Source: Desulfosporosinus fructosivorans (GTDB lineage: Bacteria; Bacillota; Desulfitobacteriia; Desulfitobacteriales; Desulfitobacteriaceae). From it: DNA of 64,000 nt. Positions 1 through 64,000 of this stretch are shown in pieces; positions within the stretch are counted from its first letter, which is position 1; each line of letters opens with the position of its first letter. The notes beneath the pieces were generated by a model. That model saw only the letters and a list, made by a program, of their open reading frames with translations. It made no database searches and was not told the origin of the DNA. Made by a program: the position numbers and the translations under genes. The stretch is from assembly GCF_004766045.1 (NCBI RefSeq), contig NZ_SPQQ01000013.1:1-64000 (forward strand), in the 5' to 3' direction.

Positions 1-236
1 TCTTTGTATTTCTACAAATGTCTAAACTTTTCATTTAGAAACGTGTCGCACATATAGCACTATTAAGCACTCCACGTGCGTAGAGACGTTTAAAGAGCTA
101 TATTTTTTATATGGGCACAGCCTAAATAACGAAGGATTTCGTATGCACGTTAAGACACAAAATTTCTTAACGGTGAATTATAACGGTTTGGTCAGCGATA
201 CCAAAATTAGAGCTTGCAGATAAATAAGGGAAGGCG

Positions 237-278
237 TTATAATGACCATAGTATACTTTTGTACTATGGTCATTATAA
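237..278. promoter_or_regulatory. 17-bp inverted repeat, probable TetR operator
   Basis: Perfect 17-bp arms at 237-253 and 262-278 with an 8-base loop; the half-site core is ATGACCATAGTA. It ends 38 bases before the TetR start codon and has no T-run, so an operator for TetR autoregulation, and probably for the whole three-gene operon, is more likely than a terminator. A TATAAT at 288-293 could be the -10 element, but no convincing -35 is seen. The 236 bases before it hold no gene that I can support. Confidence 0.7.
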
Positions 279-316
279 CTAAGTTACTATAATAATTTAA
301 ATGAGGTGGATTGTTG

Positions 317-937
317 ATGACAAAAGAACCAAACCGACAGGAAAGAAAAAAAGCTCAAACCAGGGGATTGATCTTCGAAACAGCGATGGAACTTTTCTTA
401 AAGCAGGGCTATGACGATACAACTGTTGAACAAATCGTTGCCAAAGCTGATGTGGCTAAAGGTACGTTCTTTAATCATTTCCCTACCAAGGATGCAATAT
501 TGTCTGAACTTGGTCGGCAGCGAGTGGAACTGGCTGAAGTGTTGTTACGAAAAGAGTTCAGTGTCCTAAGCAGCGCCCAAGAGAAGATCATTTGTTTGCT
601 AGAGGTTTTTGGTCAGGTTAATGAGGAAAACAAAGAAATTACGGAACTAGTGTTAAGACACATGTTTGTCCAAATGTTCTCTGATATTGAGCAGGAGAAA
701 CAAAACCAGCAGCAATTTATATTGGTCATTGAGGGCCTCGTTAGCGAAGGACAAGTGCAAGGGGAATTTGTTAATAACGTTGAGCCCAGACATGTAGCCG
801 AGATCATTGCCGGCATGTATTTCTTCACTCTTTACCAGTGGGTACAAGGAGAGCTAGAGAACTCTTTGCGACAGGAACTCCTCGCTAGGACTAATATAAT
901 ATTAAGAGGGATACAAGCCAGACAGAAAATGGAATAG
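317..937 (+). CDS. TetR/AcrR family transcriptional regulator
   Basis: One-domain repressor of about 206 residues. The N-terminal 50 residues carry the TetR helix-turn-helix, with TVEQIVAKADVAKGTFFNHF as turn and recognition helix; the rest is the ligand-binding helical domain. I chose ATG 317 because GAGGTGG at 303-309 sits 7 bases upstream; the in-frame TTG at 311 would touch the ribosome site. It lies ahead of an MFS pump and a phosphotransferase-like enzyme on the same strand and behind a strong palindrome, so it probably represses both itself and them. The ligand is unknown, but the neighbours suggest an antibiotic or other toxic organic molecule. Confidence 0.9.
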   Translation: MTKEPNRQERKKAQTRGLIFETAMELFLKQGYDDTTVEQIVAKADVAKGTFFNHFPTKDAILSELGRQRVELAEVLLRKEFSVLSSAQEKIICLLEVFGQVNEENKEITELVLRHMFVQMFSDIEQEKQNQQQFILVIEGLVSEGQVQGEFVNNVEPRHVAEIIAGMYFFTLYQWVQGELENSLRQELLARTNIILRGIQARQKME

Positions 938-1077
938 AGTCACTTAAGCAGAGAGTTAAAGAAAGTCGCTAGGATAAAGAATTAAGAAAGTTACATCAAT
1001 GAGAAATTAGGTAGTCCTGGGTGATTAAGGAGACTTAATTCATTTGGAGTTGTAAGAGTGAGCAAAGGTGGGAACGT

Positions 1078-2481
1078 TTGAGGATGGCGTTTATAGGAAT
1101 TCTCCTGGGGATGTCAGCATCCATTATGATGCAGACCATTCTGGCCACTGTGCTACCGCAAGTGGTTCGCGAACTTGGGGGTGCCCAACTTTACAGTTGG
1201 GTCTTTAGTGGGTATATGGTGGCCTCTACTGTTACTATTCCCATATTTGCCAAGTTAGCGGATTTATACGGCAGAAAACGTATTTATTTAGGGGGAATGT
1301 TCGTCTTCTTAATAGGTTCAGCTTTAAGCGGGACTGCAAATTCAATGACCGAGCTTGTGGTTTATCGAGCGCTTCAGGGTTTGGGCGCTGGCGCTATAGC
1401 ACCGGCAGCTATTGCAATCATAAGTGAGCTATTCCCTATAGAACAGCGGGGCAAAATGCTGGGTATTTTAGCGGTAGTTCAGGTCTTGGCTAATTTGGTG
1501 GGGCCTTTACTAGGCGGTTATATCACAGATAACTTTGGCTGGCAGTGGTCCTTTTTTGCCGTGCTTCCTGTTGGAATATTAGCTTCGGTCTTTGTGGGAA
1601 GGGGATTGCCTGAATTATTAAAGACTTCCAGTCCATCGGATTTTGCTAAGATCGATTGGGCAGGCGGTCTTTTATTAGGGATCGGAACTACGATGTTTAT
1701 TCAAGCTTTAAGAAGTTCGGTAGATTGGCAAGGAAAGCCATTATTAACCTTATTACTTTTTGGTCTGGCTGGAATGATTTTTACGGCTTTTTTCAGGCAG
1801 GAGAAACGCCACCCCGACCCTGTTGTTTCACTGGACTTAATGAAAACACAAAATGTTCAAGTATCCTTGGTAAGCGCCTTCTTATTGGGGGCAGTAATGT
1901 ACGGAACAATAGCAGTTTTACCTATCTATGGCCAGGCGTTATGGGGGGGGACTTCCCTGCAGGGAGGGAAACTGTTACTTCTCTTTACGTTAGGAACAGG
2001 TCTAGGTGGGATAGTAAGCGGCAAGTTAACTCAAAAGTTCAGTTATGCCAGGCTAGCCTTAGGTGGCTGGACAGTGGTTACCATGGGGTTTACTTTACTT
2101 GCTTTTACAAGCAGAATCGATGTTTCTAATCTTCTTATGGCTCTATTAAACTTGATTAGCGGTTTTGGCTTAGGTATAACTATAGCGCTCTTTTTGTTAC
2201 CGGCTCAGAACTCGGTGGCGGAAAATCGGAGAAGTGTTGCAGCTGGTCTAGTGCAACTATCCCGTAATCTCGGTGGAGCGATTGGGATTCCCCTTATTAC
2301 AGGTTTACTAACTGCTTCAGGTGGGTTAGACCAAACCACTGGGACGACCGAGAATTTCTTCGTAATTTTCTTGGTCCTGGCCCTACTTTCAGCATTGGGA
2401 GCCATAATCGGCAATCGTTTCAAAGGTTCCGTTATAATCGACCGAGAAAATTCTCGACTTAAGCCTTTCCAAAATACTTAA
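1078..2481 (+). CDS. MFS drug exporter, DHA2 (EmrB/QacA, 14-TM) family
   Basis: 467-residue membrane protein, probably a proton-drug antiporter. The first loop carries the MFS motif A (KLADLYGRKRIY), and motif C-like glycines (GPLLGGYITD) occur near residue 145, as in DHA2 exporters. The chosen TTG 1078 has AGGTGG at 1066-1071. Odd point: the N-terminus starts almost directly in TM1, and GTG 1058 with GGAG upstream begins a seven-codon frame (VSKGGNV, stop at 1079-1081) that would lead naturally into it after a one-base shift. The true N-terminus may therefore be longer, or a small indel has occurred. The next gene follows 12 bases later, so they are cotranscribed. Confidence 0.9.
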   Translation: MRMAFIGILLGMSASIMMQTILATVLPQVVRELGGAQLYSWVFSGYMVASTVTIPIFAKLADLYGRKRIYLGGMFVFLIGSALSGTANSMTELVVYRALQGLGAGAIAPAAIAIISELFPIEQRGKMLGILAVVQVLANLVGPLLGGYITDNFGWQWSFFAVLPVGILASVFVGRGLPELLKTSSPSDFAKIDWAGGLLLGIGTTMFIQALRSSVDWQGKPLLTLLLFGLAGMIFTAFFRQEKRHPDPVVSLDLMKTQNVQVSLVSAFLLGAVMYGTIAVLPIYGQALWGGTSLQGGKLLLLFTLGTGLGGIVSGKLTQKFSYARLALGGWTVVTMGFTLLAFTSRIDVSNLLMALLNLISGFGLGITIALFLLPAQNSVAENRRSVAAGLVQLSRNLGGAIGIPLITGLLTASGGLDQTTGTTENFFVIFLVLALLSALGAIIGNRFKGSVIIDRENSRLKPFQNT

Positions 2482-2493
2482 GGAGGCGGTATC

Positions 2494-5055
2494 GTGAAGA
2501 GTCGTTATATCTATTGTTTTGATGAACTGGACAAAAATGCACTTGCTCTTGTAGGGGGAAAAGGTGCTAATCTTGGAGAACTGGTAAAAGCTAATTTTCC
2601 CGTTCCAGCAGGATTTTGTATAAGCGTGGAGGCGTATAAAAAAGCGGTCGCTGGTCTTGAAGAGAAGATCCATTTAGTTTTGGACAGTGTTGACTGGGAG
2701 AAACTAGATGATATTGAGGAAAAGGCTGGGCAAATAAGAACAGTGATTCTGCAGGAGGCTGTATTCAATGACTTACAAGTCGAAATCGTCGAAGCCTACT
2801 TAAGTCTGAGTGGGGAAAGACAGCCTGCGGGAGCACTGGTTGCCGTACGTTCCTCAGCCACCGCGGAAGATTTGCCTGACGCAAGTTTTGCCGGACAGCA
2901 GGATAGTTATCTCAATGTTCAGGGAGAAAAAAATGTACTGGACTGTGTTTTAAGTTGTTGGGCCTCTTTGTGGACGGCCAGGGCCATGGCTTATAGGCAG
3001 AAACAGGGCTTTGACCACAAAACAGTCTTTCTTTCGGTAGTCATCCAATTGATGATTGATTCTGAAGTCGCGGGTGTAGCGTTTTCGGCAAATCCATTGA
3101 ATGGTAAACTGGAACAGATACTTATTTCAGCATCCTACGGGCTGGGGGAAACAGTCGTTGCCGGTACGGTAACACCGGACTCCTTTGTTCTGTCTAAAAA
3201 GGACCTTTCTCTTGTTGAAAGGGTACTTGGCTTGAAAGAGAAACAGCTGATAAAGGAACCGGGTGGAAACAATAAACTCATCGATGTACCAAAGGCATTG
3301 AGGGAACGATTTTCTCTCTCTGAGGAGCAATTAAAGGAATTAGGCCAATTGGTGTGTAGGGTCGAAGAGCACTATAAAACACCTATGGATATTGAATGGG
3401 CGTTCTTTCAAGGAAAACTATACCTATTGCAGGCTAGGCCAATTACTACGCTTAAACAGGATTTTAGCATAAAGGATAGTTTGGTGTCTGGAAAATTGAG
3501 TAGAGTGCAGCAATTTATGATTGATGATATTTTAGAACACTATCCGGAAGCTCCTACACCGCTGGATTATTCGGTAGTTACCATGAGTTATCAGTCCTTG
3601 CTGGATTCGGTGGCTGACTTAGGAAAGGTCTCCCAGGCTACGGAAATTATGACGCTGAGTAAGGACGGAGACATAAGATTAAATCCGCCTAAAATACGGC
3701 CCTCTGTCCGAACCTTAGCGATACCTTTCAGGCTCTTTCGGAAAAATACGTTAAAGGCTGACCACTGGCGAAACACCTACGGGAAAAACATTAAACCTTT
3801 CGTCGATCGCGTTATGGCGGAGGATCTAGTTGGAAAAAGCGAGTCATTAATGATTGAACAATTTAGGGAGATATTTGACCTAGCACGTAAGGTCTGTGAC
3901 TTAAGGTTTTACTACATATTTAAAGCTAACCTCATACCGATGACTGCCCTTTCCCTAATCTTGAAGTTGTTCTCTCCTAAAAGTCATCGTCCTGTTTTAA
4001 CGGATCTAATGATGACTGCTTTGGATTATAAAACGGCTGTGATCGACCGAGCGATTAATCGACTCGCTGTTTTTGCTTACCAACATCCAGAAGTAAGAAC
4101 GGTTTTTATCGAAGAAGACATGAATGTCTTCTGTGGAAAGCCTATGAAGGAAATATTTTCTCGCCTAACAGGGGGAAACGAGTTCTTACTAGGTGTTGAT
4201 CGATTTCTCAAGGAATACGGTTTCCGCACCGAGAAAATGTATCAACCGTTTAGCGGAACGTCATGGCTTGAAGATCCGGCCCGTTTCTTAGTAATTATCA
4301 AAGCCGCCCTGCAAGACACGTCCTTAGAGAAAAGGGAAGGAATTGAAATCGAGCGCAAGAACAAACACGAACAATGGGTAAATTCGTTCAGTGTTGGTAT
4401 AAAAGGACCTATAAAAAGAATCTTCGAAAGGAATTACATAAAAGTACGAGAGAATCATATTATCAGAGAGGATACCGTGTTTGCTTTAGAAAGTTTATTT
4501 ACGGCCGGCCGGAAGATTACCGGTGAATTGGGAAAGCGCCTAGTCCTGTGGGGTTCTCTAAAGGAAGCTGAAGACATTGTTTTTCTTACCAAAGAAGAAA
4601 TCACGGAAGTTTTTTCAGGAATTATTGATAGAAATAGCTGTATTCAAATGATAGAGGTACGAAAAAATCGGAATGCTGTGAATCAAACCTTATGGAAAGA
4701 AGCTCTATATAGGAATTTGGATAGCAATGTAAATTCAGATAAACTTAAAGGTCTTGTGGGTAGCCCAGGAATGGCTAAAGGGCCAGTGCGGATAATTACT
4801 GGCGTTTCAGATTTCGGAAAACTAAAAAAAGGGGACATTCTAGTTTGTCCTTATACCGATCCTACGTGGACTCCTTTATTTGGTATGGTGGCTGCAGTGG
4901 TAGCGGATACCGGTGGGCCGTTATCCCATGCCGCTATTGTAGCGAGGGAATACGGCATACCCGCTGTTTTAGGCACGAAGGTGGGAACGAAATTTTTCCA
5001 AGAAGGAGAAGTTATTCTTGTAAATGGTGAGGACGGTTCAGTGCATCGAATTTAG
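2494..5055 (+). CDS. Rifampicin phosphotransferase / PEP synthase-like dikinase
   Basis: 853 residues, the size of rifampicin phosphotransferase (Rph). Order of parts: N-terminal ATP-grasp (LVGGKGANLGEL near residue 20; VRSSATAEDLPDASFAGQ near 120), a central 300-residue region unlike classical PEP synthase but with the Rph-like pattern YGFRTEKMY...WLEDPARF, and a C-terminal swivelling phosphohistidine domain with GGPLSHAAIVAREYGIPAVL, catalytic His at residue 812. Rph transfers the ATP beta-phosphate to rifamycins; plain PEP synthase works on pyruvate. The central region and its place in a TetR-MFS operon favour a drug- or small-molecule-inactivating role, but the substrate cannot be read from sequence. 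GTG start with GGAGGCGG at 2482-2489. Confidence 0.8.
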   Translation: MKSRYIYCFDELDKNALALVGGKGANLGELVKANFPVPAGFCISVEAYKKAVAGLEEKIHLVLDSVDWEKLDDIEEKAGQIRTVILQEAVFNDLQVEIVEAYLSLSGERQPAGALVAVRSSATAEDLPDASFAGQQDSYLNVQGEKNVLDCVLSCWASLWTARAMAYRQKQGFDHKTVFLSVVIQLMIDSEVAGVAFSANPLNGKLEQILISASYGLGETVVAGTVTPDSFVLSKKDLSLVERVLGLKEKQLIKEPGGNNKLIDVPKALRERFSLSEEQLKELGQLVCRVEEHYKTPMDIEWAFFQGKLYLLQARPITTLKQDFSIKDSLVSGKLSRVQQFMIDDILEHYPEAPTPLDYSVVTMSYQSLLDSVADLGKVSQATEIMTLSKDGDIRLNPPKIRPSVRTLAIPFRLFRKNTLKADHWRNTYGKNIKPFVDRVMAEDLVGKSESLMIEQFREIFDLARKVCDLRFYYIFKANLIPMTALSLILKLFSPKSHRPVLTDLMMTALDYKTAVIDRAINRLAVFAYQHPEVRTVFIEEDMNVFCGKPMKEIFSRLTGGNEFLLGVDRFLKEYGFRTEKMYQPFSGTSWLEDPARFLVIIKAALQDTSLEKREGIEIERKNKHEQWVNSFSVGIKGPIKRIFERNYIKVRENHIIREDTVFALESLFTAGRKITGELGKRLVLWGSLKEAEDIVFLTKEEITEVFSGIIDRNSCIQMIEVRKNRNAVNQTLWKEALYRNLDSNVNSDKLKGLVGSPGMAKGPVRIITGVSDFGKLKKGDILVCPYTDPTWTPLFGMVAAVVADTGGPLSHAAIVAREYGIPAVLGTKVGTKFFQEGEVILVNGEDGSVHRI

Positions 5056-5114
5056 TTATTAAACAGTGATGTTTTGAAGCCAATTATTCCTTCAAAATAA
5101 TCTCTGGTAAAGCC

Positions 5115-5390
5115 CCCTCGTCCGGAAAAGCGTTGCCATCCATGATAGAATTTTTACACATCTGCAAATACTTCAAAATATCCCCAAAGGACTTTTTTGA
5201 TGATGGCACAAGTAACCCAGCTCTAAGTGCAAAAGCGTTCCTTGCCACACAGCAGCGTTTTCCCGGTATCGGCAACGGCGTGCGCAGGACATCCTGTTTG
5301 CCAGTTCTGTACAATTATGAAAACAAGCTTTTGGAAAGCCACCTCAAACTCTGCTTTGCAGCAATTAATTCAAGTAAACCACTGCGTTAG
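5115..5390 (+). pseudogene. XRE-family regulator, C-terminal remnant
   Basis: The frame reads SGKALPSMIEFLHICKYF then ISPKDFFDDG, the end of the helix-turn-helix domain typical of clostridial XRE regulators. No N-terminus with a start or ribosome site precedes it, and the downstream frame loses resemblance after about 35 residues. The rest of 5056-5895 has no gene I can support. A 47-codon frame at about 5627-5766 (starting MRLKISAMESSG) is not recognised, and CCCTTCC/GGAAGGG near 5808-5828 can pair as a weak hairpin. Confidence 0.5.
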
Positions 5391-5895
5391 AATAAATAGA
5401 CTTATAAGGAAAATTCATCCGGTCCATATCCAGTTTGACACAACTCTGCATATATTCGTAAGGCTTTTTTACAAACTTTGGACGGATGAAATCAAAATGT
5501 TTTGGGGTAAGGGTTACCCTAGTTTCCAAGGCCTACTATTAAGTGCATAGGTCCCGTTTCCATATCTTTCATTCATTTTCTCCACGAAAGCAAAAATAAT
5601 CCAAGAACAGACACTGCATACCGCCATGAGGCTCAAAATCTCTGCCATGGAATCCTCTGGCGCCTACATGTCCGCCAAAGCGATCGTCAAACGGATTGCC
5701 GCCACGTTCGCGCGGATCGAAATCTGGTCCGGGCTGTTCGTCGCCAAGCTGAGCTTCAATCGTTAACAGCCACAGTTCTTCTCTTTACTTAGCCGGTACA
5801 CCCTTCCCGCTCTGGGAAGGGGCGGGCGCTTATTTGGGAATGTTGTTGTTTGGGTCACAGAACCGTTTGACCAAACGCATCTAAAGGAGTTATGA

Positions 5896-7458
5896 TCATG
5901 AAATAACTGTAGCTTTACTCTTATCTTGCTTTCTTCCTCGCATTAACAGCACCATCGCTATTGCTAGAAGCACGGCAACCGTTGACATTGCCAGGGTATA
6001 GTCTATTGCATCGGCATATGCCTTTTTCTGAATCATTCCGCTAATTACATGTAGTGCCGCCCCAGCTTCATTTTGCGAATACCCATTTTGCATAAACAAC
6101 CCCTGAAGCTGTCTGATCATATCACTCGCCGCCGGATTAAAAGCCGTTACCGGCTCCGACAGTCTCCCATAATTTAAATTCAATCGACCTTGAAGCATGG
6201 TAGTCATAATCGTCACACCCAGAGCACCGGAAATCTGCTTAATCATATTGTTCAATGACGACGCTTTTCCAGCCTGATTAGTAGATACAGCATTCATTCC
6301 AACTGCTGTGATAGGCATCATTACAAGTCCCAGACCCAATCCACGTATAGTAAGTATCCACGTTATAGCTGACCTACTTGTATCTATACTTATAAAGGCT
6401 AAATCATATGAACTTGTAGCCAGTATAATCAATCCGACTAGGGCTAGTGGCTTTGCACCAACTTTGTCAAAAAGCTTGCCGCTCACAGGCATCATTATTC
6501 CTGTAGCAACCGCGGACGGAAGCAATATCATACCTGCATCCATAGCTGTATAACCTTGGATATTTTGTAAAAACAGAGGCACTATATACATTCCACCCAT
6601 TAATGAAAAGATCAGTATGCTTAAAATGAGCTGGCTTATACTGAAGTCAAAGTTTTTCAATATACTTAAATCAAGTAAAGGGTCGGGATGAGTCAATTCA
6701 TTAACAAATAATAACATGCTAAAGCACCCTAGCGTTATCAGTAGAGGATTTCTTACATTTCCCCAGTCAATCGAAGATCCTTCACCTAAAACATATAGCA
6801 AACTGACAATACTCACTGTTGAAGCTATGAATCCTATGTAGTCGAACCCTGTAAATGGCTTTCTAGGCGTTGCCTTAAGAAAAATCCCTCCTGCAATCAT
6901 TCCGATTATTCCTATGGGTACATTGATGTAGAAAATCAGTCTCCAATCCAGATTTCCAATAATGTATCCTCCGAGCGTTGGACCTATTGCCGGAGCAGCC
7001 ATTGCTGCGATCCCCCAAAATCCCAAGGCAGTACCCCGTTCACTAGGAGGAAAAAGTTGCATTACTATTGTCATACCTACAGGCATTATCATGCCACCAC
7101 CCACAGCCTGAATTATACGAAATACTATCATTGAAGTATTGCTCCAGGAAAGGCCGCATAAAAATGATCCCAGAGTAAAGGCAGCAAGCGAAAACAAAAA
7201 TAACTTTTTAGTTCCGAATATGTCGCCGAGATATCCAGTAAGTGGCACTATAGCACCTAATGTGAGAGTATAGGCCGTTAATATCCATTTAGCATCGTCT
7301 AATGATGCGCCAAACACTGCCATCATTTTTGAAATGGCTATATTTACTATACTGCTGTCGAGAGCAGCCATAAAAGTGCCTATAACAACAACAAACAAGG
7401 CTGCCCACTTATTTGACTTGTCCGCTGCACGTTCCTGAATGTTATGTTGTTTTGTCAT
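5896..7458 (-). CDS. MFS drug exporter, DHA2 (EmrB/QacA) family
   Basis: 520-residue 14-TM transporter. Motif C-type residues occur in TM5 (GPTLGGYIIGNLDWR), and the N-terminal half shows ALDSSIVNIAISKM, the D-x-x-I/V-V-N/A pattern of EmrB proteins. ATG at 7458 follows a GAGGAGAAGCG ribosome site. Directly upstream on the same strand lies a broken EmrA-type adaptor gene, the usual partner of EmrB. In Gram-positives such pumps can also work alone, so the pump may still be functional. Its C-terminus ends in a short charged tail. It is distinct from the pump at 1078-2481. Confidence 0.9.
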   Translation of the reverse strand: MTKQHNIQERAADKSNKWAALFVVVIGTFMAALDSSIVNIAISKMMAVFGASLDDAKWILTAYTLTLGAIVPLTGYLGDIFGTKKLFLFSLAAFTLGSFLCGLSWSNTSMIVFRIIQAVGGGMIMPVGMTIVMQLFPPSERGTALGFWGIAAMAAPAIGPTLGGYIIGNLDWRLIFYINVPIGIIGMIAGGIFLKATPRKPFTGFDYIGFIASTVSIVSLLYVLGEGSSIDWGNVRNPLLITLGCFSMLLFVNELTHPDPLLDLSILKNFDFSISQLILSILIFSLMGGMYIVPLFLQNIQGYTAMDAGMILLPSAVATGIMMPVSGKLFDKVGAKPLALVGLIILATSSYDLAFISIDTSRSAITWILTIRGLGLGLVMMPITAVGMNAVSTNQAGKASSLNNMIKQISGALGVTIMTTMLQGRLNLNYGRLSEPVTAFNPAASDMIRQLQGLFMQNGYSQNEAGAALHVISGMIQKKAYADAIDYTLAMSTVAVLLAIAMVLLMRGRKQDKSKATVIS

Positions 7459-7473
7459 ATTCGCTTCTCCTCT

Positions 7474-7908
7474 TCACATAACGTGAATATTAACAATTGC
7501 ATTCGTACCTGGCAGCAAAGTATCATCGCTTTTATCCAATTCGATTCTTACAGGTATTTTCTGGATAACTTTAGTAAACGTCCCACTCGTTGAGGACGGA
7601 AGAAGGGCGAAGGTCGAATTAGAGGCTTGGCCTACATATTTAACTCGCCCAGAAAATGATTTTCCGGAAAACTGGTCGATAGTAATATCTACCTTCTGCC
7701 CCTGCTTTACCTTAACCAGTTTGGTTTCTTCAATGTTTGTCGTGATGACCCCAGCTTTCTCGTTAGCATCGCTAATCCCCGCCGTCACATAGACCTTTAC
7801 TTGCTTGAACCTCAGTACTTACTGGCTTGTCTTGTCTTTCTGACCCGCTGAACTACAGCCAGTAAGTACTACAACCATTGCTAGAATAATAACAGCAATT
7901 TTTTCCAT
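7474..7908 (-). pseudogene. EmrA/HlyD-type adaptor lipoprotein, internally deleted and frameshifted
   Basis: Begins with a good ribosome site (AGGAGG) and ATG 7908: MEKIAVIILAMVVVLTGCSS is a lipoprotein signal with lipobox LTGC. The frame stops after 29 codons (DKTSQ-stop), while the next frame continues PVSTEVQASK and then the C-terminal barrel (NIEETKLVKVKQGQKVDI, later LLPGTNAIVNIHVM). The lipoyl and coiled-coil parts, about 200 residues in relatives, are missing. So the gene has lost its middle and its frame. It ends 15 bases before the MFS pump that it would have served. Confidence 0.75.
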
Positions 7909-8083
7909 TACAATCCTCCTTATATTTGCGCAATAACTGTTCGTGTAAGGACATTTTATTAAGCATGTTGGAATCTTTCATCACCAGAAGATGTCCCCTC
8001 TGTAAAGCAATTTCAGCCCGTAAAGTATAGGGTTACATTCGATGTTCATTACAATCCTGCGAGGTTACTCCTCGCTTCCTATT

Positions 8084-8266
8084 TCAATCTCTGGTTATGC
8101 TGTATTTACGGGCTACTCCATTATCATTCACAAAGACCGAATAACTTCCCTCGTTTCCCGACAAAGCTTCAATTAGTATTTGCACAACATCCCGCGGTTG
8201 GTCATACTTATTACCGATACCAGGGTGTATTTTTGGGGGATAATGATGATACTGGATCGCGTACAT
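8084..8266 (-). pseudogene. Fragment of an RND-type membrane fusion protein
   Basis: A 60-codon frame whose second half reads EALSGNEGSYSVFVNDNGVA, closely matching DALSGNPGNYTVFVNDQGVA in the adaptor gene at 35400-36662; the preceding IHPGIGNKYDQ matches LKPGIYAKVDI there, with gaps. It has no valid N-terminus and stops just after the shared stretch. It is a remnant of a second adaptor of the same family as the complete one 27 kb away. The rest of 7921-8382 shows nothing else that I can support. Confidence 0.6.
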
Positions 8267-8382
8267 ATTCTTTTGCAGAAAGCTAGACCTCCTAAAGAAA
8301 AGGGGTATTGTGGTTTCGCTACATCAGAACTACTTCGCAATAAAGATTAGGCCAAAAATTTACTCTTCCTTTATATATCTAC

Positions 8383-9255
8383 TCATTCTATAAAACCTCT
8401 ACGTAGCAACAATTCTTTAGTTCCATTCCAGAGTTTATTTTGCATTGTAATATCTCTGCCAGGGTATGCAGGAATAATAGACTTGCCAGTTCCAACATTA
8501 AAATAGCCGCCGGTCACTCCTTGATATTGTGACTCTACAACTAAACGAGTAATAATGTCAGCTCCTTTACGTGGATCTCCGATATGCAAAAGTTTCAAAA
8601 TGCGTTCAAGAGCAGAAGCAAACCAGAGCTCACGTCCGAGACCAGTCACATTAAACCCTGGATTTAGTGCATTAACAGTGACTCCAGTTCCAGACAATTG
8701 AAGTGCTAGTTCTCCAGTAAACATAATATTAAGAAGTTTAGTTTTCCCGTAAAGCGCAGAGGAACCTCTTGGAGTAAAAGTAGATGTATCCGTCAGATCC
8801 TCTGGAAGCTTAAGTTCACCATGGTTGCGTGATGCTTCTGAAGCGACATTGACAATCCTAGCGTTTCCCGACTTCATTAACGATGGTTGTAATGTATATG
8901 ACAATAGCCATGGTGCCAAATAGTTAACTGCTATCATTTCTGCAAAGCCCTCTGAGGTTATTCGTTGCTCAAAAGCATGCAATCCTGCATTATTTACTAG
9001 TGCATCAATCTTTGGATATGCTGCTTTAATCTCTTTTCCAATCCGTTTGACATCTACCATTAATGACAGGTCCCCGTAAAAAAAGTCTACTTCTGTCTTT
9101 GGTGCAATATCTTTTAGCATTCTTTTGGTCGTTTCTGCCCTCTTCTTGCTTCTAGCTGTCAGTACAAGATGAGTACCTCGCTTTGCTAATTCGATTGCCA
9201 CAAGTTGTCCAAGCCCACTAGTAGCACCAGTGATTACAACGATTGGATAAGTCAT
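8383..9255 (-). CDS. Short-chain dehydrogenase/reductase (SDR)
   Basis: 290 residues. Rossmann NAD(P) site TGATSGLGQLVA near residue 10, NNAG motif (DALVNNAGLHAFE), and catalytic Ser/Tyr/Lys with YGKTKL as the YxxxK pair. This is the extended retinol-dehydrogenase-like SDR group; the substrate is unknown. I chose ATG 9255 because AGGAGG lies at 9265-9270; the longer frame from 9285 has no ribosome site. It diverges from a MarR regulator across a large inverted repeat and is probably repressed by it. TTGACA and TATAAT with a 16-base spacer lie inside that repeat in the right orientation. Confidence 0.88.
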   Translation of the reverse strand: MTYPIVVITGATSGLGQLVAIELAKRGTHLVLTARSKKRAETTKRMLKDIAPKTEVDFFYGDLSLMVDVKRIGKEIKAAYPKIDALVNNAGLHAFEQRITSEGFAEMIAVNYLAPWLLSYTLQPSLMKSGNARIVNVASEASRNHGELKLPEDLTDTSTFTPRGSSALYGKTKLLNIMFTGELALQLSGTGVTVNALNPGFNVTGLGRELWFASALERILKLLHIGDPRKGADIITRLVVESQYQGVTGGYFNVGTGKSIIPAYPGRDITMQNKLWNGTKELLLRRGFIE

Positions 9256-9372
9256 TATAATAATCCTCCTATAAACTAATATCATTATTGGTATTTCCTA
9301 TTAGTTGCTACACCCTACATTGTTAAATAGTCAATTAATGTTTTATTCACTTGACATGTTACAGACAAATTC

Positions 9373-9425
9373 ATATAGTTGACATATATCAATTATATAA
9401 TCTATTTGATATATGTCAACTATAT
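9373..9425. promoter_or_regulatory. 20-bp inverted repeat in the SDR-marR intergenic region
   Basis: Arms 9373-9392 and 9406-9425 are perfectly complementary with a 13-base loop. Each arm itself contains the near-palindrome TTGACATATATCAA, the shape of a MarR dimer site, so two dimers could bind. On the minus strand TTGACA (9414-9419) and TATAAT (9392-9397), 16 bases apart, give a strong promoter for the SDR gene that lies wholly within the repeat. Repression by the neighbouring MarR protein follows by inference. Confidence 0.75.
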
Positions 9426-9458
9426 TATTATTACAACCATGATGAATTGAGGTGAACT

Positions 9459-9917
9459 ATGGAGGATTATTCTAAAAATACTACAAGAGAACAGTTAGAA
9501 CTGAAGCTCGGCGAACAGCTAAATGCACTTATTAGTGCCTCACATGCACTTAATGTCAGAACTGCAGCACGTTTCGATTCGACATTACAGCCTGCAGCTT
9601 TTCTCATTGTTCGATGGCTCTTCACATTTGGCCCAACAAATGCTACAGTTTTAGCGGAATCAACGGCTATGGACCGTAGTTCTGTAAGCCGCCTTGTCAA
9701 TCAACTCAAGCGCTTGGAATATGTTAAAAGTGAAACATCTCCTGATGATCGTCGAGGAGTACTATTATCTTTGACTGAACTTGGACGTCAACAGACTAAA
9801 GATGCTTTAAAAGAAAAAGAATCTGTATTTTATAAACGCATCTCAAAGTGGGAGGATTCCGAACTTGAAAAATTTATACAAATGCTTAAATTTTTAAATG
9901 ATAATGAAAAAATTTGA
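9459..9917 (+). CDS. MarR family transcriptional regulator
   Basis: 152 residues with a winged helix: MDRSSVSRLVNQLKRLEYV is the recognition helix and SPDDRRGVLLSLTELG is the wing with the DxR signature of MarR proteins. ATG 9459 follows GAGGTGA. Divergent from the SDR gene across a double palindrome. Its 3' end abuts the truncated end of a DHHW gene on the other strand, so the locus joins two unrelated segments here. Confidence 0.9.
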   Translation: MEDYSKNTTREQLELKLGEQLNALISASHALNVRTAARFDSTLQPAAFLIVRWLFTFGPTNATVLAESTAMDRSSVSRLVNQLKRLEYVKSETSPDDRRGVLLSLTELGRQQTKDALKEKESVFYKRISKWEDSELEKFIQMLKFLNDNEKI

Positions 9918-10183
9918 TTTGAGCCTTTCTGAATATGAACCCAAAAGTTTCGAAAAGGGAACTGATCTGAAAAGTACGCTTCGACTTTACTCTCATAGCT
10001 GCCATTTAAGACTGTTTCAATATGAAAAACAGGCCATTGTGCTAAGTAACGTTGCTCCTCTTTGGAAAAGGTTTTATCCGGCAGGGCCAGATGCAATATA
10101 AACATAGCAAGTATCAATAAAAGCGGAAACATACCCCAGACTTTCTGGATAAGAGCAAGATTTTTTTTGTTATTGATTCGCAT
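9918..10183 (-). pseudogene. DHHW/AlgX-like protein, truncated after its N-terminus
   Basis: ATG 10183 with GGGAGG begins MRINNKKNLALIQKVWGMFP, a single TM anchor, followed by the family pattern FSKEEQRYLAQWP and YFSDQFPFRNFWV. DHHW proteins of MBOAT clusters usually run to 350-400 residues; here similarity stops after about 88 codons where the marR 3' end begins, and the frame only closes inside antisense marR at 9830. It is the third gene of the acyl-transfer cluster, 14 bases after the MBOAT stop, and is lost by a deletion or junction at about 9920. Confidence 0.7.
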
Positions 10184-10197
10184 ATCAATCCTCCCGG

Positions 10198-11604
10198 TTA
10201 AAATCGAAAATATATAAATGGGTTGTAGGTTGAACCAACCATATATGCCGCCCCCCAAAACATTAGTACGCAATAGTACACGTTTACTACTAATTTGTAA
10301 ATATTGCCATGAGTTCTTATAAATAATAAGGCCAGTTTCTTCGGCCCAGGTGAAGCGGCAATGATGCAAACACTATATAAAACGGCATAAGTTTTTAGCT
10401 TCACCATTCCTTGGTTATCAATAAGCGCGTTGTCTCCCACTCCAAACATGATCCGCAGAAAACTTAACCCATCCGTCAGGTTGGTAAATTCAAAAAACAC
10501 CCAGCCTATAACAACCAACAGCAATAAGTATATGTGACGGACAGCCTTGGGCCATCGTGCCATGCTTTTCTGCAAAAACGATTTTTCTACATATATTAAC
10601 GTTCCAAAATAAAGCCCCCATACAACAAAATTCCAGCTTGCACCATGCCAGAGCCCTGTGAGAAACCATACGACAAACAGGTTCCCTATCAGTTTCCACT
10701 TACCGACACGGCTCCCGCCCAGAGGAATATAGACATATTCCTTGAACCATGATCCGAGGGAGATATGCCACCTCCGCCAAAATTCCGAGATACTTTGCGA
10801 ACTATAGGGATACCGGAAGTTTTCCTTGAAACGGAAGCCAAACATTTTTCCCAATCCGATAGCCATATCTGAATACCCACTAAAATCGAAATATATCTGC
10901 AAGGTAAAGGCAATAATCCCGGCCCAGGCCATGAGCACTGAAATTTCTGTACCGGGCATGGCTTTTACTTCGGACCAGAGCAGGCCTATATTATTGGCCA
11001 GAAGCATTTTTTTCGCCAGTCCGCACAGGAAGCGCCGCATCCCGGAGTAAAATTTTTCCAAGGTCATGCTCCTGTCAGCTAACTGGGATTCAATGTCCGC
11101 ATAGTGCACAATAGGCCCGGCCACCAACTGCGGGAACATAGTAATATAAAGAGCAAAAAGAAGCAGGCTTTTCTGCGGCTTTATTTTTTCCCGGTATACA
11201 TCAATCACATAAGATAGTGTCTGAAAGGTGTAAAAGGAAATTCCTAGGGGGAGCGCTGGTGTTCCCACCTGCAAATTCCAACCACCCATGGCTGTTATGG
11301 TACTGATGATCATGCCGAAGTACTTAAAATAAGCGAGACAGCCTAAATTGAAGATCAGGCTGATGCTTAAAAGAAGCTGCCTGTTTCGTCTGCCGCCAGA
11401 ATCTCTGCCTAAGAGAGTGCCTATCCAGTAGTTAATCATTATAGAACCGCACATCAGTAACACATAGACAGGTTCTCCCCAGGCATAGAAAAACAGGCTG
11501 GCCGTAAGCAGGACAATATTCCTTAAAGGCTTTCCTAAGGAATAATAGAGAATGACTGTGATCGGCAAAAAAGCAAAGGTAAAAAACAGACTGCTGAAAA
11601 CCAT
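10198..11604 (-). CDS. MBOAT family O-acyltransferase (AlgI-like)
   Basis: 468 residues, many TM segments. The MBOAT core shows FDFSGYSDMAIGLGKMFGF and WRRWHISLGSWFKEYVYIPL, with the catalytic His in LTGLWHGASWNFVVWG. AlgI/PatA/DltB-type proteins pass acetyl or other acyl groups across the membrane to a surface polysaccharide acceptor. The upstream SGNH lipoprotein ends 11 bases before it, and the DHHW partner downstream is truncated. The target polymer, secondary wall polysaccharide or exopolysaccharide, is unknown, and loss of the DHHW gene may leave the pathway incomplete. Confidence 0.9.
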   Translation of the reverse strand: MVFSSLFFTFAFLPITVILYYSLGKPLRNIVLLTASLFFYAWGEPVYVLLMCGSIMINYWIGTLLGRDSGGRRNRQLLLSISLIFNLGCLAYFKYFGMIISTITAMGGWNLQVGTPALPLGISFYTFQTLSYVIDVYREKIKPQKSLLLFALYITMFPQLVAGPIVHYADIESQLADRSMTLEKFYSGMRRFLCGLAKKMLLANNIGLLWSEVKAMPGTEISVLMAWAGIIAFTLQIYFDFSGYSDMAIGLGKMFGFRFKENFRYPYSSQSISEFWRRWHISLGSWFKEYVYIPLGGSRVGKWKLIGNLFVVWFLTGLWHGASWNFVVWGLYFGTLIYVEKSFLQKSMARWPKAVRHIYLLLLVVIGWVFFEFTNLTDGLSFLRIMFGVGDNALIDNQGMVKLKTYAVLYSVCIIAASPGPKKLALLFIRTHGNIYKLVVNVYYCVLMFWGAAYMVGSTYNPFIYFRF

Positions 11605-11615
11605 AGGTCCCTCCG

Positions 11616-12221
11616 CTATAATGATTTAGAGAGTTTCTTGAGCCACAGCTGATAAAATTCTTTCTTGAAATGAACACCATCTTCGGCAAATAATTCGGGG
11701 TTTTCCTTGGCCAAGGCTCCTATGTCTACATAATTAACGGATAACTTGCCCGCCAACGCCTTTATAAGTTCGTTATATTCGTCTATATTTTTGTAGCGCG
11801 GTTCCTGATTTAAGGCCTCCTGTGTCACAGGTGTAATAGATTCAAGATATATTTTTGAGTCGGGCACCTCTTCTTTTGTCTTGTTAATCAGTTTTGTTAA
11901 ATCATTTTCAAATAGCACCTTAGGATCACCCTTCGGCCAGAGCATGTCGTCCGATCCCAACATGATAAAAACGTTGTCCGGTTTCTTTTCATCCAAGGCT
12001 CCAATTTTATCATAAGTGAAACCAGCTGTGGCTCCCGCCCCAGCTATGACCCTTTCTTTCGGCAGGATTTCATTAACAACAAAACCTTCGGTAATGGAAT
12101 CTCCGATAAATACACTGTTCTTGAAATTTGCTGTAACATCTTTTGCAGCAGTTGTATTCCCGCAGGCTGTGACACCCATCAGAAGAATACCGATCAGGAA
12201 ACCCATCATTAATTTTTTCAT
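11616..12221 (-). CDS. SGNH/GDSL hydrolase lipoprotein
   Basis: 201 residues. Lipoprotein signal with lipobox VTAC (Cys about residue 20). SGNH blocks: FIGDSITEGF (nucleophile Ser), GAGATAGF (oxyanion Gly), GSDDMLW (block III, with Asp in place of the usual Asn), and DGVHF (catalytic Asp-His). It sits first in the operon with the MBOAT gene, so it is likely an extracellular O-acetylesterase or acetyltransferase acting on the same surface polymer. The GxND to GSDD change is seen in some family members but may alter activity. Confidence 0.85.
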   Translation of the reverse strand: MKKLMMGFLIGILLMGVTACGNTTAAKDVTANFKNSVFIGDSITEGFVVNEILPKERVIAGAGATAGFTYDKIGALDEKKPDNVFIMLGSDDMLWPKGDPKVLFENDLTKLINKTKEEVPDSKIYLESITPVTQEALNQEPRYKNIDEYNELIKALAGKLSVNYVDIGALAKENPELFAEDGVHFKKEFYQLWLKKLSKSL

Positions 12222-12252
12222 AAAAATGCCTCATTTCTTTCTTTGATACACT

Positions 12253-12362
12253 GATATTACAGCAGCAAAATGCAGATCAGGTGCAGATAAGATAAAGTTC
12301 GGATATTATCTTTGTGCTAAAATATTGTTTAAAAAAACAGCCATGAAGAATCCTTCATAGCT
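12253..12362. repeat. 110-bp direct repeat, left copy
   Basis: About 93 percent identical by eye to 27182-27290, in the same orientation. It includes a hairpin (CCATGAAG/CTTCATAG) and, on the minus strand, T-rich sequence. In the right copy this hairpin is the terminator of the two-component operon. Here it lies upstream of the SGNH gene, with vanZ diverging on the other side, so it terminates nothing obvious. The two copies bracket about 14.8 kb containing all the van genes and the ABC operon. Confidence 0.85.
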
Positions 12363-12452
12363 TCACTGTGACATACATGTTCTTTGCGACACTACTGCAT
12401 CTTAATAGTTGTAAAAATAGGAAAAAACATATTAAGGAGAAAATCACCCTAT

Positions 12453-12496
12453 CTTAAGGTTTTATTAAGACATTTCTTTTCTAAATATCCTATAAT
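12453..12496 (+). promoter_or_regulatory. TAAG-N7-TAAG box and -10 element upstream of vanZ
   Basis: The 17-bp box CTTAAGGTTTTATTAAG is at 12453-12469 and TATAAT at 12491-12496. The same 17-bp sequence occurs upstream of the second vanR copy. Two TAAG halves 11 bases apart, one helical turn, are what an OmpR-type dimer such as VanR binds. The box lies about where a class II activator would bind. No good TTGACA is present, which fits an activated promoter. Confidence 0.6.
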
Positions 12497-12527
12497 AAAC
12501 AAGTTAATTACAACGGAGGTGAATTTG

Positions 12528-13259
12528 GTGATCATTAGAATTTTAATGTTTATTATAGTGTCGATTACATGGTTTATTAGTACTTTGCCATTCTTGATTC
12601 CATACCATATACTACTGACCTCTCAAAGCAAAAAGATTGGCTATAAACTGTCAATTGAACATATTGTAATCGTATATATCTTTGTGTACTACCTTACTGG
12701 TGTGCTAAGTTTTACTGGTATTCCTTCCATAAGGGATATTGTTCATAACAGCTTTGGGATAATAACACCAAAGGGGTTGAATTTTCCACCGGATGAGTTT
12801 AATCTGATTCCATTTCTTTGGATTACAGAGGGTGTTCGCCCATACATAGAAAATATATTACTTTTTATACCTCTTGGATTTATGCTTCCATGTATTTGGA
12901 AAAAGTATGAGGTGTTATGGAAAACAGCATTATCCGGAATTACAATTTCTCTTATAATAGAATTGAGTCAATTGTTCAATAGAAGAGTAACGGATATTGA
13001 TGATTTACTGATGAATACTCTCGGAGCGTTAATCGGATGGGTAATTTTTAGGCTGCTGAAAGAACATTTATCAAAATTACAGGACAAGGTTTCTGTCCAA
13101 AGTACCAATATCGAAAAAATTCCCGTGCTCCGTCGTGAAGAGGCATGTTTTTATATGGTCATCACATTCGCCGGTATGTTCTTTGTGTTTTACCCATTTT
13201 TAAGACCTTTGCTTTCCCAATTTTTAAGATCTTTATTTACAGGACCTATTTTTATTTAA
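12528..13259 (+). CDS. vanZ: VanZ family protein with a foreign C-terminal tail
   Basis: 243-residue membrane protein. The VanZ core is clear: NLIPFLWITE, ENILLFIPLGFMLP, then ELSQLFNRRVTDIDDLLMNT and LGALIGWVIF. VanZ proteins confer low-level teicoplanin or lipoglycopeptide tolerance by an unknown mechanism. I chose GTG 12528 because GGAGGTGA is at 12515-12522; the longer frame from 12384 has no ribosome site. From residue about 187 the sequence comes from the segment repeated at 16962-17273, where the opposite strand carries van remnants, so the last 57 residues (including a hydrophobic stretch) are probably accidental. Confidence 0.85.
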   Translation: MIIRILMFIIVSITWFISTLPFLIPYHILLTSQSKKIGYKLSIEHIVIVYIFVYYLTGVLSFTGIPSIRDIVHNSFGIITPKGLNFPPDEFNLIPFLWITEGVRPYIENILLFIPLGFMLPCIWKKYEVLWKTALSGITISLIIELSQLFNRRVTDIDDLLMNTLGALIGWVIFRLLKEHLSKLQDKVSVQSTNIEKIPVLRREEACFYMVITFAGMFFVFYPFLRPLLSQFLRSLFTGPIFI

Positions 13260-13431
13260 TACAAAAGGACAAGCTATCTGACTTAAGCAGATAACTTGTC
13301 CTTTTCTTGCTTTTGTGGAAGTACGGCAGTAAAGACTGTCTTTTCTGTATTACTTTGCACGAAAATATTGCCTCCATGCGCGTTTACGATTTCTTTAGCA
13401 ATAGCCAGTCCAAGCCCGGCACCGCATCAAG
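13089..13431. repeat. Direct repeat of the vanY'/vanS 3' region, copy 1
   Basis: Closely matches 16962-17273. The shared part covers the segment that encodes the vanZ tail on the plus strand, the terminator hairpin, and the last 50 or so codons of vanS on the minus strand. The copies differ by scattered substitutions and one indel near 13210. Copy 1 then jumps at ...CCGGCACCGC into a vanS segment that lies 550 bases further upstream in copy 2, which marks an internal deletion. Confidence 0.85.
13263..13305 (-). terminator. Terminator hairpin overlapping the vanS stop, copy 1
   Basis: Arms AAAAGGACAAG.TATCTG and its complement, about 18 bp with one mismatch, around a CTTAAG loop. The stem includes the TAA stop of the vanS remnant and ends in TTTTG on the minus strand. 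On the plus strand it ends in TTTTC just after the vanZ stop, so it can serve both converging genes. Confidence 0.75.
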
Positions 13432-13764
13432 CGCAGCTTTCTTTTGTTTTTCTAAGTTGTTTTTTATCTGATTTAGCTTATTTTCCATAAAATCCAATTC
13501 TGGCGATAATGTAATTTCTTCATCGGATTCCTCAGCAAGTTTATCCATTCCAGCGCTGATTTCATCAAAATATTTTGTGAACCAAGAAACAGAAAATCGA
13601 AAAAGGATAACTAAAAATATTAGGATTACAACAAAAAGGATCATGTCCATATTGTTGCGAATCACCAACTGATAGATATGCTCTGTATGGTCGTACATTT
13701 CAACCAAATCGGCAATAGCTTGTTCATCATCAATTATTAAAATATTTGCAGCCAAAAGCGTCAT
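13283..13764 (-). pseudogene. vanR-vanS remnant, copy 1 (two internal deletions)
   Basis: ATG 13764 begins with the VanR N-terminus (ANILIIDDEQAIADLVEMY), which then jumps directly into VanS at its second TM and HAMP (QLVIRNNMDMILFVVILIFL, later SPELDFMENKLNQIKNNLEK). After KKAALDA the frame joins the VanS tail out of frame (VPGLDWLLLKKS), while the true tail GLAIAKEIVNAHGG is in another frame. Lost are most of the VanR receiver and all its DNA-binding domain, the VanS N-terminus, and the histidine-kinase core. It cannot be functional. Compared with copy 2, different parts are missing, so each copy decayed separately. Confidence 0.85.
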
Positions 13765-13833
13765 CTTCTTTCTTTTAATTATATATCCCCAAATATTATA
13801 CCGCGAAGCAAAAATCCATTTTATAGCTTTTTA

Positions 13834-13850
13834 CTTATTAAAATCTTAAG
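13834..13850 (-). promoter_or_regulatory. TAAG-N7-TAAG box upstream of the vanRS remnant, copy 1
   Basis: Minus-strand CTTAAGATTTTAATAAG. It is followed by a GATTTTTGCTTCGCGGTATAAT segment that parallels the promoter of copy 2 at 18602-18661. Same 17-bp layout as the other boxes. Confidence 0.55.
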
Positions 13851-13960
13851 ATTTTCTGAATATCGCGATACTGATAGTCTCTTACACACAAATACAAATA
13901 ATTAATTTCGTCAATAGCAAGGGTTTTAAGCAATAAATCCCCTGAGTTTTTAAAAAATTC

Positions 13961-13995
13961 AAGGGACAGTCTACCATATCGGCAAACTGTCCCTT
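13961..13995 (-). terminator. Terminator after vanX
   Basis: Inverted repeat AAGGGACAGT / ACTGTCCCTT with a 15-base loop. On the minus strand it is followed by GAATTTTTT. It lies about 90 bases past the vanX stop and closes the vanW-H'-ligase-X transcript. The surrounding 13765-14081 holds only this, the TAAG box and the promoter of vanRS copy 1. Confidence 0.8.
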
Positions 13996-14081
13996 AACCT
14001 TAAACCTGAAGCATTATTGTGATATAAGTCTTCTTAGTTTCTAAGTATTTTACATTTTTGACATTTTTTTGGCCGACTCAA

Positions 14082-14690
14082 CTATGTGATGGGAAAATCA
14101 AAATAAGCGTTTGGATAAGGTTCGTGTTTCAGTATATAATGCCACCACTCGCAATTGTATGCAATAAAACCGCAGGCCTCCATGATCGAACAAAGGTATT
14201 GACGGTTTCTCGCTTCGACTTGCGTGATCCCTTTTGCTCCATGATGTGAGACTGAATCCATCAAATCAAAGTCACCGCCCATGGGTACAAGTGTACCAGT
14301 AGCTAAATGATAAAGGGTTAAGTCAATGGCGCTGCCCCGACTGTGGCCCGACTTAGCGGACACGTATCCTTTTTCAACTATCTCGGATCTGTCAATATTC
14401 GGATAGTGTTTTAGTTTCGTCCGGCCATCTTCAAGCTGTTTTGACCAGCGCAGAAAGCAATCTGCGGCGCATTGAGGGCGATAACCATCCCAAAGAAGCA
14501 AGCCAAAGCCAAAGGATGCGGCGTTTTCTCGTGCTTTTTCCAGGGCTGCGCACAAGGCTCTCGTAACGACAATTCGATTTGCTACATATCCGTCCACCGG
14601 TTTGCCGGTAAAATTATCCCATGTGGCGTATTTAGCATCCCAACGTATTCCGGATACAAACTCGTCTACAAAGACAAAATCATTTTTCAT
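14082..14690 (-). CDS. vanX: D-Ala-D-Ala dipeptidase VanX
   Basis: 202 residues, the exact length and numbering of enterococcal VanX. Zinc ligands His116 and Asp123 (SAKSGHSRGSAIDLTLY) and His184 (EWWHYIL), catalytic base Glu181 and transition-state Arg71 (WDGYRP) are all present. The enzyme hydrolyses D-Ala-D-Ala in the cytoplasm so that only D-Ala-D-Lac is added to the peptidoglycan precursor. Its ATG overlaps the ligase stop by 4 bases (ATGA), so the two are translationally coupled. The gene looks intact and under selection, in contrast to the wrecked regulators and vanH. Confidence 0.95.
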   Translation of the reverse strand: MKNDFVFVDEFVSGIRWDAKYATWDNFTGKPVDGYVANRIVVTRALCAALEKARENAASFGFGLLLWDGYRPQCAADCFLRWSKQLEDGRTKLKHYPNIDRSEIVEKGYVSAKSGHSRGSAIDLTLYHLATGTLVPMGGDFDLMDSVSHHGAKGITQVEARNRQYLCSIMEACGFIAYNCEWWHYILKHEPYPNAYFDFPIT

Positions 14691-15727
14691 CGTCTTTTTC
14701 CTTTCAAGGCCAACGAAACAATCCGGTCGATCACTTCGGCAAAGGGCAGCCCTGCGGCTGCCACCATTCTCGGAAAACGGCTGTATGAGGTCATGCCGGG
14801 CAACGTATTAACCTCGTTCAGGATTACTTCTCCATCTTCCTTCAGGAACATATCCACCCGCGCAAGTCCCCTGCATCCTAAGGCGCGATATATGGCTTTT
14901 GCTGTCTCCTGAACACGCAAGCGCGCCTCTGCCGAAATGTCAGCGGGAACGATTATCGTTGAGTTTTCGGAACCCTTTTCAGGCTCATTCTCCTGATGGA
15001 TTTTGAAAAAACCATGAGACAGACAAATCTGATCGACCTCGCCTGCCATCAAATCCGGATCGTTCCCAAATATCGCACATCCTACCTCACTGCCGACGAC
15101 AGCCTCTTCAATCAACACCTTCGAGTCATACTGTCTGGCGATTTCCACCGCACTCAGCAATTCTTCTTTTCGGCATACCTTAGTGACGCCGAAGGATGAG
15201 CCCGAACGGGCCGGCTTGACAAAGACGGGATAAGTAAACCGGTCGGCATCAATATTCTCCTTCGCCGTGACCGTCCAGAAATTTGGCGTAGCAATTCCCG
15301 CGTTTCTCGCGACGATATAGGCAAGGGATTTGTCCATACACAGAGCAGAACTTTGGATGTCGCAGCCTGCATAGGGGATGCCGGAAAGCTCCAACAAACC
15401 TTGCATCGCACCATCCTCGCCAAATTTGCCATGCAGAACGGGAAACACCATATCCAAACGGATCGTTTTGTATTGTCCCTGCTCCAGAACAAGCAATCCC
15501 TGTACGCTTCTGTCCGGTGACAGCATTGCCTGAAGGCAACTGCCGTTTTCCCAATTTGCCTCAGGACGGTGACAAAGCTTCCAAACCCCATTTTTCGTAA
15601 TCCCGATATAGAACGGTTCATACTTTTCGATATCAAGGTTTTTTGCGACCTCTTGCGCAGATTTAACGGAGATGGGATGTTCTTCGGAACAGCCTCCAAA
15701 TATAATTGCGATTTTCAACCTATCCAT
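14687..15727 (-). CDS. D-Ala-D-Lac ligase (VanA/VanB/VanD type)
   Basis: 346 residues, ATP-grasp fold: FGGCSEEHPISVKSAQEV at the start, LHGKFGEDGAMQGLLELSG, CMDKSL, KPARSGSSFGV and EVNTLPGMTSYSRFPRM. The omega-loop reads FKIHQENEPEKGSEN with His244, the residue that marks D-lactate ligases (VanA has His at the same number), rather than the Tyr of ordinary Ddl or the VanC/E/G patterns. It makes the depsipeptide that vancomycin binds weakly. ATG 15727 has AAAGGAG just upstream; an ATG at 15745 is less likely. Which Van class it belongs to needs a tree. Confidence 0.93.
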   Translation of the reverse strand: MDRLKIAIIFGGCSEEHPISVKSAQEVAKNLDIEKYEPFYIGITKNGVWKLCHRPEANWENGSCLQAMLSPDRSVQGLLVLEQGQYKTIRLDMVFPVLHGKFGEDGAMQGLLELSGIPYAGCDIQSSALCMDKSLAYIVARNAGIATPNFWTVTAKENIDADRFTYPVFVKPARSGSSFGVTKVCRKEELLSAVEIARQYDSKVLIEEAVVGSEVGCAIFGNDPDLMAGEVDQICLSHGFFKIHQENEPEKGSENSTIIVPADISAEARLRVQETAKAIYRALGCRGLARVDMFLKEDGEVILNEVNTLPGMTSYSRFPRMVAAAGLPFAEVIDRIVSLALKGKRR

Positions 15728-15728
15728 G

Positions 15729-15860
15729 CTACTTTCTCCTTTCAAATTTCAGGCAATTGATAATAGTATTTTCAGCAGTATCGCTCAGAGCGTGTTCTGT
15801 GTAATAGGCGTGTGCGGAGTAATAAGCACATTCGGTAATTTTTGCAACCGCAATGTTCAC
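15729..15860 (-). pseudogene. vanH remnant (43 codons, in-frame deletion)
   Basis: GTG at 15860 overlaps the vanW stop as GTGA, and the open frame ends TAG one base before the ligase ATG. The second half, AYYTEHALSDTAENTIINCL then KFERRK, is the conserved C-terminus of VanH D-lactate dehydrogenases; the start VNIAV resembles VanH N-termini. About 280 residues between, including the NAD site and catalytic Arg/Glu/His, are gone, but frame and couplings are kept. The operon therefore cannot supply D-lactate itself and would need another D-lactate source. The remnant may persist only because it preserves translational coupling from vanW to the ligase. Confidence 0.85.
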
Positions 15861-16684
15861 TCCTTTTCTTCTGCGATAGCAGTTCCTTCCGGAAGCAAAT
15901 ACCCAATTTCACATACATCTGTATAAAGGATGTTTTCTGAGATAACTTGTTTAGATTTGATGTCTATCTCCTGCCGACAAACAGAAACCCGCTCAAAGGT
16001 TTTCCCGTCTTTTTTGAAAAAGCTCTTATCCCGATTAATGACCTCGTAACGATACCCTTTGGCCTGATCCACAAAAATACGGCCATATATGTAAGGCCCA
16101 TCGATGGATATTTCAATTTGGAAGGTAAGATTGGTATTGTTTTTGACCTTTAAATCCAGCCACCCTTCGCTGACCGTAGCGTCCACACCATCCGGCTCAT
16201 CCTCGTCCGGGGATGGAAAATCCTTAATCTGATGAGGATGCCGTTCTACAATAATGAGGGGAGTATGCAGAAACAGCCAGAACAGTAAATTACTGAGATG
16301 ACACAAACCACCTCCCGGAACCGTGACCAATTCGTCATTCACCACACACAGGCCGTCCTTATACCGCTCATTTTTCTCGGCATATCTCACACTCTGACAG
16401 AATGAGAAAGTTTCCTGCGGCCTTATCAATAACTTGTTAACGGGCTCTGTGGCAAGGCGCAGATTAAACACCTTGTTTACCTGATATTTCATATCAAAGC
16501 CCGTATTTTCATTTAGAAGCATCGATTTGGTTTCATATATACAAAAAGGCAAAAGCTCTGGAGCCTTTGTTTTCGTATAGCGGTTCCGGTCAAAGTACAT
16601 CTTGGCATAGAAGATTATTTTTCTTTGTATCCTGCGGATCGGCAGTAAGAATGGAAACAACTGAGTAATTTTTTTTCTTTTCAT
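15857..16684 (-). CDS. vanW: VanW family protein
   Basis: 275 residues. The VanW core is present: FNLRLATEPVNKLLIRPQET, FSFCQSVRYAEKNERYKDGL and the signature VPGGGLCHLSNLLFWLFLHT. Its biochemical role in vanB-type clusters is unknown. ATG 16684 starts MKRKK, but no strong ribosome site is evident, only GGGGGTC about 9 bases upstream. It stands first among the intact genes, before vanH', ligase and vanX, the vanB-like order W-H-B-X. Upstream lie a conserved hairpin and two TAAG boxes. Confidence 0.92.
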   Translation of the reverse strand: MKRKKITQLFPFLLPIRRIQRKIIFYAKMYFDRNRYTKTKAPELLPFCIYETKSMLLNENTGFDMKYQVNKVFNLRLATEPVNKLLIRPQETFSFCQSVRYAEKNERYKDGLCVVNDELVTVPGGGLCHLSNLLFWLFLHTPLIIVERHPHQIKDFPSPDEDEPDGVDATVSEGWLDLKVKNNTNLTFQIEISIDGPYIYGRIFVDQAKGYRYEVINRDKSFFKKDGKTFERVSVCRQEIDIKSKQVISENILYTDVCEIGYLLPEGTAIAEEKE

Positions 16685-16713
16685 GTCCGAGACCCCCTTT
16701 CAGGAATATAAAA

Positions 16714-16757
16714 GCCTGTCCGATTCGACAATTTCATCTTACCGAAATCAGGCAGGC
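16714..16757 (-). ncRNA. Conserved leader hairpin upstream of vanW
   Basis: GCCTGTC pairs with GGCAGGC across a loop that also pairs CGATTCG-like bases. The homologous copy at 26859-26902 has GCCTATCC pairing with GGATAGGC. At one position the G-C pair is replaced by A-T in the other copy, a compensatory change, which argues for selection on the RNA structure. It lies 30 bases before the vanW start. On the minus strand no clean T-run follows, so attenuation or transcript stabilisation is possible. Confidence 0.5.
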
Positions 16758-16773
16758 GATGTTGGGATTTTAG

Positions 16774-16823
16774 CTTATCAAAATCTTAAGAAGTGCTTAC
16801 GAAGCACTTATTCTTTTCTTAAG
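16774..16823 (-). promoter_or_regulatory. Two TAAG-N7-TAAG boxes upstream of vanW
   Basis: Minus-strand CTTAAGATTTTGATAAG (16774-16790) and CTTAAGAAAAGAATAAG (16807-16823), with a short palindrome AAGTGCTT/AAGCACTT between them. The second lies inside the vanY' 3' end. Two tandem sites upstream of the resistance genes fit a VanR-type resistance promoter. Confidence 0.55.
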
Positions 16824-17000
16824 CTGTTGTAACACTGCCAACGCGTCGGTAATATTGTATTGCTCGGATTTGTGATTTCCTTTGGCACTGGCTGTAACCA
16901 AAATGTATTCCTACTTACCTTCTTTAGCGAGGCTTGCGAGACACAGGCCAGCCTCATCTGTGTTTCTGTCCAAAGTACCAATATCGAAAAAATTCCCATG
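16797..17000 (-). pseudogene. vanY-like serine D,D-carboxypeptidase, C-terminal remnant
   Basis: Read on the minus strand: TDEAGLCLASLAKEGR then EYILVTASAKGNHKSEQYNI and TDALAVLQQLKKRIS to a stop. This is the region just after the KTG box of penicillin-binding-protein-type D,D-carboxypeptidases, as used for vanY in vanD-type clusters. The KTG itself and everything before it are missing. A longer relative with GGKT preserved lies at 26953-27165. It occupies the expected place between vanS and vanW. Confidence 0.65.
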
Positions 17001-17273
17001 CTCCTTCGTGAAGAGGCATGTTTTTATATGGCCAGCGCATTCGCCAGTATGTTCTTTGTATTTTACCCATTTTTAAGTTTTAGATCTTTATATAATTAAT
17101 TTACAAAAGGACAAGCTATCTGACTTAAGCAGATAACTTGTCCTTTTCTTGCTTTTGTGGAAGCACGACAGTAAAGACTGTCTTTTCTGTATTACTTTGC
17201 ACGAAAATATTGCCTCCATGCGCGTTTACGATTTCTTTAGCAATAGCCAGTCCAAGCCCGGCACCGCCTGTAT
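16962..17273. repeat. Direct repeat of the vanY'/vanS 3' region, copy 2
   Basis: Partner of 13089-13431, same orientation. Here the segment is in its natural place at the end of vanS. At its far end it runs into the vanY remnant, whereas copy 1 runs into the vanZ gene. Confidence 0.85.
17105..17147 (-). terminator. Terminator hairpin overlapping the vanS stop, copy 2
   Basis: Same 18-bp stem and CTTAAG loop as at 13263-13305, containing the vanS TAA. The minus strand ends CCTTTTGT. It would separate regulatory (vanRS) and resistance transcripts. Confidence 0.75.
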
Positions 17274-18277
17274 TGGTAGAACGGGATGTGTCCAGCCGAA
17301 AAAATTTCAAATATCGTTTCCAGTTTTTCTCGTGGGATAAGATTACCTTGATTCGTAAAAGTTATAATAATATTTTTATCTTGCTGCTGAGCGGAAATAT
17401 CAATGACGCTGTTTTCATAACTGTAGGCTATCGCGTTTTTCAGGATGTTATTGAATACACGGGCCAGTTTGTCTGCATCTCCCCACAGAGTGAGTCCGTC
17501 AGGCACATTGACTGACACCTGCTTTCCTTGTGGAGTCAGCGTTGGATAGAATTCATCTGCCATCTGCTGGAGCATGAACATTAAATTGATTTTTTCTTTA
17601 TTCAAAACAATAGTTTGAAGATTAAATCTTGTGATCTCAAAGAACTCATTTATAAGCTGCTCTAATCGATAAGCTTTTTCCAAGGTAATACCGACATATT
17701 TTGCCTTCTGTTCAGGAGGCATATCAGGAGCTTCATCCAGAAGACTTAAGTATCCTATAACGGAGGTCAGAGGTGTCTTTATATCATGAGCCAAGTAAAC
17801 TACCAAATCATTTTTGCGCTGCTCGGCATCAAGTGCAGCTTTCTTTTGTTTTTCCAAGTTGTTTTTTATCTGATTAAGCTTATTTTCCATAAAATCCAAT
17901 TCTGGCGATAATGTAATTTCTTCATCGGATTCCTCAGCAAGTTTATCCATTCCAGCACTGACTTCATCGAAATATTTAGTAAACCAAGAAACAAAAAATC
18001 GAAAAAGGATAACTAAAAATATTAGAATTAAAACAAAAAGGATCTCGTCCATATTGTTGCGAATCACCAACTGATAGATTGTCTGTGCGTCCGAATTATT
18101 AAAATGAAAAGCGTTGACTAAAAATCGAACGATACGATCTCCGATATGTCCACGCAGGATATAGCGCAATAGATAAACAGTCACAGCGGCGGCAACTGTA
18201 ATCAGGAGCATTTGAAAAAATACTTTCCTTTTTAATTTTGTATAATCATTCCTTCTTTTATCTCTCTTACTTTTCAA
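17125..18277 (-). pseudogene. vanS sensor kinase, single frameshift (copy 2)
   Basis: Almost full length: N-terminal KRDKRRNDYTKLKRK, TM1 (VFFQMLLITVAAAVTVYLL), a short extracellular loop, TM2, HAMP, the H box YLAHDIKTPLTSVIGYL, the N box NNILKNAIAYSY, F box, and G2 box GGAGLGLAIAKEIV. The frame breaks in an A/T homopolymer at 17299-17308: ETIFE should continue KFFRLDTSRSTNT but reads IFSAGHIPF, lacking two bases. The start is probably TTG 18277, overlapping the end of vanR by 11 bases. A sequencing or assembly error in the homopolymer would restore a complete kinase, so this copy could be nearer to functional than it looks. Confidence 0.8.
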
Positions 18278-18567
18278 TTTTATAGCCAACCCCCCATACC
18301 GTTTTGATATATTTAGGATGCTCTGTGCTTTCGTGCATTTAACCATTACCGTATTATTGCTGTTGGTGAAATACTTATCTCCCCATACCTCATGGAACAA
18401 TTCTTCCGAACTGACCACCCGTCCGCGATTGGAACAAAGAACCCAAAGAATTGAAAATTCCGTAGGCGTGAGGGGTAGCTTTTTATCATTCAGCGTACAT
18501 TCATGGGTGTCCATGTCCAATACCATATGGACTGCTCATCGTCTACAACCAAAATATTGATACTCAT
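18267..18567 (-). pseudogene. vanR response regulator, receiver deleted (copy 2)
   Basis: ATG 18567 gives MSINILVVDDEQ and then jumps to the DNA-binding domain in another frame (LDMDTHECTLNDKKLPLTPT, EFSILWVLCSNRGRVVSSEE, WGDKYF). After NNTVMV about 20 bases are lost, removing the IRHLREK recognition region and changing frame, and the end ESTEHPKYIKTVWGVGYKIE is read in a third frame. About 300 bp remain of the usual 690. The phospho-acceptor domain is gone, so VanR function is absent from both copies in this window. Confidence 0.85.
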
Positions 18568-18601
18568 AAGTTCTATCCCTTCTTCCTAATTAAACATTCA
18601 T

Positions 18602-18661
18602 TATTATAGTACCGCAAAACAAAAATCTATATCATAATAATTTTCTTAATAAAACCTTAAG
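18602..18661 (-). promoter_or_regulatory. vanR promoter with TAAG-N7-TAAG box (copy 2)
   Basis: Minus strand: box CTTAAGGTTTTATTAAG at 18645-18661, then TATAAT at 18602-18607, 35 bases before the vanR start. The 17-bp box is identical to that upstream of vanZ. The layout parallels copy 1 (13795-13850). Confidence 0.6.
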
Positions 18662-18707
18662 GTTTTATTAATATAGGCTTTAATCTATTTCCCATATCCG
18701 GCTTTCC

Positions 18708-19493
18708 TTAGCTCATATCAGGCAGCTTGTCCTGCATGTACTTTTTCAGCACCGGGTATACATAGAAGTTGGTAATCAAGCCTATTAAGCTCATTGTTAT
18801 GAACAGGAACATCAAAATTCCCACCGCAGGGAGCAGTAAGAGCGGCAATAGAGCCAATACAGAGCAAAGGGCGAGTATCCCCAGATTTGGAAAGAACCTG
18901 ATTATAGAAAATATAAAAGCGTTTTTATATATCTGTTTGACTGAAAGCCTGAATGTAATCAGCATCGGATAGATATACATATGCATCATCACATAGATGA
19001 TGAAAAATATTATGACAAAAAAAGTTGCTGCAGTCTGAAGCATGTTTTTTTCGCTTATTCTCATATAAAAGCTGATATCAATTCCAATAATAAGTACCAC
19101 AACCAGGTCAGTAAGACATATGAGGCTGCTTTGTCCTGCATTTTTAATGGCATGCTCCTTAAAATCCCCCCATAAAAACGCATGCTCTTCACGGGAGAAA
19201 TTCCTTAGTATGTAAGTAAAGCCTGCCTGTGCAGGGCCGGCTGTCACAACCGGTATACATACCAGGATAGCACCGGCTGCAAAGTAAAACATCAATTCAT
19301 AAATGCTATTGCCTGTCATAACTGTGCTAATATTTTGCATCGGCAGAAAAAACTGTGCAACCAGAGGCATCACGATCACTGCAGGCAGATTGAATAAAAG
19401 GAACAGCATATTCAGCTTGACAAGGTGCCAAAACTTGCGCAGGAATATATTGAAGAAAATGACAATCCGGGGCAAATTGAAAGTACCTTCCAT
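18708..19493 (-). CDS. YesL-family (DUF624) membrane protein
   Basis: 261 residues, six hydrophobic segments. Pattern FWHLVKLNMLFLLFNLPAV near the start and TAGPAQAGFTYILRNFSREE in the middle are typical of YesL/DUF624 proteins, which accompany sugar ABC transporters in Firmicutes (yesLMNOPQ and others). Function unknown. It is the last gene of the ABC operon, 94 bases after the ATPase gene. Confidence 0.85.
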   Translation of the reverse strand: MEGTFNLPRIVIFFNIFLRKFWHLVKLNMLFLLFNLPAVIVMPLVAQFFLPMQNISTVMTGNSIYELMFYFAAGAILVCIPVVTAGPAQAGFTYILRNFSREEHAFLWGDFKEHAIKNAGQSSLICLTDLVVVLIIGIDISFYMRISEKNMLQTAATFFVIIFFIIYVMMHMYIYPMLITFRLSVKQIYKNAFIFSIIRFFPNLGILALCSVLALLPLLLLPAVGILMFLFITMSLIGLITNFYVYPVLKKYMQDKLPDMS

Positions 19494-19587
19494 AAGAGAT
19501 TCATTCCTTTCGAGTTGGACTCAGCAGTGATACATCTGCTTGGCCATTAAAGACTTTTTTTACCATTCGATCAAACAAAATGGTCTT

Positions 19588-20700
19588 TTAGTTCATGATG
19601 GTCTTTTCCGATTCCCGATCAAAAATATGGAGTTTAATGGGATTCATTGCCAGTTTTATGATATCACCGGCTTTCACCCGTTTTTGGGGATTAACTCTGA
19701 CAATAAAGTCGGTACCTTCAATTTTTACATGCAGCAGAGTTTCAGCGCCGAGCATTTCAACAACCTCTACTCCTGCTTCAAGAAGACAATCAGCCGGTGA
19801 AACAAGGGTTGCATCCCCGTCAAATATATTTTCAGGCCTGATTCCCATGATGACTTCCTTGCCTATGTAACCCAGTTCCTCTAGTTTACTTGCCTTTTCA
19901 TGAGGCAGTTTTAGGCTGCATTTTCCGAATTTCAAGTGTACTTCCTCTCCCAATTTGTCTACCAGGACTTCCTTGAAATTCATCTGGGGACTCCCTATAA
20001 ATCCGGCAACAAACAAATTATCAGGTTTTTCGTAAAGGGTCTGAGGCGTATTGAACTGCTGGATATATCCGTCTTTCATCACAACAATCCTTGTTCCCAT
20101 TGTCATGGCCTCTGTCTGGTCATGAGTGACGTAGATAAAGGTTGTTTGCAAATCCCGGTGAAGTTTGCTGATTTCGGCCCTCATCTGGCCCCTTAATTTT
20201 GCGTCAAGATTTGACAATGGTTCATCCATGAGGAATACCTTCGGTTTCCGTACTATGGCACGACCAAGGGCCACCCTCTGCCTCTGTCCTCCCGATAATG
20301 CTTTGGGCTTTCTGTCAAGAAGGTGCTCGATATCAAGAATTTTAGAGACAACGTGTACTCTAGCCTTTATTTCATCTTTTGCTATTTTCCTCAGCTTTAA
20401 GCTGAAAGCCATATTTTCAAAAACAGTCATATGGGGATAAAGCGCATAGTTCTGGAAAACCATGGCAATATCCCTGTCTTTAGGTTGTACATCGTTGACC
20501 ACTCTGCCGTCAATAAGTATTTCCCCTGCAGTTATTTCTTCCAATCCTGCAATCATCCTAAGTGTTGTCGTCTTTCCGCAGCCGGAAGGACCTACAAAAA
20601 TGATGAATTCCTTATCGTTTATATCCAGATTAAAATCTGCCACTGCAGTAACGTTACCTTCAAATTCCTTCGTCACATGTTTTAAACTTACATTAGCCAA
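19588..20700 (-). CDS. ABC transporter ATPase, UgpC/MsmX/MalK family
   Basis: About 370 residues. Walker A GPSGCGKTTT, Q-loop FQNYALYPHMTV, signature LSGGQRQRVALGRA, Walker B VFLMDEPLSNLDAKLR, H-loop YVTHDQTEAMTM, and a C-terminal MalK-type regulatory OB domain from about residue 240. It energises CUT1-type sugar importers and can serve several at once. I prefer TTG 20700 (start ANVSLKHV, the usual N-terminus, with GAGGAGAG 6 bases away) over GTG 20709. Same operon as the MalF/MalG-type permeases, but separated from the binding-protein gene by a strong hairpin. Confidence 0.93.
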   Translation of the reverse strand: MANVSLKHVTKEFEGNVTAVADFNLDINDKEFIIFVGPSGCGKTTTLRMIAGLEEITAGEILIDGRVVNDVQPKDRDIAMVFQNYALYPHMTVFENMAFSLKLRKIAKDEIKARVHVVSKILDIEHLLDRKPKALSGGQRQRVALGRAIVRKPKVFLMDEPLSNLDAKLRGQMRAEISKLHRDLQTTFIYVTHDQTEAMTMGTRIVVMKDGYIQQFNTPQTLYEKPDNLFVAGFIGSPQMNFKEVLVDKLGEEVHLKFGKCSLKLPHEKASKLEELGYIGKEVIMGIRPENIFDGDATLVSPADCLLEAGVEVVEMLGAETLLHVKIEGTDFIVRVNPQKRVKAGDIIKLAMNPIKLHIFDRESEKTIMN

Positions 20701-20728
20701 AATGACCACTCTCCTCTACCTTCAGCTA

Positions 20729-20769
20729 ATAATTTAACTTCTAGGGACAGTCCCTAGAAGTTAAATTAT
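20729..20769 (-). terminator. 19-bp perfect hairpin between binding-protein and ATPase genes
   Basis: Perfect arms 20729-20747 and 20751-20769 around a 3-base loop; the stem contains TTCTAGGGA. No run of T follows on the minus strand, so it probably stabilises the upstream message for the abundant binding protein, or terminates partially. Confidence 0.7.
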
Positions 20770-20785
20770 CAATATACTGTCTTAC

Positions 20786-22201
20786 CTATTCTCCAAGATA
20801 GGTATTTGCCCTTCTCTGGATCAGCTCTGCAGTTTCTTGCGCTGATTTAGCCCCGTTGAAGAAGGCTTTTGCTTCATCCTGAATGATTTTGTCGATATTC
20901 GGATCAGCATTGGCATAAGTATTCAACCCTGAGATAAACTTGTTTATATAGTCGATATCCGCTTGAGTCATGGCTGCCGGGTTTAATGAAATTTCGCCGG
21001 GGCCATCCAACTTCAACCTTATTTTCCTTGTCATGCCTTTTGATGTATCTATTACCTGCTTTGCTTTCTGCTGCTGTGCAGTTCTGTTGATTGGGAAACC
21101 ACCCATGGCTATACCACCTGATGCTCCAGGTTTTCCTTGCGCCCCCTCTACCTGCATGTCCTGTGCTTGGATTTCATCGGATAAAAGCACCTTCAAAAAT
21201 CCCCAGGCTATTTCTGTATGTTTGGAATTCTTGTTGATGGCATAAAGCGAATTCGTCGAAAAGGTCCTCGAACCGGAATTGCCTGATGAAGGAATATTGT
21301 AAAGGCTTAAATGGTCATTAAGTGCAGATTTCATAAACCAGTACGTAAAATAATCATCGATGTTGCACGGATAGAAGACTATCGATCCTCTGCCCGCGGC
21401 GTCCAACACCGAAACCGTATCTGTTTGGACATTGCTGTTGACAAGCTTTTCATCACCAAAAGCCTTCACTGTATTCAGCAGGTCTATGAAGCCCTGGGAA
21501 GTAAAGCTGGCTTTCTTGTTATTAGTGTCAATGTAATTGCTGTAGCTTCCGCCGGTAAAGAGGTTCAGCATATCCATAGAGCTTACGCCGGGTAATGCCG
21601 CCCGGTTACCCGCACCAGCTCCGTCCTTCTGAGTCACTTTCTCCGAGGCTGATTTGAAATCATTCCACGTCCAGTGACCGTCATCAATTTTTATTGAGCT
21701 CTGGTCCAGGATCCCCTGGTTCGCCATCAAAACATTGAAGGTAAGGCTCGTGGGCAGAACATACAGGCTGCCGTTGGTTTTCATTGCATCGAAGATATTG
21801 CTATAATATTTGCTCTTATCAAAGCTCTTATCGCTAGCCATCATGTCACTTAAATTTGCGAGAATATTCTTGGCAACATACTTGTCGTAAGGCAGTCCGG
21901 CAACCGAGATGATATCCGGTCCCTTACCCGACAGTATCTGGGTATTCAGGTTTTTCACATATGTTTCATTATCGCTGCTTGGATATGTCTGGATATCTAT
22001 CCTGTACTCAGGGTGCTCCTGCTGGAACTTGCTTATAGCCAATTCAAGCTGTCTATTGGATGCAGGAACTGATACAGTGATTACCTCCTGGCTTTGCTGC
22101 TGGGAAACGGTTTTGCTTCCCGTCCCGCAAGCCGTAAGACTCACTGTAAGTAGCACTGCAAGTAGTAGCAGGCTAATAATTTTTTTATACATTTTTAACA
22201 T
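20786..22201 (-). CDS. Extracellular solute-binding protein (family 1) lipoprotein
   Basis: About 471 residues. Lipoprotein signal MYKKIISLLLLAVLLTVSLT then AC (lipobox LTAC). SBP family 1 features: ELAISKFQQEHPEYRIDIQT and GKGPDIISVAG. Binds a sugar or oligosaccharide and delivers it to the MalF/MalG-type permeases. ATG 22201 has AAAGGAA just upstream. Its 5' end overlaps the stop of the MacB-like gene by about 17 bases, so it is coupled to that unusual neighbour. The ligand is unknown. Confidence 0.92.
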   Translation of the reverse strand: MLKMYKKIISLLLLAVLLTVSLTACGTGSKTVSQQQSQEVITVSVPASNRQLELAISKFQQEHPEYRIDIQTYPSSDNETYVKNLNTQILSGKGPDIISVAGLPYDKYVAKNILANLSDMMASDKSFDKSKYYSNIFDAMKTNGSLYVLPTSLTFNVLMANQGILDQSSIKIDDGHWTWNDFKSASEKVTQKDGAGAGNRAALPGVSSMDMLNLFTGGSYSNYIDTNNKKASFTSQGFIDLLNTVKAFGDEKLVNSNVQTDTVSVLDAAGRGSIVFYPCNIDDYFTYWFMKSALNDHLSLYNIPSSGNSGSRTFSTNSLYAINKNSKHTEIAWGFLKVLLSDEIQAQDMQVEGAQGKPGASGGIAMGGFPINRTAQQQKAKQVIDTSKGMTRKIRLKLDGPGEISLNPAAMTQADIDYINKFISGLNTYANADPNIDKIIQDEAKAFFNGAKSAQETAELIQRRANTYLGE

Positions 22202-23591
22202 CACTTTCCTTTCGTTTTGTTATTTGTGAGTTATTTAAGAATATAAAGGCCCATGCCACCAAGACACCCTTTACATCCGTTGCATACGGCAAGCCTGACA
22301 AAAAAGCTGCCGCAGTCAGAATCCCCATTGAAAGAATGAACAACAAACCTAATACGGGGGTAAGCCTGCTGGAATCCATATTTAATTCCTTAAGCTCCCG
22401 GAGGCCTGCATACAAAAGCAGGGAGCCCAGAAGGAAGGAAATGCAGAAAAGCAGGTTCAAGAGCATATCGGAGGCATTAGCAATCAGTTCGGCCTGGGGT
22501 GCTACATAGCCCCTGTTTTGTATGCCTCCTTGAATAGCAGCTTTGATCAGATCCGAATAGTAAGAAATATTTATCAACTCATCCGGAATATTCTGCGGTG
22601 GAATATAAATTGTAAATCTGATCCCTATCCAGATGAGCACGATTCCCGTTAGTGAAAGTGCCATTTCCAGGATGCGGCGCCCTATTCCCTTCAGATTGTG
22701 TTTAATTACATTTGAAAAATAATCCGTCTTACACCTATCTCTGATTAGAAAATATATCTCTTTGCTTAAGTTTTTTACATGTGACAGTAATATGAGCATC
22801 GATGCAATTCCCAGAATAAATACCAGCAAAAGCGGCTTCTGCTCCATTAATGCAAGCTTAAGATTATAGTCACTGATCTTGTAGCTTGGAGGATCCTTGC
22901 CTATTTGCCTGATTGCAGCCGAAACCTCAGTGGTATTCTGATCCAGAGTATTGGCATCGGCTGTTTTTATTTGAAGATCGGTAATACGTGCCGTAGTATC
23001 AAGCTCCAGCATTACCGAAGCAGGTATGTATACCTCCGACAGGCCGTCATCCGTCAATTTTCCTGTGATTGAATCATCCTTTTCTATAACTCCTATAATT
23101 CTGAAGGCGGCACCGAATATATCAATAGTCTTGCCGGTAGCATTCTTTGTTCTAAAAATATCCCAGGCCAGCTCCTCATCGATTATAGCAACCATCACCC
23201 CCTCTTCTTCCTGTTTTTGTGTAATAAAGCTCCCTTCTTCCAAAGCCAGACCACTAAACATCGGATACATATAATCAGTACCGATCAGCCTGACAGGAAA
23301 AGCCCTACTACCACTGGATACCGAAGTGTCAACAAGACCGGATCGTGCAGTATAACTGATATCCTTTGTTGAAAGCTCTTTCTTAAGTCTTTTTATATCA
23401 TCAATGGAAAAAGAATTCTTTCCCTGTGGGTCTGCCTGGTTTTTACCGGATACCAGCACCTTTTGCATGGAATAAGCGCCATTTAACCGGGCACACTGCT
23501 CAACCAATGCTCCACCCAATATAATCAATGAAAGCATCAGCAAAATTCCGGAGAACGTCAGGACCCATACAGCTTTTCGTCTTTTCATCAT
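22185..23591 (-). CDS. MacB-like permease with periplasmic-core-type domain
   Basis: 468 residues: TM1 at about 10-30, a 220-residue extracellular MacB_PCD-like domain (SGLVDTSVSSGSRAFPVRLI, then AIIDEELAWDIFRTKNATGK), and at least four TM segments after residue 245. It resembles permeases of MacB/FtsX-type exporters but the C-terminal half is not clearly FtsX. No MacB-type ATPase gene accompanies it. It follows the HlyD adaptor by 9 bases and precedes the sugar-binding protein, an odd mixture of export and import parts. ATG 23591 has AAGGAG. Confidence 0.7.
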   Translation of the reverse strand: MMKRRKAVWVLTFSGILLMLSLIILGGALVEQCARLNGAYSMQKVLVSGKNQADPQGKNSFSIDDIKRLKKELSTKDISYTARSGLVDTSVSSGSRAFPVRLIGTDYMYPMFSGLALEEGSFITQKQEEEGVMVAIIDEELAWDIFRTKNATGKTIDIFGAAFRIIGVIEKDDSITGKLTDDGLSEVYIPASVMLELDTTARITDLQIKTADANTLDQNTTEVSAAIRQIGKDPPSYKISDYNLKLALMEQKPLLLVFILGIASMLILLSHVKNLSKEIYFLIRDRCKTDYFSNVIKHNLKGIGRRILEMALSLTGIVLIWIGIRFTIYIPPQNIPDELINISYYSDLIKAAIQGGIQNRGYVAPQAELIANASDMLLNLLFCISFLLGSLLLYAGLRELKELNMDSSRLTPVLGLLFILSMGILTAAAFLSGLPYATDVKGVLVAWAFIFLNNSQITKRKESDVKNV

Positions 23592-23600
23592 ACCAACTCC

Positions 23601-24875
23601 TTAATTGGCAATCATAACGGGCGAGCCGTCTTCTAATGGCTTATCACTGTCTGAGATCACCTTATCCATAGCGTTTATACCGCTAAGAACCACGGTTTTT
23701 GTGTTGTCTGAGTCACCGATGCTGACAGACACCCTTTCCACATAAAACTCTTTTCCAAGGGGACCTTCCCTTTCCTTAAGTACATATACGAAAGATCCTT
23801 TATTGTCCTGCCCCACTGCGGAATTAGGTACAAGGACTTTATAGGAACCGATGCTCTTTTTGATATCAGCGGTACCGATCTCTCCTCCTATTAACCCATC
23901 CGGTGGAATATCGATTACAATATCCTTTTTTGCTCCAATCTGCTGCTGATTATCGGTAATCTGATTCACTTTCCCCTGTATAATCCTGTCGTTTAACGAA
24001 TTTATCGATAGTTTGGCTTCATCACCCGGTTCAAGGTATTCTGCAGCACTTATATTTACAGTGGCTACAAATTGGAATCCCCCACCGGTGTCCGCAATTC
24101 TGTATAGCGGTTGGGAAGCATTTGCCGTCATACCCGCTGAATAATACAGCTCGGTGACCACCCCATCGCAGGGGGCCGTTACTGTGCTCATGTTCATTTC
24201 TTTGGTAAGCTCGGCTATTTTCCGCTCCGCCATACTTATATCAAGCTTCGTGCTTTCAATATCTCTTTTATTACTGCTTATTGCTTTATCCTTATTATTC
24301 TTTGCTATCTCATAGTCCAGCTTGGCATTATCAAGATTCATTTCTGCATCAGTCAGATTAATTGCAGCTATAGCACCTGCTTCATAAAGAGCTTTGCTGC
24401 TGTCGTGGTTTTTCTGGGCCTTTTCTACATTCTGCCGAGCAATTTGAACCGCTTTATCCAGACTCATCATGCTTTCCGGCGAACCGGCTTCCATGAGCTC
24501 TTCAAGATGCAGCATTTTCTGAGCATACATATCCAGCTCATCCTCCAATTGATTTTCTATATCGCTTGTATCAAGGGTCAGAAGTGTCTGCCCCTGTTTT
24601 ACAGAGTCTCCTACATCGACCATAACTCCTGTCACCTTCATGCTGTTGCTTACATACAGGTCCTGGGTAGTATTTGCCTCTACATTGCCGGTACCCGTAA
24701 CTTCCTTGATCAGTGCCCCGCTTGCAGGGGTTTCATAAGTCACCTTCGGCAGTGTGAAATTGTTTATGGTTCTTGAGAAAAAGGTTAAAAGAAGCATTGC
24801 TGTAATGAATATAACCGTTGCCCTTCCTGTTATCTTTCTTCTTTTGATATTTGCATCCTCAACTGCTACGTTCAT
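23601..24875 (-). CDS. HlyD/MacA-type efflux adaptor protein
   Basis: 424 residues: N-terminal TM (about 17-37), a lipoyl half-motif near residue 60, a long coiled coil (about 120-215, with many Lys/Glu heptads), the second lipoyl half (TVTAPCDGVVTELYYSAGMT), and a beta-barrel and membrane-proximal domain. In Gram-positives such proteins link to ABC exporters such as MacB or YknXYZ. Here it sits between a MalG-type permease and a MacB-like permease. It may form an exporter or mechano-transmission unit with the latter. Confidence 0.88.
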   Translation of the reverse strand: MNVAVEDANIKRRKITGRATVIFITAMLLLTFFSRTINNFTLPKVTYETPASGALIKEVTGTGNVEANTTQDLYVSNSMKVTGVMVDVGDSVKQGQTLLTLDTSDIENQLEDELDMYAQKMLHLEELMEAGSPESMMSLDKAVQIARQNVEKAQKNHDSSKALYEAGAIAAINLTDAEMNLDNAKLDYEIAKNNKDKAISSNKRDIESTKLDISMAERKIAELTKEMNMSTVTAPCDGVVTELYYSAGMTANASQPLYRIADTGGGFQFVATVNISAAEYLEPGDEAKLSINSLNDRIIQGKVNQITDNQQQIGAKKDIVIDIPPDGLIGGEIGTADIKKSIGSYKVLVPNSAVGQDNKGSFVYVLKEREGPLGKEFYVERVSVSIGDSDNTKTVVLSGINAMDKVISDSDKPLEDGSPVMIAN

Positions 24876-24942
24876 ATTGCATACCTCTAATCTCCTCCAA
24901 TTTTCTATAATCTTGTTTCTATGCTATAAGTAACTGCCTGTA

Positions 24943-25839
24943 TCAGCCTTTAAGTCCTGAGAGCTGAATCCCCTCTACGAGATAATTTTCTCCATAAAGG
25001 AAGATCAACAGCATTGGCAGCATATATATTGTCGATGCGGCAAAAGCTATCCCCATTTCCCCACTATTGATGCTGGACAGGTAAGTTGACAGCGGATGCA
25101 TATTCACATCCTGCAGGAATATCAGCGGCTGCTCAACCATATTCCAATTGTCTATGAAAACCAGAATAGCAAGTGCAGCAAGTCCTGTTTTCGACATTGG
25201 GAGAATAATGCTGAAAAATATCCTAAACTGACCAGCTCCATCTACTTTTGCAGACTCAACGTATGCATCCGGAATGTACATCATAAACTGCCTCAGCAAA
25301 AAAACACCGAATGTTCCGAATATGCCGGGCAGTATGATGGATGAGTAGCTTCCTACAAGCCCCAGTTTGTCGGCCATGATATAGTTGGGAACCAACGTGA
25401 CCTGGAACGGCATCATCATAATAATGATATATGTAAAAAACAGCTTGTCTCGAAAAATAAACTCCAACTTTGCAAACGCATAGGCAGCCATTGATGAAAC
25501 AATTATCTGACCTAATACGATCGGAACCACTATTATCAACGAGTTCCAGAATTTTATGAGAAACTGTGTCCTTTTGACCAGAGCCGTATAGTACTGTGTT
25601 AAAGTCACCATGTCGGGTATAAGCTTTACATTGGCGTACTTGCCGGACAATGTACTGCCCTGTTGATCCGGGTTACTGGAAGTTACCATACTGTAGCTGT
25701 TCTCTATCTCCTGTTCACTCCTAAAAGAATTGGTAACCGTCAGTATAAGCGGGAATAGGAACACGACAGCCATGGCAAGCAGCACAACTGACAGTACTAC
25801 CTTTCTAAGTCTTCTCTTGATATGCTTGGTAGCCTGCAT
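24943..25839 (-). CDS. Carbohydrate ABC transporter permease, MalG type
   Basis: 298 residues, six TM segments. EAA-loop variant YVESAKVDGAGQFRIFFSIILPMSKTGLAA marks a CUT1 inner-membrane permease (shown here only in part: VDGAGQFRIFFSIILPM). N-terminal region FLFPLILTVTNSFRSEQEIE. The gene is 7 bases after the MalF-type gene, with GGAGGG. It is complete, and pairs with the MalF homologue and the MsmX-type ATPase. Confidence 0.92.
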   Translation of the reverse strand: MQATKHIKRRLRKVVLSVVLLAMAVVFLFPLILTVTNSFRSEQEIENSYSMVTSSNPDQQGSTLSGKYANVKLIPDMVTLTQYYTALVKRTQFLIKFWNSLIIVVPIVLGQIIVSSMAAYAFAKLEFIFRDKLFFTYIIIMMMPFQVTLVPNYIMADKLGLVGSYSSIILPGIFGTFGVFLLRQFMMYIPDAYVESAKVDGAGQFRIFFSIILPMSKTGLAALAILVFIDNWNMVEQPLIFLQDVNMHPLSTYLSSINSGEMGIAFAASTIYMLPMLLIFLYGENYLVEGIQLSGLKG

Positions 25840-25846
25840 AACTTTA

Positions 25847-26728
25847 TCACCCTCCTATTGTACTGTTGATTCTTCTTTGAATCCTGAATAAAAACAGTAC
25901 AAGTATGTAAATGACAACAGCCATGATAAATGCAGCTGATGTTAGCATCTGGTAATCTAGGGATGCAAATTTGTTGTTCATATAATGCTGCAGCATATAA
26001 ATGCTGTCCTGAGGATATGCCCCAGAAATCAGATATACCTCCCTGAACACCTTGAAGGAATTGATTATAGACATTACGAATATGAAAAATGTAGTAGGTG
26101 TCAGATAAACCAATGTGATATTTGTAAACTTGTGCCAATTGCTCGCTCCATCGATGTCGGCTGCTTCGTAATATTCCGACGGTATATTTTGAAGGCCTGC
26201 GAGAAACAGTACCATATTATACCCGGTGTACTTCCACAAATAGACTATTACGACCACAATCCTGGCAAGATCAGTCTTCATCCAGTCTACCGGTGATAAT
26301 CCAAGGGATGAAATAACAGCATTGAGGGAGCCGTTAATATCAAACAATATCTGCCATACCAGAACAACCGATGCAACCGGAACCACCAGGGGTATGATAA
26401 AACCCATACGTATAATATTCCTGCCGTAAATCCTCCTGTTCAGTAGCAGAGCAAGCCCAAGAGAGAACAGAATATTGAGAGGAACTGCAATTGCTGTAAA
26501 AACCATGGTGTTATATCCGGCCTTTAAAAAAACAGCATTCCTCAAGAGATCGATATAGTTTGTCAGCCCAACGAAGCTGCCACCCACCGGACTGTCTACG
26601 AATGAATAATATAACCCGCCTACAAAGGGTACAAAGAAAAAGATCAAAAACCCGATAAGACTTGGTGCAAGAAAGATTAGTGCTGTTTTGTTATTATATT
26701 TTTTTCCTGTCTTTAATAAAGCTGACAT
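25847..26728 (-). CDS. Sugar ABC transporter permease, MalF type
   Basis: 293 residues from ATG 26728, which has GGAGGATGGAGG in front; the longer GTG frame (26755) would read through that ribosome site. Six TM segments; N-terminal ALIFLAPSLIGFLIFFFVPF and the EAA loop YYEAADIDGASNWHKFTNIT are typical of CUT1 MalF/UgpA permeases. First gene of a seven-gene operon (permease, permease, HlyD, MacB-like, binding protein, ATPase, YesL). About 90 bases upstream begins a relic of the van promoter region. Confidence 0.92.
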   Translation of the reverse strand: MSALLKTGKKYNNKTALIFLAPSLIGFLIFFFVPFVGGLYYSFVDSPVGGSFVGLTNYIDLLRNAVFLKAGYNTMVFTAIAVPLNILFSLGLALLLNRRIYGRNIIRMGFIIPLVVPVASVVLVWQILFDINGSLNAVISSLGLSPVDWMKTDLARIVVVIVYLWKYTGYNMVLFLAGLQNIPSEYYEAADIDGASNWHKFTNITLVYLTPTTFFIFVMSIINSFKVFREVYLISGAYPQDSIYMLQHYMNNKFASLDYQMLTSAAFIMAVVIYILVLFLFRIQRRINSTIGG

Positions 26729-26858
26729 CCTCCATCCTCCTGCGGTACAATTCACTTCTAAGTCATATGCCTTACTTTAATCAACCCTATGAAGCTTTTT
26801 AAACATTTGCATGATCTATTTTCTTTTCATCTCCGAGGCTCTTTCTGAAATTATGAAA

Positions 26859-26902
26859 GCCTATCCGATTCGATAACTTCATTCTACCGAAGAGGGATAG
26901 GC
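26859..26902 (-). ncRNA. Leader hairpin, second copy
   Basis: AAAGCCTATCC pairs with GGATAGGCTTT, a longer perfect stem than at 16714-16757, with the compensatory A-T for G-C change. It lies about 130 bases before the MalF-type gene. Confidence 0.5.
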
Positions 26903-26918
26903 TTTCTTTAAATAATTA

Positions 26919-26935
26919 CTTATAAGGATCTTAAG
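26919..26935 (-). promoter_or_regulatory. TAAG-N7-TAAG box upstream of the ABC operon
   Basis: Minus-strand CTTAAGATCCTTATAAG, same 17-bp layout as the van boxes, inside the vanY-vanW relic and about 190 bases before the MalF-type start. May place the ABC operon under VanR-type control. Confidence 0.45.
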
Positions 26936-27181
26936 TTTTCCTTATGAATGCCTTATTTTTTTAAGTACTTCCCGTAAACAGTGAATGCATCAATGATATG
27001 ATACTGCTCAGTCTGGCAATTACCTGTAGCTCCTGCGGTAATCAAAATATATCAGTTCTATTTTGTTAGCCAAGCTGGCTAGACACAGCCTAACTTCACC
27101 AATATAGTCGGTTTTGCCGCCGAGGATTCTTGGAATTAATATTAACTCCTGACTTATAAGCAATTGAACTTTACGTCCTCA

Positions 27182-27290
27182 GATATTACAGCAGAAAAAG
27201 CAGATCAGGTGCAGATGAGGTAAAGTTCGGATATTATTTTTGTGCTAAAATATTGTTTTAAAAAACAGCCATGAAGAATCCTTCATAGCT
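27182..27290. repeat. 110-bp direct repeat, right copy
   Basis: Partner of 12253-12362 in the same orientation, about 93 percent identical by eye. Here it contains the working terminator of the 27374-29781 two-component operon, so this is probably the original position. Confidence 0.85.
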
Positions 27291-27294
27291 GTTT
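27263..27294 (-). terminator. Terminator of the two-component operon
   Basis: Stem AAACAGC.ATGAAG / CTTCAT.GCTGTTT with a 4-base loop; on the minus strand it continues TTTTTTAAAAC. It lies about 80 bases after the sensor-kinase stop. Confidence 0.85.
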
Positions 27295-27339
27295 CGCCGC
27301 AAAAATTAAAATATTTCGCTAAGAGTATCTCAAACAAGG

Positions 27340-27356
27340 CTTATATCTTTCTTAAG
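27340..27356 (-). promoter_or_regulatory. TAAG-N7-TAAG box after the sensor kinase gene
   Basis: Minus-strand CTTAAGAAAGATATAAG, 17-bp layout as the van boxes, 18 bases past the kinase stop and before its terminator. No gene directly follows it on this strand, so its role is unclear. Confidence 0.35.
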
Positions 27357-27373
27357 AAAATATAACCAATGCT

Positions 27374-29110
27374 CTATGGTTGTACCGTCAGTGAAAAGAA
27401 AAAGCGGACGCCATCTTGCGTATTTTCTACACCATAAATTGCATGATGAAGCTCCAGTATTTCCTTGGATATGGAAAGTCCAAGACCCGTACCTGCTTTG
27501 GATGTCCTCGCCTCGACACGGTAGAATTGGTCCCATATCTTTTTCCTGTCTTCCACCGATATTGGGTTCCCCTGATTTTCTACGCTGATTTCTGCTGTCT
27601 GTCCATTGTCTCTTACGGCAATTACGATTGCCTGTCCATTCTCCGTATGCCGGATTGCATTACTGATAAAATTAGTAATAACGCGACTGATGAGCCCTTT
27701 ATGCCCCACTACCATTAGAGAACAAGGTATTAATATAAGAGAAAGACTTTTCTCCTGTATTTGCTCAGCCAGCGACCTGCATACTTCGGTAATCACTTTA
27801 TCAATTTCAAAAGGAGCTATTTCAGGCTTATAGGTACCAGATTCAAACTTAGCTAGGTCCAACATGTTGACAACCAGCAAGTCCGTCCGTTGTATTTCGT
27901 CATCCATCGCCTGAAAGTAATGTTCCCTTTTTTCAGCAGCAATTCCGTCTTTTAAAATCGATAGACAACTTTTCATAACAGCAAGAGGCGTTTTCAATTC
28001 ATGAGATACCCCGGCAATAAATTCCTTCCGTATAGTTTCCAATTTTCTCTCTTTATCGAGATCCTGTTTAAGCTGACCAATATATGCTTCCATCTGGTTC
28101 GACAGGTAATTGATATTTTGGGATAGCTGACCAATCTCATCCTCAGAACGCACCGGCAGCTTTTCCGTAAAATCCATGTTTGCTATTTTCCCTGTGATCT
28201 GGTTGATGGATATCAGCGGGTTCGCCAGCCACTTCGAAAAAATAAATGCTAAAAATATAACACACAGAAAGGTAAATCCAAAAAAGTACGGATAGAATTG
28301 CCGCATAACCGCTATTGCTTCATCTACCGGCTGAAGAGAGGTCATAGCAAAAATGTATCCCATTAATCCATTTTCAATAACCGGTTTAATGATGATCTTA
28401 TATTCCGCTAAATCTTCTGTTGCACTAAGTTCTTCAGCACGCTGAAGGGGTTCCGCATTATCAGCCAGCAGCCTGGCTTGAAATTCTTTTACTTGTTCCA
28501 AAAAATAACCTTCCTGGTAAGGAAACGCTATATACGACCTTCGTTCCGGAAATATAGTTTTCGTTATCGTTCCCCTGTATAGGCCAGTTCTAAGGTGACT
28601 ATAAGCTTGATCGGCCTGAGGACCATGCAGCTTGTTGGCAAGGTTTAAATTTACGACTCCCGCTGAATTAGTCTGAATCTGATAAGGTATCCTTTCATCT
28701 GCTATATCAACTGTATCAATAATCACCTCATCGCCGACCTTCAATGTTGAGAGTACAGCAGAAGAAAATTCTCCTTCAAAGGAGTACATTGGTATGCGCA
28801 GATTACCCTGGGCCTCATTCTTCAGTTTAACTTCGATATAGTAATTTTCTACATCCCCGATACGTCCATACTCATCCAATTTTGTAATCCAGACCTGATT
28901 ATTCTTATAAAGCTCGACGGATGCTGCTTCCGCTCCTTTTTTCGCTGCTATATTTGAGTACTCGTCCATATCCATTTTGAGAGCATCCGCTTTCTTACTA
29001 ATATAATATTTCTCAAAAAAGTAGTTTTGCGTAATGCCAATGACTAAAAACACCGTAGAGAATAATAGAGCTGTCAGCACAAACCATTTAAAAACAATAC
29101 TTTTTCTCAT
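27374..29110 (-). CDS. Sensor histidine kinase
   Basis: 578 residues: TM1 (about 8-28), a 240-residue extracellular sensor region, TM2 (about 275-297), HAMP, HisKA with FIAGVSHELKTPLAVMKSCL, and HATPase with NAIRHTENGQAI and GTGLGLSISKEIL. The C-terminus ends soon after the last ATPase strand, as usual. It overlaps the response regulator by 4 bases (ATGA). The large extracellular domain suggests an envelope or ligand signal. The terminator after it is duplicated beside the acyl-transfer cluster at 12.3 kb, so those genes may once have been its neighbours. Confidence 0.93.
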   Translation of the reverse strand: MRKSIVFKWFVLTALLFSTVFLVIGITQNYFFEKYYISKKADALKMDMDEYSNIAAKKGAEAASVELYKNNQVWITKLDEYGRIGDVENYYIEVKLKNEAQGNLRIPMYSFEGEFSSAVLSTLKVGDEVIIDTVDIADERIPYQIQTNSAGVVNLNLANKLHGPQADQAYSHLRTGLYRGTITKTIFPERRSYIAFPYQEGYFLEQVKEFQARLLADNAEPLQRAEELSATEDLAEYKIIIKPVIENGLMGYIFAMTSLQPVDEAIAVMRQFYPYFFGFTFLCVIFLAFIFSKWLANPLISINQITGKIANMDFTEKLPVRSEDEIGQLSQNINYLSNQMEAYIGQLKQDLDKERKLETIRKEFIAGVSHELKTPLAVMKSCLSILKDGIAAEKREHYFQAMDDEIQRTDLLVVNMLDLAKFESGTYKPEIAPFEIDKVITEVCRSLAEQIQEKSLSLILIPCSLMVVGHKGLISRVITNFISNAIRHTENGQAIVIAVRDNGQTAEISVENQGNPISVEDRKKIWDQFYRVEARTSKAGTGLGLSISKEILELHHAIYGVENTQDGVRFFFSLTVQP

Positions 29111-29781
29111 AGCTGTTCCTCATCGAATTTATATCCCGAACGGATAACCGTAACAATACAGCTGCCTTTACTGCCCAGCTTAGCACGCAGGTTTCTGATA
29201 TGGCTGTTTAAGGTCTTTTCATCACTATAAAAATCATATCCCCATATTCTCGAGATTAATTGCTCTCTGGTAATGACAATCCCTTTATTTTGCATTAAAT
29301 AAGTGAGAATTTCCAATTCTGTATGCGTCAAATTAATGGTATTGCCATCTACTGAAACAAGTCTTGACCCCATATTTATGACAATACCTCCGGCCGATGT
29401 CAGCATTCCATCCACAGTATCTGAGTATTTTTCCAGAAACCGTTTCACTTTTGCCATTAAAACCCGGGGACTATATGGTTTGATCAGATAATCATCCGCG
29501 CCCAGCTCATATCCCAGCAAAGAATCATCCTCATCGGAACGCGCGGTCATAATGATGATAGGGATACCGGAACTTTTCCGTATCCTGCGGCATACTGACC
29601 AGCCGTCAAGCTTCGGCAGAACAATGTCTAAGATAACTAAATCAACAGAATTTGATTGAAACAACTCTAAAGCTTCTTCACCATCTGCGGCCTCTAATAC
29701 CTGGTATCCATCCTCGATTAGATAGTCCATTATCACTTCACGTAAAATATCTTCATCTTCAACAACCAATATTTTATTCAT
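29107..29781 (-). CDS. OmpR-family response regulator
   Basis: 224 residues. Receiver: EDEDI acidic pair, DLVILDIVLPKLDGW (phospho-Asp), MTAR (Thr) and IKPYSPRVLMAKVK (Lys). C-terminal winged helix: TELEILTYLMQNKGIVITRE and SHIRNLRAKLG. First gene of the pair. As the only intact OmpR-type regulator near the van region, it is a candidate to bind the TAAG boxes in place of lost VanR; that is inference. Confidence 0.93.
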   Translation of the reverse strand: MNKILVVEDEDILREVIMDYLIEDGYQVLEAADGEEALELFQSNSVDLVILDIVLPKLDGWSVCRRIRKSSGIPIIIMTARSDEDDSLLGYELGADDYLIKPYSPRVLMAKVKRFLEKYSDTVDGMLTSAGGIVINMGSRLVSVDGNTINLTHTELEILTYLMQNKGIVITREQLISRIWGYDFYSDEKTLNSHIRNLRAKLGSKGSCIVTVIRSGYKFDEEQL

Positions 29782-30570
29782 CCCATACCTCCATCTGTTT
29801 CCTTACAAACTTAATTAGAGTTAACAGTGGTAAGCTATAATCATAAATAGCAGTATCAAGGTTTGCTACTTCCATTTTAAGTATGCCTTACAAGTAAAAT
29901 CTTTTGTATTTACACATCTAATTTTATTATAACTGCAAAATTGATAAAGCAAAAATCAAAGGTTCTGCCTTTGTAAGCGTACTATAGTCCCACGTGTGTT
30001 GGGTCGATAATTCGGAGGTTTTTGTGTTGAATTTAAGGTCATCCTTATCCTCTCAATCACCCAATGTCATCTATAAAATAGCCTAAAATCGGGGCAAAAA
30101 AATGCACTTTTTTGCCCCGATTTTAGACTATTTTATGCTCCAAAACCACAACATCTTATGGTCATATCGCCTTATTTGAATTCTATCTTGTGGCCAATTG
30201 ACCTGTATTCCCCTTAATACCTAATAAATTCGGAAAATCTCTTACTTCATAAGTGAGTACTATTCTCTGACTCTGTGGTGAATATTGATTGGCCCTTATA
30301 AAAACTTGTGACAATTGTATATCCAAAAATTAATGCTGAAGCCTGCATTGGCTTATGCCATGTAATCGTTGCGAAAAAAAATAATTGGCCCTGTCACCCT
30401 CTGAATAATGGAAAATGATTCTAAGTGTGTTATAATAATGAACCACTCTTCATTGAAATGGAGAGCATCTTTAGAATTCTGGGCAGAATATCCTGAAATC
30501 CTATTATATTGATCTGAGCTTGGCCTGCTTAATAAGCGCTTTTTTAAAGTCTCACATATTGGAGGTTGCT
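29782..30570. other. Intergenic stretch, about 790 bp
   Basis: No gene that I can support. It holds the long hairpin at 30073-30136, described separately, and a TATAAT at 30431-30436 that could be a -10 element for the AI-2E-family gene, without a good -35. Confidence 0.5.
30073..30136. repeat. 29-bp inverted repeat hairpin
   Basis: Arms 30073-30101 and 30108-30136 pair with one mismatch. The inner part is CGGGGCAAAAAA / TTTTTTGCCCCG around a 6-base loop. The A6/T6 adjoin the loop rather than follow the stem, so it is not a standard terminator. Nearest genes diverge from it (regulator on minus, exporter on plus). It could be a small mobile palindrome or a cruciform. Confidence 0.7.
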
Positions 30571-31740
30571 ATGGAAATTAATTGGAATCGAAAATACAAT
30601 ACCATCGCGATGTACAGCTTCATTATCATTGCGTCCAGCATTCTGTTCTTTCTTGTTCTGTCAGGACTGGACAAGTTCATCAGAGTATTGGGAAGCTATT
30701 TTTCCGCTCTTACCCCCTTTATTTACGGGTTCGTCATTGCCTACCTTGTGAACTTCTTTTTGAACTTCTTTAATAACCAATTGTCAAAGATTCCTTCGAT
30801 GAAGAAAATCAAAGCATCGCGGTTCCATATTCTGTCCCTCGTCCTAGCTTATCTGCTTTCCGCTTTTCTTGTGTATCTCTTTATCGCGTTCATTTTTCCA
30901 CAGCTCTTCGCAAGCATCGCCGGGCTTGTCCGGAACACCCCTGACTATATCCGCTCCACGACGGTATACATCAAAGATCAATATAATGATATTCTGCTTC
31001 CACCGGAAGTCGTCGGTTTCATCAATGACCGCTTGGACCAGCTGACGCTCTTTAGCAGTGGCATCGCACAGGGCTTGGTCCCTATGGCGCTTTCCGTGCT
31101 TCGAAACACCGCCCTCTCCGTTTGGAACCTATTCCTCGGCATTATCATCTCTATCTACATGTTGGCAGAAAAAGAACGGTTCATCAATTTGGCCAAGAAA
31201 ATCAACTATGGTGTCTTCAGCGTGACGATTGCTGATGAAATCCTCGTGATTGCAAGACGCACTCAACAGATCTTCAGTTGTTTCCTTAGTGGGAAAATCC
31301 TAGACTCCTTGATTATCGGAGTATTAACGTTCATCATCCTCACCCTGGTGAGTATGCCCTACGCGCTGCTGGTTTCTTTCATCGTCGGCGTAACCAACAT
31401 CATCCCTTTCTTCGGTCCTTTCATCGGAGCCGTTCCTTCCGTGATCATTATTTTCTTTGAATCGCCGACCATGGCCTTGTGGTTCCTTCTCATTATTTTC
31501 ATCATACAGCAGCTGGACGGGAATGTCATCGGACCGAAAATCCTTGGAGGTTCCCTAGGCATCTCAGCTTTTTGGATTCTCTTTTCCATCCTGTTAGGTG
31601 GTAAATTCTTCGGGTTTGTTGGCCTAATCATTGGTGTGCCACTCTTTGTGCTTATCTACTCCATCATCAAAGAGATAGTGGAAGTGCGCTTAAAAGCCAA
31701 GGGACTCCCGTTGGACACGAACGATTATATGGACAAATAG
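30571..31740 (+). CDS. AI-2E family transporter
   Basis: 389 residues, about eight TM segments in the AI-2E exporter pattern (PF01594): PFIYGFVIAYLVNFF near residue 45 and GVTNIIPFFGPFIGAVPS near 275, later GGSLGISAFWILFSILLGGKFFGFVGLI seen in shorter pieces. Members export autoinducer-2 or act as Na+/H+ antiporters. ATG 30571 has GGAGG at 30561; the longer frame from 30520 has no site. Its last 75 bases recur at 39570-39648. Confidence 0.88.
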   Translation: MEINWNRKYNTIAMYSFIIIASSILFFLVLSGLDKFIRVLGSYFSALTPFIYGFVIAYLVNFFLNFFNNQLSKIPSMKKIKASRFHILSLVLAYLLSAFLVYLFIAFIFPQLFASIAGLVRNTPDYIRSTTVYIKDQYNDILLPPEVVGFINDRLDQLTLFSSGIAQGLVPMALSVLRNTALSVWNLFLGIIISIYMLAEKERFINLAKKINYGVFSVTIADEILVIARRTQQIFSCFLSGKILDSLIIGVLTFIILTLVSMPYALLVSFIVGVTNIIPFFGPFIGAVPSVIIIFFESPTMALWFLLIIFIIQQLDGNVIGPKILGGSLGISAFWILFSILLGGKFFGFVGLIIGVPLFVLIYSIIKEIVEVRLKAKGLPLDTNDYMDK

Positions 31741-31750
31741 ATAACGCTAC
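31671..31750 (+). repeat. 80-bp direct repeat: tail of the AI-2E gene, left copy
   Basis: Matches 39570-39648 in the same orientation with about 92 percent identity by eye, from the codons for KEIVEVRLKAKG to just past the stop. The pair flanks about 7.8 kb holding the RND module and several gene remnants. Confidence 0.85.
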
Positions 31751-31801
31751 TGGCTAAATGTAACGAAAGCAAATTCACGGATAGGAAATATTGCGAAGAC
31801 C

Positions 31802-31835
31802 GACCACATAGACCACATAGACCACATAGACCACC
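31802..31835. repeat. 9-bp tandem repeat
   Basis: Three perfect GACCACATA units and a fourth partial unit. It lies inside the minus-strand remnant below, where it would encode repeated Gly-Leu-Cys, and probably arose after the gene died. Confidence 0.85.
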
Positions 31836-32240
31836 TGCGTATGCTTGATCAATTTGGACAACTTCCCGGAGTGGCAGGTTCAAGGTTACTTGTTGTCGAT
31901 AGGCCTCTGTTAAATAGCCAAGGGGCTGGCTATCGGCTTCATTGGCAGTGATCCCTGTACAGGTGACAAATTCCAAAGATCATCCCTTAAAAGGCCAAAG
32001 GAAAAATGCAACTCACGCTCGCTTCAGCCCCAGATGACGCGAGCGTGAGTGGATCGCTTGCTCGCAGTTGCTGTTCCAAATCTTAAGGGCCTGAAGCAGG
32101 ATTCGACCGGTATCGCTGTTGGGGTCAAAACCGTGGGGGTCTTTTGTGATACGGCGGGCAAACATTGGCAAGCGCTCGATTTTATTCGGATGACGCCTAT
32201 TCACCTGGCTGGCAGTTAAGGGTTTTACAAATTGCATCAA
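31836..32240 (-). pseudogene. TIGR02679-family remnant (Wadjet-associated DUF3323/DUF2399)
   Basis: Minus strand, two frames. First: FVKPLTASQVNR, IERLPMFARRITKDPHGFDP and NSDTGRILLQALKIW, which fits the TIGR02679 pattern of a DPHxxD motif followed by xGRLLLxAL. Then, after a frame change: FVTCTGITANEADSQPLGYL and TEAYRQQVTLNLPLREVVQI. Start, middle and C-terminal topoisomerase-like part are damaged or absent. TIGR02677-02680 genes form anti-plasmid Wadjet-type cassettes; no sister genes survive here. The family call is from memory of the motif. Confidence 0.5.
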
Positions 32241-32308
32241 GTGTTGAAAATCTAATCGTTTGTGGAACAGACCGGTTGTAAAAGGGCAACCGTACTGGAG
32301 ACCTTTTA

Positions 32309-35300
32309 TTAGCCTTTTAACAATTTTTGCCCTGCAACGGAAGGCAGCTTCCTGTGAAACAATCCTTTGGCGTCGTCCAACAATGTATAGATTACAGGTA
32401 CAACGATGAGTGTTAAGAAGGTTGAGGTAAGCAACCCGCCAATAATGGTAATAGCCATTGGGGCACGTCCCTCAGATCCTATTCCTGTTGCGAGCGCTGA
32501 AGGAAGCATACCAAAAATCATCGCTATCGTCGTCATCAGGATAGGTCTAAGTCGCGTAGAAGCTGCCAGGAGCAGGGCGGTACCTCTCTCTTCTCCCTCA
32601 GCCCGCTTTTGCTTGGCAAAGTCAACTAACAAAATGGCGTTTTTGGTGACCAGTCCCATCAACATGATGATGCCAATCATCGCCATCATGCTTAAATTGC
32701 TGCCTGTCAGAAACAGGGCCAACAGTGCTCCAATGATACCAAAGGGCAAAGAGAATATAATCGCAAAGGGATCCATAAAACTTTCGAACTGAGCGGCAAG
32801 GATTAAGTAGATGAGCAGAACTCCCATTAGAAGTGCGTTTATTAAGCCTGGCATAGCTTCTGCCATCATCTCCTCATCTCCGCCGCTAGCTTGGCTCACT
32901 CCGACCGGCATCTTCGTCTCCTTTTCCAGGGCCGTTGAAAACTGAGTAGCAAACTCACCCGCTGAAACCCCATAGATATTTGCTGTAATTTGAATTTCTC
33001 GAGCCTTGTCATACCTGTTAATTTCAGTTGAACCAGTGCCGAAAACTTGCTTTGTGACCTGATCTAGGGGGACCATACCATTTGAACTGGGCACATAAAT
33101 CCCTTTCAAACTGTCAAAGTCCTTTCTTTGATCATCTTGGAGCAATACTTTAACGTCATAACGATCCTTTTCTGTTTCATAATAGGTGTCGATAGAACCA
33201 TTGAATAGTGTTCCCAAGGTACTGGCAATAATCACTGGACTCACACCTAGATCAGCAGCCCGATCTCGATCCACTTCAAAGTTTGCTTCTGCTTTTCCGG
33301 TTTTATAGCTCATACTTACGTCAACAGCCCCCGGAACTTTCTTCAAGACTTTCTCTGCTTGCAGGGAATAGTCTAAAAGTTGATTAAAATCATTGCCGGT
33401 AAAATGGTAGGCAACAGCCTTTCCCGCCAGCATACCGGAACCAGTCGTCATAGCAACGCTAATCCCAGGGATCCGCTGTAAATCTTGCCGCATTTTATTG
33501 ACGGTTTCACTTAAGAGTTCTTCTCTGGCATTCTTCTCTGGGAGTTGCACAATAATGCTGATGTTGTTGGCTGTAACGGTGGAGTACAGGAACTCCACTC
33601 CAGGATACTTGTTAAGAACGCTTTCCATTTTTTTAGTGGTCGCTGCAGCGCTCTCCAGGGTTGTCCCTCCATCTGTCTCCGCTGCAACGGTGATCTTGCC
33701 GGTGTCGGCGACCTCTAGAAAACTAGTTCCAACGCTGTTCAGAAGAAGTAAACTGCTGAAGAACAGTGCCAGGGCAATGGCGATTGTTTTAACCCTGTGC
33801 TTCAGTGCTGCCTTGAGGATCCTTGTATAGACTCGGGCAAGTTTAACAAACAAGTGGTTGAACCATACTAAAAATCTTCCCAGGGGACCGTGCTTTTTAT
33901 CCAATTCATCCTTCTCACTTTTTACATATTTGGATGCTAGCAATGGCACTAAAGTAAAGGAGACAAATAAGGAAATCAAGGCACTAAACGCAACGGTTAA
34001 ACCAAATTCCTTAAAGAAAGCTCCGATGATTCCAGCCACCATGGTAATTGGGAGAAAGACAGCAACGATGGTCAAGGTTGTAGCCGTCACGGCCAGTCCG
34101 ATCTCACTCGTACCAGCTTTCGCTGCTTGAAGCGGAGATTCACCCATATTTAAGTGACGTACGATGTTTTCAATGACGACAATCGCATCATCAATGAGCA
34201 ATCCAACCGCTAAGGAAAGGCCCATTAAAGACATGGTGTTGAGTGAAAATTTCATCAGGTACATAGCTGCAAAGGTTGAAATAATCGATATCGGCAGCGA
34301 GAGTGCACTGATGGCCGTACTTCCCCCACTCCGCAGGAAGAGGAATACAACGAGAACTGCTAGTATACACCCTTCCAGCATCGTTTTCTGAACTTCAAAC
34401 ACGGACGCCCGTATGACCTGTGAATCGTCATTGACAATATCCAGTTTCACATCCTTAGGCAGTGACGTTTGAATCTCAGCAATTTCCTTTTTAAGATCAT
34501 CCACTACTTGGGTGGTATTTTCTCCGGATTGTTTGACAATATCAATACCAATCGTTTCTGCACCCTTGTAATATGATAAGCTGTCCCGCTCCTTAATAGT
34601 GTCTTCCACTTGGGCAATATCCTTGATTCTTAGTTCAGTCCCTTGACGATTGGCGACTAAAACGTTCAAGAAATCTTCGACTTCTTTGACCGTACCATTC
34701 GTTCTGATGGAAACTTCTTTATCCCCGTTGGAAACTTGACCACTTGACATATCTATGTTATCACTTTCCAGGCCCTGTGTGATTTCCGCTGTTGTCACAT
34801 TCAGAGCCGCCATTTTTTCTTTATCGAGTTTGATCTGTATTTCTCGAACTTGCGCACCATAGGTGGTAACCGATCCAACGCCCTTAACCGTATTAAGTTT
34901 CTTGATGATCTCATCTTCGACTATTTGGGATAGGTCCTTATTGGCAAGAGGGCTGGTGACCACGAAGGATAGAATGGGTGTTGCCGCAAAGTCGAATTTT
35001 TGAATAATGGGTTCATCCATATCCTGTGGTAAAGTGCCCCGTATGCTGCTTATTTTATCTTTAATTTCTTGCGTTGCCGCATTGACTTGCGTTCCAGAAC
35101 TAAACTCAATCACGGTTTGGGAGACCCCTTCCGTAATAGTGGAGGAAATGTGTTTCACTCCCGAAATTTGTCCGACTGATTCCTCAACTTTTTTTGTCAC
35201 TTTCGATTCAAGCTGCTCTGCTGAAGTTCCCTGTAAGGACATGGAAACACCTATTAAAGGAATATCGATCTTAGGATTTTCATTAATGGGTAGTCCTCTA

Positions 35301-35386
35301 TAACTTAGCACACCCACTGCCAGCATAGCGATAATGACTACTGTGGCAAATACAGGCCTTTTCAGACTGATATCTGTTAAAAACAT
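32309..35386 (-). CDS. RND efflux transporter (AcrB/HAE1-like)
   Basis: 1025 residues, full length. The N-terminal FLTDISLKRPVFATVVIIAM is standard for RND pumps; TM4 carries SLAVGLLIDDAIVVIENIVR with the paired Asp proton relay, and TM10 GLVTKNAILLVDFAKQKR the Lys. Two large extracellular porter loops follow TM1 and TM7. ATG 35386 has AGGAGG. It lies 13 bases after its adaptor gene, with no outer-membrane channel, as is normal in monoderm Firmicutes (SwrC-like). The two-component genes just upstream probably control it. Confidence 0.95.
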   Translation of the reverse strand: MFLTDISLKRPVFATVVIIAMLAVGVLSYRGLPINENPKIDIPLIGVSMSLQGTSAEQLESKVTKKVEESVGQISGVKHISSTITEGVSQTVIEFSSGTQVNAATQEIKDKISSIRGTLPQDMDEPIIQKFDFAATPILSFVVTSPLANKDLSQIVEDEIIKKLNTVKGVGSVTTYGAQVREIQIKLDKEKMAALNVTTAEITQGLESDNIDMSSGQVSNGDKEVSIRTNGTVKEVEDFLNVLVANRQGTELRIKDIAQVEDTIKERDSLSYYKGAETIGIDIVKQSGENTTQVVDDLKKEIAEIQTSLPKDVKLDIVNDDSQVIRASVFEVQKTMLEGCILAVLVVFLFLRSGGSTAISALSLPISIISTFAAMYLMKFSLNTMSLMGLSLAVGLLIDDAIVVIENIVRHLNMGESPLQAAKAGTSEIGLAVTATTLTIVAVFLPITMVAGIIGAFFKEFGLTVAFSALISLFVSFTLVPLLASKYVKSEKDELDKKHGPLGRFLVWFNHLFVKLARVYTRILKAALKHRVKTIAIALALFFSSLLLLNSVGTSFLEVADTGKITVAAETDGGTTLESAAATTKKMESVLNKYPGVEFLYSTVTANNISIIVQLPEKNAREELLSETVNKMRQDLQRIPGISVAMTTGSGMLAGKAVAYHFTGNDFNQLLDYSLQAEKVLKKVPGAVDVSMSYKTGKAEANFEVDRDRAADLGVSPVIIASTLGTLFNGSIDTYYETEKDRYDVKVLLQDDQRKDFDSLKGIYVPSSNGMVPLDQVTKQVFGTGSTEINRYDKAREIQITANIYGVSAGEFATQFSTALEKETKMPVGVSQASGGDEEMMAEAMPGLINALLMGVLLIYLILAAQFESFMDPFAIIFSLPFGIIGALLALFLTGSNLSMMAMIGIIMLMGLVTKNAILLVDFAKQKRAEGEERGTALLLAASTRLRPILMTTIAMIFGMLPSALATGIGSEGRAPMAITIIGGLLTSTFLTLIVVPVIYTLLDDAKGLFHRKLPSVAGQKLLKG

Positions 35387-35399
35387 AAGTCTTGTCCTC

Positions 35400-36662
35400 C
35401 TATTCCGTCACCACTGAAACCGCATCGCCATCCTGCAGTGTATTCACATTGGTAATAATGACGCTGTCCCCATCTTTTACACCGTCTTTGATCTCCACTA
35501 AGCCTTTGGAAATTTGCCCAATACTGACAATGCGTTTACGGGCAACCCCTTGATCATTCACAAACACTGTATAATTTCCTGGATTTCCACTCAAGGCATC
35601 CGTTGTCACTGCAATTACTTCTGATGTCTGGTCACTTACAATATCCACCTTGGCATAAATACCCGGTTTCAGTTCTTGATCAAGATTAGCCACCTCAACT
35701 TTGCATTTAAAAACCCTTGAAGTCGTATCGGCAGAGGCTTCAATACTTTTAATTATTCCGTCATAGTCTTTAACGTCGTTACTGCCAACGTTTATCTTGG
35801 CACTCTGTCCTACTTGCAAAGAACTCATATCGTTTTGGTCTACTTCTACCACAGCATAGATCGGTGAAATAGCTTTAACTTTTACTAGGACAACACCTAT
35901 GTTCGCATATTGCCCCAAACTCACGCTTTTCTCATCCAAAATACCCGTAATAGGAGCAGTGATGGTCGTATCCGCCAGAGAATCTGTGTGATTTTTTAAA
36001 TCAACCTGTGCTGTAATAACATTAGCTTTTGCTGTTTCAACACTGGCTTTTGCTGTTCCAATATCGGCTTTTGCCGATTCCAGATCACTTTTCGCATTAC
36101 TTACCGTTGTTTCAGCGCTTTCTAGTTCAACCTTGGAAATGGCTCCCCTGTTAAAAAGCTCTTTCGTTCTGTCATAGGTGCGCACTGCATTTTCTACACT
36201 CAGCTGCATTTTCTGCAACCCGGTTTGTAAAGACACTAATTGACTCTCAGAAGATTTTACTTGACTTTCTGAGGCTTTCAGCTCGGCTTGAGAAGAAGCT
36301 ATGTTGTTTCTAATTTCCTGATCATCCAATTTGATTAACGGGTCTCCTTGGGATACATACTTACCATTTTCGAACATGACCTGAACTACCTTACCGTCAA
36401 CTTTGCCACTTACAATTCCCTCTTGAGAGGCAACTAAGGTAGCTTTATAGGAAGCAGTTACGTTCTTTAGAGTATTCTTAGCCACACTCACTTTGACAGA
36501 AACCTCCTGTGGAGCAGCTACGGCAACGACTGTTTCCTTCTTTCCCAGGAAGGCTACAACTCCAGTGGCAGAAACGGTGAAAACAAGCAAAACGACTATC
36601 ATGATCACTGATTTTTTCGTCAGTTTGAATCGCCGAATAGCTGGACCTATATTATTAAACAT
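35400..36662 (-). CDS. RND efflux adaptor (HlyD/AcrA-type)
   Basis: 420 residues from ATG 36662, preceded by GGAGGGGG; a longer frame to 36839 lacks a ribosome site and crosses the upstream terminator. TM anchor SVIMIVVLLVFTVSATGVVA, lipoyl halves, a coiled coil of about residues 115-205 (many Ser-Ala-Lys-Ala heptads, SAKADIGTAKASVETAKANV), barrel, and C-terminal membrane-proximal domain with DALSGNPGNYTVFVNDQGVA. A fragment of a close relative lies at 8084-8266. Confidence 0.93.
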   Translation of the reverse strand: MFNNIGPAIRRFKLTKKSVIMIVVLLVFTVSATGVVAFLGKKETVVAVAAPQEVSVKVSVAKNTLKNVTASYKATLVASQEGIVSGKVDGKVVQVMFENGKYVSQGDPLIKLDDQEIRNNIASSQAELKASESQVKSSESQLVSLQTGLQKMQLSVENAVRTYDRTKELFNRGAISKVELESAETTVSNAKSDLESAKADIGTAKASVETAKANVITAQVDLKNHTDSLADTTITAPITGILDEKSVSLGQYANIGVVLVKVKAISPIYAVVEVDQNDMSSLQVGQSAKINVGSNDVKDYDGIIKSIEASADTTSRVFKCKVEVANLDQELKPGIYAKVDIVSDQTSEVIAVTTDALSGNPGNYTVFVNDQGVARKRIVSIGQISKGLVEIKDGVKDGDSVIITNVNTLQDGDAVSVVTE

Positions 36663-36767
36663 TATGTAATCCCCCTCCATCTTGTTAAAACATAGGAGTA
36701 TCATAACGCGGCAACATAAACGGAATTTAAATGGAACATTAACGCAATGTAAACAGAGCAAACAAAT

Positions 36768-36811
36768 AAAACACCGCAGATGTTTGCTATACAATACATC
36801 TGCGGTGTTTA
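36768..36811 (-). terminator. Terminator between the kinase gene and the RND adaptor gene
   Basis: ACACCGCAGATG pairs with CATCTGCGGTGT; on the minus strand it is followed by TTTATTTG. It separates the two-component transcript from the pump genes, so the pump must have its own promoter in 36663-36767. Confidence 0.85.
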
Positions 36812-36831
36812 AATTACCTTTGTGATTTTTA

Positions 36832-37893
36832 TTATCCATCCAAACGTGGCAACGAAATGATAAACTCCGTCCCCTTGCCTAAGGCGCTTTTAAGGCGTAT
36901 CTGCCCCTTGTGCATAGTCACTATTTTTTTCACTAAGGATAAACCCAATCCATTACCACCCAGCGAACGTTCTCTTGACTTATCCACCTTATAGAATCTC
37001 TCAAATAGATGGATCTGGTCTGTCTCTGAAATACCGATGCCGTTATCAGCGATGGTACAGCGTACCGCATTTTCGTTCTCTGTCAGTGTAACGCTGATAT
37101 TTCCAGCCTCCGGGGTAAACTTAACGGCATTGTGAAGTAGATTTACCCACACCTGCGAAAGCAATCCCTCATCCCCCATGAACATGAGCTTGTGCAGGGA
37201 AAGGTCAAGATTAATGCCTTTCTCCAGCCATTGCGGCTCCAGCATTAATATGGCGCTTTCAATCTGTTTGTCCAGCCTGAATTCATGCGGTGCAAAGGAA
37301 ACGTGTTCTGATTCTAAGGCTGATAATTTCAGAAGATTATCGCTCAGTTTGGACAATCTCCTACTTTCTGTTTCGATAACCTCGACATAATGCCTTCTCA
37401 GTTCCGCGCTAAGCGCTTCGTTTTTTAGAAGCGCAGCGAATCCACTGATCGAAGTAAGGGGGGATTGTATCTCGTGGGATACATTGGAGATAAACTCCTG
37501 TCTTAACCTCTCCATAGAGCTGAGTCCTTCAGCCATCTTGTTGACACTTTCGGAAATTCCATGAAAGTCATTTCTCTGGAGGTTTGAATAAGTTGTTGGA
37601 ATGACTACATCAAAATCACCCTGGGCGATTTTATTCAAGGCGTTCGTCACAATGTTGATATAATCCATCTGCCTATGATTGAGCCGTTCTTGGAATACCC
37701 AATGAACGATGAGAACGGTTCCAGCAAAGCCGAAAAGGATAGAGACAATATAGGCACGCAGTGGCGTTGGACGGTCTATATCTGAAAGAATCAATACAGC
37801 CAACCAATAGCCAACTACTAAAAAAAAGAGACTAATTATTCCAGTCGCCAGCCCACGTGCAAAACCAGAAAATATCATTCGGGGTGCTTTCAA
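36832..37893 (-). CDS. Sensor histidine kinase (HAMP, short loop)
   Basis: 353 residues: two TM segments (about 13-35 and 47-66) with almost no extracellular loop, so it senses membrane or cytoplasmic stress. HAMP, then FISNVSHEIQSPLTSISGFA (His box), NLLHNAVKFTPEAGNI (N box), IADNGIGISETDQ and GNGLGLSLVKKIV. It overlaps its regulator by 4 bases. Intramembrane-sensing kinases of this form commonly control antimicrobial efflux. Confidence 0.93.
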   Translation of the reverse strand: MKAPRMIFSGFARGLATGIISLFFLVVGYWLAVLILSDIDRPTPLRAYIVSILFGFAGTVLIVHWVFQERLNHRQMDYINIVTNALNKIAQGDFDVVIPTTYSNLQRNDFHGISESVNKMAEGLSSMERLRQEFISNVSHEIQSPLTSISGFAALLKNEALSAELRRHYVEVIETESRRLSKLSDNLLKLSALESEHVSFAPHEFRLDKQIESAILMLEPQWLEKGINLDLSLHKLMFMGDEGLLSQVWVNLLHNAVKFTPEAGNISVTLTENENAVRCTIADNGIGISETDQIHLFERFYKVDKSRERSLGGNGLGLSLVKKIVTMHKGQIRLKSALGKGTEFIISLPRLDG

Positions 37894-38579
37894 GTCAACA
37901 CCTCCAAACGATAACCCAGCCCTCGTACTGTCGTTATCTTGAACCCATATTGTTCTGCCGGGAAGCGCTCCCGTAATCGATTCACATGGACATCAAGGGT
38001 CCGTTCATTCCCCTCAAAGTCATACCCCCAGATACCCTCTATCAATTGATCCCGAGGGAACGTCTTGCCCGGAGTGCCTGCCAGCTTAAACAATAGTTCA
38101 AATTCCTTCATGGGGATGTCCATTTTTTCGTTATCCGTGCAGATGGTATAGCTATTTTTATCAATGGTTAAGGTTCCGATTTGAACACTCTGTGAGGATA
38201 TAATTTTATAGCGCCGAAGCAAGGCCTTCACTCTTAGAATCAGTTCAGGAGCCTCAAAGGGCTTTGTCAGATAATCATCAATCCCTCGCTCAAACCCTTT
38301 GATCTTCTGACTGATTTCCCCATCAGCGGTTAGCATCAAAATGGGTATATCCTGATAGTTTTGACGAATAATCTGGCATAGTTCAAAGCCATCCATTTTT
38401 GGCATCATGATATCAATAATGCATAAGTCAGGAATTTCTTCGCTGAATTTTTGGAGTGCAACACGACCATTTGTTGCCTCATAGATGCTGAAGCCTTCAT
38501 TTATTAATAATGTGCTTACAAGTTCACGAATGTAATTATCGTCATCAACGATCATTATCCTGCCCATTGGAAACTTCAC
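37890..38579 (-). CDS. OmpR-family response regulator
   Basis: 229 residues. Receiver with DDDNYIR, CIIDIMMPKMDGFEL (phospho-Asp), LTAD and TKPFEAPELILRVK; winged helix with MKEFELLFKLAGTPGKTFPR and VHVNRLRERF. ATG 38579 has GGAGGTGAAG. Directly ahead of the kinase and RND genes on the same strand, so it likely activates the pump in response to toxic compounds. Confidence 0.93.
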   Translation of the reverse strand: MKFPMGRIMIVDDDNYIRELVSTLLINEGFSIYEATNGRVALQKFSEEIPDLCIIDIMMPKMDGFELCQIIRQNYQDIPILMLTADGEISQKIKGFERGIDDYLTKPFEAPELILRVKALLRRYKIISSQSVQIGTLTIDKNSYTICTDNEKMDIPMKEFELLFKLAGTPGKTFPRDQLIEGIWGYDFEGNERTLDVHVNRLRERFPAEQYGFKITTVRGLGYRLEVLT

Positions 38580-38838
38580 CTCCTGTATAGCTTTTAGCTT
38601 ATACCAGAAATATAAACGGAGTATAAATTATTGTAACCGAAGGGATCCATTTGAAAGATAGAATATCAGGCAGATTCAACTGTTTCACCACAAAGATAAA
38701 GATCATGTAGCCATAGGTACCGCTAAAATAATAGCTACTTCCTTAGAATTCAATACTGTATTAGAACTGAAGGAATATATTTACAAATGTCTTTAGTGGC
38801 ACAGTCGAGTATATGCCGTCTTCTGTCCAATCTAAATA

Positions 38839-39125
38839 TCAAATGCTGCTGAATAGGAAAAAATCCAGCTGAACGTCCCGATGGGATAATTGCATGACCA
38901 ATTCTTGGAGTGGAAGATACCTTTGAGAATCAACAACCACTTGCATAGCCTCGGCTGTAATGGAATCCAAATAGTTCCCATTATCGTAAAGGGTAAGATT
39001 GTGTTTTACCCTAGTCATGGCAAAATAAAGCTGGCGTTTTGCCTCGTTCGTTCCAGGGTCAAATTGGTCCAGCATCAGAAAGACATTGTCAAACTCTCGA
39101 CCTTTAACCTTGTGAACGAAAATTT
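38839..39125 (-). pseudogene. UvrD-like helicase, C-terminal remnant
   Basis: Minus strand: HKVKGREFDNVFLMLDQ then GTNEAKRQLYFAMTRVKHNL and TLYDNGNYLDSI. This is helicase motifs V and VI of UvrD/Rep-type enzymes (KGREFDxV, VAMTRAKxxL). No N-terminal part exists; its 5' side is cut at about 39125 and joined to the BlaI remnant on the other strand. Confidence 0.65.
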
Positions 39126-39378
39126 AGGGTGGAAAAAGTCCACTACCTACACGGTCCTCAGGAAATTATGTGAGCGAGGAATCTTGAAAAACGAAGATGC
39201 GGTTGTCGCCTCACTTGTCAAACGTGAAGAGGTCCAAAAATACGAGAGTGAAACATTAATTGAGAAAGCTTTCAACGGGTCGTTGCCACAATTTTTGACT
39301 GCTTTCTTAGATGGGAAACGATTAACGTCCAAAGATGCAGCGGCACTGAAAACCAACATTGAGCAGGCGATCAAATGA
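39112..39378 (+). pseudogene. BlaI/MecI-type repressor lacking its N-terminus
   Basis: 88-codon frame: NLGWKKSTTYTVLRKLCERG, the recognition helix of BlaI/MecI/CopY repressors, then SLVKREEVQKYESETLIEKA and the dimerisation tail. The first 35 or so residues (helices 1-2 of the wing) are missing, so DNA binding is unlikely. The stop overlaps an ATG in BlaI-BlaR fashion, but only a short frame (MNTLIRRELLILAVKNAYGT) follows before it is interrupted. The rest of 38580-39569 holds a minus-strand tail, ATTYERYLKLNLDGSRVGLE, of an unrecognised protein. Confidence 0.6.
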
Positions 39379-39569
39379 ATACATTAATCCGTCGGGAACT
39401 CCTGATTTTGGCTGTCAAAAATGCTTACGGGACATTTCGTGACGCTCCAATCCAACGCGGGAGCCGTCAAGATTCAGTTTTAGATATCTTTCATAAGTGG
39501 TTGCCATCATGACCTCGCATTCTATGTATTCGCTGACTAATCGGGATTTATCGCAATGTAGGATTATCA

Positions 39570-39648
39570 GAGATAGTGGAAGTTCACTTGAAAGCCAAGG
39601 GACTCCCGTTGGACACGAATGATTATATGGACAAATAGACAACACTAC
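39570..39648 (+). repeat. 80-bp direct repeat: tail of the AI-2E gene, right copy
   Basis: Second copy of the exporter gene's 3' end (see 31671-31750), including its stop codon, without the rest of the gene. It abuts the rarD stop. Confidence 0.85.
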
Positions 39649-39650
39649 GC

Positions 39651-40586
39651 TCACGCCACTTTTCCATACTGTTTCTTAAACATAGCATCAAGGAAGTCCT
39701 TCCTCGAAAAAGAGTATATCCCTAACGCCAGCCAAATTAGACCAAAGCTCATAAAATCAACCCCAGTAAAAACTTCTTTAAACAAGAAAATACCCATTAG
39801 AAGAGTAATGCTAGGAGATAGATATTGGATAAATCCAATAGTTGATAAGGGGACACATTTGGCTGCTTGTGCAAACAACAAGAGGGGGATCGCGGTCACT
39901 ATTCCAGTAAGAACGACTAATATTAATACATTTAAAGGCAAAGCAGTTAAAGTACTCGTTCCTTCGACTTGTTTATAAACTATGTACCCTAACGCTATTG
40001 GGGCAATAATCATGGTTTCCGCCGTTAGACCGATAATCGATGTGAGATCAGATAGTTTCTTAACCAACCCATATAATCCGAAGGAAATTGCGAGTAACAG
40101 GGCCACCCAAGGCATCTTTCCATATTGAACAGTAATCACAATTACGCCTAATAACGCTAATAATAACGAGACGACCTGCCACTTATCTATTCGCTCTTTT
40201 AAGACAACAATACCTAAGACAACTGTAAATAATGGATTAATATAATAACCTAAACTTGCTTCTATTACGTGATTATTATTAACCGCCCAAATATAAATAA
40301 ACCAATTAGCAGTGATTAATAGACTCCCGACAAATACACTTAAGATGGTCTTCGCGCTTGAAAAAACCTTTTGAAGGTCTCTTAAACCTCCGACGGTTAA
40401 GAGAATCAACAATAGAAATACGAAAGACCACAATATTCGAGAAGCAAGTATTTCCGAAGCATCGATTTGCTTCAAGGCTTTCCAAAACAATGGAAGAATT
40501 CCCCACAATACATAGGACAAAATAGCGTAAGCAATTCCCTTACCATAGGACCTTTCACCTAGAGTCCTCATAAGTTTATTTAACAA
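39651..40586 (-). CDS. rarD: RarD-type EamA transporter
   Basis: 311 residues, ten TM segments in two EamA halves; GIAYAILSYVLWGILPLFWK, ASRILWSFVFLLLI and NHVIEASLGYYINPLFTVVL are the RarD signature (chloramphenicol-sensitivity protein family). Substrate unknown. The cytoplasmic tail ends FSRKDFLDAMFKKQYGKVA. Apparently monocistronic. Confidence 0.92.
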   Translation of the reverse strand: MLNKLMRTLGERSYGKGIAYAILSYVLWGILPLFWKALKQIDASEILASRILWSFVFLLLILLTVGGLRDLQKVFSSAKTILSVFVGSLLITANWFIYIWAVNNNHVIEASLGYYINPLFTVVLGIVVLKERIDKWQVVSLLLALLGVIVITVQYGKMPWVALLLAISFGLYGLVKKLSDLTSIIGLTAETMIIAPIALGYIVYKQVEGTSTLTALPLNVLILVVLTGIVTAIPLLLFAQAAKCVPLSTIGFIQYLSPSITLLMGIFLFKEVFTGVDFMSFGLIWLALGIYSFSRKDFLDAMFKKQYGKVA

Positions 40587-40961
40587 AAAAACATCCCCAA
40601 TCTACCTCTCCACTCTAATCCCCAACACAAATCTGCCTTCACCCTCTCTTTCTATTTTTCAAACGTAATATGATACCACTCTAACTATGAAAAAACGGTC
40701 TATACTTATAATTACGAAATTGCAATTTATAGTTAAGCATCTGCAACTAATCCTCGTAAGAAGTTAGTTGCAGATGCTGTATTTAATTAGATATCCTTCG
40801 AAAGCTCCGGTGTATATTGAACGATGGTCAGATATTTAATCGCCGCTAGTCACTGACCATCTTCAACTATATCTAAAATTCTTCATTTTCCTGTTATATC
40901 CTGCCCATGACTGTTTTTTTCTACATTAAAAGTACAACATTTTTTGTTCTGGTACCTATAT
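40587..40961. other. Intergenic stretch with hairpin
   Basis: A 14-bp perfect inverted repeat, GCATCTGCAACTAA at 40737-40750 and its complement at 40764-40777, with a 13-base loop. It may end the MocR-type gene transcript, though only weak T-runs follow. Nothing else that I can support. Confidence 0.6.
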
Positions 40962-42473
40962 TTAAACAATCGGCCATACCGAACAAGGCGGTACATCGTT
41001 ATCTTTATTCTTTTTTGTTATTTGTGTCAAAGTTTTAGCCAAGCGCTTTACGCCTTCAAGCAATACTGCTTCATTGTGAGTTGTAAAACAGAGGCGAAAC
41101 TCTTTATCAAGGGTGGGTACTGTATGGAAGGCTTCGCCAGGCACAAAGGAAATTCGGTTTTTTGCAGCTTCTTGTAGGAGTCGCTGGGAAGTACCCGCTT
41201 CTTTTAACTTACACCAAAAGTAAAATCCTCCCTCGGGTACGATAAATTCAATATGGTTCGCACACAAACGCTGGAGGGCATTAGCCATTGTGTCCCGGCG
41301 TTTTTTATATTCCCTCCGCACCGTGGTCAGATGCTCTGCAAGCATTCCTTCATTTAAAAACATTGTCACAAGCCATTGGGCTATGTTGTTGGAATGCAGG
41401 TCAATAAACTGTTTTTCCAAGGCAAGCCGGTTGATTAAAACAGGCGGACCTACAAGATAGCCTGTACGTAAACCTGGGAATAGAATTTTTGAGAAAGTCC
41501 CCAGATAAACTACTCCTCCGTAGGAATCTAAAGTTTTAAGAGACTGAGGGGGCTGTTCCCCATAGTACAAATCGCTATAAGGATCGTCTTCCACTATCAC
41601 AAGCCGATGACGTTTGGCGAGTTTTAGCAAATCCTGGCGTTCTTGTGTAGGCATTACCCTGCCGGTCGGGTTTTGATAAGTAGGTATCAGATATAACAAT
41701 TTTGGCCGGTAACGAATTATAAAGTCCTCCAACAGCTCTAAGGATAATTTTCCCGAGCAAGGCAGGCTTAAAATCTTTGCCCCTGCAGCCTGAAATACTT
41801 GAATAGCACCAATAAACGTTGGTGCTTCCATCACAACATAGTCGCCTGGTTCCAACAATACTTTGCTAAGTAAATATATGCCTTGTTGGGACCCAGAGAG
41901 AGTGAGTATGTTCTCCGTCGAAGCCGGTATGCCCTTCTCGCTCAACATTGCGGCGATTACCTTTCTCAAAGGGTTATAACCTTCTATGGCAATATGTCCA
42001 AAATCACCCGGGGCGGCCCTTCCAATATTGCGGTTAAACAACTCGGTAAAGGTCTTCATAGGATAAAGAGCCGGATCAGGCATGCCTGCGGCTAGAGATA
42101 TAGTACCTTGCGTAGGAGTAGAAAGCATGTCCCTCAAGATTGAGGCTGACGGGTTTTGAGGATAGGCGGTAAACAGTTGGAGCCAGGGAACTTCGGATAG
42201 GGAATCAACATCTCGCCTTTGCGCTACATAAGTCCCGCTACCTACTTTTGTCCATACCAATCCCTGCTGTTCCAACTTGCGATAGGCATTGATAGCAGTT
42301 GTACGGCTTACAGCAAAGAGGTCAGCTAATTCGCGCTCAGGGGGTAGCTTCGTACCTGAAGGCAGGATTTGCTTTTGGATTTTGTCAGCAATGAGTAAGG
42401 CCATTTGCAGATAGAGCGGTTGCTTATTCAAAGTATCCAGCTCTGCACTATTCAGGTGTTTGGATATGTCCAT
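40962..42473 (-). CDS. MocR/PdxR-type regulator (GntR HTH + aminotransferase fold)
   Basis: 503 residues. N-terminal GntR winged helix (LPPERELADLFAVSRTTAIN), linker, then a fold-type I PLP domain: SGSQQGIYLLSKVLLEPGDY, YQNPTGRVMPTQER, VEDDPYSDLYYG and the Schiff-base Lys in TFSKILFPGLRTGY. It diverges from azlCD across 109 bases and probably controls them. MocR proteins often sense amino acids or PLP. Confidence 0.93.
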   Translation of the reverse strand: MDISKHLNSAELDTLNKQPLYLQMALLIADKIQKQILPSGTKLPPERELADLFAVSRTTAINAYRKLEQQGLVWTKVGSGTYVAQRRDVDSLSEVPWLQLFTAYPQNPSASILRDMLSTPTQGTISLAAGMPDPALYPMKTFTELFNRNIGRAAPGDFGHIAIEGYNPLRKVIAAMLSEKGIPASTENILTLSGSQQGIYLLSKVLLEPGDYVVMEAPTFIGAIQVFQAAGAKILSLPCSGKLSLELLEDFIIRYRPKLLYLIPTYQNPTGRVMPTQERQDLLKLAKRHRLVIVEDDPYSDLYYGEQPPQSLKTLDSYGGVVYLGTFSKILFPGLRTGYLVGPPVLINRLALEKQFIDLHSNNIAQWLVTMFLNEGMLAEHLTTVRREYKKRRDTMANALQRLCANHIEFIVPEGGFYFWCKLKEAGTSQRLLQEAAKNRISFVPGEAFHTVPTLDKEFRLCFTTHNEAVLLEGVKRLAKTLTQITKKNKDNDVPPCSVWPIV

Positions 42474-42588
42474 TTAGCACTTCCCCTTATTTTGTATCCA
42501 ATTTTTATTATATAAGCGCAATTGGATATTTACAATATATTCTCCAATCGTTAAGATTTAAGAAATATTATAGGTAGGTGGAATGATT

Positions 42589-43308
42589 ATGAAGTTATCA
42601 ACTCTCCTCTCAGGTAAGAACGAACTAGCGGAAGAAGCATGGGTGGCACTCCGGGATTGCACTCCAGTGCTGCTCGGGGTAGTGCCCTTTGGTATCACCT
42701 GCGGGATAATGGGGCTTACAGCAAAAATGTCAGGATTAGAAACTATTCTGATGTCTGTCTTTGTTTTTGCCGGTGCATCACAGTTTATTGGCATTACCAT
42801 GTTGAGCGCAGGCATGGGCTGGGGAATTATAATACTTACTACCTTACTGGTGAACTTGCGCCACTTGATCCTGGGATCATCCTTAGCACCCTATATGATT
42901 AGACTACCGTTTCCTCTCCAAGCACTCCTTGCTTTCTTTTTGACCGATGAAGCCTATGCCCTGACCATTAGCCGAATTCACAAGGCCAAATACAGTGTGC
43001 TCTATCAATTGACCGTGAGTACTTTGCTTTATCTAGTTTGGGTTTTGGCCACTGTAGCTGGGGTAGTTTTAGGTAGCTACATTTCCGAACCCTTAACTTG
43101 GGGGCTTGATTTTGCCATGCCAGCAACATTTCTGGTATTGCTGATACCGCTGTTGAGAAACCGTATCAGTCTAATTGTTTTCGGTGTGGCTGCAGTGGTT
43201 TCGGTATTAGCTGCCCTGTATTTACCCGGTAAGTGGTATATTATTATCGCCTGCCTTACGGCCAGCTTAATCGGGGGCTTATTAGAGGGGGATAGCAAAC
43301 ATGCGTAG
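42589..43308 (+). CDS. azlC: AzlC family branched-chain amino acid exporter, large subunit
   Basis: About 239 residues. Typical AzlC sequence: PVLLGVVPFGITCGIMGLTA, FAGASQFIGITMLSAG and NLRHLILGSSLAPYM. Works with AzlD to export branched-chain amino acids or analogues. ATG 42589 gives proper spacing from AGGTGG at 42575-42580; ATG 42583 is too close. Overlaps azlD by 8 bases. Confidence 0.9.
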   Translation: MKLSTLLSGKNELAEEAWVALRDCTPVLLGVVPFGITCGIMGLTAKMSGLETILMSVFVFAGASQFIGITMLSAGMGWGIIILTTLLVNLRHLILGSSLAPYMIRLPFPLQALLAFFLTDEAYALTISRIHKAKYSVLYQLTVSTLLYLVWVLATVAGVVLGSYISEPLTWGLDFAMPATFLVLLIPLLRNRISLIVFGVAAVVSVLAALYLPGKWYIIIACLTASLIGGLLEGDSKHA

Positions 43309-43618
43309 TGAAGTTTTTTACATCATTATAGGAATGACCTTAGTCACTTATTTTACTAGAATCGGAACTCTAGCCTTGTTCCGGTTTACTGGAGTACCAA
43401 CTTGGTTAAATAGATGGTTAAAATATGTCCCAGTTGCCATATTGACAGCCTTAATCGTACCATCATTACTTTTACCCAAGGGATATTTGGATATTAGTTT
43501 AAACAATCACTACCTGATTGCGGGCATTGTTGCTGCTTTTGTGGCTTATAAGAGCCGTAATATTATTGCCACCTTAGGTATCGGAATGTCAATTATGTTT
43601 GTCCTGAAGTTATTGTAG
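43301..43618 (+). CDS. azlD: AzlD family exporter small subunit
   Basis: 105 residues, about four TM segments; TLVTYFTRIGTLALFR and VPVAILTALIVPSLL are AzlD-typical. Translationally coupled to azlC. A small hairpin, AGCGACC/GGTCGCT at 43654-43672, follows and may terminate. Confidence 0.9.
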   Translation: MRSEVFYIIIGMTLVTYFTRIGTLALFRFTGVPTWLNRWLKYVPVAILTALIVPSLLLPKGYLDISLNNHYLIAGIVAAFVAYKSRNIIATLGIGMSIMFVLKLL

Positions 43619-43766
43619 AGAACTACTTTCTTCAAATGCCATATAATAGCGAAAGCGACCTTACTGGTCGCTCTCAGAACTTTCATAAAGGGCAAGTTAT
43701 ACCCCAATATCTTTTGAACATTGAGGGGATAGTAATTTTGGACAACCGCTTTAATCATTCTTGTAA

Positions 43767-44648
43767 TTATTTTTCATATGCCTTTATCAATTCTGCAATA
43801 TCAAATTTTTTCATTTTAAGAAATGCTTCAGTCACTTGGGCCAATTTTGTAGCATCCTTATTCTGCATCATCTCATTCATAATCGTGGGTACAATCTGCC
43901 ATGAAAATCCATATTTGTCCTTTAACCAACCACATTGTTCTGCTTCAGGAACGGCAGATAGCTTATCCCAATAATAGTCTATTTCTGCTTGTGTATCGCA
44001 CATCACCATCAATGAAATAGCCTCATTAAAAGTAAAGCCGTGATCATAGGCGCTGTCCATCGCTGCAAAGGTTTGGTTAACAAGTACGAAGTCGACATGT
44101 TGAATCGAGTCAGCTTTGTTCGGAGCAGCATCTTCACCGTATCTAAGGATATTACCAATGCTTGAGTGTTTAAATAATGTTGTGTAGAATTGGATAGCCT
44201 CTTCTGCATTTCCACACTGATCCCCGACAAACATAAGTGTTGGGGTTATTTTTTGCTTAATCTCGAAATCACCCATGTACATCACTTGCCAAGAAAGGCC
44301 GTATCTGTCAATCAGCCATCCATATTTTTCGCTAAACGGATAGGCATCTAGTGCCATGAGCGCTGCACCATTTTCGATAAGTTTCTTCCATAACACCTCA
44401 GCCTCTTCAATAGAACTACAAGCGATGAGAAATGATACCGCTGGTGTGAATTTAAATAATGGACCCGCTGACAGCAGCATTAATTCTTGTCCTGCGAGCT
44501 CAATTGTGATCATATCCACTGACCCTGATGGTGTGTCATTTAATATGGTTTTGTTCTTAATTTTTGATCCTTCAAATAGAGACATATAGAATTTTGATGC
44601 CTCATCCGCTTCCTTGTCAAACCATAAGTGTGGGATAATCTTTTGCAT
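43767..44648 (-). CDS. Tandem VOC (PhnB/DUF899-like glyoxalase fold) protein
   Basis: 293 residues with two PhnB-type VOC domains, each with the pattern PxLWF...A...FYxxLF (IIPHLWFDKEADEASKFYMS; ITPTLMFVGDQCGNAEEAIQ) and ending YGxSWQV (RYGLSWQVMYM; KYGFSWQIVPTIM). The metal ligands for enzyme activity are not obvious. I chose ATG 44648 because GAGGAG precedes it; the frame to 44666 is less likely. Substrate unknown. Confidence 0.85.
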   Translation of the reverse strand: MQKIIPHLWFDKEADEASKFYMSLFEGSKIKNKTILNDTPSGSVDMITIELAGQELMLLSAGPLFKFTPAVSFLIACSSIEEAEVLWKKLIENGAALMALDAYPFSEKYGWLIDRYGLSWQVMYMGDFEIKQKITPTLMFVGDQCGNAEEAIQFYTTLFKHSSIGNILRYGEDAAPNKADSIQHVDFVLVNQTFAAMDSAYDHGFTFNEAISLMVMCDTQAEIDYYWDKLSAVPEAEQCGWLKDKYGFSWQIVPTIMNEMMQNKDATKLAQVTEAFLKMKKFDIAELIKAYEK

Positions 44649-44762
44649 ATCGATCTCCTCTCGCATTCATGCAGATTTTTCTCAATTATACTGCGTAATT
44701 AATGAGAATCCAAATTTGCAAAACCTCCTTAGCCCACTTAGGTCCTTCATTGAAAACTGACT

Positions 44763-44797
44763 AACAAAGACCGATCAATTTGTGATCGGTCTTTGTT
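44763..44797. terminator. 15-bp perfect hairpin
   Basis: AACAAAGACCGATCA and its complement with a 5-base loop; the plus-strand end is TCTTTGTT. It lies upstream of both the VOC gene (minus) and the membrane protein gene (plus), so it ends neither; it may be left from a lost gene or insulate the two promoters. Confidence 0.55.
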
Positions 44798-44903
44798 ATA
44801 TATAGGTCCACTTTTGTTGTCCGCTTCGGACAGAATATTACCCGTAGATAGTGGATAATCTAATTTAAATCCTAAATCCAGTTATCAAGAGGAGATAGCA
44901 ACA

Positions 44904-45374
44904 ATGCCACTTTACTTTATCTATCCAATCTTTACCACAATTTTCTCGGTCATCCTATTAGCTAATGTTCCTAGAAAAGAAATCCAACGTTTATCTATTT
45001 ACGGAATCATTTTTGGCGGAATGCTGGACAGTCTGATACATATTTTCGGTTATTTCACCGGTTTATTCGCTTGGATAAACTACGGGCCTTTTGGCTTCAT
45101 CGGGGTACATATTTTTGCCAATGTAACATGGTCAATATTTTTTATATTGTATTTTTATTTCTTACCTCCTCAAAAACCATTGAATTATGTATTCGCTGGC
45201 AGCGGGATCTTTTTTTCTTTAATGTATTATAACATGGTCGTTGATTTGGGTATCTTAAAATCCTCCAGCAGGGTTTGGTTACCTCTATTAGGCTTTGTTG
45301 TTTGGTTTTCAATAGCTACCTGGGGTTATTATAAATTAAATAGTTTCATTGAACGCAAGACTTTCCAGAAGTAA
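44904..45374 (+). CDS. Small integral membrane protein of unknown function
   Basis: 156 residues, about five TM helices (YFIYPIFTTIFSVILLANV at the start), with a conserved-looking DSLIHIFGYFTGLFAW and ANVTWSIFFI region. It resembles CBO0543-type clostridial proteins without assigned function. ATG 44904 has GAGGAGA. The Fe-ADH gene follows after 80 bases. Confidence 0.75.
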   Translation: MPLYFIYPIFTTIFSVILLANVPRKEIQRLSIYGIIFGGMLDSLIHIFGYFTGLFAWINYGPFGFIGVHIFANVTWSIFFILYFYFLPPQKPLNYVFAGSGIFFSLMYYNMVVDLGILKSSSRVWLPLLGFVVWFSIATWGYYKLNSFIERKTFQK

Positions 45375-45454
45375 TCAAGGGGATAATACGAAAGAATAAC
45401 TTACCATTTCCAATATCATATCGAGTAAGAACAAGAATGGTGGAGGTAGGCTAG

Positions 45455-46627
45455 TTGGAAAACACTCATAATTATATTTTACCAAAAACAAATCTTATTG
45501 GTATTGGAGCTATCAAAGACCTTCCTAATGAACTATTATCCTGGAAATTAAGTAAAGTCCTGATTGTTACAGATAAAAACATGATCAGTCTCGGATATGT
45601 CGAAAATGTGGAAAAGATCTTAAAGAGTTTATTCATTTCATATGATATTTTTGACGGAATTTTGCATCCCAATCCTACGGTTTCTTTTGTAGAAGACGGC
45701 TTAACGTATCTCAACAAAGGACTTAATATCTTTAAACGAAACTACAAATTGATCATTTCCATCGGCGGCGGAACAAATCATGACTGTGCCAAAGCAATCG
45801 CTACAGTAGCTACAAATGGCGGTTCAATTATTAATTATGAAGGATATAATAAAGTAACCAAACCAGCAATACCGCAAATTGCTATCAATACAACCGCAGG
45901 CTCTGCCGCAGAATTAACGATGTTTGCCATAGTAGTAGATAATTCCAGAAAGGTGAAAATGACGATTGCGTCGCCTTTTCTAACCCCATTTATTTCAGTC
46001 AACGATCCCATATTTATGACAACAATGCCTAGAGAAGTAACCGCCAGCTCAGGTATTGATGTTGTTTCCCATGGCATAGAAGCTTTTGTATCGACAGAAG
46101 CTTCTCCTATAACGGATTCATTAGCACTCGAAGCAATAAGCTTAGCTATTGAGTATCTTCCGAGAGCCTATGAGAATGGCAATGATCTCGAAGCTAGGGA
46201 AAAAATGATGTTCGCAAGTATTATGGCTGGCATGGCGTTTAATAATGCCGGATTAGGCTATGTGCATTCTATGGCCCATCAATTGGGAGGATTTTATAAT
46301 CAAACCCATGGTTGCTATAATGCTGTCTTGCTCCCTTATGTGTTTGAGTTTAATTCCGTCTCCATACCTGAACAAAGAATCCTGAAATTATGTGAAGCCA
46401 TGGGGGCCATTACCCATAACAGGTCTCAAGCTGTCGACTTAATTATAGACTCAATTGAAAAATTAAGGGCTACAATAGAAATCCCCAGCAAATTAAGTGA
46501 GATGGGGCTAAAGGAAAGTGATATTAAGACCCTCTCTCAGAATGCAATAAAAGATATCTGTTCCTTTACAAATCCAAGACAAGGCTTTGTTGAAGATTTT
46601 ATTAGCCTCTTTAAAGCAGCATTCTAG
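45455..46627 (+). CDS. Iron-containing alcohol dehydrogenase
   Basis: 390 residues. Group III Fe-ADH: GGGTNHDCAKAIATVATNGG (NAD site), TTAGSAAELTMFAIV, and metal ligands in SSGIDVVSHGIEAFVST (Asp, His) and LGYVHSMAHQLGGFYNQTHG (two His). It oxidises alcohols or reduces aldehydes; the substrate cannot be told. TTG start with GGAGG about 10 bases upstream. A convergent MocR-type gene follows. Confidence 0.93.
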   Translation: MENTHNYILPKTNLIGIGAIKDLPNELLSWKLSKVLIVTDKNMISLGYVENVEKILKSLFISYDIFDGILHPNPTVSFVEDGLTYLNKGLNIFKRNYKLIISIGGGTNHDCAKAIATVATNGGSIINYEGYNKVTKPAIPQIAINTTAGSAAELTMFAIVVDNSRKVKMTIASPFLTPFISVNDPIFMTTMPREVTASSGIDVVSHGIEAFVSTEASPITDSLALEAISLAIEYLPRAYENGNDLEAREKMMFASIMAGMAFNNAGLGYVHSMAHQLGGFYNQTHGCYNAVLLPYVFEFNSVSIPEQRILKLCEAMGAITHNRSQAVDLIIDSIEKLRATIEIPSKLSEMGLKESDIKTLSQNAIKDICSFTNPRQGFVEDFISLFKAAF

Positions 46628-46712
46628 CTTGTGTCAATGAACGGGCTCTCGAGAACAACGGAAGTAGTCAAACCTTCAATATTGGAGTGAAGATTGTTTT
46701 GTAATCTTATAA

Positions 46713-48035
46713 TTAGTTTAATTCTTTACTTATGAGCTTAATCGTTCTTCTGATATCATCATCATCCGTTTTACAAACACATAAACGTAAACCGTCTGAG
46801 TGAGGAAAACCATCGATATAACAACTGTTTGTACTGCTCAAAAGTACATTATATTTCGACAACCGTTTTACAAGAATATTGGCCGATACACAATTTAACT
46901 CTAGGCAAGCATAAATCCCTGTTTTAGGTATATAACATTTTATGATTCCATCTTGTTGTTGCTCGATTGCATCTCGTAAAACATCCATCTTTTCTTTGTA
47001 ATACTTTTTAGTTCTTTGCACATGAAACTTGTACATACTACTTTGCAGGTAAATCTCTAGAGCACCCTGTGTTAGGATTGGGGAGTTCAGATCGATGCTC
47101 CGTTTATAGGTTACAAATTCATTTTGGAGTTCCAGTGGTAATATTACCATTCCCAGGCGCAATCCTGGTAACAGTGTTTTCGAAAAGCTCCGAATGTAGA
47201 TCATCCGTTCTGGTTCTCCCATTGCGTACATCGGATCTATCTTAGTATCCAGTTCCAAGTCTGCTAAATAATCATCCTCTACAATATAGACTTCATACTT
47301 TTTAGCAAGCCTGATTATTTCTTTTTTCTGTTCACGATTATAACAAAATCCCGTAGGGTTTTGATATCTTGGCATAGTATAAAAGAATTTAATATCTCCT
47401 TGTTTAAATAATGATTCCAGTTCATTTAGGTTAATACCCTCATGTGTTCTTCTAATACCGACAACTGGAGTTTTTGTACATTTCATTACTTGAAGCATGA
47501 CAGAATATGTTGGTTGCTCTACAAGTACTTTCGTGCGAGCATTAGGAAAAGAGAGAGCCGCCAGAATATACAAAGCTTGCTGTGAGCCATTGGTTATAAA
47601 AATATTTTGTGGTTTTGTGAAGACTTGAAAATTTACCAAGTGTTTGACTAAGCCATGTATTAATTCCGGCATACCCTGCGGTGAAGAATACTCAAACAGC
47701 TTTTTCTCATATAACGAAATAGCTTTTTCCATACAATGATAAAAATCCTTGTATGGATTAATGTAATCGGGCGGGCCAGTCGTTACCATATCGATTATGT
47801 CATTCCTACTTTTTACGGTTATCGAAGATTTCACAACATAATAACCACTTTTGGGAAAGGAATAAATTAAATGCTCTGATTCAAGTAATTTATAAGCTTT
47901 CACGATTGTATCAGAATTATAGGACAATTCCTTTGAAAGCACCTGTACTGACGGCAACTTTTCACCAGGCTTATATGCAACGAGAGATATCTTTTGTCTT
48001 ATTAAATCAGCAACTAATTGATATTTATAAATCAC
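46713..48035 (-). CDS. MocR-type regulator (GntR HTH + aminotransferase fold)
   Basis: 440 residues. N-terminal GntR wing: KPGEKLPSVQVLSKELSYNS; PLP fold with ITNGSQQALYILAALSFP, RYQNPTGFCYNREQ, VEDDYLADLELD and Lys in IRSFSKTLLPGLRLGMVILP. Shorter and divergent from the MocR at 40962-42473. It faces the GNAT gene across a short AT-rich gap and converges on the Fe-ADH. Confidence 0.9.
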   Translation of the reverse strand: MIYKYQLVADLIRQKISLVAYKPGEKLPSVQVLSKELSYNSDTIVKAYKLLESEHLIYSFPKSGYYVVKSSITVKSRNDIIDMVTTGPPDYINPYKDFYHCMEKAISLYEKKLFEYSSPQGMPELIHGLVKHLVNFQVFTKPQNIFITNGSQQALYILAALSFPNARTKVLVEQPTYSVMLQVMKCTKTPVVGIRRTHEGINLNELESLFKQGDIKFFYTMPRYQNPTGFCYNREQKKEIIRLAKKYEVYIVEDDYLADLELDTKIDPMYAMGEPERMIYIRSFSKTLLPGLRLGMVILPLELQNEFVTYKRSIDLNSPILTQGALEIYLQSSMYKFHVQRTKKYYKEKMDVLRDAIEQQQDGIIKCYIPKTGIYACLELNCVSANILVKRLSKYNVLLSSTNSCYIDGFPHSDGLRLCVCKTDDDDIRRTIKLISKELN

Positions 48036-48166
48036 ATGACCTCATTTCTATACCGGTATAGGTTAGTTATTATTTTCTAGCTTATGCCAATGACATCAAT
48101 TAGAATAAATATAATAAATTAGTAAGTGAATTGCAATTTATAATTTATTACATAAGGGGCATTGAT

Positions 48167-48985
48167 ATGATAAAGTTAGAGGTTAAGGATTATTTTAAAG
48201 TTGTTACACCATTGGAGAGTTTAACAATTAATACTTTGTTTGCTAAAGCAGTTATTTATAAGAGAATAAGTGGCTCAGTATATGTAGATAGTGATAAGGA
48301 CCCAAAAGTATTTTATATCGTACATCCATATGGAATGTCACTACTATTTGGTGATACGGAAAAGGAAAATTTCAATGAGGATTTATTTCATCATTTGACT
48401 AATAAGAATAAGATTCGGAATAAATATGAATGGTTGCAAGCATTTCCTAATTCTTGGAACCATAAAATCGAATCAATTTTAGACTCGTATCTAGTGAAAA
48501 TAGATTCTGCAAATCAGAATAGAGTTCTAGAAAACACCAGAGTCAATTTCATTTTTAATATACGTGAATATAAGACCATTAAAGGACAATTAGATAGACA
48601 AGAACACGAAATAGTACGTACAACAAATGAAATGTTAAAAACTATGCCGGGAAGTGTAATTCCAAAGTATTTTTGGGACAACGAAGATCAATTCCAAAAT
48701 AAAGGAATAGGATTTAGCCTGATTTATGATGGAGAAGCTGCTTCTACAGCTTTTTCGTCATGTAGGTTTGAGAATCAATTGGAAATTGGTATCGAGACCT
48801 TAGAAAAGTATAGAAGTAAAGGGTTTGCATTATACGTTTGCTCAGCTCTTATTAATTACTGTATAGAAAATGGTTTGGAACCTATTTGGGCGTGTCGCAT
48901 GGAAAATATTGCATCATACCAGTTGGCTCTCAAACTTGGATTTATACCGACACTTTATATCCCTTATTATCGGCTATCCATATAG
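48167..48985 (+). CDS. GNAT family N-acetyltransferase
   Basis: 272 residues. C-terminal half is a GNAT fold: FENQLEIGIETLEKYRSKGF (acetyl-CoA P-loop as R-x-K-G-F/x-A) and MENIASYQLALKLGF. The N-terminal 130 residues are unrecognised, as in PF12746-type acetyltransferases. ATG 48167 with AAGGGG about 8 bases upstream; the frame from 48131 is not supported. AT-rich compared with neighbours, so possibly transferred. Substrate unknown. Confidence 0.8.
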   Translation: MIKLEVKDYFKVVTPLESLTINTLFAKAVIYKRISGSVYVDSDKDPKVFYIVHPYGMSLLFGDTEKENFNEDLFHHLTNKNKIRNKYEWLQAFPNSWNHKIESILDSYLVKIDSANQNRVLENTRVNFIFNIREYKTIKGQLDRQEHEIVRTTNEMLKTMPGSVIPKYFWDNEDQFQNKGIGFSLIYDGEAASTAFSSCRFENQLEIGIETLEKYRSKGFALYVCSALINYCIENGLEPIWACRMENIASYQLALKLGFIPTLYIPYYRLSI

Positions 48986-49095
48986 AATTCTTATCTAACA
49001 TTACACTACTTCCGTTATCTAAATGCACCTCCAATCGGTAGTCATCTTTTGGTACTACGCCTTTTATATGACTCATCCATACACCTCCGAAAATT

Positions 49096-49130
49096 AAAAT
49101 CCACAATACAACAATTGTATCGTGGATTTT
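49096..49130 (+). terminator. Terminator after the GNAT gene
   Basis: AAAATCCACAATACAA pairs with TTGTATCGTGGATTTT (one mismatch), 3-base loop, followed by TCTTGTGTTT. The remaining 48986-49292 shows only a decayed minus-strand tail reading FGLLWKIGVDTQNAV, also echoed at about 56850-56960. Confidence 0.7.
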
Positions 49131-49292
49131 CTTGTGTTTATATCACCTAGCGAGGGATATTTCGTATGAATTTTTAGGATTTTAACGTTGATATATGTCT
49201 AACTGCATTTTGAGTGTCCACACCAATTTTCCATAGCAGCCCGAAATGATAAACTCATAGCGCAACTAGCGAAAATTAAAATCCCCCAATTT

Positions 49293-49823
49293 CTAGAGCA
49301 ATGCTGATTTCTGTAAGGCGCCGTAGACACTCTTGGCCAGGATGCCTGCAACAATAGTTCCTACTAAGGTAGTTATACTTGAAGTTAAAAGTGCGATCTT
49401 CCAGTCAAGATGAAGGGCATAGATCAGTCCTATCATAACGCAAAAATTTCCGGTAACAGTACAACCGAGCATTGCTAAGATATGGTGGCTTAATTTTCCC
49501 ATGGAAAGATTACTAGCAATCAAGGAGTAGGCAATGGAGCCAATGACATTGGCGAATAAGAAGAAAAATGCCAGTGCTGAATAGCCAGTTGCCATGGCTA
49601 CAATGGCTTCCACTAATCCGGCAATAATACCCGCTGGTTGTTTGTACATTAAGATAATTAGGCCAGTAAAGAAGGCCCAGCAGGTGCCATTAAATAGTAA
49701 GAAGGTTGGGTCTAGTATACCGTCGATACGTCCTGTGACCTGCATCATAATCAGAAATACAATCCCTACGATGACGGAGCCAACTAATGCTTTGGTGTCT
49801 GTTCTGAAATATTTTTCTTTCAT
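49293..49823 (-). CDS. ECF transporter substrate-binding (S) component, probably for cobalamin
   Basis: 176 residues, six TM segments (VGSVIVGIVFLIMMQVTGRI at the start). Third gene of the ECF operon. The fold and size fit CbrT/HmpT-like S components. The cobalamin riboswitch upstream of the operon suggests that the substrate is vitamin B12 or a precursor such as cobinamide; this is inference from regulation rather than from binding residues. Confidence 0.8.
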   Translation of the reverse strand: MKEKYFRTDTKALVGSVIVGIVFLIMMQVTGRIDGILDPTFLLFNGTCWAFFTGLIILMYKQPAGIIAGLVEAIVAMATGYSALAFFFLFANVIGSIAYSLIASNLSMGKLSHHILAMLGCTVTGNFCVMIGLIYALHLDWKIALLTSSITTLVGTIVAGILAKSVYGALQKSALL

Positions 49824-49855
49824 TTCTAATTCTCCTCCTCATATGATAATAGTGT

Positions 49856-50593
49856 TTATATTAATAGTAATATCCTGCTTGCCAGGCTGATGATGATTAC
49901 CAATAATATCGCTGAGATTAAAGCAATATCGTAATGCTTAATGGTTAAATCCGAACTAAAGGTTCGGGTTTTGCTTCGTCCATAGCCCCTTAACTCCATG
50001 GCTAGGGCCGTTTCTGTTGAGCGCCGAACAGCGCGATATAAAAACGGCATAAAGGTTGGAATTACCCCTTTGAGATTGTCCCATACGTTCTCCATTTTAA
50101 GGCCCCGGGTTCTCTGGCTATCGACTATGGATATATACTCTGCTTTCATGAGAGGGAGGAAGCGGGCGCTCAGTCCTACCAGCATGGCATAGCGGTAGGG
50201 AATGTTGAATTTCACGAGCATCAAGGTAAAGTCTTGGGGTGAGGCCGAAGTGAAAAATTGCATACTCGCAAAAACAATCAGCGAACCCTTCAGTATGCCG
50301 GTGATCGCTAGTGGTACGGCTTCACTGTAAATTTTAAGGATTCCCCATTGGTAGAGTAGAACGCCTTCCCGGCAGAAAAGCAGCTGGATGATCAGAATCT
50401 GAAGTCCTAAAAGTAATATGATGATAATCATGACCTTATACTGCTTCAAGGAGCCGGTTAAGATAAGCGACGCCATAATACATACCAATAAAGCAAGGCA
50501 CAACTGAACAGCGGTCCCCATACTCAGGGAAAGATAGATCATCAGCGCATACCAGGCCAGCTTTGTCCGGGGATCAAGCTTAGAAAGTCCCAT
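49856..50593 (-). CDS. ecfT: ECF transporter transmembrane component EcfT
   Basis: 245 residues. Coupling-helix Ala-Arg-Gly signatures: SARFLPLMKAEY...QRTRG (SRRTRG-type) and ALAMELRGYG. ATG 50593 with GGAGGG 5 bases upstream; overlaps the ATPase stop by 14 bases. It links the ATPase to the S component. Confidence 0.92.
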   Translation of the reverse strand: MGLSKLDPRTKLAWYALMIYLSLSMGTAVQLCLALLVCIMASLILTGSLKQYKVMIIIILLLGLQILIIQLLFCREGVLLYQWGILKIYSEAVPLAITGILKGSLIVFASMQFFTSASPQDFTLMLVKFNIPYRYAMLVGLSARFLPLMKAEYISIVDSQRTRGLKMENVWDNLKGVIPTFMPFLYRAVRRSTETALAMELRGYGRSKTRTFSSDLTIKHYDIALISAILLVIIISLASRILLLI

Positions 50594-52112
50594 CGTTACC
50601 CTCCCTGAATGACATAAGATTTTGGAAGTCCAGGCCAATCGCTTTAAGCGTATCGAGATGTTGATTGAGATCTCTTATCGAAATATCAAGTCGAAGACGA
50701 TGGTTATGCAGGGCAACTAAGCGGTTTGAATAGTCTTTTGCCATATTTAGATCGTGGGTGATCAGCAAAATTGTTTTGCCATGTTTCGATAAATCGAAGA
50801 GTTTATCCATGATCATATATCCTTGGGTTTCGTCAAGTCCCGAGGTCGGTTCGTCGGCGATGATGAATTCCGGATCACTGACGAGGATGGAGGCTAGGGC
50901 CAAAAGCTGGCGCTGGCCGCGACTTAAGCGATGAGGGTGTATTTTCCTGTAGTTTAGCAGCCCCACAAATTCTAGGCACTCCTCGATCTTCTGTTCGATT
51001 ACTTTAGTCTGTACGTCCCTCAGCTTCAGTGAAAATCCAACTTCTTCTTCCACGGTGCTTGCAAAGATCTGATAGTCGGGGTTTTGAAACAGAAAACCCA
51101 CCTGCGTACGGGTCTTTGTCAGGTTTCCCTTATTCAGAGTCTGGTTAAACACTTTAATCTCACCTTTAGTAGGTTTTAAGAGACCAATAAGCAGTTTAGC
51201 CAATGTAGATTTTCCAGAGCCATTTAAACCAACGATCGATAAAAAGTCGCCCTGATAAATCTCTAAACTAATGTCTTCACAACCCAGTAAATCGTTATTG
51301 TACTGGTAAGTGACATTGGTCATTTCCGCAATGATTCCCTCGGACTTAACACGATCCGAATTAAAGGAAGTTTTGTATTTTAACCTACCCAATCGACACT
51401 CGATTTGCTCCTTGTAGTATTCGTCAGGCGAACACTGTTTGGTAATTTCGCCATCCTCAATATAGAAGACTCTGTTGGCATAATTAAGGACTTCTTCAAT
51501 TCGGTCCATGACCAAAACAATGGTTAGCTTCTGAGTAATATTTAACTGACCCAGCCGCTTATAAAGCTCAAAGCGCCCCTGGGAATCCAGTTCGGCAGTC
51601 GGCTGATCCAGAATCAAGATAGGGGCATCGAGAGCTAAAACCCCGGCCAAGACAACACGTTGGGCCTCCCCGCCTGAAAGAGAAGCAGTCTGTCTGCTTT
51701 CATAGCCGGTTAGGCCTACCAATTCCAACGTCGTTTTAACCGTCAGATCAATTTGTTGCAAGGGTATTTCCAGATTGCCGAGGCCGAAGGCAACATCCTC
51801 GTAGACATCTAGGCTGAGAATTTGATTCTGGGGTTCCTGCATCATGTATCCCACATAATCGGACATTCTATTGAGGGGCATATCCAAAATATCTTGCCCC
51901 ATGATTGTGACTTTGCCTGTCAATTCTGCGTTGTGGTAGTGAGGGATAGCACCTGTGATAGAGTGCAGTAAAATCGATTTCCCAGAGGCCACACCCCCGG
52001 TAATGACGATGAAATCTCCCTGCTTAATCTCAAAATCAATGTTTTTCAGCGCAGGTTTTTCTTCCTGCGGAAATACGAGTTTATCAATTTTAATTTTCGC
52101 AATTGTTTCCAT
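50580..52112 (-). CDS. Fused ECF ATPase (EcfA-EcfA')
   Basis: 510 residues, two ABC domains in tandem. Domain 1: Walker A GGVASGKSILLHS, LSGGEAQRVVLAG, Walker B ILILDQPTAELD. Domain 2 from about residue 265: GLNGSGKSTLAKLL, Q-loop FQNPDYQIFA, LSRGQRQLLALAS and IIADEPTSGLDE. Gene fusion of the normally separate EcfA1 and EcfA2. In domain 1 the Walker B Glu is replaced by Gln (LDQPT), suggesting one degenerate site. First gene of the riboswitch-controlled operon. Confidence 0.93.
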   Translation of the reverse strand: METIAKIKIDKLVFPQEEKPALKNIDFEIKQGDFIVITGGVASGKSILLHSITGAIPHYHNAELTGKVTIMGQDILDMPLNRMSDYVGYMMQEPQNQILSLDVYEDVAFGLGNLEIPLQQIDLTVKTTLELVGLTGYESRQTASLSGGEAQRVVLAGVLALDAPILILDQPTAELDSQGRFELYKRLGQLNITQKLTIVLVMDRIEEVLNYANRVFYIEDGEITKQCSPDEYYKEQIECRLGRLKYKTSFNSDRVKSEGIIAEMTNVTYQYNNDLLGCEDISLEIYQGDFLSIVGLNGSGKSTLAKLLIGLLKPTKGEIKVFNQTLNKGNLTKTRTQVGFLFQNPDYQIFASTVEEEVGFSLKLRDVQTKVIEQKIEECLEFVGLLNYRKIHPHRLSRGQRQLLALASILVSDPEFIIADEPTSGLDETQGYMIMDKLFDLSKHGKTILLITHDLNMAKDYSNRLVALHNHRLRLDISIRDLNQHLDTLKAIGLDFQNLMSFREGNDGTF

Positions 52113-52142
52113 AGCACATACAACTCCTAAAGGATTAAAATT

Positions 52143-52178
52143 AAAAAAAGTCCCAGCTTACCAATAAGCTAGAACTTT
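52143..52178 (-). terminator. Riboswitch-linked terminator
   Basis: AAAGTTCTAGCTTA pairs with TAAGCTGGGACTTT (two mismatches), 4-base loop; the minus strand continues TTTTTTTAATTT. It lies between the cobalamin aptamer and the ATPase start, so it is the expression platform. Confidence 0.85.
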
Positions 52179-52204
52179 ACCTTTGTCCTTTTTGCAATAT
52201 TTTA

Positions 52205-52350
52205 TAGGCAGGTTTCCTGACTTGTAGACTAGAATGTACGCCTTCCCAGTTATCCCAGTGGCAAATGTACATTTTCAACATCTACTTACAGTGGTGGGTC
52301 CGTCCAGGATTTCAACCTGGTTCCCTATTATCCCTTGCGGGCACCTATCA
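52205..52350 (-). promoter_or_regulatory. Cobalamin riboswitch
   Basis: The plus strand shows the well-known reverse image of the B12 element: GGCAGGTTTCCTGACTTGTA, GCCTTCCCAGTTATCCCAGT (with GTGGC), TTACAGTGGTGGG, ATTTCAACCTGGTTCCC and TTGCGGGCACC. On the minus strand these are the conserved core including the B12-box. With the terminator at 52143-52178 it will shut the ECF operon when cobalamin is plentiful. The divergent MFS gene is not under it. Confidence 0.93.
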
Positions 52351-52466
52351 ATATGTATTCAACTGACCTTATGATAGAATAGTTCGTTTATTTTGTCAAC
52401 AGGAGTTTACTCACTCTATGTTCATAGATAAATTAATAGCAGATATATTAGTTATGGGTGATAAAT

Positions 52467-53627
52467 ATGTTCCTGACCTTAAAAGAAACCCTTTATCTTC
52501 TTACGGGATGGCTTACCTTATTTGTTATTGGCACTGATTTGTTTGTTATATCTCCTTTATTACCATTCATCGCTCAAGAATTTAGAATAACGCCTGCTGT
52601 TGCAGGGTGGATGGTTACCGTATTTTCACTTATGTATGCAATTAGTGCTCCATTTTTCGGGTGGCTTTCAGACCGCAAAGGTCGACGCTTTTTCATTATT
52701 TTCGGTTTATTATCTTTTTGCTTATCCAATTTTTTAACAGCCATTTCTCCTACATTTACAATGTTAATAATCAGTCGTATATTGGCTGGTTTATCTGTTG
52801 CGGCAATAACCCCTATAATCTACGCTATTATCGGCGATACAGCATCACCAGAACGCAGAGGGATATGGCTTTCCTTTGTAGTATCTGGACATCTTATGGC
52901 TTTATGGGCAGGGGCACCTATCGGAACTCTGTTAAAACAATTTCTGGGGTGGCGTTCTATTTTTATAGGTTTAGCTACAATTGCTGCTTTACTATCAATC
53001 TTAAACTTTAGGGTTTGGGCATCAATAAACATAGTACATTCAGTAGAGGCACAGACTAAAGGCAGTGTCATAAGAATTATTTCCGCAGTGAGTGTAACTA
53101 CCTTTTGGGCAATTGCTATGTATGCTCTTTATGTATATCTTGGGACAGGGTTGGTTTTATATAACCATTTTTCTCCGGCTGAACTTGCCTTTTCAATTAC
53201 GGTCTATGGTATAGGGGCTGTATTTGGTAGTTTATCCAGTGGGAGAGTTACAAATATAATTGGTTCAAGAATGCTATCCATATTCAGTACAGCCATGCTA
53301 ATTGGTATTCTTGCGCTATTAGGTCTTTCCTTTTCAACAGGAACTTGGGTTTATCTTTTATTGTTCTTCTGGGCACTTATCGGATATGCCTCCTTTACTT
53401 CATATCAAGCCCGTTTAGCAGAAGAATTTCCAGAAATCCGTGGCATGGTACTAGCCTTAAACAACACAGCATTATATATCGGAATTACGCTTGGCTCCAT
53501 AATAGGCGGTTTCGTTATTACAAAATGGGGCTTCTTCGCATTGCCATTTATCTGTAGCGCGATAGCTTTAATAAGCTGCTTAATAACTGTCAAAAGGAAA
53601 ATGAATACTCGTGTTGACTCAACCTGA
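52467..53627 (+). CDS. MFS transporter, DHA1 (12-TM) drug exporter family
   Basis: 386 residues. TM1 with GTDLFVISPLLPFIAQEFRI, motif A GWLSDRKGRRFFI, and motif C-like GAPIGTLL in TM5. Resembles AraJ/YdhP-like exporters. ATG 52467 with GGGTGAT; GTG 52458 is less likely. Divergent from the riboswitch. Substrate unknown. In the 256 bases after it I see no gene. Confidence 0.88.
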   Translation: MFLTLKETLYLLTGWLTLFVIGTDLFVISPLLPFIAQEFRITPAVAGWMVTVFSLMYAISAPFFGWLSDRKGRRFFIIFGLLSFCLSNFLTAISPTFTMLIISRILAGLSVAAITPIIYAIIGDTASPERRGIWLSFVVSGHLMALWAGAPIGTLLKQFLGWRSIFIGLATIAALLSILNFRVWASINIVHSVEAQTKGSVIRIISAVSVTTFWAIAMYALYVYLGTGLVLYNHFSPAELAFSITVYGIGAVFGSLSSGRVTNIIGSRMLSIFSTAMLIGILALLGLSFSTGTWVYLLLFFWALIGYASFTSYQARLAEEFPEIRGMVLALNNTALYIGITLGSIIGGFVITKWGFFALPFICSAIALISCLITVKRKMNTRVDST

Positions 53628-53883
53628 ACGCTGGGATGGAGTAGATTTCTTAATTAAACCTGGGATTGAATCTACACCGTACTATGATTAAATAACAATC
53701 GTAGCTTGAGCGAACTTAGGCAGGTACAAAAAGAACTTTCTCCAGAATTTCTAATAATTATTGGGACAACAACCATATTAAAGAGGAGGTGAGCGATCCC
53801 CATCTCGCTGGATGACTAAAATAAGACAAAAAGTCCTTAGATATCGCTCAAGACGAATTTGTCAATATAAAGGAGGATAATTC

Positions 53884-54597
53884 ATGGAATTCACGAATAC
53901 CAAAGAAGAAACCAGTAAGAAAAAAAGAACCACTAAGTTTGCTATGCTCATAGGTACCGCTCTGATCGCTAGCACTTTGTTTGCAAGTACAGCTCTAGCG
54001 TCAAGCAACCCGGTAAATGATTCGAGTGATAAGCAGCCTGCTAAAAAGCAGTTAATGCTCTCCATAAAGAACGGGTCCGGAGACCCAATTGATATCTCTG
54101 GTTCCTCACCAGAAATGATAAAGGCCCAGGTGGACTCATTAGTCCAGGCAGGTAAGCTTTCCAAAGAGGAAGCAGATAAAATTCTGTCATTTGATGGCCA
54201 ATCAAAGAATTTTAGTGATACAATCCCCGCCGGAGATCAGAGGAAGCTTGTCATCAAGAATGAGTCCGGAGACCAGATTAAAATCGTTGGCACCTCACCA
54301 GAGATGCTAAAGTCCAAGGTGGAAGCACTGGTCGAGGCAGGTAAGCTTTCCAGAGAGGAAGCAGATAAAATTCTATCGTCTGATAACCCAGCCATAAATT
54401 TGAGTGACTCAAAACCTGCTGGAAATCAGATGATGCTCGTCTTCAAGAACGAGTCCGGTGAACCGATTAAGCTTTCCGGCTCCTCACCAGAGATGATAAA
54501 GTCCCAGGTGCAAGCCTTGCTCGAAGAGGGCAAGATTTCCCAACAGACTGCCGATAAAGTTCTGAATGGGCTACCTAATCTTCCTTCAAAAGAATAA
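53884..54597 (+). CDS. Secreted protein with three 63-residue repeats
   Basis: 237 residues. Signal peptide: TKFAMLIGTALIASTLFAST then ALA-S cleavage at about residue 39-40. Three tandem repeats at 57-119, 120-182 and 183-237 (the last shortened), each with a strand (IKNxSGxPI), GSSPEM, then a helix and xAGKLSxEEADKIL. The last part resembles YckD/DUF2680-type segments, but the full repeat is not recognised. ATG follows AAAGGAGGATAATTC. It immediately precedes a two-component system and may be its target or an extracytoplasmic ligand or inhibitor of the kinase. Confidence 0.82.
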   Translation: MEFTNTKEETSKKKRTTKFAMLIGTALIASTLFASTALASSNPVNDSSDKQPAKKQLMLSIKNGSGDPIDISGSSPEMIKAQVDSLVQAGKLSKEEADKILSFDGQSKNFSDTIPAGDQRKLVIKNESGDQIKIVGTSPEMLKSKVEALVEAGKLSREEADKILSSDNPAINLSDSKPAGNQMMLVFKNESGEPIKLSGSSPEMIKSQVQALLEEGKISQQTADKVLNGLPNLPSKE

Positions 54598-54726
54598 CTA
54601 ACTTGAACCCCCTCTCCCCTAGTACTGGTCAGGGCATGCTAAGCTCGAACCGGTACTAAGGGAGACTAATAATGGGAGTATACTCATCAGACGATTATTA
54701 ATAACTAGAAAAGAAGTGAACACATT

Positions 54727-55419
54727 GTGTCAGCACTGCTGCTCCTTGTAGAAGATGATCTTGATCTAGCAGAAGCAATCAAAATGGGAATTGAGGATGA
54801 AGGCTGGCAAGTGGAACATATGCTTGACGGTATTTCCGGCCTTAGCCGGGCGGAATCTGGCGAACACGACTTGGTAATTCTCGATGTCCGTCTGCCTGAT
54901 CTGAATGGCTTCGACCTCTGTCGGAAACTGAGGCGTACAAGCAACATCCCAGTGCTTTTCCTAACCGCCCGCAGCTCTGAAACGGATAAAGTTGTTGGCT
55001 TGGAATTAGGCGGAGATGACTACTTAGCAAAACCCTTCGGTATGAGGGAACTTCTGGCTCGAATACGGGCTCTCTTGCGCCGGGCAAATGCTCAACTAAG
55101 CGAGGAAAAGCGAATACGAGTACTGGACCTCCTTCTTCTTCCGGAACGGCAGTCTGTGTATCGCGGTAATCAACGAATCCAGCTTACTCCCAGCGAGTAC
55201 CAGGTACTCCTAACCCTTGCTCAACGCCCCAAAATGATCTTTACCCGGGAGATGCTGATGGAGGCACTCTGGCAAACCGACCACAACACTGGTAGCCCGC
55301 TGACCGTCAATGTACATGTGCGCAACCTCAGAGCCAAGCTCGGTGACGATCTGGAAAATCCTCGCTACATCGTTAGTGTACGGGGCGTCGGCTATAAACT
55401 GCAGGAGGGAGAACAATGA
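54727..55419 (+). CDS. OmpR-family response regulator
   Basis: 230 residues: VEDDLDLA, DLVILDVRLPDLNGFDL (phospho-Asp), LTARS and AKPFGMRELLARIRALLRR, then winged helix with TPSEYQVLLTLAQRPKMIFT and VHVRNLRAKLG. GTG start. Overlaps the kinase by 4 bases. GC-richer than the secreted-protein gene before it. Confidence 0.93.
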   Translation: MSALLLLVEDDLDLAEAIKMGIEDEGWQVEHMLDGISGLSRAESGEHDLVILDVRLPDLNGFDLCRKLRRTSNIPVLFLTARSSETDKVVGLELGGDDYLAKPFGMRELLARIRALLRRANAQLSEEKRIRVLDLLLLPERQSVYRGNQRIQLTPSEYQVLLTLAQRPKMIFTREMLMEALWQTDHNTGSPLTVNVHVRNLRAKLGDDLENPRYIVSVRGVGYKLQEGEQ

Positions 55420-56798
55420 GAATTTGGCAAAGTCTGCGGGCTCGGCTAGTTTTTAGCTATATTGTCCTAACCTTCCTGCTTCTTTCGTTTGTTGGTTATG
55501 TCTTTTCCAACGCCATGTCTCTCTACGCTGTTTCTGTTCAGAATGCCCAAAAAAACCAATATGCACAGCAGGCAGCAATTATGCTTAAGGATGCTAATGC
55601 GCGCAATCTCTCCCCAGCCGAAACTCTTGCCCTTCTACGGGAAAACCTTCCTGGCATAGACATTGAACCGGTAGTCACACCATCGCTTAATAATCTAATG
55701 GGTCCAGGTCCAGGATTATTTGAGGATGAAACCCTTCTGCAAACAAAAATGCTGTTCCTATCTATCTCGAAGCCGCCTGGTGATGGTTCATTTATCCTTC
55801 AATCCGTTACTGAAAACAATGGATCTCCTTCGATCTCATTCTACCGCTTTGCTTGGCCAACTTCAGCCTTTGCGCTTTTATCCCATCTTTACGTTCAGAT
55901 ACTGGAAGTACTGGGTCTAGCCTTAGTACTATCCGGGGTCATAGGGTGGTTGCTCAGTCGTTGGATCGGCAAGCCCTTAGCTCAGCTAGCATCGGCTACA
56001 GAAACCGTGGCAGCCGGCAACTTTCTGGAGCTGGTAAATCGGCCCGGGATCTTCGAACTGGACCGGGTGGTGGAGCAGTTCAACAAGATGGTACTTCAAC
56101 TGCGGATATCGTTCCGTTCTCTGGCTGCTGAGCGAGATACGGCGCAGCGTTTTGCTGCTGATGCCGCTCACGAGTTGAAAACACCGGTGGCCACTCTGAG
56201 GGCGTACCAAGATGTAATTACAGAACACCCCGAGCGGTTAGAGCAAGCCTTGCCTGCCCTCGGCCGCCAGGTCGAACGGATGGAGCAGATTATTTCCGGG
56301 TTACTGCAAATGGCAACGTTAGACAAGGGGGACACTCTTGCCCTTGAGGTTGCCGATCTTTGCGCGTTCATCAAGCGATTAGAGCCCATTTACGAGGCAC
56401 TAGCCGCCGAATGTGGTCATCGTTTGACAACGGTCTGCCCAGAAGCGCCTGTACAAGTCATGCTTAATCAGCGCCTATTAGAATTGGCTTTAGACAATCT
56501 GATGGATAATGCCTGCAAATACACACCCCCTAGTGGGATGGTGTCTTTGACTCTTCAAGTTGACGAAAATGAAGCACTTATCATCGTACAAGACTCTGGT
56601 AAAGGCATTCCGCCTGACGAATCACCCTACATCTTTGATCGGTTTCGCCGGGGAATTGATACGCAGTCTATTCCTGGTACCGGTCTAGGGCTGGCGATTG
56701 TTCAGGAATCGCTAAAAAGAATGGGTGGAACTGTTTCACTGGAAAGCCAGATAGGCCTAGGCGCCAAGTTTCTGATCCGGCTACCGCTCAACCGCTAA
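55416..56798 (+). CDS. Sensor histidine kinase
   Basis: 460 residues: TM1 (about 12-32), an extracellular loop of about 125 residues, TM2 (about 160-182), HAMP, HisKA FAADAAHELKTPVATLRAYQ, N box NLMDNACKYTPPSG, and GTGLGLAIVQESL. CpxA/BaeS-like arrangement. Translationally coupled to the regulator. Signal unknown; the adjoining secreted repeat protein is a candidate partner. Confidence 0.93.
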   Translation: MRIWQSLRARLVFSYIVLTFLLLSFVGYVFSNAMSLYAVSVQNAQKNQYAQQAAIMLKDANARNLSPAETLALLRENLPGIDIEPVVTPSLNNLMGPGPGLFEDETLLQTKMLFLSISKPPGDGSFILQSVTENNGSPSISFYRFAWPTSAFALLSHLYVQILEVLGLALVLSGVIGWLLSRWIGKPLAQLASATETVAAGNFLELVNRPGIFELDRVVEQFNKMVLQLRISFRSLAAERDTAQRFAADAAHELKTPVATLRAYQDVITEHPERLEQALPALGRQVERMEQIISGLLQMATLDKGDTLALEVADLCAFIKRLEPIYEALAAECGHRLTTVCPEAPVQVMLNQRLLELALDNLMDNACKYTPPSGMVSLTLQVDENEALIIVQDSGKGIPPDESPYIFDRFRRGIDTQSIPGTGLGLAIVQESLKRMGGTVSLESQIGLGAKFLIRLPLNR

Positions 56799-56814
56799 GA
56801 CCCTCCACGCACAA

Positions 56815-56848
56815 GCACCCCAAGCTCGTAGACGAGAACTTGGGGTGC
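56815..56848 (+). terminator. Terminator after the two-component genes
   Basis: GCACCCCAAG pairs with CTTGGGGTGC, with an inner CTCG/CGAG stem; followed by TAATTAATTTTG. It closes the operon. Confidence 0.85.
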
Positions 56849-57001
56849 TAATTAATTTTGTCTAATTATAACGGAAATAATCCATGATATTCCATTCAAT
56901 GCTTTTGGTGATATGTTTTCCTCACCAATTTTCCACAGCAGCTCGAACGCAAGCGAGTTGTCGGCACCTGTTTTTTTGATATACATCCACTGTCCAAAGT
57001 T

Positions 57002-57391
57002 TTAGCTATTCATGACCGCTTTGAGCTTTTCTACGAGAGGAATATCTGCAGGGGAAAAGTCATATAAATCCAACTGCTGGCGAGTAACCCATTCGATTCG
57101 GCTATGTACGCTCAACTTAAGGTCCCCCGCAATCCACTGACACCAGAAAGCCATCAGATTGATAGACCCGCTATGATAAGCATAGATGCTTTCACCGAAG
57201 AAATCTAAAACGTCGATATCGACCTCCAATTCTTCTTGAATCTCTCGTTTTAAACATTCCTGTGGAGTCTCCCCGAGTTCGATCTTTCCACCGGGAAACT
57301 CCCATTTGCCGGCTAACTTTTCACCTGGTGCACGTTGGGCGATCAGGACTTTATTATCCTTTAAGATAATTGCTGCTGTAACTTCCTTCAT
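57002..57391 (-). CDS. MutT-type Nudix hydrolase
   Basis: 129 residues. Nudix box in GGKIELGETPQECLKREI followed by QEELEVDI (G-x5-E-x7-REUxEExGU, with Glu in place of the last Gly). N-terminus MKEVTAAIILKDNKVLIAQR is typical of (8-oxo)-dGTP diphosphatases that clean the nucleotide pool. ATG 57391 with AAAGGA upstream; the frame to 57439 is not supported. Confidence 0.9.
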   Translation of the reverse strand: MKEVTAAIILKDNKVLIAQRAPGEKLAGKWEFPGGKIELGETPQECLKREIQEELEVDIDVLDFFGESIYAYHSGSINLMAFWCQWIAGDLKLSVHSRIEWVTRQQLDLYDFSPADIPLVEKLKAVMNS

Positions 57392-57881
57392 GCTTTTCAA
57401 TCCTTTAATTGATGTCTCTAGCCAGCACTCGCATGGCATTAGAATTCATTTAACTACCTTTATTTATAATTATAGGGATTTTCCTTAATATGCACAATAC
57501 AACGGAAGATTGATCCACTTCCCCATTTCTGTGCCCGTCCCATCCCAAGCTACTTCAAGATTAGCCGCCATGCTGACAATGGATATCAGGGCTTTGCGCT
57601 GCCCTACTTTACAGAAGGTGCTATTCCCCTATTGACGGCTTCATCTATGGGACAAAGGCTATTTCGCAATGAGAAACACAAGGTTCTGAACATCCCGTGG
57701 GTGATCTGTGGGTGATCTTCAGTATATTTATACACTTATATCAGAGATTCAGCATTTTTTCAGTTAACTCTCAGCGCAAACTCAGGGAGTAAGTCTATAC
57801 TAACATCAGATCCCTAGCAAGCGCGCTTTCAAAGAGTGGTAATAAGGATTCGTGATGAGTCCATTAATAGGAGGAACCGAA
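57392..57881. other. Intergenic stretch with an unrecognised open frame
   Basis: On the plus strand about 57505-57712 is open and reads PLPHFCARPIPSYFKISRHA then DNGYQGFALPYFTEGAIPLL and TASSMGQRLFRNEKHKVLNI before a stop, without start or ribosome site. It looks like a fragment of a protein I do not recognise. Confidence 0.4.
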
Positions 57882-58709
57882 ATGGCCATAACAGCATTTA
57901 AACGTTATGAAATGAAATTTATGCTTAGTCAAACACAATTTGATACTCTTATTCCCAAACTGCTAGTGTACATGAACCCCGATGATCATTGCCAAAACGG
58001 AAAGGATTACAGCATTTACAATATTTATTACGATACCCGTGATCACAATTTAATTCGACATTCTCTTTCCAAGCCCTATTATAAGGAAAAACTCCGCTTG
58101 AGAAGCTACAACATATCAACATCACCGGATGACAAGGTGTTTTTAGAACTGAAAAAGAAAATCGGCGGCATCGTCAACAAGCGACGTGCAGTCCTAACAA
58201 TGAAGGAGGCCGATGATTTTATCAAATTTGGGAAACGGCCGGTTACGACGAACACTATGACCCAACAGGTCGTCAGCGAAATCGAGTATTTTCTGAGTCA
58301 CAACGACGTTGATCCTGCGGTCTACATCGGCTATAAACGGCTGGCTTTTTTCGGTAAAGAGGATAAGGACTTTCGGGTAACCTTTGATTATGAGATCACG
58401 ACCCGAAGAACTGACTTGAGTTTGGAAAAAGCCAGTTATGGAGACCAACTCTTAGACAAAGGGCAGTATTTAATGGAAGTTAAGCTCTCCGATTCTGTGC
58501 CAATGTGGTTATCTAAGACACTTTCAGATCTATTGATCTACCGTACCGGCTTTTCAAAATATGGCCAAGAATTCGAAAACACCTGCCCCTATCTTTATCC
58601 AACTCACGATGTCAGTTATAGAGAAAGTATGGTTAGCGCCAAGCCCTGGCCAAGTATGGTGAGAAGTGACCCTTCAGTCACCAGCGATAGCCTTAGTTAC
58701 AGTATTTAA
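57882..58709 (+). CDS. VTC domain protein (polyphosphate polymerase-like)
   Basis: 275 residues. VTC/TTM tunnel-fold: FKRYEMKFMLSQTQFDTL, YSIYNIYYDTRDHNLIRHSL, KLRLRSYN, VFLELKKKIGGIVNKRR and YLMEVKLSD give the basic and acidic residues lining the tunnel. Yeast Vtc4 makes polyphosphate; bacterial members have no proven product. ATG 57882 with GGAGG. Operon with DUF4956 and a beta-rich lipoprotein, a recurring set in Firmicutes. Confidence 0.88.
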   Translation: MAITAFKRYEMKFMLSQTQFDTLIPKLLVYMNPDDHCQNGKDYSIYNIYYDTRDHNLIRHSLSKPYYKEKLRLRSYNISTSPDDKVFLELKKKIGGIVNKRRAVLTMKEADDFIKFGKRPVTTNTMTQQVVSEIEYFLSHNDVDPAVYIGYKRLAFFGKEDKDFRVTFDYEITTRRTDLSLEKASYGDQLLDKGQYLMEVKLSDSVPMWLSKTLSDLLIYRTGFSKYGQEFENTCPYLYPTHDVSYRESMVSAKPWPSMVRSDPSVTSDSLSYSI

Positions 58710-58732
58710 TACGCTTGAAAGGAGCCAGCACA

Positions 58733-59422
58733 ATGTTAGAAACGATACTAGCCTCCACGAGTGGAGAATCCCTTACTTTGATGAGCTCTCTGGCTATCCT
58801 CTGTGCAGCCTTAGTCATAGGTTTGTTTATCAGCCTTGTTTATATCCAGACTCATAAAAAAGAAGGCTATTCTGCAGGGTTCACCATCACCTTGATTATG
58901 TTACCAGCCATCATCGCGGTCATTATCTTACTGATTGGAGATAATGTGGCCAGAGCCTTTAGCCTAGCTGGTGCTTTTAGCCTCATTCGTTTCAGAAGTG
59001 CTCCCGGTCAACCGAAGGATATTGCTTATGTATTCTTCACCTTAGCGGTTGGTTTAGCGTGTGGAATGGGATATATAGTCTATGCAGCCATGTTTGCCGT
59101 GATATTATGTTCAGTCATGTTCCTCCTGAATTACACTAACTTTCCCAATCCAAGCTCTAATGCCATGAACTTGAAAATCACCGTTCCAGAGAACCTAAAC
59201 TTCCAAGGACTATTTGATGATATCTTAAACACCTATTCAAATTCTTGGAACATGCAACGGGTAAAAACTAGTAATTTCGGAACCCTGTTCGAAGTGGTTT
59301 ACAACCTTAATTTAAAACAGTCGATCAATCAGAAAGACTTTCTGGACGAACTTAGATGTCGTAATGGCAATCTGAACATTGCCTTAACATCGAAAGAATA
59401 TGAAGATAAAATTTACGCTTAA
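58733..59422 (+). CDS. DUF4956 membrane protein
   Basis: 229 residues, four TM segments in the first 140 residues (ARAFSLAGAFSLIRFRSAPG is the family signature), then a soluble C-terminal domain. Always-linked partner of VTC-domain proteins in many Firmicutes; function unknown, perhaps the membrane channel for the polymer. ATG 58733 with AAAGGAG; 14 bases before the next gene. Confidence 0.88.
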   Translation: MLETILASTSGESLTLMSSLAILCAALVIGLFISLVYIQTHKKEGYSAGFTITLIMLPAIIAVIILLIGDNVARAFSLAGAFSLIRFRSAPGQPKDIAYVFFTLAVGLACGMGYIVYAAMFAVILCSVMFLLNYTNFPNPSSNAMNLKITVPENLNFQGLFDDILNTYSNSWNMQRVKTSNFGTLFEVVYNLNLKQSINQKDFLDELRCRNGNLNIALTSKEYEDKIYA

Positions 59423-59436
59423 GGGAGACTAAACTT

Positions 59437-61236
59437 ATGAAAAAACCACTTGGGATTCTTTTATCCCTTACCCTTTTATTGACAGGTATAGTAGGGTGTG
59501 CCGCCACGAAAAACAGCTCCGATGTGGAAAGCATAAATACTACGAGCGCGATCAATCCAGTTTCAGTAAACTATGATACCGACGATTACTATTTTGACTG
59601 GAAAAACGGCAGTTATAAGACTATCGCCTTAGATGGAAGTTCGGCTACAGTAAAAGGAGATAGCTTAGCCGTACAAGACTCAGTTGTTACGATCTCCGCA
59701 TCAGGTGTTTATGAGATTAGCGGCACTTTGACGGACGGGAGTATTATTGTAGATGTTAATAAGGAGACCGATAAAGAAACGGTATTTCTTGTGTTAAACA
59801 AAGCAACTATCAATTCCCAAACAAGCGCTCCTATCTATATTAAAGGCGCTGAAAAGGCGGTAATACTCCTTGAAGACGGCACCGAAAATTCAGTTACTAG
59901 TGGAAGTGGCACCATTGTAGATGCCGACGGTGAACCGTCAGCTGCTATTTTCAGCAAGACTGACCTTACAATAACCGGTAGCGGAACATTAGCGGTTACA
60001 GCCGATTATAACGATGGTATAACAAGCAGGGATGACTTGAAAATTACTGACGGTACGTTGATTGTATACGCGAAGGCTGATGGAATTGTTGGCAAAGACA
60101 GCCTTAATGTTAAAAACGGAAGCATTACCATAACCGCCGGCAAAGACGGTATGCGCTCTACAAATGAAACAGATGAGGGCAAGGGAAATGTCGTTATCCA
60201 AAACGGACAATTTACTATTACGGTTGCAAATGATGCTATACAAGCAGCTAAACTAGTACAAATCGACGATGGAAACTTCAAACTTAACTCCGGCGGTGGT
60301 TATCCCGGCAAGAGTATCAGTAGTGGGGACAATAATTTCGGCGGTCGTCCTGCTCAAAATGCAACTGCTACAACGAGTACCGAGAATACTGTGAGTACTG
60401 AGAGTACAGAGGAAAGCAAAAAAGGCTTAAAGGCGGGGCAAAGTATTCTCGTAAATGGTGGTAATATCAATATTTCATCCTATGAGGATTCAGTACACAG
60501 CAACAATGATATTGCCATAAATGGTGGTATCCTGAGCCTAGAAAGCGGTGATGATGGGGTACACGCTGACAACAACCTCCTTATTAACAATGGTGAAATA
60601 ACCATAAAGAACTCGTATGAAAGTTTAGAGGGTACTAATATAACGGTAAACGGCGGGAAAATTAACGTTACCTCTACTGACGACGGAATAAATGTTAATA
60701 ACAAGGAGGGTGTTTTGAATATCACAGGTGGCGAAGTTGCTCTAAAGGCCAATGGTGACGGACTGGATTCCAATGGAAGTGTAAATATGACTGGTGGTAC
60801 TGTCTATGTTGATGGCCCAACAGCAAATAATAATGGTGCTCTTGATTATGACGGTAGTTTTACAATAAGCGGGGGAACCCTCGTAGCCTCCGGCAGCTCT
60901 GGAATGGCACAGGCCCCAAATACTAATTCACAACCATCTATTCTTATGAATTACACCTCTACCCAAACGGCGGGAAGTACAATAACCCTTAAAGATAAGG
61001 ATGGAACTATTGTTGCAACCTATACGCCCTCAAAACAATATAACTCGGTTGCAATTTCTTCTCCCCAATTATCTGTAGGCTCTACCTATACGCTTTATAC
61101 CGGAGACACTAAAATTGTTGATTTTGCCCTTTCAGACTCGCTTACCTATCTTGCGGAATCTGGCGTAACCACTAAGCCACAAAATGCCGGACCCGGTGGT
61201 GGAGGCAAGGGGGCTGGTGGACAACGCCCACAATAA
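59437..61236 (+). CDS. Cthe_2159-like beta-helix carbohydrate-binding lipoprotein
   Basis: 599 residues. Lipoprotein signal (LLTGIVGC). Residues about 85-510 form repeating beta-strands with patterns such as ITDGTLIVYAKADGI, NGGNINISSYEDSVHSNNDI and SGDDGVHADNNLLI, the DUF4353/Cthe_2159 family that folds as a right-handed beta-helix with Ca2+ and binds acidic polysaccharide. C-terminal tail GPGGGGKGAGGQRPQ is low-complexity. A Thr/Ser-rich linker lies near residue 310. It is the surface component of the VTC-DUF4956 operon. Confidence 0.87.
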   Translation: MKKPLGILLSLTLLLTGIVGCAATKNSSDVESINTTSAINPVSVNYDTDDYYFDWKNGSYKTIALDGSSATVKGDSLAVQDSVVTISASGVYEISGTLTDGSIIVDVNKETDKETVFLVLNKATINSQTSAPIYIKGAEKAVILLEDGTENSVTSGSGTIVDADGEPSAAIFSKTDLTITGSGTLAVTADYNDGITSRDDLKITDGTLIVYAKADGIVGKDSLNVKNGSITITAGKDGMRSTNETDEGKGNVVIQNGQFTITVANDAIQAAKLVQIDDGNFKLNSGGGYPGKSISSGDNNFGGRPAQNATATTSTENTVSTESTEESKKGLKAGQSILVNGGNINISSYEDSVHSNNDIAINGGILSLESGDDGVHADNNLLINNGEITIKNSYESLEGTNITVNGGKINVTSTDDGINVNNKEGVLNITGGEVALKANGDGLDSNGSVNMTGGTVYVDGPTANNNGALDYDGSFTISGGTLVASGSSGMAQAPNTNSQPSILMNYTSTQTAGSTITLKDKDGTIVATYTPSKQYNSVAISSPQLSVGSTYTLYTGDTKIVDFALSDSLTYLAESGVTTKPQNAGPGGGGKGAGGQRPQ

Positions 61237-61297
61237 TGCCTAGATAGATGACGTCTTCGGATCATAATTTAATCGTACTAAGGGCTTTTATACAAAC

Positions 61298-61325
61298 AAC
61301 GACTACAACCCGGGTTGTAGTCGTT
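61298..61325 (+). terminator. 28-bp perfect palindromic terminator
   Basis: AACGACTACAACCC directly followed by its complement; TTTATATG follows. It lies 61 bases after the lipoprotein stop and may also serve the converging CcmB-like gene. Confidence 0.8.
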
Positions 61326-61380
61326 TATATGTAAGCGATTGAAATATCGGTATTTCATCTTCGTTTTGACATTTTCTGGT

Positions 61381-62046
61381 TTAATCTATGTGATTTGTAT
61401 CAAAGGCAATAAATGAAATGATTATAAAAACTATATCATAAATAGCTAGGAAGATCATTGGTTTCCACACATCGTGGAATCCAGCACCCTTAGAAATGTC
61501 TATTGTGATACTGAGCCCCAAAAATAGGGCTGGTAGAAATAAAGGTAATGAAATCACATTTGACAGCAATTCACGTCCTTGGCTTCTTAGGGAAAAGAGA
61601 GAAACTAGCAGACCAACAGCCACAAACCCTAGGGATGCTAAAAAAATGGGAACAAGAATCAGGACGACCGTAATAGAGAGGTTAAAAAAGAGAAGATAGA
61701 AAGGAAATGTTATCAGTTCTACGATAATTACTAGGAACAAATTATAGATGAATTTTCCCAGAAATATTGCCCTAGCTGAAATAGGACAAAGCAGTAGAGC
61801 ATCCCAACAACCGGATTCATCTTCAGTTGCAAGCGACCTATTAAGGGTTTGGAATAATAAATAGATGAGTATTAGCCAAATTGTTAAAGCTGCCATCTCA
61901 GGTTTAGCATTGGGGACTTTGGCTGAAACTAGACTGGACAGAAATATCAAGATAAAAGACAAGGAAATCAGAGAAGTAAACAACCTCAATTTTCCGGATT
62001 CTATTTGGAAATCTTTATAAGCGATTGCAATAGCATGTTTAATCAT
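61381..62046 (-). CDS. CcmB-like ABC exporter permease
   Basis: 221 residues, six TM segments. CcmB pattern: RSLATEDESGCWDALLLCPI then SARAIFLGKFIYNLFLVIIV, and LASLGFVAVGLLVSLFSLRS. CcmB with CcmA releases haem from CcmE in cytochrome c maturation. Its start overlaps the stop of the ATPase gene by one base (TGATG). No other ccm genes are in view. Confidence 0.85.
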   Translation of the reverse strand: MIKHAIAIAYKDFQIESGKLRLFTSLISLSFILIFLSSLVSAKVPNAKPEMAALTIWLILIYLLFQTLNRSLATEDESGCWDALLLCPISARAIFLGKFIYNLFLVIIVELITFPFYLLFFNLSITVVLILVPIFLASLGFVAVGLLVSLFSLRSQGRELLSNVISLPLFLPALFLGLSITIDISKGAGFHDVWKPMIFLAIYDIVFIIISFIAFDTNHID

Positions 62047-62735
62047 CAGCCCACCTTCTCCCGATAAAACGATTTAAAGGCAGGAATGCTTTCTTCCCAC
62101 TGAGCATCGAACAGAATTGAACCCTGATTGAAGATAATGATTCTTTGGCCTTCTCGAATCCCCGTATCGAAATCATGGGTAGCAGTTATAACAGTCTTAG
62201 CTTCCATAGAATCTATAAAACTGAACAGGAACTCTGAAGATTGTAGATCTAGGCCTGAATAAGGTTCGTCGAGAAGTAATAGATCTGGATCATGAAGCAA
62301 AGCTTTTATAATTAGAAGTCGCTGTTTCATCCCTTTTGATAACTGTGAGATTTTAATATCTAGCTTCGCGCTTAAATCAAATTTAGTCAAAAGTCCACTA
62401 ATTCTTTCAGCTAATTCACACTTGTTAAAGCTATACATTTTTCCATAAAATTCGAGATTTTGTTTTACAGTTAAGGTCTCATAAAAATGACCAGACTGAG
62501 GTACGAAACCTAAGTTTTTTAATATCTCTGTCCTATTATTTATTGAACATCCAAAAATTTCAAGTGAACCTGACGAAGGAGTAATTAGACCTGCCAAGAT
62601 TTTGAGAAAAGTAGTTTTTCCAGCTCCGTTAGGACCAAAAATATTTATTTTTTCTCCAGCTTTAATAGAAAGATTCAGGTTTTTTATAGAAAAGCCTGAA
62701 TCAAACTCTTTACTGACATTCTTTAAAATTATCAT
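62046..62735 (-). CDS. CcmA-like ABC ATPase
   Basis: 229 residues: Walker A GPNGAGKTTFLKIL, Q-loop VPQSGHFYETLTVK, signature LSKGMKQRLLIIKA, Walker B LLLLDEPYSGLD, and H-loop TATHD. Partner of the CcmB-like gene. Assigned as CcmA by this pairing; the ATPase alone is a generic ABC-2 type. Confidence 0.87.
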   Translation of the reverse strand: MIILKNVSKEFDSGFSIKNLNLSIKAGEKINIFGPNGAGKTTFLKILAGLITPSSGSLEIFGCSINNRTEILKNLGFVPQSGHFYETLTVKQNLEFYGKMYSFNKCELAERISGLLTKFDLSAKLDIKISQLSKGMKQRLLIIKALLHDPDLLLLDEPYSGLDLQSSEFLFSFIDSMEAKTVITATHDFDTGIREGQRIIIFNQGSILFDAQWEESIPAFKSFYREKVG

Positions 62736-62914
62736 ATATACCTCAACACATCTTATTTATAACGCTATCCTTCCTATTATATCATGACTGATTTCTACAT
62801 GCTTCTAACATTTACCATAAGCATCACACCCAATATTATAGAGGAAGTATCTTACGCAATATCCTCATCAGTTGCTACAGTTTTCCTTAGCTTCAATGAG
62901 GTATGAATAACTAT

Positions 62915-62950
62915 GAAGAGGAGGAACGGCTTAACCGTCCCTCCTCTTTC
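62915..62950. terminator. Hairpin in the intergenic region
   Basis: GAAGAGGAGGAACGG pairs with CCGTCCCTCCTCTTTC (one mismatch), 5-base loop. T-poor tail CGTTCTCC on the plus strand. Could be a leftover terminator; no gene ends next to it. Confidence 0.45.
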
Positions 62951-63012
62951 GTTCTCCTCTGTTATAAGCTTCTTAACATCCGCATCACGTTAAATTTAGA
63001 TGATAATTACTG

Positions 63013-63231
63013 TTATAGCCGCTCCCCAGGCGCTTCCCACTGTAGCAACGCTACTACCATGCGCTTCTCTATAGAGTAGCTATAATGGTGGTTTATCGAC
63101 GGTATTGTTCCACTGAATAAAAGAATAATCCCTAATAATATTTGGGGTTCTAAAACCGCATTCGCTGTAATACTTACTAGCTTATGTCCCCATACAGGTT
63201 TTCCTCTCCACTGTCCCAGTGAAGCTACAAA
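63013..63231 (-). pseudogene. Remnant of a small membrane protein
   Basis: Minus strand: AFVASLGQWRGKPVWGHKLV then SITANAVLEPQILLGIILLF and SGTIPSINHHYSYSIEKRMV to a stop, about 71 codons after an in-frame stop at the other end. One hydrophobic helix. No start or ribosome site. I do not recognise the family. Otherwise 62736-63600 shows only the hairpin above. Confidence 0.4.
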
Positions 63232-63600
63232 AGCCCTTCATAAGATCAGAGACAGGGTTAATATCGTGAGTGTTTGGTGTATCCAGTGAACATGTCCAAT
63301 ATTCCCTACTTTCGGAAACTGATAGCATTTCATAGATAATGAGAAGATCCACCTACATAATCGTAGAGTGGATCTTCTCATTTTATCATCCTTTGGACGA
63401 TTTCTGAGTTCCTTGTATCCATGAGTCTAAGAGGACAATATTGCAGGATTTCTTCAAATTATGAAGAATAAGTAATAATTAGAGTGATTCGAGTCGTTTT
63501 TTGGGAAATCAGAAATAGACAAACACAAATGCCTCGCTTTAATCGGCATGAGCCGAATGGGATAGAGGGTGCGGTGGTAACGCTTTGGAGGGTATATTCC

Positions 63601-64000
63601 ATGAAAATCACGAGTCGTAAATTTATAATCTTTTGGACGCTAAGTTTTTCTATATTGCTATTATACACGAACCGTGTCAGCGCAGCCTCCCCAAGTGCAC
63701 CTTCCTATGACAATCCCTCATTCAGAGTGATTGTCATAGGAAGCGCAGTCTTTCTGGTGGCGTTGTTGATGTTTATCTGGAATAGGACGCTTCAGCGACT
63801 GGTTAAACAAAAAACCAGTGAGCTATGGAATGACCTCAGGGCAAGAAAACAAGTTGAAGCAGAAATTAGAGAGTTAAATGCAGAACTCGAAAGCAAAGTC
63901 ATTGAAAGAACCTCACAGCTAGAGGATCTATATAGTGCGCTTGAACAAAGTAATGCTCTGCTTAAGGAGGAGATCGTCAAGCGAGAGAACGTTGAAGAGG
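63601..64000 (+). CDS. Membrane sensor protein, N-terminal part (runs off the window)
   Basis: Open from ATG 63601 (GGAGGG at 63586-63591) to the window end, 133 codons without stop. Signal or first TM (FIIFWTLSFSILLLY), a 25-residue loop, TM (VIVIGSAVFLVALLMFIW), then a long coiled coil (EAEIRELNAELESKVIERTS, LEDLYSALEQSN). Such a coiled coil usually leads to a PAS, histidine kinase or GGDEF domain, so this is probably a sensor kinase or diguanylate cyclase. Confidence 0.7.
   Translation, partial: MKITSRKFIIFWTLSFSILLLYTNRVSAASPSAPSYDNPSFRVIVIGSAVFLVALLMFIWNRTLQRLVKQKTSELWNDLRARKQVEAEIRELNAELESKVIERTSQLEDLYSALEQSNALLKEEIVKRENVEE

What the first reader, a model, noticed from the sequence alone, without database searches (positions are those of the whole stretch)
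26815..27165. Van promoter relic now upstream of the ABC operon
A third copy of the vanY end, TAAG box, leader hairpin and vanW start (cut by a stop after four codons) lies directly before the MalF-type gene. The box and hairpin are better preserved than the flanking coding pieces. The ABC operon may have captured a vancomycin-responsive promoter.
Basis: inference. Interest (0 to 1): 0.55.

Follow-up and report, generated by a model that had tools for sequence, protein, structure and literature searches.

The report
VanR operator array before transporter operon
A stretch of DNA that normally switches on vancomycin-resistance genes sits, with its binding sites kept, in front of an intact transporter operon, and the same pairing recurs in related bacteria, so the transporter is probably part of the cell's vancomycin response.

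Summary
Window 26816-27157 (minus strand) holds a decayed vanY C-terminus (S11 carboxypeptidase), four TAAG boxes at exact 11-bp spacing, an inverted repeat and a vanW start cut after MKRK, directly before an intact MalF-MalG-HlyD-MacB-SBP-MalK operon. It matches the vanY/vanW junction at 16655-16956 (E 4e-32). The genome holds two such units, not three.
It is more than a relic. The promoter is 86-90% identical to leaders found mostly before vanZ-vanR genes in sister species. The array also precedes the same operon in Herbinix (MAG), Geosporobacter and Anaerosolibacter genomes. Arrays precede a second clade of the operon in three van-bearing genomes; in one the operon follows vanW directly. 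TAAG cores barely change while spacers do. An intact VanRS is encoded elsewhere in this genome; the copy in this cluster is broken. A terminator-like hairpin separates the operon from the upstream two-component genes.
Best reading: the operon is a VanR-regulon member. Binding and induction are inferred, not shown. The "leader hairpin" overlaps the likely -10 element, so it is probably not a transcribed leader.

The parts
26968..27157 (-). decayed C-terminal end of a vanY gene (Peptidase_S11 D,D-carboxypeptidase)
   Evidence: tblastn with the intact vanY at L001:7119-8084, two pieces at 56% and 61%; PF00768 for the intact relative
26919..26955 (-). four TAAG boxes, 11 bp apart: proposed VanR operator array of the ABC operon
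   Evidence: cores kept in L006, L009, L007
26881..26886 (-). TAGAAT, proposed -10 element, 36 bp from the start of the last TAAG
   Evidence: TAGAAT or TAAGAT at 35-36 bp in 14 of 15 arrays looked at before ABC, vanW, vanI and vanZ genes
   Evidence: half lost in some leaders
26816..26830 (-). vanW start remnant, ATG AAA AGA AAA TAG
25847..26755 (-). MalF-type permease, first gene of the ABC operon
   Evidence: PF00528; dN/dS 0.14-0.24 against three relatives
24943..25839 (-). MalG-type permease
   Evidence: PF00528
23601..24875 (-). HlyD/RND-type periplasmic adaptor
22185..23591 (-). MacB_PCD membrane protein; no ATPase domain found in it
   Evidence: PF12704 only
20786..22204 (-). extracellular solute-binding protein
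   Evidence: PF01547
19588..20709 (-). MalK-type ATPase
18708..19493 (-). DUF624 / MusI-like membrane protein
   Evidence: PF04854; MusI model 50.9 bits, below its cut-off 160
18645..18659 (-). two TAAG boxes before the broken vanR; L006 has a matching pair before its vanR
17125..18526 (-). broken vanR/vanS: vanR C-terminal part in one frame with vanS, vanS interrupted near its end
16818..16967 (-). vanY C-terminal remnant of the van cluster
16774..16821 (-). five-box TAAG array before vanW
15857..16684 (-). vanW
   Evidence: NF033128
14687..15745 (-). VanI-type D-Ala-D-Lac ligase
   Evidence: NF000372, 754.6 bits against cut-off 700
14082..14690 (-). vanX D-Ala-D-Ala dipeptidase
   Evidence: NF033115
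27262..27295 (-). terminator-like hairpin (15 pairs, T-rich 3' side) after the upstream two-component genes
   Evidence: fold of 27240-27300, -20.6 kcal/mol; the consensus terminator scan does not list it
27374..29781 (-). histidine kinase and OmpR-type response regulator upstream of the array; below every VanS and VanR model cut-off shown

Best explanation
The segment is the operator-promoter of the ABC operon and belongs to the VanR regulon of a VanI-type resistance system. VanR-P (made by the intact vanRS elsewhere in this genome) would bind the four 11-bp-spaced TAAG half-sites and activate an otherwise weak promoter with TAGAAT at 26881-26886, giving transcription of MalF-MalG-HlyD-MacB-SBP-MalK and perhaps DUF624 when vancomycin or its effect is sensed. 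It arose when the operon came to lie behind a vanRS-type promoter; L006 still shows promoter - ABC - DUF624 - vanR - vanS - vanY. The vanY end and vanW start are leftovers of the cassette. Shown: sequences, conservation, recurrent linkage, an intact VanR whose presumed recognition helix is unchanged. Inferred: VanR binding, start site, induction, role in resistance.
For: Linkage: of 14 loci with MalF at least 60% identical, 6 have a TAAG array (3 or more boxes) within 300 bp upstream (window, L006, L007, L009, L117, L119). In a 7th, L118, array, vanW and MalF are consecutive (vanW and MalF matches end and begin 31 bp apart). An 8th, L013, has array - vanY right after the operon. The seven fall in two separate MalF clades. 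None of the 66 loci at 52% identity or less holds a three-box array. Box identity: of 26 distinct four-box places (35 rows) in 73 genomes, 17 lie at van genes or van remnants, 7 are plain or near-plain tandem repeats, 2 are neither (my count). Core conservation: 16/16, 15/16, 16/16 TAAG letters kept against L006, L009, L007, with spacers 16/21, 16/21, 13/21. Geometry: TAGAAT/TAAGAT 35-36 bp after the last TAAG. Genome: vanR, vanS and vanY open reading frames at C34; the stretch NSNNTVMVHIRHLREKM identical in all 8 VanR compared. Operon under purifying selection, dN/dS 0.04-0.33 for five genes. Terminator-like hairpin before the array. No sigma-70-like site on the minus strand between array and MalF.
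Against: No expression or binding data. The VanR/VanS of this very cluster is broken, so control must come in trans from another contig of a draft assembly with 5.42% estimated contamination. Six of the 14 close loci (L008, L010, L011, L012, L014, L131) carry the operon without an array. The scan lists minus-strand sigma-70-like sites upstream of the array (27233-27262, in two spacings, and 27046-27073, with TG) that could also serve the operon, and does not list the hairpin at 27262-27295 as a terminator. Control pattern: the four-box pattern read backwards also matches, 15 rows in the same 73 genomes against 35, not examined further; in this genome the three-box pattern has 7 rows against 4 for the control. 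The box differs from the published enterococcal site: best box in the ABC array 9 of 12 letters of (T/C)CGTANGAAA(T/A)T, a score reached by 580 of 127,976 positions in the window. Core-over-spacer conservation is significant against vanW and L007 but not alone against L006 (p 0.057) or L009 (p 0.21). Window, L006 and L009 may share one recent transfer, so they are not independent.
Confidence: 0.72

Rival explanations
1. The operon is controlled by the histidine kinase/response regulator encoded just upstream (27374-29781); the van-like segment is inert debris of the island's insertion.
For: The pair is adjacent and co-directional. The box-less paralogue in G003 (L131) sits beside a response regulator 48% and a kinase 41% identical to this pair, and L008, L011 and L012 also have two-component genes nearby.
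Against: A 15-pair hairpin with a T-rich 3' side follows that gene pair before the array, though the consensus scan does not call it. This pair is not beside the operon in L006, L007 or L009, which keep the array; L009 has a different pair some 4 kb upstream. In G016 a 76% relative of the kinase stands about 1.1 kb from the same other flank with no match to the island between, so the pair belongs to the site and not to the island. TAAG cores are kept.
Confidence: 0.12
2. Pure relic: the segment is leftover DNA carried with the operon by horizontal transfer, and the operon uses another promoter, for example one of the sigma-70-like sites at 27046-27073 or 27233-27262.
For: Island-like position: 110-bp repeats at 95% at both ends, flanks 1.1 kb apart in G016. 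Operon and leader are 84-90% identical in three distant genomes, which fits recent transfer with little time for decay. vanY and vanW pieces are plainly dead. Two promoter-like places upstream of the array on the minus strand.
Against: L007 has diverged (array region 40/50, hairpin 25/50) yet keeps 16/16 core letters. A second MalF clade has arrays in other arrangements. The upstream promoter-like sites lie in DNA that L009 lacks in whole or part, since its match to the window ends at 27060.
Confidence: 0.13
3. The palindrome at 26856-26905 is an RNA attenuator or the terminator of the old vanY, and regulates by transcript structure.
For: Fold -21.9 kcal/mol, z -4.8; 89.8% of cells paired in 14 chosen leaders and two pairs changed on both sides; covariation score reached by 6 of 500 shuffles.
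Against: Its 5' arm lies upstream of the conserved -10-like hexamer. The 3' arm is gone in L120, L122 and L127 while array and TAGAAT stay, and it is half changed in L007 (25/50); these leaders and L119 were not among the 14 counted, so 89.8% is too favourable. Pairs with double changes are no more than shuffles give (142/500).
Confidence: 0.1

Closest known systems
vanI vancomycin-resistance cluster of Desulfitobacterium/Desulfosporosinus (PMC4229326; passages seen)
   Same: Ligase above the VanI cut-off, vanX, vanW, vanR and vanS sequences
   Different: Published order is vanX-murF-vanK-W-I-R-S; the words promoter, ABC and transporter do not occur in its main text. Here vanRS is broken and an ABC operon lies in the cluster. 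vanH, absent from the published cluster, was not searched for here.
VanR-regulated promoters PH/PR (vanA) and PYG (vanG) (PMC4405338; passages seen)
   Same: Directly repeated VanR sites upstream of a promoter with a poor -35; consensus contains TANG, as TAAG here; vanR autoregulation in vanA
   Different: Published repeats are 12-bp motifs, one to three per promoter; here TAAG at 11-bp spacing, three to five. The genes downstream here are a transporter.
CUT1 (MalEFGK/MusEFGKI) carbohydrate ABC importers (class name recalled)
   Same: MalF, MalG, solute-binding protein, MalK, DUF624/MusI-like protein
   Different: HlyD-type adaptor and MacB_PCD protein lie inside the operon; MusI model score 50.9 is below its cut-off 160; substrate unknown

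Membership tests
VanR-regulated promoter | repeated sites shared with van promoters upstream of the gene | tested here: met
   four TAAG boxes at 11-bp spacing, as before vanW, vanY, vanI and vanZ-vanR genes
VanR-regulated promoter | match to the footprinted consensus (T/C)CGTANGAAA(T/A)T | tested here: inconclusive
   best 9 of 12 in the ABC array and 10 of 12 in the vanW array; 9 or better at 580 of 127,976 window positions
VanR-regulated promoter | intact VanR/VanS in the same cell | tested here: met
   C34:307293-307988 and the vanS frame next to it; next best regulator only 51%; draft assembly, 5.42% contamination
VanR-regulated promoter | VanR binding and glycopeptide induction | not testable with these tools
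   needs footprinting and expression data
vanI cluster | VanI-type D-Ala-D-Lac ligase with vanX | tested here: met
   NF000372 754.6 bits (cut-off 700); NF033115 388 bits (cut-off 320)
vanI cluster | functional vanR and vanS in the cluster | tested here: not met
   both broken in the window; the cluster depends on another VanRS or is unregulated
vanI cluster | no vanH beside the ligase | not tested
   no search for vanH was made

The most novel reading that the evidence does not exclude
VanRS in these anaerobes commands more than peptidoglycan remodelling: a hybrid ABC system (CUT1-type importer plus HlyD/MacB module) is a recurrent, horizontally moving arm of glycopeptide resistance or of wall-fragment handling, placed behind VanR operators at least twice.
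Probability: 0.55. Interest if true: 0.65.

Novelty: new variant of a known kind. Interest (0 to 1): 0.5.

Why it matters
If true, it adds a transporter to the vancomycin regulon, gives a readable operator (TAAG-N7 repeats, 36-bp step to the -10) by which other VanR targets can be sought in any genome, and shows how a regulator gains new target genes through a moved promoter. The listings of seven searches showed no paper on this transporter or this operator; that covers only open-licence papers and the terms used. PMC11273654 notes in passing vanRS copies next to ABC transporter genes in Robinsoniella and Enterococcus (passages seen).

Tried and rejected
Third copy: a whole-genome DNA search gave only two copies of the unit. 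Other three-box sites in the genome: C34 is the vanS/vanY junction of a vanRSY group, not a relic; C38:62398 was not followed up. Origin from this window's vanW promoter: rejected as the closest source, since leaders of sister species are closer. Leader attenuator: weakened by the -10 position and weak covariation. Sigma-70 scan: no minus-strand site at the array, in keeping with an activated promoter but proving nothing; the same scan finds none at the vanW promoter. The wider 'class' searches held only nine genomes beyond the order and added no further ABC loci.

Limits: the upstream flank is short or cut in some of the 66 distant loci, so 0 of 66 speaks of the DNA held. The tree is of MalF only, 30 rows chosen from the loci; several deep forks are unsupported and the join of L118 with the box-less L131 is moderate (87/73), so two origins of the pairing are likely, not proven. 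The 14 leaders and the 21 arrays were chosen by hand. In the six arrays before vanY genes, four have a better -10 match (AATAAT) at +39 than the hexamer at +36.

Full report
What is there. On the minus strand, just before the MalF-type gene (26755), the window holds in order: the end of a vanY gene broken by frameshift and stops (26968-27157), four TAAG boxes exactly 11 bp apart (26955 to 26919), an interrupted palindrome (26905-26856) and ATG AAA AGA AAA TAG (26830-26816), the first codons of vanW and a stop. The unit aligns with the vanY/vanW junction at 16655-16956 at 66% (E 4e-32), local score 89 against at most 19.5 in 500 shuffles. Four-box arrays occur at two places in the window and in none of 100 shuffles. 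The whole genome holds two copies of the unit. Three-box sites occur at two more places: between vanS and vanY of a vanR-vanS-vanY group on contig 34, and at C38:62398, which I did not examine. The backward control pattern has 4 rows in this genome against 7.

The setting. The genes below the array run MalF, MalG, HlyD-type adaptor, MacB_PCD protein, solute-binding protein, MalK, DUF624, then broken vanR and vanS, a vanY remnant, a five-box array, vanW, a VanI-type D-Ala-D-Lac ligase and vanX, all on one strand. So the operon lies inside the van cluster. The 15 kb between 12363 and 27181 are flanked by 110-bp repeats at 95% (12253-12362 and 27182-27290). In G016 the two outer flanks stand about 1.1 kb apart and blastn finds no match to the island between them; in G035 they are some 26 kb apart. 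The cluster and the operon therefore look like one insertion, on the evidence of one genome. The two-component genes upstream are followed by a 15-pair hairpin with a T-rich 3' side at 27262-27295 (-20.6 kcal/mol); the consensus scan does not list it, so it is terminator-like, not a proven terminator. If it works, the operon needs its own promoter in 26756-27262.

Relatives of the operon. One scan of named genomes gave 75 loci. Three of the nine with MalF identity of 75% or more carry the array before MalF: L006 (Herbinix MAG), L009 (Geosporobacter) and L007 (Anaerosolibacter). L006 runs array - ABC - DUF624 - two boxes - vanR - vanS - box - vanY (cut by the contig end), that is, the window's arrangement with regulators unbroken in the matches, but without MalK. 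L007 has a 331-aa vanY with its own array, then the array, then the operon. L013 has array - vanY - VanZ-family gene after the operon. Five have no array (L008, L010, L011, L012, L014). None of the 66 more distant loci holds a three-box array. In 73 genomes of the window's order, four further loci at 62-64% turned up: three with arrays (L117: vanRS then arrays then ABC; L119; L118: array - vanW - ABC) and one without (L131); a fifth, at 48% (L116), has none. The seven array loci form two separate groups in a MalF tree.

The boxes are van boxes. Of 26 distinct four-box places in those genomes (35 rows merged by me), 17 lie at van genes or remnants, counting the window's two and one (G016) where an ORF that I take from memory for a transposase stands between array and the vanZ-like gene; 7 are simple or near-simple tandem repeats; 2 (G014 and G019 contig 37) match none of my query genes. 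The backward control gave 15 rows in the same genomes, which I did not sort into tandem repeats and others. The closest relatives of the ABC promoter are eight leaders of sister species at 86-90% over 100-147 bp, against 81% over 73 bp for the window's own vanW leader. Five of the eight stand directly before vanZ-vanR (G017, G023, G024, G028, G032), one behind the ORF just named (G016), one before vanS (a second one of G024), one near a vanW piece (G009). Counting weaker hits too, eight leaders stand before a whole vanZ and vanR (G010, G013, G017, G019, G023, G024, G028, G032) and one before a broken vanZ (G033). Several of these leaders also carry an AAAGAAAATAGAT-like vanW-start remnant, so the remnant came with the promoter and says nothing about where vanW stood next to the operon.

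What is conserved. Against the vanW copy, identity is 62% for the vanY end, 62% for the array and 74% for the palindrome, but TAAG cores are 16/16 and spacers 10/21 (Fisher p 0.0006). Against L006, L009 and L007 the cores are 16/16, 15/16 and 16/16, spacers 16/21, 16/21 and 13/21 (p 0.057, 0.21, 0.006). These three loci were found through MalF, not through the boxes. A TAGAAT or TAAGAT hexamer stands 35 or 36 bp after the last TAAG in 14 of 15 hand-chosen arrays before ABC, vanW, vanI and vanZ genes (L007: TAAACT); before six vanY genes the same place reads TTAAAT or TTGAAT, though four of them have a better match, AATAAT, three bases on. This resembles the published VanRG promoter, where VanRG protects -100 to about -43 and the -35 is poor (PMC4405338, passages). 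The palindrome folds well (z -4.8), but its 5' arm would lie upstream of that -10; three leaders have lost the 3' arm and keep the rest, and pairs changed on both sides are no more frequent than in shuffles (142/500 reach it), while the cell count (7/500) and the score (6/500) are higher than in most (leaders without the arm were not in that set). I take it as a possible DNA feature, not a leader.

The regulator. The vanR and vanS of this cluster are broken. An unbroken pair is on contig 34; no other regulator in the genome exceeds 51% identity to it. The stretch NSNNTVMVHIRHLREKM of the DNA-binding domain, from memory the recognition helix, is identical in eight VanR proteins, the C34 one included. 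The assembly has an estimated contamination of 5.42%, so that the two contigs share one cell is likely, not certain.

The operon is alive. Its genes are open, and dN/dS against L006, L007 and L009 is 0.04-0.33 for the five genes compared; the uneven dS (MalG 0.76-1.12, MalF 0.09-0.20) points to recombination within the operon.

How it most likely works. VanR-P from the intact pair binds the array and activates the operon along with vanY and vanW. Against this stand the promoter-like sites upstream of the array (27046-27073, 27233-27262), the six close loci without an array, and the lack of any expression data. What the transporter moves is unknown. A CUT1-type importer with an adaptor and a MacB-type protein could take up or expel amino sugars, wall fragments or the antibiotic itself; this is conjecture.

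Taxonomy. The ligase type, the genome size and the published spread of vanI point to Desulfosporosinus or a neighbour; this is inference, not a result.

Noticed in passing
window 12253-12362 and 27182-27290: 110-bp direct repeats, 95% identical, bracket the van cluster plus ABC operon; in G016 the outer flanks are about 1.1 kb apart. Looks like the trace of an insertion.
   Followed up: partly
window 13384-13764 and 17125-18526: Two different broken vanR/vanS composites, one with receiver start plus kinase middle, one with DNA-binding end plus kinase, suggest recombination between tandem copies.
   Followed up: no
L001:7119-9989: An unbroken vanR-vanS-vanY group elsewhere in the same genome; I recognised no ligase by eye among the ORFs listed beside it.
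   Followed up: partly
G000:C38:62398-62423: A further three-box CTTA site in this genome, surroundings not looked at.
   Followed up: no
window 22185-24875: HlyD adaptor and MacB_PCD protein inside a CUT1-type importer operon, order kept in both MalF clades.
   Followed up: partly
window 25847-26755 and 24943-25839 against L006, L007, L009: Neighbouring genes differ strongly in dS (0.09-0.20 and 0.76-1.12), a sign of gene-by-gene recombination.
   Followed up: no
window 30073-30136: Directly adjoining 32-bp inverted repeat, 94% complementary.
   Followed up: no
L129:4967-5137: An array followed by a vanW fragment only, perhaps another displaced van promoter, upstream of a vanW-vanI-vanX group.
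   Followed up: no
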